A stretch of DNA of 26,557 nucleotides from a virus, in the IMG/VR virus record IMGVR_UViG_3300005613_000354, positions 1 to 26,557 of that record. One strand, 5' to 3'. The notes beneath the pieces were generated by a model. That model was not told the DNA's origin. It made no database searches and saw nothing but the letters and a program-made list of their open reading frames with translations. Position numbers and translations under genes: made by a program. Shown here piece by piece: positions 1 to 26,557 of this stretch. Every line of letters begins with the position of its first letter. Position 1 is the first letter of the stretch.

Positions 1-121
1 TGCCAAAAAGACCTCCAGCAGCTCCACCTATTACGCCTCCCCCTAAAGTACCCAACGGACCGAAAGCACTTCCCATAGTAGCACCTGTGCCAGCTCCTTT
101 AATAACATCTCCCAATGCCAT
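1..121 (-). CDS. Start of a glycine-rich structural (probable ejection/internal virion) protein, partial
   Basis: Only the first 40 codons are present; the gene runs off the left edge. The ATG at 121 follows a strong AAGGAGG ribosome site. The N-terminus starts MALGDVIKGAGTGATMGSAF and continues as a Gly/Ala-rich, weakly hydrophobic stretch (GG, GGG and GGAAGG runs). Such N-termini are common in DNA-ejection and tail-associated proteins of P22-like phages, which become membrane-active on infection. Position fits: it lies downstream of the stabilisation-protein gene in the late operon. The role is inferred from composition and place, since no catalytic or diagnostic motif is visible in this fragment. 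Confidence 0.6.
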   Translation of the reverse strand, partial: MALGDVIKGAGTGATMGSAFGPLGTLGGGVIGGAAGGLFG

Positions 122-131
122 GTTTTCCTCC

Positions 132-392
132 TTATAATGTTTTCCAAGTTACAGTCGTTGCTGACCTATCTACTAACATCTCAACTTTTTGTGTGGTTGT
201 GTTTATGTTAATTGTTCCGTTTGACAAAAATGTATCTGACGCTTGACCATCTGTTTCGCGTTGATATAGATCAGGTTTCTTATTAACTGCAATAGCTAAT
301 TGTTTATACATATCTTCTAACATCTCTAACAACATTTCTATTGTTAAATTTTCTTTGTTCCCTATGTTATAAATTTCTGGAATTTTAGCCAT
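132..392 (-). CDS. Small conserved-looking phage structural-region protein, 86 aa
   Basis: An acidic-to-neutral 86-residue protein, MAKIPEIYNIGNKENLTIEM to VTWKTL. The N-terminal half is predicted helical (about residues 15-38, leucine and methionine rich) and the C-terminal half looks beta-rich (Thr, Val, Asn). The ATG lies inside the end of the upstream 631-aa gene (8-nt overlap), with a GGAG motif upstream, so translation is probably coupled. It sits between the DNA-stabilisation-like gene and the ejection-like gene, which suggests a tail or virion accessory role. I do not recognise a named family, and no metal-binding or membrane motif is visible. Confidence 0.75.
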   Translation of the reverse strand: MAKIPEIYNIGNKENLTIEMLLEMLEDMYKQLAIAVNKKPDLYQRETDGQASDTFLSNGTININTTTQKVEMLVDRSATTVTWKTL

Positions 393-2280
393 CTGTCATC
401 GCTCCAGGGTTACAATGTATTCTTATTGATGAAATTATTATAGGTTGCAAAGCGTTTTCTTTTTTAAATTTTATCGTTAGAAAATTTGATTCTTGATCTA
501 CTATTGCCGTTATCCATTGTCTAGCTTTTAAAGAGTCTTCATCTGGAATTAATTCAATGTCTTCTTTAAAAGGAGCTTCTTCTTCATCATCAAACATATC
601 AACTAAAACAGATCCAGCTCCTCTGTTAAGCAAAACTTCAATGTGAGAGATATAACACTTTCTTCCTTTACTTCTATAAGGATTAAATGGGGTTAATTTA
701 GCTTCAAAATCAATTACTTTTGTTACAAGACCACCACCTGTATAAGCTGTTGCATCTGTAGAATTAAAATTAACTGTTATGGCTGCTCCTGTTGCTGCAC
801 TTACCGTTAAGACTTGTTCGTTTATCTCAGTCATCCCTTCTACATTTCTAACATAAACCTTATCTCCTACATCAAAAGCTCCTTCAACGGCTATAACGGC
901 ACTTGCTGCTTGGTTTATAGCTGTTATTGAAGCTGCGTAATCATCGTAATCTACATTTAATTGATAAACATATCCTTTATCATCTCCTGCTAGTGTTTTC
1001 TGTGTTTCTTCTGTTACTCCTATTCTTGACCAAATTTCATCTGTTGTGTCCCATCTTTCCCATGAATCTTTAATTGTATCATCTATTTCATTCCAAGCTA
1101 AATTTGCACCGTTAGTTGTTTCCCCAAATACACTGAATCTTTGATCGTTAACTGCCCATGTACCTTCTTCATAGTTATAGATCAATACTTTGTCTTGTGT
1201 TTCATCAACAAATTGAGATTCTTTTTCTCTATAAGCAAACATAAATTGACTTGTTGCTCTATCAAAACCACCATATGTTAATTCAATGTTTGCTGAATCA
1301 AAATTATCTCTTGTAAAATAAGGAATCTTATTATCAAACCTTACCGATTGCCTACCGTCTGTAGTTATTAATCCTGTCTTACCTAATGACTTAGCTTCAT
1401 AATTCCATGATACGGTAGAAAATGTTGCATCTGTTCCCAATACGGATGGAATTTTCTTTACTAAATATGGATTAAATGCATCTCTTGTTTTCTCTAATGA
1501 CCAATCGGAACTCTGAAACTTCATAACTATGATATCACCTAGAATTTGAGTTCCTTTCATAAGCTCGTATGTATCTGCTGAAAGAATTCCTGCACCTGCT
1601 ACATTAAACTTATCTCCATTACCTGAACTATCTCTAATCCCAGAATATAATACGCCTTGATGGTAAGGAACTGCTCCTATTACAGGTACAAAGAAGTTAA
1701 GCCTTTCTCCGAACCAATGTACTTTTGTAGCTTTTGTTAAAGCTCCTTCTGCTGGTGATGCGTAATCTGGGTTATCTCCTCCCACACCTCCATTTGTAAA
1801 ATCTAGAACATTTGTTCCATCATAAAAATAGATTTTACTCATTCCCTTTCCAGTAAAAACAAATCTCTTTACTCCTGCTTTAGTTAGATAAGTAGTTCCC
1901 GATACATATTCATCTCTACTTGCAATATTAAAAGAATGTCCAGCTCCTAATGAGCCACCACTTGGAATTTGTGTAAATATCCTTGTACCTTCATCATAGC
2001 TGTATAAATATTTAGTCGATATGACAAGCAACTCTCTTGTTCCGTCACCAGTTGGATCCACATTTTCAAAGATACCCATTACCCTTGTACCATCAGGAAG
2101 ATCTGCAAATTTCTGATTTCCTAATTGATTTCCATATTGGATAAAACCCATTCTAGATTTTAATTCTTGTCGATAAATGAAACCGTTTTTTATGACTTCG
2201 AAAGCATCTGCCGGATCAAGGAAATTAACTCCTGAATGCTCTACACCTGTCTTAAAACCGGCTATTTCATATATATCCAT
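385..2280 (-). CDS. Tail hub / packaged-DNA stabilisation-like protein (P22 gp10-like) with an E1-FCCH-like insert
   Basis: A 631-aa protein starting MDIYEIAGFKTGVEHSGVNF behind a perfect GGAGG site. The body is dominated by beta-rich repeats with YDGT, YNYEEGTW and W-rich blades typical of propeller-like tail hub proteins that plug the portal exit in P22-like phages. Residues about 451-522 (SITAINQAASAVIAVEGAFD, GDKVYVRNVEGMTEI, YTGGG) form a separate module resembling the FCCH domain of ubiquitin-activating enzymes that recurs in phage tail proteins. Two neighbouring genes (4371-4688 and 5369-6091) carry related modules. The C-terminal part has a conserved-looking NPYRSKGRKCYISHIEVLL segment. 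The function is inferred from length, fold-like repeats and gene order. Confidence 0.7.
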   Translation of the reverse strand: MDIYEIAGFKTGVEHSGVNFLDPADAFEVIKNGFIYRQELKSRMGFIQYGNQLGNQKFADLPDGTRVMGIFENVDPTGDGTRELLVISTKYLYSYDEGTRIFTQIPSGGSLGAGHSFNIASRDEYVSGTTYLTKAGVKRFVFTGKGMSKIYFYDGTNVLDFTNGGVGGDNPDYASPAEGALTKATKVHWFGERLNFFVPVIGAVPYHQGVLYSGIRDSSGNGDKFNVAGAGILSADTYELMKGTQILGDIIVMKFQSSDWSLEKTRDAFNPYLVKKIPSVLGTDATFSTVSWNYEAKSLGKTGLITTDGRQSVRFDNKIPYFTRDNFDSANIELTYGGFDRATSQFMFAYREKESQFVDETQDKVLIYNYEEGTWAVNDQRFSVFGETTNGANLAWNEIDDTIKDSWERWDTTDEIWSRIGVTEETQKTLAGDDKGYVYQLNVDYDDYAASITAINQAASAVIAVEGAFDVGDKVYVRNVEGMTEINEQVLTVSAATGAAITVNFNSTDATAYTGGGLVTKVIDFEAKLTPFNPYRSKGRKCYISHIEVLLNRGAGSVLVDMFDDEEEAPFKEDIELIPDEDSLKARQWITAIVDQESNFLTIKFKKENALQPIIISSIRIHCNPGAMTDG

Positions 2281-2883
2281 TTATCCTCCAAAGCATACAA
2301 CCCATGTTTGCAATGGATCTATTACACTTCCTGATTGTGAATTTGTATTAATTTTACATAATGCGGTAGATTTAACAGTATTTACGGCTACAGATCCCTG
2401 CATTGATACTAATACAGCTTTACCTGTGTCTGCATTATTTCTTATCGCATTTCCCAAAACTAAGTACTTATTTGTTGGAAGAGCATTTGTATAGGTTATG
2501 GTATATTTTCCAGTGCTTGTTTTTGTTACGCTTGCAACATTGTAAGAATAAACTATTGTTTGTGCAGCTCCAGCAGCGTAATTAAATACTACACAAGCTT
2601 TAATGCCTAATAACTGCATTACACTAGTAGCATTTTTTAAATACATTTCCGTTTCAGAATTATCAAAAGCATATAAAAAGCTATCCATTCCTGCATCTAA
2701 TGCCGGCTCTGCAGCTTTCTTAACCATTTGAACTTGTTTATGGTGACCATCTTCATTTGCTCCAACATTCCAATAATGATCTATATTCATTTCTGTTTCT
2801 GTATAGGTAGTATTAGATTGAAGTATTGTTTCATTAGCTTTTACTGATTTTGTGCCATCCGGCGCAGTGGATTCCCATGCCAT
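2281..2883 (-). CDS. Phage structural protein with C-terminal beta-rich domain, 200 aa
   Basis: A 200-aa protein starting MAWESTAPDGTKSVKANETI, directly after the 50-aa gene at 2883 and immediately before the 631-aa gene, with an AGG-type ribosome site. Two parts are visible. Residues 1-85 are a helical region that includes a His/Tyr segment (NIDHYWNVGANEDGHHK). The C-terminal part begins at about residue 95 and carries CVVFNYAAGAAQ, SYNVASVTKTSTGKYTITYT and ALPTNKYLVLGNA. The second part matches a pattern I associate with C-terminal domains of many phage virion and fibre proteins. It is probably a virion surface or tail-associated protein, but the exact role is unknown. Confidence 0.7.
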   Translation of the reverse strand: MAWESTAPDGTKSVKANETILQSNTTYTETEMNIDHYWNVGANEDGHHKQVQMVKKAAEPALDAGMDSFLYAFDNSETEMYLKNATSVMQLLGIKACVVFNYAAGAAQTIVYSYNVASVTKTSTGKYTITYTNALPTNKYLVLGNAIRNNADTGKAVLVSMQGSVAVNTVKSTALCKINTNSQSGSVIDPLQTWVVCFGG

Positions 2884-3035
2884 TATTTACCTCTTTTTTT
2901 CTTTTTAGATTTACCAGCAACACTATACGCTATTGCTTTTGCTTGAGAAGGCTTCTTCCCTGCCCTTATTTCTCTACGTATATTCTCTGATATACCTTTC
3001 TTTGTTTTAGCCTTTCGACCTGTTACTAACGGCAT
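2883..3035 (-). CDS. Small basic phage protein of the DUF6496-like type, 50 aa
   Basis: A 50-aa, strongly basic ORF: MPLVTGRKAKTKKGISENIR, then a REIRAGKKPSQAKAIAYSVA core and a KSKKKKRGK tail. The pattern 'hydrophobic start, SENI.RE...GK...QA.AIA.S.A.' is the common small phage protein (DUF6496-like) found near portal and tail genes. Its 5' end overlaps the preceding 50-aa gene by 29 nt in another frame. Its stop (2883-2885) abuts the ATG of the 200-aa gene, so the three are translationally packed. Function is unknown; the charge suggests nucleic-acid contact. Confidence 0.75.
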   Translation of the reverse strand: MPLVTGRKAKTKKGISENIRREIRAGKKPSQAKAIAYSVAGKSKKKKRGK

Positions 3036-3159
3036 TTCTTCCACCATTCCTTCTTATAGTTTTAGTAGGAACTCCTCTAGGACCTTTTTTGTTTCCTAAC
3101 CCTAAGCCTTTACCTTTACCTTTGGATCTAATTTTCCCACCTGGGCATTTCTTAGCCAT
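3007..3159 (-). CDS. Small Gly/Lys-rich basic protein, 50 aa
   Basis: A 50-residue ORF starting MAKKCPGGKIRSKGKGKGLG, behind a clear AAGGAG site seven nt before the ATG. It is extremely rich in Gly, Lys and Arg with one cysteine, and is probably disordered or DNA-associated. It overlaps the next small basic gene. No family was recognised. It is accepted as real because of the strong ribosome site, tight packing in the late operon and lack of any other ORF in this interval. Confidence 0.6.
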   Translation of the reverse strand: MAKKCPGGKIRSKGKGKGLGLGNKKGPRGVPTKTIRRNGGRNAVSNRSKG

Positions 3160-3168
3160 TTTATCTCC

Positions 3169-3855
3169 TTAAAAGCTTGGCTTACAGCGACTTAGCTTTC
3201 GTTGATTGTGATTCCTTGTTAATAACAACTTCCTCTCATGAGCAAACTCAGTCTTCAATTGATTCAAAGCATTTGTTTCAAATCTATAGTCTCTAGCATA
3301 GTTTAAGGCTGCTCCATACGCTATATATCGCATCCAATAATCAAATGGCAATGCAGGATTGCCATCATCGCCAAACCCTGCATATTCTTTATAGCCATAG
3401 ATCATTACTTTATACTCATCATCGGGAATGGTTCTAAAAACCATTTCAGTCCCGTAATAAAGCATTTCTGTAGGATAACCTGCTATTAGTATATCTGTAT
3501 TATTAACACCCCAATATCCATAGAATTCACTTGGATCTTGATATATTTTTAATCTATTCCAAGAAATTGATTCATCTGCTGGATCTTTTAAAGTAATAAA
3601 TCCTTCTACTGATATATTTACAAAATTGCTATCAGCTCCTACGTCATTGAAAGTATAAACATCTGAATCTTCATCAATGGTAAACTCAAGTGTTCCATAT
3701 TGTTCAAACAATTTCACATCATCTGACATTGTCATATTTACAAAATCATTGATGTATTGTCTTAATTTTGTATCGTTAGAATCTGGATCGTTTTCATTAC
3801 GTCTTCCTATTGCTAAACGCATTGTTCTTAAACAATCTGAAACAAACTGTGCCAT
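3169..3855 (-). CDS. Probable head-tail adaptor / tail accessory protein, 228 aa
   Basis: A 228-aa protein starting MAQFVSDCLRTMRLAIGRRN. The N-terminal helix pair (RQYINDFVNMTMSDDVKLFE) is followed by a beta-rich middle (EQYGTLEFTIDEDSDVYTFN) and a C-terminal helical region (LPFDYWMRYIAYGAALNYAR, then a basic tail). This helix-beta-helix plan, its size and its place between head and tail genes fit adaptor or tail-accessory proteins (P22 gp4-like or tail-tube A-like) that bind the portal ring. There is no enzymatic motif. A GGA ribosome site precedes the ATG. The role is inferred and the family is not certain. Confidence 0.6.
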   Translation of the reverse strand: MAQFVSDCLRTMRLAIGRRNENDPDSNDTKLRQYINDFVNMTMSDDVKLFEQYGTLEFTIDEDSDVYTFNDVGADSNFVNISVEGFITLKDPADESISWNRLKIYQDPSEFYGYWGVNNTDILIAGYPTEMLYYGTEMVFRTIPDDEYKVMIYGYKEYAGFGDDGNPALPFDYWMRYIAYGAALNYARDYRFETNALNQLKTEFAHERKLLLTRNHNQRKLSRCKPSF

Positions 3856-3858
3856 AAT

Positions 3859-4356
3859 TTAATCCTTGTATACTGTTCTTAATGCAAACCTAGGTTTTTT
3901 TGATGCTACTCTTGTTTCTCTAGAACCATCAGCATTATCAAACCATTTCCAATTTGATGTTCCTTTATCTGCTAAATATTGAACTATACACCTAGGTAAT
4001 TCATATGTTTTTCCAGGCACTAACCAATCTTTTGGTTTAGTTCTATCAAAATGAATAATGTCATTTGATAGATATACTGGCAGAGGATTTGTTGGTTGAT
4101 CATTTCTGTTAAATACTACTGTCTCTTTAGGATGTAATTCAATTGGACAAGGTTTCGCCGGATATCTGCATATCTTTAACTTTTTATTTAACTCTCTTGC
4201 CCTTCTGTTATATCTGATATAATCAGATAAACTGTTTAAAGGCATATCTTCTATTGGTACTTCTTCTTTTTTAGGTGCCTCATCTTTAATTTTATCAATC
4301 ATTTTAGCCCCTAAATCTTTTTTAGCGGGCTGTTCTAAATATTTACTTTTAGCCAT
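3859..4356 (-). CDS. Conserved-looking phage virion-region protein, 165 aa
   Basis: A 165-aa protein. Residues 1-40 are a charged, Lys/Glu-rich, probably disordered tail. A compact domain follows with SDYIRYNRRARELNKKLKIC, HPKETVVFNRNDQPTNPLPV, YLSNDIIHFDR and LVPGKTYELPRCIVQYLADK. I associate this domain pattern with uncharacterised proteins in the head-tail region of P22-like podoviruses. A possible zinc or redox role for C67 and C73 is not supported by spacing. It is tightly packed with the adaptor-like gene (3-nt gap) and has a GGA-type ribosome site. Function is unknown; it is probably a virion component. Confidence 0.65.
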   Translation of the reverse strand: MAKSKYLEQPAKKDLGAKMIDKIKDEAPKKEEVPIEDMPLNSLSDYIRYNRRARELNKKLKICRYPAKPCPIELHPKETVVFNRNDQPTNPLPVYLSNDIIHFDRTKPKDWLVPGKTYELPRCIVQYLADKGTSNWKWFDNADGSRETRVASKKPRFALRTVYKD

Positions 4357-4370
4357 CTTTTTTCCTTTTG

Positions 4371-4688
4371 TTATGCTTCGTAATCGAAGTCTGTTTGTAC
4401 AAAATTAACATTTCCTCCTGAAACATAAGCTGTAAAGTTCGTTGAGTCTATGTCTTCAAAAGTAATTGGATCTTGTATCTTAAATTTGTCTGTATCGGTA
4501 ACTATTACGCGATACTTATTTCCATCTAAAGGATCAACAGGTAATGGATGTGTTTTCCATCCATTTAGATTCATTAATCTAACAAAGTCAAAATCAGATA
4601 AACCATGTGCCTCTGTTGTTGTAACAATACAAGGATCAGCTAAACTTATTGCTGATATGTCATATCTTCTTTCTTCTTGTCCTGACAT
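4371..4688 (-). CDS. Single E1-FCCH-like domain protein, 105 aa
   Basis: A 105-aa protein that is almost entirely one domain: DPCIVTTTEAHGLSDFDFVR, NGWKTHPL, LDGNKYRV, DTDKFKIQDPITFEDIDSTN and TAYVSGGNVNF. It is a clear paralogue of the C-terminal half of the 240-aa protein at 5369-6091, which has matching DPCVVT, AHGL, LDGNRYAV, QDPITGEDIDSTS and TAYVEGG. The pattern resembles the FCCH domain of ubiquitin-activating enzymes, a label often given to phage structural modules. Its ribosome site (AGAG) lies within the last codons of the HNH gene just upstream. A virion decoration or tail role is inferred. Confidence 0.7.
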   Translation of the reverse strand: MSGQEERRYDISAISLADPCIVTTTEAHGLSDFDFVRLMNLNGWKTHPLPVDPLDGNKYRVIVTDTDKFKIQDPITFEDIDSTNFTAYVSGGNVNFVQTDFDYEA

Positions 4689-4689
4689 C

Positions 4690-5301
4690 TTATTCTCTAT
4701 TTTTTAGATGCTCTTTAGCATGGCATTTCTTGCATAACCAAATTACATCTAACGGTTTACTATAATCATAGTGGTGACCTTCTATGTATCCTTCTTCTTT
4801 ACATCTAGAACATGTTGTTGGTCTCACTATTTCACCTCTTCTTATCGCACTTCTAAGCAAGTGCCTTGCTTTATTTTTTTCTGGATATCTTCTTCTATAA
4901 TCCTTAACCTTTTCAGGATTTTTTAATCTCCAATTATTATCACTTTCTCTTTTGGCTGCAGCATGAGTTTCTCTCCATTTCTTGCTTTGTTCAGCATAAT
5001 ACTCTTTATTATTCTCATACCTTTTCTTACAACTCTTTCTATTGCTTTCTTTATATTTTTCTGGGTTAAGTTTACGCCATTCTTTATGTCTTTCTCTAAA
5101 CTTCTCTGGATCATTATCGAATTCTCTTTTTGCATACTCTCTAGCTTTTCTTAAATATTCTTCTCTATTTTTGTTTTTACTTATTTTACTTCTTTCATTT
5201 ATACATTTCTTACATCTTGCAGTTAAACCTGATTTAGTTTTATTACACTTACCAAATTCACCTTCTTCTTTTTCCTTACCACACAACTTACATATTTTCA
5301 T
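4690..5301 (-). CDS. HNH homing endonuclease, free-standing
   Basis: A 203-aa protein. The N-terminal zinc site C4/C7 with C30/C33 (CKLCGKEK... and RCKKC) is followed by a long basic helical spacer (residues 40-150). That spacer contains repeated NPEK(Y/V)K and DPEKFRE units that may act as DNA-contact helices. The C-terminal HNH core is CSRC (164-167), EGHHYDY (175-181) and CKKCHAKEH (190-198). This is the compact zinc-bracketed HNH type common in phage homing genes. It sits between two genes that carry paralogous FCCH-like domains and leaves only 1 nt before the next start. A hairpin covers its translation start (see 5303-5334). Its target site is unknown. Confidence 0.85.
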   Translation of the reverse strand: MKICKLCGKEKEEGEFGKCNKTKSGLTARCKKCINERSKISKNKNREEYLRKAREYAKREFDNDPEKFRERHKEWRKLNPEKYKESNRKSCKKRYENNKEYYAEQSKKWRETHAAAKRESDNNWRLKNPEKVKDYRRRYPEKNKARHLLRSAIRRGEIVRPTTCSRCKEEGYIEGHHYDYSKPLDVIWLCKKCHAKEHLKNRE

Positions 5302-5302
5302 A

Positions 5303-5334
5303 ATACTGAGCCCTCTTTTACAAGAACTCAGTAT
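5303..5334 (-). promoter_or_regulatory. Hairpin over the HNH gene's ribosome binding site
   Basis: Perfect 8-bp arms (ATACTGAG and CTCAGTAT on the plus strand) flank a 16-nt loop. On the minus-strand transcript the loop contains GAGGG, the only Shine-Dalgarno candidate, nine nt before the HNH ATG at 5301. The 3' arm ends one base before that ATG. When formed, the hairpin should block initiation. mRNA hairpins that silence late read-through translation are known for T4-like homing endonuclease genes; the analogy here is inference. Confidence 0.55.
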
Positions 5335-5368
5335 ATATTATTTGCACTTTGTTCGTTACCTAAATCTG

Positions 5369-6091
5369 TTAAGCACCCACATCTCCAAGATTTGTGATTT
5401 GCCCAAATTTAGTTACCTTTACGAAAAGCACGTCTCCGTCAGTTCCTGCGACATCTGTGCCTAGCGTTAATTTATATGTAATAGGATCATAAGAAAACTC
5501 TGTGCTATACGCTTGAGTTCTTGTAATCAACATAACGCTTCCGCCTTCTACGTACGCAGTATAAGAGGTAGAATCAATATCCTCACCAGTAATAGGATCC
5601 TGCAAGGAAAAAGTGTCTGCTGTTAACACAGTTACAGCATATCTATTTCCGTCCAACTGGTCCATGCCACGAGCTGTTGGCATCTCAGGTCCTAAATCGG
5701 TAATTCTAACGAATTCACCGGTTGTAAGTCCATGAGCAACTGCAGTCACAACACAAGGGTCTGCCTGAGTAACGCCTGTAATAGCTGTGCGATATTCTGT
5801 TACACCGCCTCTTGTGTTAGCTGGTGTGAATCCGTTTGTTGTTCCTTGAACAAAGTTAAAAGAAGCGCCTGCTGCTGAATCAATAACTTGGTGTTTATAT
5901 GAATAAGCTGTTGTAGTTTGATCTTTTAGCCATACAGCATATGGAATACCTCCTGCTGTAGCTGTCCAATCAGTTAGGTTATACACTTCTACCATGTCGG
6001 CATCAAAACCTAATGTTAAAGTATATGCTGCACCTCCAGAGATTAACTGGAAGCCTTCAGTCATTGTTTGACCTTCGAATAAATCTGACAT
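5369..6091 (-). CDS. Virion protein with E1-FCCH-like domain, 240 aa
   Basis: A 240-aa protein starting MSDLFEGQTMTEGFQLISGG behind AAGGAG. The first 100 residues are a beta-rich domain (YTLTLGFDADMVEVYNLTDW). Residues about 103-190 form the FCCH-like module (DPCVVTAVAHGLTTGEFVRI, LDGNRYAVTVLTADTFSLQD, TAYVEGGSVML). The tail returns to a beta segment (LTLGTDVAGTDGDVLFVKVT). It lies immediately downstream of the coat gene, where decoration or head-completion proteins are usual. The shorter gene at 4371-4688 duplicates the C-terminal module. The assignment as a decoration or structural protein rests on location and composition. Confidence 0.7.
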   Translation of the reverse strand: MSDLFEGQTMTEGFQLISGGAAYTLTLGFDADMVEVYNLTDWTATAGGIPYAVWLKDQTTTAYSYKHQVIDSAAGASFNFVQGTTNGFTPANTRGGVTEYRTAITGVTQADPCVVTAVAHGLTTGEFVRITDLGPEMPTARGMDQLDGNRYAVTVLTADTFSLQDPITGEDIDSTSYTAYVEGGSVMLITRTQAYSTEFSYDPITYKLTLGTDVAGTDGDVLFVKVTKFGQITNLGDVGA

Positions 6092-6109
6092 AATTTTTTA
6101 CTCCTTAAA

Positions 6110-7042
6110 TTAAGCTTTTGTAGAAAGTAATGTTACAATATGTGAATCATCTAGAATTGCTGCGTTAAAATAAGCAGTAAATCCCATTGATTGGAATCTG
6201 TTTAAATAATCATTAAACCCAAGTGGTTTTAAGATCATTTCAGTAGATACTTCATCAAGTCCAACATATCCATATGCATTAGCACCAATAAAAGTGTTGC
6301 TATACACTGGAGCTGCGTCAGTTGTTGCATTTACAAGAGTAGATGTTACCCATCTAGCTTCATCAGTAGAGCCATACTCAGCTTGTAAAACAGGATCTTG
6401 GCTTCCATATTGTGAAGTAGGGATAAATGAATCTAATGCTCTAATATCAGGTTTAACTTTTACGTGTGCAGTAACCCAGTAAGCTGCTTCTACAGGACCT
6501 GTACCAAAACGTGAAGTTCCTTCAATTGTTGGTGTCATTTTTTCTGTATCATTTTCATCTAAAAACGCAATCGCTCTATTAACATCTGTTTGTGTCAATT
6601 CTGTAATTGCATTTCCGTTTACACCGTTAAGGCAAGAAATTTGAGGTACGGCAGCATCAAAAACATCTCTTGTAACTTTGTCTAGCATTGTATGCATTGT
6701 TTGAGATAGGTTATCAGCTGTTTCGTTTGCTGTGTCATCTTCAACAACTAACAATACTTTTCTAGAAAGTAATACTACTTTTCCAAATTCTTGTACTGTT
6801 ACGTTGATATCAAATTTGTTGATTTGTTCTGGTGCTGGATCTGCATCTTCAGATAATACAACAGGATCAGAATTCAAGTTTTCTTGACGTCTAAAAGCCA
6901 TTGTATCAGTATTTTTTTGAGGTAAGGTAAATGCTCTACCAAAAAGATTGTGAACATTTCTAGGTTTTGATCTTTGCAATAAAGCTCTGTGCGCCCATCT
7001 GTCCGCCATTGAGCCATATTCTGTGGTTGTTGTTACACCCAT
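6110..7042 (-). CDS. Major capsid protein, N4-gp56-like family
   Basis: A 310-aa coat protein. The N-terminus TTTTEYGSMADRWAHRALLQ, then RNVHNLFGRAFTLPQK and MAFRRQENL, follows the layout of N4-gp56-family capsid proteins (TTEYG..A.R.A..LL.R, LFG, LP.K...FRR.E.L). VLSEDADPAP, VQEFGKVVLLSRKVLLVVED and the helical NETADNLSQTMHTMLDKVTR fit the HK97-fold E-loop and spine region. Size and position right after the scaffold-like gene support this. A GGAG site precedes the ATG. Expected to be the most abundant protein of the head. Confidence 0.85.
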   Translation of the reverse strand: MGVTTTTEYGSMADRWAHRALLQRSKPRNVHNLFGRAFTLPQKNTDTMAFRRQENLNSDPVVLSEDADPAPEQINKFDINVTVQEFGKVVLLSRKVLLVVEDDTANETADNLSQTMHTMLDKVTRDVFDAAVPQISCLNGVNGNAITELTQTDVNRAIAFLDENDTEKMTPTIEGTSRFGTGPVEAAYWVTAHVKVKPDIRALDSFIPTSQYGSQDPVLQAEYGSTDEARWVTSTLVNATTDAAPVYSNTFIGANAYGYVGLDEVSTEMILKPLGFNDYLNRFQSMGFTAYFNAAILDDSHIVTLLSTKA

Positions 7043-7065
7043 ATTGTTTCTCCATATTGAAGACC

Positions 7066-7716
7066 TTACCTACGACTACGCTTAGACTTCCTCCACGCTG
7101 CAAATTCTGAATCTGACATGTTCATGACATCTACAGCTTGATTCATTGCCGCTGCCTTTGGTACACCTGAAGGTGAGTTCGGTGTATCCTTTTTAGTAGA
7201 AGGCTTATTCGTCAATGCTGCTTTCTGTCTAGGACTTAACTTGTCCATTAATTCCCATGCTTCTTCATATCTATTTGGCGCTGCCTCTATTGCTGCCGCT
7301 AAGTTTGGTCTTTGTTTTAAAAAGTTAGCTAATTTTTCGTTTATAACTTCTGCTTTCTCAGGGTTCTGACGTATCCATGTCTTTTCTTCAACATCTCTCA
7401 TCATCTGAACTTGCTGTTTCTTAAGCTCTGCTTTAGTAACAGGTTCATATTGACTATCGTCTTCTTCCTGAGGATCAGCTCCTTGCATCTGTTTTAATTG
7501 ATGCTCTCTATATACTTTTAATTCAGCTTCAGCATCTTGTCTCTTTCTTCTCTCTTTTTGAAGAGCTGAAAGCGGTACATTATGCTCTTGCTGTACTTCT
7601 TCTTGTGCCTCTGCATTATCTAATGCTTGAGCTTCTTCAACAGGTGCTTCTTGTACGTTCTCTTGAACTACTTCCTGTTCTTGTTCTTGTTCTTGAACAG
7701 TCTCGGTATCTGTCAT
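7066..7716 (-). CDS. Probable capsid scaffolding protein, 216 aa
   Basis: A 216-aa, Gln/Glu-rich, almost wholly helical protein. Residues 1-45 are repeated EQEQEQ- and QEEVQQE-type acidic segments. Residues 48-110 are a charged coiled coil (LQKERRKRQDAEAELKVYRE). The C-terminus is short and basic, with DSEFAAWRKSKRSRR. Acidic coiled coil plus a basic C-terminal hook is the usual scaffold design, the hook binding coat protein. The gene is directly upstream of the coat gene. It has a GGGAG ribosome site. No protease motif is seen, so scaffold removal would need exit or another enzyme. Confidence 0.75.
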   Translation of the reverse strand: MTDTETVQEQEQEQEVVQENVQEAPVEEAQALDNAEAQEEVQQEHNVPLSALQKERRKRQDAEAELKVYREHQLKQMQGADPQEEDDSQYEPVTKAELKKQQVQMMRDVEEKTWIRQNPEKAEVINEKLANFLKQRPNLAAAIEAAPNRYEEAWELMDKLSPRQKAALTNKPSTKKDTPNSPSGVPKAAAMNQAVDVMNMSDSEFAAWRKSKRSRR

Positions 7717-7749
7717 TTTTTATCTCCCGATTTAACGTAAGACAGCCTC

Positions 7750-8136
7750 TTACGATGGCATTGCGCCCTTTGCTTGTAGGTAGGCGACACCTTCTTTGTT
7801 AAATTCTACTTTTAGTTTTTCACCTTTTAACTTTGGTGGAACCATCCATAGAAGTTCTTTTATCCCTCTTTTAGGGCATATCCAAAAAACCATCTGATTA
7901 CTGGTAAATGATGGTAGTTTTAAACTTACTTTAATCTGCTTAACTACAAACTTACTTGGATCTAATTTATCAAAACTTGCTTGCAATATAAGAAAGTAAG
8001 TTTCTTTAATTTCTATTGCATTAATAGCTTTCTCCACAATTTCATTTAACGAACGTTTAAGCGCGTGTTTCGCCGCGACAAATTGTTCAGGAAGCATTAA
8101 TCTAGAACTTGGATCTTGTATAAGTTTTGTTGCCAT
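7750..8136 (-). CDS. Conserved-looking phage protein between portal and scaffold, 128 aa
   Basis: A 128-aa protein starting MATKLIQDPSSRLMLPEQFV. Its C-terminal half has MVFWICPKRGIKELLWMVPP, KVEFNKEGVAYLQAKGAMPS. I associate this ending ('EFN.EGVAYLQAKGAMPS') with uncharacterised proteins beside portal and scaffold genes of P22-like podophages. The middle (IVEKAINAIEIKETYFLILQ) is probably helix then strand. There is no catalytic motif. It may assist head assembly; this is inferred from position only. Confidence 0.65.
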   Translation of the reverse strand: MATKLIQDPSSRLMLPEQFVAAKHALKRSLNEIVEKAINAIEIKETYFLILQASFDKLDPSKFVVKQIKVSLKLPSFTSNQMVFWICPKRGIKELLWMVPPKLKGEKLKVEFNKEGVAYLQAKGAMPS

Positions 8137-8142
8137 ACCTAA

Positions 8143-8328
8143 TTACTTTCCGCTTTTGCCTCGTAGAGACTCTTTCTCTGCATGTGCTTTTTGTAATAGC
8201 CTGTTGGCTTTGACGGCATCGGGGTTAGAAGAAGGTCCTATAGCACTACTAGTTCTACTAGGTTGGCTTAAAGGGTTTTTCTTCGAACTGTACATGCCTA
8301 CTGGACTGGTCATAGATGTTTTTTTCAT
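8143..8328 (-). CDS. Small basic phage protein, 61 aa
   Basis: The ATG at 8328 is chosen over the in-frame GTG at 8334 because AAAGGAG lies five nt upstream of the ATG. The product MKKTSMTSPVGMYSSKKNPL ends with NRLLQKAHAEKESLRGKSGK. Basic, Ser/Pro-rich and probably disordered with one C-terminal helix; the 'L.KA.AEKESLRGKSG' ending is a pattern seen in small podophage head-region proteins. Only a 6-nt gap separates it from the next gene. The unrelated plus-strand HNH gene has been placed between it and the portal gene. Function unknown. Confidence 0.6.
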   Translation of the reverse strand: MKKTSMTSPVGMYSSKKNPLSQPSRTSSAIGPSSNPDAVKANRLLQKAHAEKESLRGKSGK

Positions 8329-8372
8329 AAACACTCCTTTGGTTTATTGGTTAATGAATGTTGTTGTTTCTC

Positions 8373-8402
8373 TTGCTTATTAATTAACAAGAATGATATA
8401 AT
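8373..8402 (+). promoter_or_regulatory. Sigma-70-type promoter for the plus-strand HNH gene, apparently leaderless
   Basis: TTGCTT (8373-8378), an 18-nt spacer and a perfect TATAAT (8397-8402). Transcription would start about seven bases after the -10 box, at or next to the A of the ATG at 8409. No Shine-Dalgarno sequence precedes that ATG, which is consistent with a leaderless mRNA. Confidence 0.6.
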
Positions 8403-8408
8403 CCAATT

Positions 8409-9110
8409 ATGGATAAAATTTGTGAATTCTGTAATAAACCTTTTAAAACTTACCAAAGTAGACAGAGATTTTGCAGTAATCATTGTAGTAGAAAAGATAG
8501 ATATAAAATTAAAAAGAAAGCTGTTTGCTCTTATTGCTCTAAAGAATTTATAATTAAGCAAGGTTCTCTTAATGGTAATCGTTTTTGTTCTAGAGAATGC
8601 TATTACCTTTATAAAACTAAAGAACGAGTTCCTATAATATGCAAAAATTGTGGCAAAGTTGCTTACTTTTCCCCTGCTATAGCTAAAAATAGAATTAACT
8701 GTAGTAAGAAATGTAGAAACGAACAATTTTCGAAAGAATCTTCTAAAAGATTTAAAAATACCGGCGGAAAAAATCATCATGCTTATAAAAACGGGAACGC
8801 CTATTATAGAAAAGATGCTCGAATAAATTTTCCTAATAAATGTATTGCATGTGGAAGGAATAAAGTTGCCTTGCGTGTCCATCATATTGATGGGAATAGA
8901 GTTAATAATGATCTTATCAACCTTGTCATTCTGTGCAAAAGTTGTCATATGAGAGTTCATAAAATGCACCTCAAATATAATATCACGCTTCCACAAAGTT
9001 TGGAGGTTGCGAAACTCACTGGACACCTCCCGAAGAAATGGGTAGCTCGCCAATCTGCTGCGGTTGTTGCTGAGATTGAGAAGGCTGTTGAGTCTGTTGT
9101 TGGATCTTAG
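8409..9110 (+). CDS. HNH homing endonuclease with zinc-finger array, opposite strand to the late operon
   Basis: A 233-aa protein. Three CxxC...CxxxC treble-clef-like zinc units stand in a row: C5/C8 with C22/C26, C40/C43 with C60/C64, and C78/C81 with C98/C102. An HNH core follows: CIAC (145-148), VHHIDGN (157-163), N166, CKSCHMRVH (176-184). The zinc units probably provide DNA binding. The gene runs against its neighbours and its last 95 nt overlap the 3' end of the portal gene in antisense. The final 30 residues (from about HLPKKW) are antisense of portal coding DNA and are probably not a functional domain. It appears to have its own promoter. Insertion between portal and the 61-aa gene fits a homing event. 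Confidence 0.85.
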   Translation: MDKICEFCNKPFKTYQSRQRFCSNHCSRKDRYKIKKKAVCSYCSKEFIIKQGSLNGNRFCSRECYYLYKTKERVPIICKNCGKVAYFSPAIAKNRINCSKKCRNEQFSKESSKRFKNTGGKNHHAYKNGNAYYRKDARINFPNKCIACGRNKVALRVHHIDGNRVNNDLINLVILCKSCHMRVHKMHLKYNITLPQSLEVAKLTGHLPKKWVARQSAAVVAEIEKAVESVVGS

Positions 9111-11169
9111 TTTCTTCCGTTTCTATATCTGCTTCAGTATCTGTTCTTGCTTTCTGTTCTTGCTCTTGAACATGAATTTGATTAACAAGCTCTAATGCTT
9201 GAATAAGTCTGTCTTCATGTAATTTAGATAGTTCAACGATTGCCTTAGCTTTATCAAGTTCTGCCATAGATAAGTCTTTAACAGCTTCGGCTCTCCTTTC
9301 CACATCTAAACCAATGTTACTCATGCGTCGTCCTTCCCGTTCTGATGCCAAAGCATTCTTCTCAGCTGTTGTCGCATCTATTAGAGCATTTTGCTTATCT
9401 TGAACTTCTTTCTGTGATTGTTGTGATTTTTCCTCATTTTCTTGGATCGCTTTCTCTAAATCCGATAATCCTGCCATCTGCAATGATCTAACTATCTCAG
9501 ATTGTGGAACATCTACTATGCCTTCACGTTTAAGGTTAACAAGCTCGTAATAGTAAGCATCTTTTTGAGATTGTGAACGTACGCCCTCTTTGACTACTGC
9601 GTCATATTGTTCAAACTCTTTTTCATAAAATTGCTCTGTTGGCTCTTCACCTAATATTCGTTTTACTTTTCCAGGTGGATAATGGTGTTGAATAGCTTTT
9701 AAAACTAATCCGCCTAATACTTTTTGAGAGACTTCTACATTATCAAATATCTTACGATTTGATCTTAAGCCTTGACCAATACGCACTTGTGCAAGTCTTC
9801 CAGATATTTGTGTATTACCCTTATCATCTATTCCTAAGACAGATTCATTAACATTTGCTAATGTAAGTGTTAATTGGTCTAATATGTTCTGATATTCAAT
9901 TAAAGAAGGGTTAGCCTGTCCTCCTTGTAATTCTTGAACCGAGTTTAAACCCTCAGGAGCATTTTCGGGATCAACACCAATAATTTTATTCTGTCCACTT
10001 TGTTGTAGATCTTCCACATCCGGAACTGCACCAAGAAGGTACTTGAATCCGGTAGATATCGTGCTATCCATCATATCTACAATCTTCATGTGACGTTTAT
10101 TAAATTGCCGTTGAGCTGAATACAATGTGGAGGCTAACCCTTGAATCCTTTGTGATGGCTCCCAAATACTAGGCTCCATATAACAAATAATAGGTGCAAA
10201 TGGGTAGGTTTGATTTATTCCTGTCTTATCTTCACCTGTATAAACAGGTTGTCCGTTAAGCATAATATTAAGTTCAACAAAATCTCTGTCTACAGTTTGA
10301 ATCTCAACTAGAGGAGGTAATTCTCTTTTATCTAAACCTAGTGCATCGGCTTCTTCATGAAGTTTTCTAATTCTATAAATACCTTTCTTTAATTTATCTT
10401 TATCTTCCTTATCTAAGTCTGTTATGTCTCGATAATATGCGCTTTGTTCATCTACTAAAAAGGTGCGTTTCTTTGTTATTCTTCTATAATATTGATCGTA
10501 TGCTAATAAATTTCTGTTTCTGCTAAGAACAGTAAAATTAGGATGATATGATAGAAACTTGTCATCTCTAAATGATGTTTGAATATCTTGTATCTGCTTT
10601 GGATCTACGAAAGGTAAGAGTCTGCCAACTAAATTTTTATCTATCAAATCTCTAGTAATAGCAAATCCGCAATCCTTTAAGTCTATACGTTCAAATGTTG
10701 GATCTAAAAAGAACGAGTTGTACGTACGTTTGAAAAATCCTATCTCTCCATTAATGAAGTCTCTAGAATAATCCATTCTAAGACCGCAAAGAGATATACC
10801 GGACTTAAAACCTTCATCGCATGCATCTAGAAAAGTAGCGTAACCTTCTCCCTTGTCCCATGTGTAATAACTAAGTTCTGTAAATTGATCGGCTGTTTTC
10901 TGATCGCTTCCCTCAACAGGTGATATAACAATACTATTTAGATTATCTCTTAAATATCCCGAAAAGAACTGAAGAGGTCGCCGCATTATATTAAGCTCTA
11001 ATGGCTCCCTGCCTTCTTTCTGCAAAGCCCTAAGTTCTGAATTTGACCACGTACTCCCGCTTTGAGCCAAAGTGTATATTTGTGCATCTTTAATAAATGG
11101 ACTCCAATAATCATGAGCATATCTATAATTATCTTGGAACTCGCCTAGCAATTCTCTATCATTTAACAT
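9016..11169 (-). CDS. Portal protein, P22-type
   Basis: A 717-aa protein, the usual length of P22-type portals, which form the dodecameric DNA gate of the procapsid. Marks are YAHDYWSPFIKDAQIYTLAQ near the start, EGREPLELNIMRRPLQFFSG, WDKGEGYATFLDACDEGFKS, YNSFFLDPTFERIDLKDCGF and QRQFNKRHMKIVDMMDSTIS with the helical clip/wing region after it. From about residue 570 the protein becomes a long charged coiled coil and ends in a Gln-rich tail (QQQTQQPSQSQQQPQQ), equivalent to the barrel extension. Its 3' end is overlapped in antisense by the plus-strand HNH gene. An AAGG ribosome site lies within a 13-bp palindrome (11175-11187). Confidence 0.88.
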   Translation of the reverse strand: MLNDRELLGEFQDNYRYAHDYWSPFIKDAQIYTLAQSGSTWSNSELRALQKEGREPLELNIMRRPLQFFSGYLRDNLNSIVISPVEGSDQKTADQFTELSYYTWDKGEGYATFLDACDEGFKSGISLCGLRMDYSRDFINGEIGFFKRTYNSFFLDPTFERIDLKDCGFAITRDLIDKNLVGRLLPFVDPKQIQDIQTSFRDDKFLSYHPNFTVLSRNRNLLAYDQYYRRITKKRTFLVDEQSAYYRDITDLDKEDKDKLKKGIYRIRKLHEEADALGLDKRELPPLVEIQTVDRDFVELNIMLNGQPVYTGEDKTGINQTYPFAPIICYMEPSIWEPSQRIQGLASTLYSAQRQFNKRHMKIVDMMDSTISTGFKYLLGAVPDVEDLQQSGQNKIIGVDPENAPEGLNSVQELQGGQANPSLIEYQNILDQLTLTLANVNESVLGIDDKGNTQISGRLAQVRIGQGLRSNRKIFDNVEVSQKVLGGLVLKAIQHHYPPGKVKRILGEEPTEQFYEKEFEQYDAVVKEGVRSQSQKDAYYYELVNLKREGIVDVPQSEIVRSLQMAGLSDLEKAIQENEEKSQQSQKEVQDKQNALIDATTAEKNALASEREGRRMSNIGLDVERRAEAVKDLSMAELDKAKAIVELSKLHEDRLIQALELVNQIHVQEQEQKARTDTEADIETEETKIQQQTQQPSQSQQQPQQIGELPISSGGVQ

Positions 11170-11174
11170 AGCAA

Positions 11175-11187
11175 CCTTAATTTAAGG
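11175..11187. promoter_or_regulatory. 13-bp palindrome in the portal gene leader
   Basis: CCTTAA-T-TTAAGG, perfect six-base arms, four bases from the portal start region and containing its AAGG ribosome site. It could be an operator or an RNA element. No second copy was noticed in the window. Confidence 0.3.
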
Positions 11188-11305
11188 TATTTAACTTAAA
11201 CTAAAATTATCTTTTGTTTATGATTAAGTCAACGATATTTTAACGTTAGTTATTGAATTATAACAACTTAGAATGAATGTATTGTAACTTTCTGTTTCTT
11301 ATCTT

Positions 11306-11334
11306 TTGTATATTTAAAATTTTATTGATATATA
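11306..11334 (+). promoter_or_regulatory. Candidate promoter for the KilA-N cassette
   Basis: TTGTAT, 17-nt spacer, TATATA. In DNA this AT-rich such matches arise by chance, but the spacing is ideal and the cassette needs its own promoter because both flanking genes are read the other way. The leader would be about 120 nt and would include the 11407-11438 hairpin. Confidence 0.4.
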
Positions 11335-11406
11335 TTTCAAATTTTAATTATCTTGTGTTTAAGAAATTCGTTTCTTTGGGCGTTTGCGTAATCTCTCGCC
11401 TTCTTT

Positions 11407-11438
11407 TAGAGCTTGGGTGCTGATCCACTTAAGCTCTA
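11407..11438 (+). promoter_or_regulatory. Leader hairpin upstream of the 65-aa gene
   Basis: Perfect 8-bp arms TAGAGCTT / AAGCTCTA with a 16-nt loop. The loop sequence CTGATC (11420-11425) is complementary to GATCAG (11450-11455), which runs into the AGGAGGA ribosome site (11454-11460). A loop-to-RBS pseudoknot that hides the ribosome site is therefore possible. Four T/A bases follow the stem, so a weak terminator is the alternative reading. Confidence 0.4.
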
Positions 11439-11463
11439 TTTTAAACCTTGATCAGGAGGATCT

Positions 11464-11661
11464 ATGTCAAAATTAGAAGAACTAATATCATCTTTAACAG
11501 ATCAAGAACTATTTGATATCAAATCAATTATTAGAGAAGGAATGGAAGCGAAAAAATACTGGGAAGAAATTTTAGCTGATATTCAAGTAAAGGTAAATTG
11601 GAAGTTTGCAGACACTTTTTATGACTATTTAATAAAAAGAATAAAACAAAAGAAAGATTAA
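11464..11661 (+). CDS. Small acidic/basic helical protein, 65 aa, first gene of KilA-N cassette
   Basis: Starts MSKLEELISSLTDQELFDIK behind a perfect AGGAGGA site and ends in KRIKQKKD. It is predicted nearly all helical, with one Trp pair region (KKYWEEILADIQVKVNWKF). No family was recognised. Its stop TAA is immediately followed by the ATG of the KilA-N gene, so the two are translationally coupled and probably act together. It could be a partner or antitoxin-like regulator of the KilA-N protein; that is a guess from arrangement alone. Confidence 0.7.
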   Translation: MSKLEELISSLTDQELFDIKSIIREGMEAKKYWEEILADIQVKVNWKFADTFYDYLIKRIKQKKD

Positions 11662-12384
11662 ATGAGTAAATATGAAATAGTAAAAATAGATGAAGTTGAA
11701 GTCACATTAGACTTAAGTTTGTTTCAGAAAAGTGAAGAACTTTATTTTAATGCTACGGAAATAGCAAAATATTTTGGAAAAGATGTTAGAGAATGGCCTA
11801 AATCAACAGAAACTCAAGAATATTTAAAAGCAATTTTAGAAGAATATCCAAGTTTAATTGATGGGAAAACCCCGCAATTAGAATTCGGAAAACTTATAAA
11901 AACTTCACGAGGTCGATATGGTGGAACATATCTTCATAATATTTTAGCTCTTTCTTTTGCTCGCTGGTGTTCAGCTAAAATAGCTGTTAAGTTAGACAAA
12001 TTTCTCATAGAAAAGATTAGAGAAGAACAGTGTCGAAAAGCAAAGATATTAGAAGCTAAAACCGGATATCGTCCTATGACAGATGCCATTCAAGAAGCTC
12101 ATGATCCATGTAATTTTTATCATTTTTCTAATGAAGCTGACATGATAACAAAAATAATTACTGGAAAGAATGCTAAACAACTTAAAGAAGAATTCAAAAC
12201 AGAAAAAGTAAGGGAATGTTTAAACGCTAGAGAAATCCATGCTTTAGAAAATCTTCAAAGAGCTAATACTATATTCATTCAAATGGATTTACCTTATACA
12301 GAAAGAAAAGAGAAGTTAATAGCTTTATATAACAAAAGGTTTTCTCAAATTGCTTGCGACAACTATAAACTACCATTAACTTAA
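11662..12384 (+). CDS. KilA-N domain DNA-binding protein
   Basis: A 240-aa protein. The KilA-N domain covers about residues 20-115: LYFNATEIAKYFGKDVREWP, RGRYGGTYLHNILALSFARW and CSAKIAVKLDKFLIEKI. KilA-N is a winged, APSES-related DNA-binding domain found in phage and large-virus regulators, often mobile. The C-terminal part (GYRPMTDAIQEAHDP, YHFSNEADMITKIITGKNAK, then helices) is the usual companion domain of unknown role. The gene opposes terL and their stops overlap by four bases. Its start has no strong ribosome site, relying on coupling to the 65-aa gene. As a plus-strand two-gene cassette between minus-strand portal and terL it looks like a moron. Confidence 0.85.
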   Translation: MSKYEIVKIDEVEVTLDLSLFQKSEELYFNATEIAKYFGKDVREWPKSTETQEYLKAILEEYPSLIDGKTPQLEFGKLIKTSRGRYGGTYLHNILALSFARWCSAKIAVKLDKFLIEKIREEQCRKAKILEAKTGYRPMTDAIQEAHDPCNFYHFSNEADMITKIITGKNAKQLKEEFKTEKVRECLNAREIHALENLQRANTIFIQMDLPYTERKEKLIALYNKRFSQIACDNYKLPLT

Positions 12385-14885
12385 ATCTGGTATCTTCTAT
12401 TTTCTGTAGCTCTTTTATGCTTGTCTAAAGCTCCCGAGAATGAGCTTATCTTTTCTATATTGTCAACTGCCGAACAACAGTATTGGAAAGCATCGCTGGC
12501 ATTTGAGTTGCTTACTAAAAGACCGTTAGCAAAATAGCAATGATCTGTTTCAACTTCCAGATCGTAAACGTCTATTTCTGTGTCCAAGTATAGTTCCACA
12601 TTCTTTAGAACATGTTTTCGTTTTTCTGTATTTTGAGCATTCAAATTCCTTTCCACAAATTTTACATGCTCTTTTTTCATTATCTTTTCCTGTTCTTCTT
12701 CTAAATTCAGCTCGGCATGCATTTGAACACATTCTCGACCTTTCCCATTTAGACGAATATTCTTTCCCACATATTTCACAAATTTTGTTAAATAATGGTT
12801 TACTTGCAAAAACTTTCTTTCCATGTTCTTTATGCCATTCAAGCCCTTCTTTTGATCCATGCCATATTTTAGAGGCTTCTTGTGCTTTTTTAAGAGTTTG
12901 CCTTGATATAAATTTCCTTTCTTCTGTTGACATGTGCATAGACAAATGTTCTTTACTTGACATAAGCTTAAGGTTTTCAATTTCATTATTAGATTTATTT
13001 CTATCGATGTGATGTACCATATGGTCTTTTGGAATTTTTCCATTAAAGAATCCCCAAACCGCTCTATGCAGTGTTCCAAATCCCTGCTGTTTTCTTCCAC
13101 CAAGCCAATATCCGAATTCATTTTTAGTATATTTAAGTCCGTTAAAAAAGATAACCGTTTCAGATTCATTGATAAGAAAGAGTCCTTGAATCCTAACTTT
13201 TTCTCCTTTCCATGGAATATAACTTTGTTGCATATGTCCTCATCTTTTATAGTAATAATTTGATCAGTATAATACAATGAGTCTGCTGTTACAAGACCTT
13301 TATTTGTGAATATCATATGATGAGGAGTACAAGTTATCTCCGTTTCTTTGGTTTTAACTCTAACAAGCCTATTAGTTTTATGTTTAAACACATTCTTTAC
13401 TAGTCTTAATCCATTAGGAGTTAATACTTTATCTCCAACAACCATTTGGTCTATTCTTTTCTTTCCATGTTCAGTTTCTATTAAAGTTTCTCCTATAAAA
13501 CATGCTATGTTATGCACAGGAAGATCCAAATATCTACCCAATGGTTCACTCCACTTCTTTCGGTATTTCATCAAGTGATCTATCAATGGCTTAGTCCTTT
13601 GCAAGGCAAATACGCATCTATCTAGTTTAATCTTAGCATTATTGATCTGTAGATTTTTATCTGTCCTCTTAAGCACTTTTACCTTAGTTGCCGTATGTTC
13701 CATATATCGCTTAAAGTCTCGCTCATATGTGTTTTCTACTACTATACCGTCTCGCTTGGCTGCATCATGAGGCAAATATATAGTGTGATATAAATATTTT
13801 TTATCGTTAAGAAGGTAATTACAATAGAAATCTACGCCTTTGTTATTATCTTCATAATAATCAATTATCCTTATCTCACCGTGAACCACTTGAAAGAAAA
13901 TTATACAAGTTAAGTCATTAACACCTATGTCCATAGCTAAATATACAGGTGCTAAAGCGTCATATACCGGTGTGTTTAACATCCGACTTTCATTATAAGC
14001 CTTTTCTATCTGTAATTGAAAATAGTATGCGTCATTATTAGCTAGAAAAGCTTCCGAAATTAAAGAACAAAATTCTTGTTTAACCTTATCTCCAAGGATA
14101 GATTTTTGGTGAGTATACCAATAACGTTGCTCATTATCTATCTTGCAATTAAGCTTTTCTTCAAGCTTATCAAAGTATTTAGATTGTTCATAATCTATAG
14201 TAACAGGCTGTTTCATTCTACAAGATTTATCTTGTAACCAGTTAAAAAAGAATAGTTTATACTCTAAAGGTGATAGATTTTCATTTCCTCTTTGATGAGC
14301 TACAGTGCATAACTCGTAAAAATAGCTTTCCGCCCCTTCCCCTGTAGACTCAATTATTACTTGTCCATCTATCGGAACAGCTTGAAGTGTTCCCGTCATA
14401 ACCTCTTCAGCTTTAATAGGATTCCTAGCACATGTTTTACCAAATTCTGATACCAAGATAGATTGATAAGAACCACCTCTCAAGGTTGTATCAACTCGAA
14501 GAAATGATCCATTCCGAAAAGTTATCTCTCTAGCACTTCTTTGCGTCATTCCTGCTATAGTTTTCATCTCAGGTGATAGATTATCCAATGCATGGCCTAA
14601 AATGCGTTTAAAGATGTGCTGTGCGTGTTCTAAGCTATATGAAACAATTCCAGCTGATAAGTTAGCGTTAAAGATAGTCTCATCAAGCATGTACAAAACT
14701 GCAAATGTTGACATGCCAACCTGCCGGCTTTTAAGAATTAAGTTCCTGTTATGCAATCCTTTAAGAACTTCTTGTTGAATCGGATTGAGCCTAAACTTTA
14801 TAGAATCGCCCTTCTTATCAACAATCCTATAAAGGTTGTTCATTCTCCACTCTTTTGAATCTAATAATGTTAAGTCTTCTTTCAT
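12381..14885 (-). CDS. terL: Terminase large subunit, intein-containing precursor
   Basis: An 834-aa precursor; without the 332-aa intein (residues 462-793) it is 502 aa, normal for TerL. Packaging ATPase: Walker A-like KSRQVGMST (52-60), Walker B-like ILVSEFGK (143-150) and coupling-motif-like IIESTGEG (177-184). RNase H-like nuclease: MDIGVND (318-324), LPHDAAKRD (371-379) and SDAFQY just after the intein. The splice junction IA|C...N|SNASDAF puts the intein at the third nuclease acidic motif, a classic protected homing site. The ATG at 14885 is preferred to the one at 14894: it overlaps the upstream stop as ATGA and has GGGATGG before it. Splicing is needed to restore the nuclease site. 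The 3' end converges on the KilA-N gene. Confidence 0.88.
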   Translation of the reverse strand: MKEDLTLLDSKEWRMNNLYRIVDKKGDSIKFRLNPIQQEVLKGLHNRNLILKSRQVGMSTFAVLYMLDETIFNANLSAGIVSYSLEHAQHIFKRILGHALDNLSPEMKTIAGMTQRSAREITFRNGSFLRVDTTLRGGSYQSILVSEFGKTCARNPIKAEEVMTGTLQAVPIDGQVIIESTGEGAESYFYELCTVAHQRGNENLSPLEYKLFFFNWLQDKSCRMKQPVTIDYEQSKYFDKLEEKLNCKIDNEQRYWYTHQKSILGDKVKQEFCSLISEAFLANNDAYYFQLQIEKAYNESRMLNTPVYDALAPVYLAMDIGVNDLTCIIFFQVVHGEIRIIDYYEDNNKGVDFYCNYLLNDKKYLYHTIYLPHDAAKRDGIVVENTYERDFKRYMEHTATKVKVLKRTDKNLQINNAKIKLDRCVFALQRTKPLIDHLMKYRKKWSEPLGRYLDLPVHNIACFIGETLIETEHGKKRIDQMVVGDKVLTPNGLRLVKNVFKHKTNRLVRVKTKETEITCTPHHMIFTNKGLVTADSLYYTDQIITIKDEDICNKVIFHGKEKKLGFKDSFLSMNLKRLSFLTDLNILKMNSDIGLVEENSRDLEHCIERFGDSLMEKFQKTIWYITSIEINLIMKLKTLSLCQVKNICLCTCQQKKGNLYQGKLLKKHKKPLKYGMDQKKGLNGIKNMERKFLQVNHYLTKFVKYVGKNIRLNGKGRECVQMHAELNLEEEQEKIMKKEHVKFVERNLNAQNTEKRKHVLKNVELYLDTEIDVYDLEVETDHCYFANGLLVSNSNASDAFQYCCSAVDNIEKISSFSGALDKHKRATENRRYQI
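12507..13502 (-). other. Intein within TerL (332 aa), splicing domain split around an out-of-frame HNH ORF
   Basis: Begins with Cys (codon 13502-13500), CFIGETLIETEHGKKRIDQM then VVGDKVLTPNG (block A). Block B is TCTPHHMIFT. The C-terminal blocks are DVYDLEVETDHCYFANGLLV and end in SN (12509-12507), followed by Ser as the +1 residue. The first ~89 and last ~30 residues are the splicing domain, i.e. a mini-intein in size. The middle (precursor residues 551-779) has no recognisable endonuclease in the intein frame. That stretch instead encodes an HNH enzyme in the -1 frame. The residue before the terminal Asn is Ser, not the usual His, which occurs in some active inteins. Expected product: spliced TerL plus free 332-aa intein. 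Confidence 0.85.
12550..13233 (-). CDS. HNH homing endonuclease nested in the TerL intein in the -1 frame
   Basis: A 227-aa ORF in the -1 frame relative to TerL. Residues 35-70 (YTKNEFGYWLGGRKQQGFGT, LHRAVWGFFNGKIPKDH) and HMVHHIDRNKSNNEIENL to KEH (71-96) form a clear HNH core. The C-terminal half has two zinc units: CEICGKEY with CSNAC (C152/155/169/173) and CKICGKEF with CSKEC (C190/193/208/212). It starts at its own ATG with GATGAGGA four bases upstream; an in-frame TGA lies three codons before that ATG. It ends inside intein block F. The ORF therefore fills exactly the place of the normal in-frame homing domain. The HNH motif and zinc units show this frame is the functional one here. Confidence 0.85.
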   Translation of the reverse strand: MQQSYIPWKGEKVRIQGLFLINESETVIFFNGLKYTKNEFGYWLGGRKQQGFGTLHRAVWGFFNGKIPKDHMVHHIDRNKSNNEIENLKLMSSKEHLSMHMSTEERKFISRQTLKKAQEASKIWHGSKEGLEWHKEHGKKVFASKPLFNKICEICGKEYSSKWERSRMCSNACRAEFRRRTGKDNEKRACKICGKEFECSKYRKTKTCSKECGTILGHRNRRLRSGS

Positions 14886-15052
14886 GCAAACCATCCCATA
14901 TATGATAATAATAAGTCTTCAGTTTCTCCTCTTGTCCATACTATCCATTCGTCAATACATAAAACTTGAACTTCTGTTGTAGAATCGTTAAACTCTACTA
15001 AACGTCTATCATCAAACGTCGCCCACGTCTTAATAATCTTTCTTTTAGTCAT
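14882..15052 (-). CDS. Small hypothetical protein upstream of terL, 56 aa
   Basis: MTKRKIIKTWATFDDRRLVE then a Trp-rich acidic stretch (CIDEWIVWTRGETEDLLLSY) ending MGWFA. Its ATG overlaps the end of the AP2/HNH-like gene (ATGACTAA) and its TGA overlaps the terL start as ATGA, so it is coupled on both sides. AAGGAATGGA upstream of the ATG, within the end of the endonuclease gene, is a good ribosome site. No family recognised. Gene order suggests a packaging-module accessory protein. Confidence 0.6.
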   Translation of the reverse strand: MTKRKIIKTWATFDDRRLVEFNDSTTEVQVLCIDEWIVWTRGETEDLLLSYMGWFA

Positions 15053-16232
15053 AAATTAATTCCATTCCTTTAAATTTATAACCCAAAACTTGCATCCTTG
15101 TTTTTAAATTATATCTTTTTGTGGGTCCGATCACTTTAACAATTTCTTCAAATGTTTTTTTATCTTTAGCCATTTTATGAATTATTGCGTCTCGTTCTTG
15201 TGCTGTTCTTTTTCTCGCATCCCTTCTTTTTATACCCATGTTTTTAATTCTATAACTTGGATTAAAACCTAATATGTTTTCTATTTCCTTAAAAGTTTTA
15301 CCTGATTCATATAATTCTTTTATCTTTTCATCTGAAATATCGTTTCTTTTAAGCCATTGCCCCGTCTCTCCATATTTATTCATAGAAATCGCTTCTTCAA
15401 AGGTTTTTCCTCTTTGAATTCTTGATCTAATTAACCCAAAATTTAAATTTAGTTCTTCACACCATTCTTGCAAGAATTTTTTAACCCCTTTGTATTCAGT
15501 TCCGATTTTATTGAGAAGTTTTTCTCGTCTGTTTTTTGCAACTAAATCCGTTGATTTAATTAAAAAACAATTTTTTGGATTAAATTCTTTTTTGCCTTCT
15601 TTGATATCAACCGTTAAAGCTTTATTCCAATTCTTAGATTCAAGCCATTTTATAAATGCTTCTGCTGAATTCTTCCAAATAGAACAAACCGTATAACCCT
15701 TACCGCCATAGAAATCATATGATTGAGATTTACTATTATAACATTTATGAAGAAGAGAAATCCATCTAGTATAAGCAGGATGTGCACATAATCTATGTTT
15801 TTTAGGGTATAGAGTGTCGTTGACATATCTAGAGTTGTTTTTTTGAATATAACAGCCACAACTAACAGTATGACCGTTTCTTATAGAATCTGCTGCAATC
15901 CATAACACCGTCCCGCACTCACATACGCATAACCACTCCCTATATTTATGACCGTTTCCCCATTCTGAAATTCTCCATTGATCTTGAACTAATAATCTAC
16001 CAAATTTCTTACCGCCGATATAAAATTCACTACGCCTAAAAACACAGTTTGGGCATTCGTAAACTAAACCAGCTGTTAAATCACTTTGTCTTCTTATAAA
16101 CCTTTCTTTACAGTCACACTCTAGCAAATATTCTTTCGGTGGATACTTTCTAGTGTCATTTTCTCGTTTATAAACGCTTAATACTTTTACTCTACCAATT
16201 TTTTTCCCGACAAGATTTATTGCTTTTGGCAT
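15045..16232 (-). CDS. AP2/HNH-like mobile endonuclease with duplicated CxC/SCGC module
   Basis: A 395-aa protein. Residues 10-63 and 74-127 look like two copies of one zinc module: GKKIGRVKVL...LECDC...YECPNC and GKKFGRLLVQ...WLCVCECG...GHTVSCGC. The core at about 151-236 reads HPAYTRWISLLHKCYNSKSQ, YDFYGGKGYTVCSIWKN, TVDIKEGKKEFNPKNCFLI, KNRR. This is the pattern of phage AP2/HNH-type homing proteins ('W..M..RCY.P.....YGGRGI.VC..W', '.D......Y.P.NC', 'NRR'). The C-terminus has two helix-turn-helix-like repeats (DEKIKELYESGKTFKEIENI; ERDAIIHKMAKDKKTFEEIV), likely target binding. It separates the 58-aa and 56-aa genes with almost no spacing. The canonical catalytic His-Asn pair is not clear, so nuclease activity is uncertain. 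Confidence 0.72.
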   Translation of the reverse strand: MPKAINLVGKKIGRVKVLSVYKRENDTRKYPPKEYLLECDCKERFIRRQSDLTAGLVYECPNCVFRRSEFYIGGKKFGRLLVQDQWRISEWGNGHKYREWLCVCECGTVLWIAADSIRNGHTVSCGCYIQKNNSRYVNDTLYPKKHRLCAHPAYTRWISLLHKCYNSKSQSYDFYGGKGYTVCSIWKNSAEAFIKWLESKNWNKALTVDIKEGKKEFNPKNCFLIKSTDLVAKNRREKLLNKIGTEYKGVKKFLQEWCEELNLNFGLIRSRIQRGKTFEEAISMNKYGETGQWLKRNDISDEKIKELYESGKTFKEIENILGFNPSYRIKNMGIKRRDARKRTAQERDAIIHKMAKDKKTFEEIVKVIGPTKRYNLKTRMQVLGYKFKGMELIYD

Positions 16233-16233
16233 A

Positions 16234-16410
16234 TTAATTTTTCATTTTAAACTTTATGTATCCAAAATCTCTTGGCTCTGTGACAGCTTTTTTTTGCTTA
16301 CAAACTCCACATATCCCTATATGAAAAGTAGAAACACGCTTTCTTTTAGGCTTGTAACCTGCTTTTACTGCACAATCATAGCAAACCCATGAGGGGTAGT
16401 TATCAGTCAC
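16234..16410 (-). CDS. Small zinc-ribbon phage protein, 58 aa, GTG start
   Basis: Starts at GTG (16410) behind GGGGA. Two CxxC knuckles, WVCYDCAVKAGYKP and GICGVCKQKK, followed by VTEPRDFGY, form a compact zinc ribbon. Small proteins with this 'C.VC....VTEPRDFGY' ending recur in phage genomes near packaging or replication genes; their role is unknown. One base separates its stop from the ATG of the AP2/HNH-like gene. Missed by ATG-only ORF calling. Confidence 0.65.
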   Translation of the reverse strand: MTDNYPSWVCYDCAVKAGYKPKRKRVSTFHIGICGVCKQKKAVTEPRDFGYIKFKMKN

Positions 16411-16432
16411 TTATTTCCCCGTTTAAATTGCT

Positions 16433-16646
16433 GTTGACATCCTCACCCACGTAAACGAAGGTGATTCCTATGTTAGATAGGGTAGTATACTTTTACAAGT
16501 TCTTACAGGTTCCCTTAATCGTCTACAACCAGTTGGCAACTTTCGTTTTACGTAGCTTCAGTTTCGAGGGCTATGGGTTTTTTTAAGAGAACCCTTTCCA
16601 TCTGCCCGACGGTAATTTTGAAAACTCTAAGCGTGAATGTATATTA
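16433..16646 (-). mobile_element. Probable IS200/IS605-type (TnpB) right-end relic
   Basis: Read on the minus strand, a short reading frame ends KITVGQMERVLLKKPIALET, then EAT and stop. About 100 nt of structured non-coding DNA follow (an AAGGGTTCTC / GGGAACC-type pairing), and then the hairpin TCACC...GGTGA (16464-16443) and the ending GAGGATGTCAAC. The 'GGAATC-hairpin-GAGGATGTCAA' ending resembles right ends of TnpB-carrying IS200/IS605 elements, where the TnpB tail is followed by guide-RNA (omega RNA) scaffold. No transposase gene or left end is visible, so this would be a degraded copy. Recognition is from memory of the pattern and needs a database check. Confidence 0.5.
16548..16643 (-). 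pseudogene. Fragment of a TnpB C-terminus (31 codons)
   Basis: Open from a TAA at 16644-16646 to the stop at 16548-16550, with no start codon near its beginning. The last 24 residues (from KITVGQMERVLLKKPIALET) resemble the variable tail after the zinc knuckle of TnpB proteins. The CxxC zinc residues and the RuvC motifs are absent. The assignment depends on the adjoining right-end-like hairpin. Confidence 0.4.
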
Positions 16647-16648
16647 TG

Positions 16649-16807
16649 TTAATTAAAGAAACAAGCGCCTTGTATCCTCCACCTGCAGGAAGAGGTATTA
16701 CGGCGCATTAAGATAAAATCATTAGTCCCGAAATCTTCTGTCGTAGATGTCTTAGCTAAAGTATCACCGCTTACAACATAATAATAATTGTTTTCTTTAT
16801 CATTCAT
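16649..16807 (-). CDS. Doubtful small ORF, 52 aa, possibly a truncated gene
   Basis: MNDKENNYYYVVSGDTLAKT, then STTEDFGTNDFILMRRNTSS and a Cys/Trp ending. The start has no clear ribosome site. From about codon 36 another frame reads CAVIPLPAGGGYKALVSLIN, which looks more protein-like than the terminal part of this frame. A frameshift or a break in an older gene is therefore possible. Its 3' end abuts the TnpB-like relic. Neither function nor expression can be supported. Confidence 0.3.
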   Translation of the reverse strand: MNDKENNYYYVVSGDTLAKTSTTEDFGTNDFILMRRNTSSCRWRIQGACFFN

Positions 16808-16845
16808 CTTTATAAACTCTTTCAATGAAAATCTTATGATACTTG

Positions 16846-16874
16846 TTTACTTTTTTTGCGTCAATCTGTATGAT
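16846..16874 (+). promoter_or_regulatory. Candidate promoter for the 53-aa plus-strand gene
   Basis: TTTACT, 17-nt spacer, TATGAT. The start point would be near 16881, just ahead of the AAGGA ribosome site and the ATG at 16901. The isolated plus-strand gene needs its own promoter. Confidence 0.4.
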
Positions 16875-16900
16875 TTTTGTTTCTAAAAGGAAATAATCTT

Positions 16901-17062
16901 ATGTGTAAAGATAATCTGCAATGGTTTGTGCAAATAGATCAAGAATTATATGAAGAGATAAACCGCTTATTAGCCCGTCACACTCAATATAATGATGATG
17001 ACAGCAAAAGCTTAAGAGGCATTATTAGAATGGTTGCACATGAGCTTAAAATGAAAATTTAA
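16901..17062 (+). CDS. Small plus-strand protein, 53 aa
   Basis: MCKDNLQWFVQIDQELYEEI then NRLLARHTQY and LRGIIRMVAHELKMKI. The ATG at 16901 is taken instead of the TTG at 16877 because AAAAGGA lies about ten bases before it. One strand followed by two helices would fit a ribbon-helix-helix-like fold, but the match is loose. It faces terS and their stop codons overlap (TTTAA). Together with its own promoter it looks like a small inserted cassette within the packaging region. Confidence 0.55.
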   Translation: MCKDNLQWFVQIDQELYEEINRLLARHTQYNDDDSKSLRGIIRMVAHELKMKI

Positions 17063-17514
17063 TCATCTTTTTGAGCTAATAACTCAAGCAGCTTGTTATC
17101 TTTGATAGCTTGAATGATTTGATCGGCGGAGGCTTTTATTTGCTCATCTTTTTGTTTTGCTAATTCTGATTGCCATTCTTTAAGTGCTTTATAGTCTTTA
17201 CAATACATCGGTAAAATCTTTTCACCGAACGTTGAATTACGGTCGCCAATAAAGCAATGGTTTCCTACCTTTGCTGCAATTAGCTCCCTAGTTACTTCTA
17301 AAGCATCTTTTAATTCTTCATGATGATCGGCTAATTGATATAACCAAGATTTAGATCTTTTATATTTTTCATAAACATAGCTAGCAATATAAATTCCATC
17401 ATCTTTATAAGCCCATTCTAATAAATCATCAATAATCTTAGCGATTTGCTTATCTGTATATTGAGGATTAATCTTTCTATTTTGAGTATATGTATTACCT
17501 TTAGCAGCAGCGAT
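17059..17514 (-). CDS. terS: Probable terminase small subunit, apparent AUC start
   Basis: A 151-codon ORF with no ATG, GTG or TTG near its 5' end. A TGA lies two codons upstream, leaving only ATT (17517) or ATC (17514). A perfect AGGAGG (17526-17521) sits six nt before ATC. The product begins AAAKGNTYTQNRKINPQYTD and contains WAYKDDGIYIASYVYEKYKR, SKSWLYQLADHHEELKDALE, FIGDRNSTFGEKILPMYCKD and a Lys/Glu helical tail. This is the layout of phage DNA-packaging small subunits: an N-terminal helix-turn-helix for pac/cos recognition, then an oligomerising helical part. Position upstream of terL agrees. Codon use and family pattern argue that it is a real, intact gene. Confidence 0.72.
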   Translation of the reverse strand: MAAAKGNTYTQNRKINPQYTDKQIAKIIDDLLEWAYKDDGIYIASYVYEKYKRSKSWLYQLADHHEELKDALEVTRELIAAKVGNHCFIGDRNSTFGEKILPMYCKDYKALKEWQSELAKQKDEQIKASADQIIQAIKDNKLLELLAQKDD

Positions 17515-17526
17515 AATTCACCTCCT
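17512..17526 (-). promoter_or_regulatory. Ribosome site and non-AUG start of terS
   Basis: On the minus strand: AGGAGG-TGAATT-ATC. Spacing of six is optimal for ATC. A second ATG 43 nt upstream (17557-17555) opens an 18-codon leader, MAAAKKAIDIQEVNYRCC, whose first bases (ATGGCTGCTGCTAA) repeat those of terS (ATCGCTGCTGCTAA) and whose stop lies inside terS. Confidence 0.6.
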
Positions 17527-17615
17527 GAATATCAATTGCTTTCTTAGCAGCAGCCATCTCAATCTAATTGTTATAATTCATTCATTCTTAATGCTATAAA
17601 ATTTTATTTAATATG

Positions 17616-17855
17616 TCAATCTTTAACATGAGAAAAACATTCTTTACATCTTATACAATAACCTTCATTTACATATATTTCGTAATTTGCAGGTTTGCCA
17701 CATTTGCATTTAAGAACATTACCATCACTATCTAATATAAGTGCTGTAGATGGATCTAAATATCTCACATTATCAAGGATTTCCTCTTCTTCTTCTTCTA
17801 AATCTTCTTTGGATATAAATTCATTAGAAGAGTTGTATGTTTCCCAATATGCCAT
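17616..17855 (-). CDS. Small acidic zinc-finger protein, 79 aa
   Basis: The N-terminal half is very acidic (KEDLEEEEEEILDN). The C-terminal half carries CKCGKPANYE and YCIRCKECFSHVKD, a four-cysteine zinc ribbon. It starts three bases after the stop of the upstream 63-aa gene, with a GAG-type ribosome site. No family recognised; probably the last gene of the minus early operon. A protein-protein or nucleic-acid adaptor role would fit but is not shown. Confidence 0.6.
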   Translation of the reverse strand: MAYWETYNSSNEFISKEDLEEEEEEILDNVRYLDPSTALILDSDGNVLKCKCGKPANYEIYVNEGYCIRCKECFSHVKD

Positions 17856-17858
17856 ATT

Positions 17859-18050
17859 TTAAATCTCGCCAAAATAAGCGGTTACTTTAACGGAATCTAG
17901 TTCTTGAAAGTTAGACCTTTGAATATTTTTTTCAATAAGTTTAATAAACTCTGGATTTTGACGAGACACCATGTAATCATCTTGGAGTTGTTCATCATTA
18001 GTATAAGTTTCTCCGTTTTGAGATTTTATCTTTATACGCAACCTTATCAT
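17859..18050 (-). CDS. Hypothetical early protein, 63 aa
   Basis: MIRLRIKIKSQNGETYTNDE, then a helical region and KVTAYFGEI. It reads as strand, loop, helix, strand. It lies two bases after the CHC2 gene and three bases before the acidic zinc protein gene, so it is clearly part of the operon. No recognised family or motif. Confidence 0.55.
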   Translation of the reverse strand: MIRLRIKIKSQNGETYTNDEQLQDDYMVSRQNPEFIKLIEKNIQRSNFQELDSVKVTAYFGEI

Positions 18051-18052
18051 AA

Positions 18053-18520
18053 TTACTCTTTATTTTCTTCTGCTTGTTTCAATCTAGTTATAAATCTATC
18101 GCAAACTAACACTTGCTCTTCAGATAATTTTTCATTTTTTTTGAACTCTTTAATTAAGTCAATAATATTGCTTAAACTCATTTCTTCCAATGATTCATAT
18201 CTTCTAAATTTTAGTGGTTCTTTCTTTTCAGCTTCTTCTACTTTGTAATTGAACATGATAGAGAGAAATTTAACAGCATCTTCAAATGATTGCTTCCATC
18301 CACCCATGATTAAAGAAATAGCGTCTCCGGTTGCCTCACATTCAAAACAATAATATTTATTTTCCTCTGAGTTTAAAACCAAACAATCTTCTTGAGAACA
18401 AAAAGGGCAATCATACATTGGAGTATCAAAATTATTATTAACCCCTAGTGCTTGTAATACTCTACTTAGATCTATTTCTTTTTGTAACTCATTAAGGCTT
18501 TCTTCTGTAAAAAATTTCAT
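18053..18520 (-). CDS. Stand-alone CHC2-type primase zinc-ribbon protein
   Basis: A 155-aa protein. Residues 8-90 match the DnaG-type zinc-binding domain: LNELQKEIDLSRVLQALGV, DCPFC (C38/C41), LVLNSEENKYYCFECEATGD (C58/C61) and AISLIMGGWKQSFEDAVKFL. The Toprim catalytic core is absent; the rest is a Lys/Glu helical tail of 65 residues. It therefore cannot itself synthesise primers. It could guide a host or separately encoded primase to template DNA, or act as a regulator. The start ATG overlaps nothing upstream but has GGAG; its 5' end overlaps the ligase-like gene's stop as ATGA. Confidence 0.75.
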   Translation of the reverse strand: MKFFTEESLNELQKEIDLSRVLQALGVNNNFDTPMYDCPFCSQEDCLVLNSEENKYYCFECEATGDAISLIMGGWKQSFEDAVKFLSIMFNYKVEEAEKKEPLKFRRYESLEEMSLSNIIDLIKEFKKNEKLSEEQVLVCDRFITRLKQAEENKE

Positions 18521-19152
18521 GCTTCTCCTTTTGGTTCTGTATAATCAAAAAAGTCTCTACGAATCTTAGCCTTTCTTTGCCCATCTGGATGATAAAACAC
18601 AAGTCCTTCTGCTAAATCAAATTCTTTAGTCATTCTTTTAGTGAATAAAGAAGGAAGGTCTTTAAACCAAAGTCTAATAGATTCAAAGGTTTTTGGGTAT
18701 TTATTAGCAATCCAAGTTTTCCAATGACAATGTTCTTTAAGATAATCGAATGGAACAAAATAATGTTTTGTAAGATTATGAATATTGCCATTGAGCGTTG
18801 GACCTACTAACTCACCATAAATGCGACCTGTAAAACCTTTTTCTATCCATTTACGTTCAAAGGCATTGATTACACCTTCAATCATCCTAGCTTCATTAGT
18901 CTTAAGATTTGCTGATATACAAGGCTTATCGATGATTCTATTCTTTCTATTATCTATTGATTGTAAGATACCATCTTGAAAAATAAGACAGATGTTGCTT
19001 CCGTGAATCTTATCTACTGCATAAACGCCTTCATCTTTGAAAACCCAAGAAAAGCCTTCTTCTATTTCTGGGGTAGCTAAATATTTTCCATCTATAGATT
19101 TTCTTACGAATGGAGATCTTATCTTTGGATAATCTTTTACATCAGTATTCAT
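18517..19152 (-). CDS. ATP-dependent RNA/DNA ligase-like nucleotidyltransferase
   Basis: A 211-aa protein with the covalent nucleotidyltransferase motifs in order: motif I VDKIHGSN (K48 is the expected AMP-carrying lysine), motif III-like GRIYGELVG (E114), motif IV AEGLVFYH (E182) and motif V RKAKIRRDFF (K194/K196). The size matches a bare adenylation domain of Rnl2-like phage RNA ligases; no OB-fold or C-terminal domain is present. Likely job: sealing nicks in RNA or DNA, for example repairing host-cleaved tRNA. It is coupled by ATGA overlaps to RusA upstream and the CHC2 gene downstream. Substrate cannot be decided from sequence. Confidence 0.75.
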   Translation of the reverse strand: MNTDVKDYPKIRSPFVRKSIDGKYLATPEIEEGFSWVFKDEGVYAVDKIHGSNICLIFQDGILQSIDNRKNRIIDKPCISANLKTNEARMIEGVINAFERKWIEKGFTGRIYGELVGPTLNGNIHNLTKHYFVPFDYLKEHCHWKTWIANKYPKTFESIRLWFKDLPSLFTKRMTKEFDLAEGLVFYHPDGQRKAKIRRDFFDYTEPKGEA

Positions 19153-19541
19153 TCTATAGCCTTAATTTCAATTATTGTAGATCCTTTTTCTGCCCATGTT
19201 TTTTTAGCGTGCAAATCAAATATCAACTTATCATCTTCCCATACAACTTCATTTAAGGCATCTTCAACAAACTTTATAAGATTTGAAGTGTCTGGGGTTT
19301 GTGTATGTTCTTTATAAGCCATACGGTTTTTTTTCTTTTTTGACCACGACTTAGGCATAGGGAAGTAAAATTCTAATACCAATGAGATTCCAGTTGCTAT
19401 GGGTTCACGTTTAAATTTCTCTTTCACTAAATATGCAAAATTTCTTTTTGCTACAAGTTGAGGATCATAAAAGCCTTTTTTCCCAGCTCTTGCACGTAGT
19501 AACGGTATAGGCTTCCCTTCTATCTCAATTACTTTCATCAT
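19149..19541 (-). CDS. rusA: RusA-family Holliday junction resolvase
   Basis: A 130-aa protein from the first ATG of an ATGATG pair; the TTG before it is less likely. Family marks: IPLLRARAGKKGFYDPQ, FYFPMPKSWSKKKKNRM and the catalytic block TPDTSNLIKFVEDALNEVVW-EDDKLI (D84, N87, K90, D94, D103, D104), then the terminal strand KGSTIIEIKAIE. RusA homodimers resolve Holliday junctions at CC-containing sites. Where E. coli RusA has the second Asp of DxD, this protein has Ser86, a variant also seen in phage members as far as I recall. It overlaps the regulator gene upstream by 17 nt. It works with the ERF/exonuclease pair encoded on the other early operon. Confidence 0.82.
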   Translation of the reverse strand: MMKVIEIEGKPIPLLRARAGKKGFYDPQLVAKRNFAYLVKEKFKREPIATGISLVLEFYFPMPKSWSKKKKNRMAYKEHTQTPDTSNLIKFVEDALNEVVWEDDKLIFDLHAKKTWAEKGSTIIEIKAIE

Positions 19542-19746
19542 CAACTACAGTAGAAACTCTGTTAAAAGTTTGTATGTTCTTATAATCAACTTTGCCTTTT
19601 GTTACATTGTATATTCTTCTAGCTGATTTTGGTGCTATGTTTTTGTTGTTCAGAACTCGATAAATTACTGGTACGGACAACCTACACATAGCGGAAAAAA
19701 GATATACTGTTAAATTATTATCTTCTAAATAATTTTTTAAGTTCAT
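19525..19746 (-). CDS. Cro-like helix-turn-helix regulator, 73 aa
   Basis: MNLKNYLEDNNLTVYLFSAM, then CRLSVPVIYRVLNNKNIAPK and SARRIYNVTKGKVDYKNI. This is the five-helix Cro/Xre layout: helix 2-3 HTH at 'TVYLFSAMCRLSVPVIYRVL', then 'I...SARRI...T.G.V.Y'. The ATG at 19746 (AAAGAG upstream) is preferred to the one at 19785, which lacks a ribosome site and would overlap the promoter. As first gene of the minus early operon beside divergent promoters it is a natural early-gene switch protein. Nearby TGTTATAACA-like palindromes are candidate operators. Confidence 0.72.
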   Translation of the reverse strand: MNLKNYLEDNNLTVYLFSAMCRLSVPVIYRVLNNKNIAPKSARRIYNVTKGKVDYKNIQTFNRVSTVVDDESN

Positions 19747-19770
19747 TTTTTTCTCTTTATTATTGGAAAT

Positions 19771-19780
19771 TGTTATAACA
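19771..19780. promoter_or_regulatory. Candidate operator palindrome TGTTATAACA
   Basis: A perfect 10-bp palindrome at the predicted leftward start point. Related sequences are ATTGTTACAAT (19870-19880), which overlaps the upstream edge of the rightward promoter, and TATAACAGTTATA (23872-23884). The Cro-like protein encoded next door is the likely binder. Confidence 0.4.
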
Positions 19781-19783
19781 CCC

Positions 19784-19813
19784 ATCTTACTGTTATCTAT
19801 AATATAATGTCAA
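19784..19813 (-). promoter_or_regulatory. Candidate leftward early promoter
   Basis: On the minus strand: TTGACA (19813-19808), 18-nt spacer, TAAGAT (19789-19784). The start point would be about 19777, leaving a 30-nt leader to the ATG at 19746. The -35 is perfect; the -10 is weak, as expected for a repressible promoter. A perfect palindrome TGTTATAACA (19771-19780) covers the start point. Confidence 0.45.
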
Positions 19814-19884
19814 AAAATTTTTAAGCATTTCCTTAAAGATCAAGATGTTAAATATTTTAAAAACATAAAATTGTTACAATCTCA

Positions 19885-19913
19885 TTGACAAAAACATATA
19901 ACAGACTGATAAT
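19885..19913 (+). promoter_or_regulatory. Strong rightward early promoter
   Basis: Perfect TTGACA (19885-19890), 17-nt spacer, GATAAT (19908-19913). The start point is about 19920. It drives the lipoprotein, TM, ERF and exonuclease genes as far as the terminator at 21845. ATTGTTACAAT just upstream could be an operator half. Confidence 0.7.
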
Positions 19914-19932
19914 AAAGATCAAATACTTAAAC

Positions 19933-19947
19933 CTCTCTTAGAGAGAG
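19933..19947 (+). promoter_or_regulatory. 5' hairpin of the rightward early transcript
   Basis: CTCTCT-TAG-AGAGAG: a perfect 6-bp stem with a 3-nt loop, about 13 nt from the predicted transcript start. Near-terminal hairpins of this kind often protect mRNA from decay. It ends 19 nt before the ATG at 19967. Confidence 0.5.
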
Positions 19948-19966
19948 AAACAAATGGAGATAAATT

Positions 19967-20131
19967 ATGAAACAAATACTTTTTTTTATGCTTATTGCAT
20001 TTTTACTTCAATCATGTTGTGTATACCATAGTAGCGATAAAACAGATAATAAAAAAGTTACTGAAATTGGCATCGCTCCTTATGGATCAAGACCAATGGC
20101 AGGATTAAGCGAGGCAAAAAATGGAAGATAA
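19967..20131 (+). CDS. Small early lipoprotein, 54 aa
   Basis: Signal peptide MKQILFFMLIAFLLQSC with lipobox LLQSC at residues 13-17, cleaved before Cys17. The mature part is about 38 residues, polar, ending GSRPMAGLSEAKNGR. GGAG lies nine nt before the ATG. It is the first gene of the rightward early operon and overlaps the next (one-TM) gene by 11 nt. Early phage lipoproteins often block superinfection at a receptor, while Rz1-like outer spanins are the alternative. Early timing favours the first; neither is shown. Confidence 0.65.
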   Translation: MKQILFFMLIAFLLQSCCVYHSSDKTDNKKVTEIGIAPYGSRPMAGLSEAKNGR

Positions 20132-20303
20132 AGTCTTTACTAATCAAAAATTTATATTACAAGTAATAATGCTTTTAATATTAACAGGATTATTATTTGG
20201 TGCTTTAAAGCTAATAGATAAATATCACGAACGTTATATTCAGTTAAAACTTGCCGAACTTGACGCTACTTATGAAAAGGAGACAAATTATGAAAGAAAG
20301 TAA
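20121..20303 (+). CDS. Single-TM membrane protein, 60 aa
   Basis: MEDKVFTNQKF is followed by one transmembrane segment (about residues 12-31, ILQVIMLLILTGLLFGALKL) and a charged C-terminal helix (DKYHERYIQLKLAELDATYE). It overlaps the lipoprotein gene upstream and the ERF gene downstream, so all are co-translated. The pair (lipoprotein plus TM protein with a helical tail) resembles a two-component envelope device such as spanins or superinfection exclusion, though the helix is short for an inner spanin. No family recognised. Confidence 0.6.
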   Translation: MEDKVFTNQKFILQVIMLLILTGLLFGALKLIDKYHERYIQLKLAELDATYEKETNYERK

Positions 20304-20943
20304 AGAAAAATACGTTGGGGAGCCAATGAAAACCTTAAAAAAAATACATGATGGAACTTGCGATATGCATGAAGCTTTTATTAGAGCTAGTTTAAAATTT
20401 ACTAAACCTAAATTTAATGCAGCAGTTAAATATGGTGGTACTAACTTTAAATATGCAACATTAAGTGAAATACAAGATTGTATCTTAACACCTTTGCTAA
20501 ATGAAGGATTTTATCCTATTCATGAGTTTTATAACGAAGGCGGTATTGAGTGGATCAAAACATATTTACAATACAAGAATGGCAATACAATCGGTAATGT
20601 TATTTTACCTGTGACTCTTGAAGGTAAGACAATGCAACAAATCGGCGCTCAAATTACTTATCTTAAAAGATACAGCCTAAGCATTATATGTAATATCTCT
20701 GCTGATTCAGACAATGATGGCTCGGAGATGATTGGTGAGAAGATAATAAAATGTATCACTAATGGAGATGCTAAAAACATCCAAAATTTACTTGGCAATG
20801 ATAAAGCAGCTTGGGAAATGTTATCAAAAGAATATGGTTTTTCCAAGATTTCTGAAATCACTACAAACAAATACAATGAAATTGTTACAGCATTAAAACT
20901 ACTTAATATTAAAAATGAGGAGAAAAACAATGAAACAGTATAA
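20290..20943 (+). CDS. ERF-family single-strand annealing protein
   Basis: 217 aa from the ATG at 20290, which has AAAAGGAGA six bases upstream; the longer frame from 20251 lacks a ribosome site. Family marks: FKYATLSEIQDCILTPLLNE, GIEWIKTYLQYKNGN and MQQIGAQITYLKRYSLSIIC (115-134), then ISADSDNDG. ERF proteins form rings that anneal complementary single strands during phage recombination and genome circularisation. The C-terminal part (about 150-217) is a helical tail. The exonuclease gene directly downstream (14-nt overlap) is the standard partner. Confidence 0.85.
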   Translation: MKESKEKYVGEPMKTLKKIHDGTCDMHEAFIRASLKFTKPKFNAAVKYGGTNFKYATLSEIQDCILTPLLNEGFYPIHEFYNEGGIEWIKTYLQYKNGNTIGNVILPVTLEGKTMQQIGAQITYLKRYSLSIICNISADSDNDGSEMIGEKIIKCITNGDAKNIQNLLGNDKAAWEMLSKEYGFSKISEITTNKYNEIVTALKLLNIKNEEKNNETV

Positions 20944-21814
20944 AGAAGTGGATTTAATTCAAGGAAGTGACGAATGGTTACTTTTTCGCCGTAACCATTT
21001 AATGGCAACAGATAGTGCTAAGATCATGGGGAAAAACCCTTGGTCTTCAGCATTAGATTGCTACCAAGAAAAAGTTAACGGCAAAACAACTTTTATCACT
21101 CCTGCTATGCAAAAAGGTATTGATAACGAACCTTACGCAAGAGAACATTTGATTTATAATAATAAGATTAATCTTAAACCTAAAGTTTTTCAAAGCGTTA
21201 AATATCCTTTTATGGGTGCTTCTTTGGATGCTATAAGCAATAATAATAAAACCCTGTATGAAATTAAGTGTGTTGGTCATAAAACGTTTGAAAAGGCTTT
21301 AAAAGGCGATATTTCGCCAATGTATATCATTCAATGTAACAAACAAATGCTTGTCATGGGTCTTGATTCAATGTCTTTATTTTTTTATTTCAATGCTTTT
21401 CTTACCCATACCTTTAAAGTTGAAAGAGATGAAAAACTTATAGAAAGTATAATCAAAGCTGAAACCAAGTTTTGGAATGAACATTTTCTAACTTTAACGC
21501 CTCCTGAAAAGTATGGTGATGATTATGAACGAATAGAAGATGAAAAGGCTAATAAATTAGCACAACGTTGGCAAGAGCTTAATGAACAAGAGAAAGCACT
21601 GAAAGAAGAAAAAGAAAACATAATTAAACAGCTAGAGGAGTATACAAATGGAAAGAACTGCATTTTCACATCTGCTGGATTAAGGCATCAAGTTATTGAA
21701 AGAAAAGGTTCTGTTGACTGGAAGGAAATACAGAATGTATGGAATATATCAAAAGATGATCTAGATAAATATCGCAAAGAAGGATCTAGGTATAGTAAAT
21801 TTTCCGAAATGTAG
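20930..21814 (+). CDS. YqaJ/lambda-type exonuclease
   Basis: 294 aa from the ATG at 20930 with GAGGAGA upstream. Motifs: QGSDEWLLFRRNHLMATDSA (11-30), IMGKNPW, MQKGIDNEPYAREHL (E67 region), GASLDA (D100) and YEIKC (E111, K113), the D-ExK catalytic core of the PD-(D/E)XK fold. The C-terminus has a coiled coil (about 205-242, ELNEQEKALKEEKENIIKQL) and ends SRYSKFSEM. It degrades 5' strands of duplex ends to give substrate for the ERF annealase. It is the last gene before the operon's terminator. Confidence 0.87.
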   Translation: MKQYKEVDLIQGSDEWLLFRRNHLMATDSAKIMGKNPWSSALDCYQEKVNGKTTFITPAMQKGIDNEPYAREHLIYNNKINLKPKVFQSVKYPFMGASLDAISNNNKTLYEIKCVGHKTFEKALKGDISPMYIIQCNKQMLVMGLDSMSLFFYFNAFLTHTFKVERDEKLIESIIKAETKFWNEHFLTLTPPEKYGDDYERIEDEKANKLAQRWQELNEQEKALKEEKENIIKQLEEYTNGKNCIFTSAGLRHQVIERKGSVDWKEIQNVWNISKDDLDKYRKEGSRYSKFSEM

Positions 21815-21844
21815 CTTTTTTTCATGAGCTTTCTCCGTCGGAAG

Positions 21845-21874
21845 AACCCTACCTTTTTGGTGGGGTTTTTTTTT
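21845..21874 (+). terminator. Rho-independent terminator of the recombination operon
   Basis: AACCCTACC, TTTTT loop, GGTGGGGTT (9 bp, one G-T pair), then a run of T (21868-21874). It ends the rightward transcript 30 nt after the exonuclease stop, so replication genes beyond need their own promoter or antitermination. Confidence 0.85.
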
Positions 21875-21904
21875 GTCTGTGATATTTTGTAGACTTGATT
21901 CGCT

Positions 21905-21936
21905 AAAAAAAGAGAGAGGAAAAAAATCCTCCCTCT
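21905..21936 (-). terminator. Minus-strand terminator facing the previous one
   Basis: On the minus strand: AGAGGGAGG, loop of A plus T's, CCTCTCTCT, then six T's (21910-21905). The stem is 9 bp with one G-T wobble; in the plus direction the same position would be an A-C mismatch and the tail is not T-rich. It would stop a leftward transcript coming from 21940-22258, where no minus-strand gene is visible. Confidence 0.65.
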
Positions 21937-22027
21937 ACAATCTTTCAAAATAATAACTTTCTATATTCAAATAAAAAGTTATATCCTATATTGAAATTTA
22001 AATTTCTTTTTTAACACTAAAAAGAAA

Positions 22028-22059
22028 GAGCTAGATGCACTTGCAATGCTTTCTAGCTC
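22028..22059. other. Perfect hairpin, 8-bp arms
   Basis: GAGCTAGA / TCTAGCTC around a 16-nt loop that contains TGCA-CT-TGCA. It is not followed by a T-run on either strand, so it is not a terminator. It may belong to an RNA or a protein-binding site. Confidence 0.5.
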
Positions 22060-22064
22060 AACAT

Positions 22065-22151
22065 AAGAGGTTATCTCTCTTAATACTAACGTAAAACAAG
22101 AGAATATGTCTTGTAATACTAACGTAAAATAAGAGGAAAGTCTTATAATAC
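22065..22151. repeat. Tandem ~33-bp repeat array
   Basis: Two near-identical 22-mers, TAATACTAACGTAAAACAAG+AG (22081-22102) and the same with T for C (22114-22135), start 33 bp apart. A degenerate third begins 32 bp later (TAATAC at 22146, TCTAACGTA at 22161-22169). Each is preceded by AAGAG-N4/7-(C/G)TCTT. Spacing of about three helical turns and the location before an initiator gene suggest protein-binding sites. Confidence 0.7.
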
Positions 22152-22258
22152 GGATGATAGTCTAACGTATACCATGATTAAGGAAAATACGAAAGATTAT
22201 TTTAATCTATAAGACATATAGCCTCTTGAGTTTATAACTTTTAACAATAGGGGTTTGT

Positions 22259-23092
22259 ATGTCTGAAAATCAAAATAACATCAAAGATAAGTCAAATTCT
22301 AAAAAATACTTCTCTTTAATACCAAATATTATTAGGGAAATGGACTTAGATTCTTTTGCCATATCAGCTTATTTTATTTTACTGTCTTATGCTGATGATA
22401 ATTCAACATGCTTTCCATCTAACAAAACTATAGCTAGCAAAATGAAGTGTTCTATTCATACATATTTGAAAGCTAGAAATATATTAGTCAGCAAAGGTTT
22501 GATTGCCGTAACAAAACGGAAAAAAGAAGATGGATCTTTTGATAGTACGTTAATACAGATCTTAGATATTTGGGAAAAAAACATAGCGTTTTTCAACGGA
22601 GGGGGTAGTGCATCACATGCACTAGGGGTAGTGCATCACATGCATGAGGGTAGTGCATCACATGCACTAGAAGAAGAACCAATTAAGAAAAACCATATTA
22701 AGAATAAAGAAAGTAAACCAAAGAAAGCCGTCGCTTCCGCTCCTCTCGCTTCTAAAGAAGCTCACGCCACTCCTTCAATAAATAAAATTCCTAAACATAT
22801 TACTAAAAAGAATCGTAAGAATCTTAAGGAAATAAGAGATGGTATTTGGCTAACAGGTGAAGAGAAAGAAAAGCTTTTAGATAAAACATCAAAAGAAAAA
22901 TTAGAAACATTATTAATAGAAATGGAGGATTACCAATATGCAAACAACAAATTTTATGCAGACCATTACAGAGCATTGCTTAAATGGATCAGAAACGACT
23001 TCACAAAATCAACTCCAAAGAAAAAAAGTGTTGATAACTTCAATAGCGGTAGAGAATGGAAAGCTCCTGCTGCCGAAGTCTTTAACGTTTAA
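22259..23092 (+). CDS. O-like replication initiator with helix-turn-helix domain
   Basis: A 277-aa protein. Residues 15-105 form a winged helix-turn-helix (HTH_36-like): YFSLIPNIIREMDLDSFAIS, YADDNSTCFPSNKTIASKMK, CSIHTYLKARNILVSKGLI. Residues 112-175 are a low-complexity linker encoded by the iteron DNA. The C-terminal part (DGIWLTGEEKEKLLDKTSKE, then YANNKFYADHYRALLKWIRN) is the module phage initiators use near the helicase loader. This is the lambda O plan: DNA-binding N-terminus, origin repeats in the middle of the gene, and a C-terminal partner domain. AGGGG lies five nt before the ATG. The DnaC-like gene follows, overlapping it. Confidence 0.8.
   Translation: MSENQNNIKDKSNSKKYFSLIPNIIREMDLDSFAISAYFILLSYADDNSTCFPSNKTIASKMKCSIHTYLKARNILVSKGLIAVTKRKKEDGSFDSTLIQILDIWEKNIAFFNGGGSASHALGVVHHMHEGSASHALEEEPIKKNHIKNKESKPKKAVASAPLASKEAHATPSINKIPKHITKKNRKNLKEIRDGIWLTGEEKEKLLDKTSKEKLETLLIEMEDYQYANNKFYADHYRALLKWIRNDFTKSTPKKKSVDNFNSGREWKAPAAEVFNV
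22603..22670. repeat. Iterons of a probable replication origin inside the initiator gene
   Basis: Three tandem copies of GGGTAGTGCATCACATGCAC followed by TAG/GAG, spaced 23 and 22 bp. Each holds the palindrome GTGCATCACATGCAC (22608-22622, 22653-22667; the middle copy at 22631-22645 ends in T). Copy 2 is in a different reading frame from copies 1 and 3, so the DNA and not the peptide is conserved. An A-rich strand (22671-22735) follows directly, as the unwinding region does in the lambda origin. Confidence 0.75.
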
Positions 23093-23852
23093 TGTAGAAT
23101 ATATATATACAAACTCTATTGGACTTAAAATCTATGAGGTGTGTGATTGTCCATTTCCAGAATATAATGGACGGAGAGGCTATCTATTTAAAGAGAATGG
23201 CAGATATTATATGTTAGGCGATGAAAGTTGCAATCAATTTACATTTAATGACTGGAAATTATTTAAAGATAAGGGAACTTTTCAAGAAGAGAAGAAAAGT
23301 ACAAGTTATTATTCACCAGACAATAAGCCTAAATTTTCTGTTAAAGATTATGGTTTTGGTAGCATATTTGAAAATGCTACTTTAGATTCTTGTGATATAA
23401 AATTAAAAAACACTCTCAACAATTGGATCTTTGCACCAAAAGATTTTTTATTCATATCTGGATCAACTGGCATAGGCAAAACTCATATTTGTTGTTATGC
23501 AATGAGAAAGCTACATGAGAATAATATATCATTTGATGCAGCTGACATAAAATACCTTTTAGAGAAATTATATTTATCTTTAGATACTTATGGGTCACAT
23601 TATCCTATTCTAAATAAATGGAAAGAAAAACAAGTTATAATAATAGATGATCTTGGAAGCTCTAAAATTACCGATTGGAGAATGGAGGTCTTATTAGATT
23701 TAATAGATTATCGTTGGTCTAATGAGCTAGCAACTTTGATTACTTCAAATCTAAATATGGCAGAAATTAAAAATAATTTAGGACTTAGATTATCAAGCAG
23801 ATTATCAGCAGGAAAAATAATAACTCTCAACGGAAAAGACAAAAGACTATAA
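22938..23852 (+). CDS. DnaC-like helicase loader (AAA+ ATPase)
   Basis: 304 aa if started at the ATG at 22938, which has GGAGG nine bases upstream. The GTG at 23027 is an alternative, giving 275 aa. The domain proper begins near residue 52 (NVEYIYTNSIGLKIYEVCDC), a small Cys-containing N-terminal region. AAA+ core: Walker A ISGSTGIGKTH (173-183), Walker B VIIIDDLGSS (233-242), sensor TLITSNLNMAEI (266-277) and box VII-like LRLSSRLS (283-290), the DnaC/IstB pattern. It loads the replicative helicase at the origin recognised by the initiator. The first 51 residues overlap the initiator gene in another frame and look like shadow sequence. Confidence 0.8.
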   Translation: MQTTNFMQTITEHCLNGSETTSQNQLQRKKVLITSIAVENGKLLLPKSLTFNVEYIYTNSIGLKIYEVCDCPFPEYNGRRGYLFKENGRYYMLGDESCNQFTFNDWKLFKDKGTFQEEKKSTSYYSPDNKPKFSVKDYGFGSIFENATLDSCDIKLKNTLNNWIFAPKDFLFISGSTGIGKTHICCYAMRKLHENNISFDAADIKYLLEKLYLSLDTYGSHYPILNKWKEKQVIIIDDLGSSKITDWRMEVLLDLIDYRWSNELATLITSNLNMAEIKNNLGLRLSSRLSAGKIITLNGKDKRL

Positions 23853-23871
23853 AAAACTTTAACTTAAAACC

Positions 23872-23903
23872 TATAACAGTTATATTGGTGAATGTTATAA
23901 ACA
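23872..23903. promoter_or_regulatory. Palindromes ahead of the 99-aa gene
   Basis: TATAACAGTTATA (23872-23884, perfect) and TGTTATAAACA (23893-23903, TGTT/AACA arms) occur in a 60-nt gap. They resemble the TGTTATAACA palindrome near the Cro-like gene and may be an operator for the distal replication genes. Confidence 0.35.
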
Positions 23904-23913
23904 TAGGGTAAAA

Positions 23914-24213
23914 ATGGATATAGAGATTTTAGAATTTATCCCAGATAGAAAAGGTATAAAAGTAGGATTCGTTGACTTTAAGGTAACATATAGTCCTGAA
24001 AAATATGAATTGTTTAGAAACGTTGGTTATTTTGAAAAAGACAATAAAGAATGGCTTAATATCGGCAATGTTCAAAGGAATGAAAAATGGGTGCCTCGAT
24101 ATGAAAGAGCTCCAAGTTTTAAAAATATGCTGTCCGAAGCTTTGAAGGCTTTGAAAGCTTATTTGAAAGAAAATACTACAAACCAACAATCATCTTCTGA
24201 CTTATATTGGTGA
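23914..24213 (+). CDS. Hypothetical replication-region protein, 99 aa
   Basis: MDIEILEFIPDRKGIKVGFV, then DFKVTYSPEKYELFRNVGYF, WVPRYERAPSFKNMLSEALK and a Ser/Gln-rich tail. Beta-rich N-terminus followed by one helix; the plan is loosely like small SpoVG-type or single-strand-binding phage proteins, but the resemblance is too weak to name it. AGGG lies five bases before the ATG. Located after the helicase loader, a DNA-replication accessory role is plausible. Confidence 0.65.
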   Translation: MDIEILEFIPDRKGIKVGFVDFKVTYSPEKYELFRNVGYFEKDNKEWLNIGNVQRNEKWVPRYERAPSFKNMLSEALKALKAYLKENTTNQQSSSDLYW

Positions 24214-24227
24214 TAAAGGCTATTTAA

Positions 24228-24317
24228 ATGCTACAGAATCGATTATATTTAACTTTTAATGTCAATACACCAGCACTTAAAGATCTGCTCTTAAATCAAA
24301 GTTATGAACATGTTTGA
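24228..24317 (+). CDS. Short leader-like ORF, 29 aa
   Basis: MLQNRLYLTFNVNTPALKDL then LLNQSYEHV, with AAGG eight bases before its ATG. Its stop lies 14 bases inside the next gene, whose own start (24304) has no ribosome site. It may serve to bring ribosomes to that start. A functional peptide cannot be argued. Confidence 0.35.
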   Translation: MLQNRLYLTFNVNTPALKDLLLNQSYEHV

Positions 24318-24720
24318 TTGTTCTGAATTTCTTGACCAATGTCATGCTGCATGTTGTGGAATATTTCCTATCGAAAAAGAGCTTTATGAAAAAAATATTG
24401 ATAAAATAGTTACTAAGCCTATAAAGATTGAAACCTATTTCGATGCTGATCCTTTTGATGATAATATAAAAAAAGATTTTATCGTTCCTATTACTGAAAA
24501 TGCAAAATGCTGTTTCTTACAAAGTGATTATAAATGTGCAATATACGAAGATAGACCCACTGTTTGTAAAGTTTATGGAGATGAATCAAGACCTAACCTT
24601 TTTTGTCATTGGCAAGATAAAACAGGTAAAAAAAGATCTAGACAAGCAAAACGCTCTTTAGACAGAGTTTCAAAAAAAGAATTTAATAAACTTAGGAAAA
24701 AATTAAAGGAAAAAAGATGA
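24304..24720 (+). CDS. YkgJ-type cysteine-cluster protein, 138 aa
   Basis: Cys-rich pattern C6, C13, C17, C18, then AKCCFLQSDYKCAIYEDRPT, VCKVYGDES and a late Cys, followed by a basic tail (KKEFNKLRKKLKEKR). 'CCFL....C.IY..RP..C..Y' is the signature of the YkgJ/UPF0153 family, thought to bind zinc or an iron-sulphur cluster; its biochemical role is unknown. Coupled by ATGA overlap to the secreted protein gene. Such genes occur sporadically in phages. The start (ATG 24304 or 24310) is uncertain. Confidence 0.72.
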   Translation: MNMFDCSEFLDQCHAACCGIFPIEKELYEKNIDKIVTKPIKIETYFDADPFDDNIKKDFIVPITENAKCCFLQSDYKCAIYEDRPTVCKVYGDESRPNLFCHWQDKTGKKRSRQAKRSLDRVSKKEFNKLRKKLKEKR

Positions 24721-25037
24721 AAAAACTTTTTATCATAATGACTATGTTACTTTCATGCAGTGTATTTGCCGAATGGCATTCATGGAATACTCCTCCAAAA
24801 GAGGGTCAATTATATATGACTGTGGACGGTTATCCTGGAGTTGCAATTGAGAACAGACAAATCTTAATCATTCAACATTTCCATCCTGATACTATTTTAA
24901 TTAAAGATAATGGATGGTGGGACGCTGAACCATATGACATACTCAAATGGTTTAATGAAGGATCAAAGGTTTTATATTTACCATCGCCTGTAGATGATAA
25001 CTTTATAGATCGCATAAAAGATTTAAATAAATATTAA
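24717..25037 (+). CDS. Secreted/periplasmic hypothetical protein, 106 aa
   Basis: Signal peptide MKKLFIIMTMLLSCSVFA with cleavage expected before E19. The mature 88-residue part is Trp/Pro/Asp-rich (WHSWNTPPKEGQLYMTVDGY, NGWWDAEPYDILKWF), with no cysteines after cleavage. It overlaps the YkgJ-like gene by four bases. It is the last gene of the rightward operon and converges on the lipoprotein gene. An envelope-directed role such as host-surface modification is possible; no family recognised. Confidence 0.65.
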   Translation: MKKLFIIMTMLLSCSVFAEWHSWNTPPKEGQLYMTVDGYPGVAIENRQILIIQHFHPDTILIKDNGWWDAEPYDILKWFNEGSKVLYLPSPVDDNFIDRIKDLNKY

Positions 25038-25038
25038 T

Positions 25039-25266
25039 TTAATTTTCTGGGCTTGACGGCGTTAAGTCCAGAGATCCTTCAGGCATTTCTAAATAATCTT
25101 CTACTACTTTTTCTGTTATTTCTTCGACAATACTATCTTCAGGAATATTTTTTATAATCTCTTTTATATTAGAACAACCCAAAAGTGACAGTCCTAATCC
25201 GATTAATATTCCTATTATCATAATAAAGCTATCTTTTATTGTTATTTTAAATGCTTTCAGCTTCAT
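25039..25266 (-). CDS. Small late lipoprotein, 75 aa
   Basis: The ATG at 25266 is chosen because GGAG lies six bases upstream; the frame from 25305 has no site. MKLKAFKITIKDSFIMIIGI and a hydrophobic stretch lead to LSLLGC, a lipobox with Cys about residue 30. The mature part is an acidic helix (KEIIKNIPEDSIVEEITEKV) ending SLDLTPSSPEN. I associate 'hydrophobic lead, lipobox, acidic helix, (I/L)DLTP.S.E' with small podophage lipoproteins of unknown role near tail and lysis genes; outer spanin is one option. It follows the fibre genes. Confidence 0.65.
   Translation of the reverse strand: MKLKAFKITIKDSFIMIIGILIGLGLSLLGCSNIKEIIKNIPEDSIVEEITEKVVEDYLEMPEGSLDLTPSSPEN
25046..25072. terminator. Stem-loop between convergent operons
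   Basis: TCTGGGCTT, nine-base loop, AAGTCCAGA: 9 bp with one G-T pair. It lies just after the plus-strand stop and inside the last codons of the minus-strand lipoprotein gene. No T-run follows on either strand, so it is at best a weak or Rho-assisted stop. Confidence 0.35.
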
Positions 25267-25319
25267 CTCTTTGTCTCCTATTTTTATAAACTTTTTTATA
25301 AACACATCTTTTTAGTAAA

Positions 25320-25907
25320 TTAAGTTCCTAATTTATATAAAGAAATCGTTCCAGAAAAATTTGAAGCTGATTCACAATAAAATTTTATAGCATTTGGCTG
25401 TGTCGAATTATTATAAGTTCCCATTATTTGATGAAATGTTTTACCGCTTGTAGTAGACATTACAAACGTACCATAAAAATATGAATAATTATTAGTTATC
25501 AAATATAAGTGTCCACCGCTGTATCGGCTTGCTGACATTCCTGCACTTACAAAAAGAATTTTAGTCGTATCGTTATAATTAGTTATTGCGTTTGAATCAT
25601 ATACCATCGCCTGTATTCCAGATTGATAACTTGATGATGCATAAGTTGATCCATTATCTGTAGATACTTGAGCGTAAAGATCTCTATCGTTAGTCGCTGG
25701 TATTATTCCATTAAAGGTAAAACAATAGACACTACCTGCACTTAAATTTGTAAATTCTAATGACGCATCTCCAGATGCTGTTTGAGAGGAAACTAAAAAA
25801 AATCCAGCAGGAACATCCTGCATAGTCGGAGCACTTCCTGCTCCATTACTAGTAAGAACTTGTCCACTTGTTCCTAAATCAAAATCACATGAATTATTTG
25901 ATGCCAT
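25320..25907 (-). CDS. Fibre-type receptor-binding domain protein, 195 aa
   Basis: MASNNSCDFDLGTSGQVLTS, NGAGSAPTMQDVPAGFF at the start is the trimerising 'GTSGQVL.SNG.G..P..' segment seen in many phage fibres. The remainder is Ser/Thr/Asn/Tyr-rich beta structure (VSTDNGSTYASSSYQSGIQA, LITNNYSYFYGTFVMSTTSG) ending SGTISLYKLGT. This is the composition of a fibre tip. GGGAGG precedes the ATG. It follows the longer fibre gene by about 30 bases and may assemble onto it. Confidence 0.68.
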   Translation of the reverse strand: MASNNSCDFDLGTSGQVLTSNGAGSAPTMQDVPAGFFLVSSQTASGDASLEFTNLSAGSVYCFTFNGIIPATNDRDLYAQVSTDNGSTYASSSYQSGIQAMVYDSNAITNYNDTTKILFVSAGMSASRYSGGHLYLITNNYSYFYGTFVMSTTSGKTFHQIMGTYNNSTQPNAIKFYCESASNFSGTISLYKLGT

Positions 25908-25938
25908 AAAAAACCTCCCTTTATGTTTTAAGATTTAA

Positions 25939-26557
25939 CTATGCTACCGTAATATTACCAATTGAAGATATTACATTGTACTCACTCGACCCACCTGCAA
26001 CGACACAAACCAATTCTACAGAATCTCTAATATTTGTAGCTTCTAAATAACCGGCGACTCCAGCCGTGGTAGATGATGTACCCATATGAATCTGTTGGTT
26101 TGCGTTTTGAGCAATCCTCCATCCTACCGCAGTATTGATACCTGTTATCCTTATTATCTCACCAAGAACACCTGTTGCAGGTAATGTCATGGTCAACAGA
26201 CCAGCCTTGTTCGCTATTGTTCCTGTATCACCTGTAAGATCTGTATTTGCTGTTACAGCTGACCAGACAACGCCAGCGCTACTATTTGCTACCCATGTAA
26301 CAGCTCCTGAACCATCAGTAGTAAGTACATCATTAGCATTACCATCTGCTACAGGAAAAGTATAAGCTTCATTAAAAGTTATAGCTCCTGTTGCCGCGGC
26401 AATCTCAAAGTCAGAATTACCTGTTGATGGATTTGTATTAGGGCCTATTTTAAATGCATCATCATCTGAATTATCTATTCCTACAGAAAACTCACTTCCT
26501 CCTGATACATCAAAATTTATATATGCATCTCCGCCACTTGTTCCGCCTACTTCTGCT
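25939..26557 (-). CDS. Tail fibre C-terminal part, partial
   Basis: The frame is open to the right edge of the window; the ATG at 26196 is internal. The 205 visible residues include VGGTSGGDAYINFDVSGGSE, DNSDDDAFKIGPNTNPSTG, FEIAAATGAITFNEAYTFPV and ADGNANDVLTTDGSGAVTWV, a beta-helical fibre repeat type common in phage tail fibres. The end is a compact beta domain (MTMTLPATGVLGEIIRITGI, GWRIAQNANQQIHMG, ISSIGNITVA). It shares the 'VLT(T/S)(D/N)G.G' element with the next gene. Likely a host-binding fibre or its stem. Confidence 0.75.
   Translation of the reverse strand, partial: AEVGGTSGGDAYINFDVSGGSEFSVGIDNSDDDAFKIGPNTNPSTGNSDFEIAAATGAITFNEAYTFPVADGNANDVLTTDGSGAVTWVANSSAGVVWSAVTANTDLTGDTGTIANKAGLLTMTLPATGVLGEIIRITGINTAVGWRIAQNANQQIHMGTSSTTAGVAGYLEATNIRDSVELVCVVAGGSSEYNVISSIGNITVA

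Follow-up and report, generated by a model that had tools for sequence, protein, structure and literature searches.

A predicted phage terminase intein overlapped out of frame by an HNH endonuclease gene, and the recurrence of this two-frame layout in phages and genome contigs

Canonical inteins carry their homing endonuclease in frame, as is the case for PI-SceI, and the homing enzyme I-HmuI is encoded in a group I intron. In fractured genes, as far as a citing paper describes them, split inteins are found with a homing endonuclease between their halves (Dassa et al. 2009, cited in PMC10448857), and TerL inteins of mycobacteriophages have been placed in the ATPase domain (PMC5050341). Out-of-frame HNH insertions were published in 2025 for phage DNA methylases, as the ShiLan domain and the insertion in Pacc40 gp60 (PMC11855218), with phage Applejack as a further case (PMC12613952); the authors of the former saw no intein or intron splicing domain and proposed that the insert stays in the protein. 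These two reports were the only ones on out-of-frame HNH insertions in the literature that we searched. A 2025 preprint on non-canonical actinophage inteins may also touch on the subject, to the extent that its title and its citation in PMC11855218 suggest unusual or overlapping architectures. A first-pass annotation of the locus studied here had stated that no intein with an HNH gene in another frame was known; we likewise found none described, although an out-of-frame HNH without an intein is now on record.

The stretch of DNA analysed herein (“the window”) is a 26.6-kb viral record (IMGVR_UViG_3300005613_000354, 26,557 nt), whose large terminase gene, terL, harbors the features listed below. 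The 332-aa intein (12507–13502) and the 227-aa HNH ORF (12550–13233) in the −1 frame had both been reported in the first-pass annotation, and their coordinates and frames proved correct.

12381–14894, minus strand: terL, large terminase precursor with intein, 837 aa (PHROG terminase large subunit, E 6e-23)
12507–13502, minus strand: predicted intein, 332 aa (C1...N332, S+1), inserted at the TerL motif PVHNIA/SNASDAFQY
13248–13502, minus strand: HINT N-terminal half, intein residues 1–85, free of HNH overlap (AlphaFold pLDDT mostly >90)
13237–13241, minus strand: GAGGA, Shine-Dalgarno-like, 3 bases before the HNH ATG and within the intein coding sequence (duplex −6.0 kcal/mol)
12550–13233, minus strand: HNH endonuclease ORF, 227 aa, wholly within the intein and in the −1 frame relative to it
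12946–13071, minus strand: HNH_3 motif, HNH residues 55–96
12715–12780, minus strand: first Cys4 zinc-finger-like motif (C152, C155, C169, C173), invariant in 58 relatives
12598–12666, minus strand: second Cys4 motif (C190, C193, C208, C212), from sequence and alignment
12550–12552, minus strand: HNH stop TGA, formed within GTTGAA, the Val-Glu codons of block F in the intein frame
12507–12614, minus strand: HINT C-terminal half, intein residues 297–332, blocks F and G (AlphaFold); its 5′ part is shared with the 3′ end of the HNH ORF
12381–12506, minus strand: TerL C-extein (SNASDAFQY...)

In the window, terL and the intein form a single continuous 837-aa ORF, and intein-free relatives of this TerL share 79–82% identity with it. 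No match was obtained when phages were searched at the DNA level with the window region as query. Just upstream of terL lies a 395-aa ORF (15045–16232, minus strand) that matches PHROG HNH endonuclease families (E 2e-39) and constitutes a second HNH beside the terminase gene, seemingly unrelated to the one in the intein. On the other side, a gene for a KilA-N domain protein (11662–12384, plus strand, E 1e-17) is convergent with terL and has a 3′ end that shares a few bases with the terL stop.

The intein begins with CFIGETL and ends with LLVSN, and the next residue is Ser. Its frame was matched by Pfam Intein_splicing (E 1e-11 to 7e-11) and by the NCBIfam models intein_Nterm (E 4e-6) and intein_Cterm (E 8e-6). 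The splice residues C1, T59, H62 and N332 are invariant across 59 relatives, and the penultimate residue, which in the window is Ser and not His, is also Ser in 19 of these 59 members. In the AlphaFold model, built from an alignment that leaves out the GenBank-phage sequences, the two HINT halves (residues 1–85 and 297–332) are of high confidence and the insert between them is mostly of low confidence, with the gp41-1 intein as the nearest solved structure to the HINT part (Foldseek E 5e-7). The gp41-1 intein is naturally split. The TerLs of four relatives (L001, L002, L006 and L008) continue uninterrupted through the exact insertion site and contain no intein. Judged by the criteria that sequences and models allow, namely the splicing residues (C1, T59 and H62 of block B, N332 and S+1), a HINT fold (Pfam, AlphaFold and Foldseek) and absence of the element from that very position in homologous host genes, all of which are met, the window element is an intein, with splicing itself being inferred. 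Some further relatives of the window TerL (L018, L026–L030) have other insertions at about residues 61 and 220, in some cases with a frame change across the insertion gap.

The overlapping −1 frame was matched by Pfam HNH_3 (E 1e-15) and by a PHROG HNH endonuclease family (E 6e-39). Residues H74, H75 and H96 are invariant in 58 relatives and N83 and N87 are present in 57 of the 58, and the window HNH meets the criterion of catalytic residues. Its structure model (pLDDT 88.5) found its best Foldseek match in I-HmuI (PDB 1U3E), which was also the only PDB sequence match (E 5e-4). The second of the two Cys4 motifs is missing in shorter members of the family. The first-pass annotation had placed the HNH exactly in the slot of the homing domain; the ORF in fact exceeds that slot, its last ~20 codons overlapping a HINT strand and block F.

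Contigs retrieved with the HNH protein were shown by tblastn to encode the intein over its full length in a frame other than that of the HNH, with a constant offset between the two. A search of related terL inteins for the two-frame arrangement, as the first-pass annotation had proposed, identified at least 152 loci with the same relative frame (HNH −1 of the intein, both open) in IMG/VR, GTDB genomes and four GenBank phages, which reduce to at least 126 at 95% HNH identity and to at least 92 clusters at 50%. The layout thus belongs to a widespread family and not to the single colonization event that had been inferred from the window. A profile-based census of viral and genome contigs covered at least 114 non-redundant HNH loci, 72 of which have the intein frame +1 of the HNH and open throughout, with one more being partial, and four of which (L104, L106, L109 and L136) have an open intein frame at +2. 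Another 13 are split terL loci, where the intein N-half, the HNH gene and the C-half follow in series with stops between them, as in Lactobacillus phage CL2 (L063); in one of these (L074) the start of the C-half overlaps the HNH stop. The remaining 24 lack an intein N-block, although one locus counted among them (L152) is also dual, its contig beginning inside the intein. An HNH fused in frame with the intein splicing domain was found at none of the 114 loci. In an intein-led scan, which brought the +1 total from the census up to the at least 152 loci given above and is biased to inserts resembling that of the window, 72 of 73 non-redundant inteins had an HNH in the same out-of-frame position, the sole one without a recognizable HNH being L258. 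Since each scan took in at most 80 loci and the census favors relatives of the query, the locus counts are lower bounds and not frequencies.

The nearest relative of the window among those listed (L187) is 59% identical in the HNH and 46% in the intein and occupies the same TerL site. The GenBank phages with the layout are Acinetobacter phage Highwayman, Rhodobacteraceae phage LS06-2018-MD07, Tetrasphaera phage TJE1 and MT838676. The gene bears no label beyond terminase in the three named phages, and the record of MT838676 is unannotated. TJE1 is the only actinobacterial phage with the layout among the GenBank phages searched, and the layout also occurs on contigs labelled Thermoplasmatales (L155) and Nitrosotalea (L162). 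Wherever host domains are recognizable, the intein hosts are terminases. One TerL on a Clostridium MAG contig (L158:1331–4732) contains two two-frame inteins at different motifs, which we take to be the Walker B and first nuclease motifs, just as we take the C-terminal TerL insertion motif to be a nuclease motif. The TerL ORF of L162:2–3706 matches a LAGLIDADG domain as well as a two-frame HNH intein. A separate case is L091:2627–3712, where the +1 frame of an HNH is open over 362 codons and ends in CDAMRY without a recognizable block F, perhaps representing a decayed or divergent two-frame intein.

As the dual class requires an open frame by definition, a count of stops is informative mainly against shuffled sequences and free-standing controls. 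We kept the HNH protein and each sequence's own codons, shuffled the synonymous codons and counted stops in the intein frame. For the window alone, the intein frame stays open in 0.8% of the synonymous shuffles, and across the 72 non-redundant loci (12259 codons) no stop was observed where 149.9 were expected. In the same shuffle, HNH genes without an intein N-block had 129 stops (125.7 expected) and split loci 104 (98.4 expected), while the four +2 loci had none in their own intein frame (40.8 expected) and 41 in the other frame (32.1 expected). HNH copies without an intein contain 397 stops in the +2 frame versus 129 in the +1 frame (about 10% vs. 3% of codons), and it may be because the +2 frame is about three times richer in stops that the +1 arrangement is by far the commoner.

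The two frames also differ in what they conserve. In the HNH frame, sequences compared pairwise score highly along the overlap (mean similarity of up to 3.9 BLOSUM units per bin); in the intein frame the score stays near zero over most of the insert, and the order is reversed in the last bin (intein 1.33 vs. HNH 0.62 BLOSUM units), where the HINT strand and block F begin. No amino-acid constraint was detectable on the intein-frame insert, the similarity of which equals that of synonymous shuffles from which stops were excluded (z −0.5 to 1.3); the splicing frame is therefore held open and is otherwise free. Protein-level selection on this insert was considered and rejected, as z values of 3–6 were obtained only when stops in the shuffles were scored and were gone once these were excluded. 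A comparison of third positions (fourfold sites) between dual and non-dual pairs was suggestive but rested on few independent pairs, with exceptions, and carries no weight in what follows. Protein-level conservation inside the insert is confined to the HNH frame, the intein frame merely staying open. The earlier inference that both frames are maintained consequently stands as regards the openness of both, but it does not extend to the amino acids of the intein-frame insert.

The median position of the HNH start is intein residue ~89, and the HNH stop precedes the last Asn of the intein by a median of 19.3 residues (within 11–25 residues in 65 of 74), the stop often being made by block F codons for Tyr-Asp, Tyr-Asn or, in the window, Val-Glu. 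Anti-Shine-Dalgarno pairing averaged −4.5 kcal/mol at 75 HNH starts versus −2.45 kcal/mol at 356 other same-phase ATGs in the same ORFs, with 45% and 11%, respectively, reaching −6 kcal/mol or lower (Mann–Whitney p 2e-5). Near-perfect sites precede the starts of L120 and L129, and many members, several AT-rich ones among them, have no Shine-Dalgarno sequence before the HNH start. Because pairing is stronger at HNH starts, internal initiation is the best reading of the sequences for the HNH, and a frameshift fusion is less likely; production of the HNH is itself an inference.

We hold with good confidence that the locus is a two-frame intein, with TerL obtained by read-through and splicing, the HNH by internal initiation, and the element spreading by homing, where splicing, HNH production, cleavage and homing are all inferred. 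This interpretation builds on the observed layout and its recurrence, the purging of stops, the conservation of one or the other frame by region, the Shine-Dalgarno enrichment and the existence of intein-free alleles at the site. Ribosomes from the terL start would read the whole intein in frame, and the HINT halves (residues 1–85 and 297–332) would fold, excise the intein and join TerL, with the ~210-residue insert in the intein frame acting as an unconserved spacer, the only detectable duty of which is to contain no stop codon. The −1 frame would yield an HNH enzyme with zinc-finger motifs from its own start, an ATG preceded by GAGGA within the intein, and its translation would usually end at the stop created by the block F codons. 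The enzyme would most likely cut or nick intein-free terL at the insertion site, with intein and HNH being copied in together (homing). The first-pass annotation had argued that the intein frame must be read through and the HNH made separately, which would free the endonuclease from the splicing fold, and this argument gains support from the at least 152 loci, the stop purging, the conserved HNH frame and the Shine-Dalgarno enrichment.

Several alternatives were weighed against this interpretation. A pair of sequencing or assembly frameshifts that splits one in-frame intein–HNH protein would account for one contig; the same frame relation is however present in at least 152 loci, including finished phage genomes, unrelated assemblies and more than 100 contigs, and the 114-locus census has no in-frame member. 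Such a frameshift pair and in-frame homologues were the two outcomes that the first-pass annotation had named as fatal to its proposal; neither materialized in the loci surveyed, and we regard the artefact as refuted by the census. That the intein frame is dead, and open by chance or through HNH codon bias alone, is a thought invited by the natural scarcity of stops in the +1 frame of the family (about 3% of codons in the absence of an intein, about 10% in +2), but it is hardly tenable given 0 stops in 12259 codons where the sequences' own codons predict 149.9, invariant splice residues, and copies without an intein that show the expected stops. Were the HNH produced as an extension of the intein N-half through a −1 ribosomal frameshift, its −1 position in at least 152 loci and the members without a visible Shine-Dalgarno sequence would be understandable; four loci that use the opposite frame, the enrichment of Shine-Dalgarno sequences at HNH starts, and an HNH-frame stop shortly before the start in most members, which leaves little room to shift, render this route quite improbable.

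A further possibility is that the HNH is a DNA-packaging factor working with the terminase and not a homing enzyme. Terminase-associated HNH proteins are referred to in a later paper (Kala et al. 2014, cited in PMC12613952), free-standing HNH relatives adjoin terL in many phages, and the recognizable intein hosts are terminases. The free-standing copies nevertheless have no fixed position or strand (BP10 has its copy upstream of terS, Shemara on the opposite strand), close TerL relatives of the window have no intein at the site, and the structure that best matches the HNH is that of the homing enzyme I-HmuI, so that a packaging role appears unlikely to us, with homing by a separately translated HNH remaining the preferred reading. 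The presence of free-standing HNH genes next to terL suggests that a terL-aimed enzyme joined a resident intein, or the reverse. The divergences of HINT and HNH are correlated (Mantel r 0.53, 0 of 2000 permutations) and intein and HNH are therefore now inherited together, with a nearest neighbor common to HINT and HNH in only 14 of 52 cases. It is plausible that a mini-intein was invaded by a terL-adjacent free-standing HNH; the direction is not shown, and the HNH tree, in which three of the four +2 loci group near the split locus L074, has weak support at depth and gives neither the number of origins nor the direction. The TerLs of Highwayman and BP10 were tried as an empty-site pair and set aside as too unlike (30% over 158 residues).

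Taken as a class, these elements likely represent a large and undescribed group of phage and prophage terminase inteins in which the HNH is out of frame as a rule: a co-inherited overlapping unit with a stop-purged splicing frame, in which only the HNH frame is informative through the insert and block F doubles as the HNH stop signal. Inteins would then have a third means of mobilization, alongside in-frame endonuclease domains and endonuclease genes flanked by split halves, and this would explain how an independently folding endonuclease can travel with an intein and need not fold within it. Free-standing HNH genes next to terL, split inteins and continuous inteins are connected through a single HNH family, and the loci offer a large natural collection of genes overlapping on the same strand, where one frame encodes a conserved protein while the other is merely held open. 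Annotation misses such HNH genes and inteins, the named terL genes that we examined carrying neither label.

When compared with known systems, the window shares with ShiLan an HNH out of frame inside a host ORF, the host frame being without a stop (a test that the window passes), as well as zinc fingers in the HNH, I-HmuI as top structural match and a disjunct distribution; the ShiLan host is however a methylase without a splicing domain, whereas the window host is TerL with a full HINT around the HNH. As a separate observation, an HNH-like ORF at a contig edge (L029:1–600, E 9e-11), upstream of an intein-free terL relative, has its +1 frame open into sequence like the C-terminus of a DNA methylase and resembles the ShiLan layout in an unrelated phage. 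With fractured genes the window has in common a separately translated endonuclease (in the window by inference) between intein halves, with gp41-1 as the nearest PDB structure to its HINT and 13 relatives of its HNH in split terL loci, but its intein and TerL form one continuous ORF that the endonuclease overlaps in another frame, and the test of a split is failed. Like canonical inteins it is a HINT element, mobile by inference, whose endonuclease occupies the customary insertion slot of the fold, and like the mycobacteriophage examples it has a TerL host, yet its endonuclease is in the other frame and not part of the intein protein, so that the in-frame test is not met; most two-frame inteins, moreover, are situated at the C-terminal motif, in contrast to the ATPase domain of the TerL inteins in PMC5050341. 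The HNH core is common to the window enzyme and I-HmuI, whereas the former overlaps an intein and adds Cys4 motifs. With the 2025 actinophage-intein preprint left out of this comparison, the two-frame intein appears to be an undescribed and widespread mobile element, and the window combines features of the known kinds while failing a defining test of each kind that bears an endonuclease.
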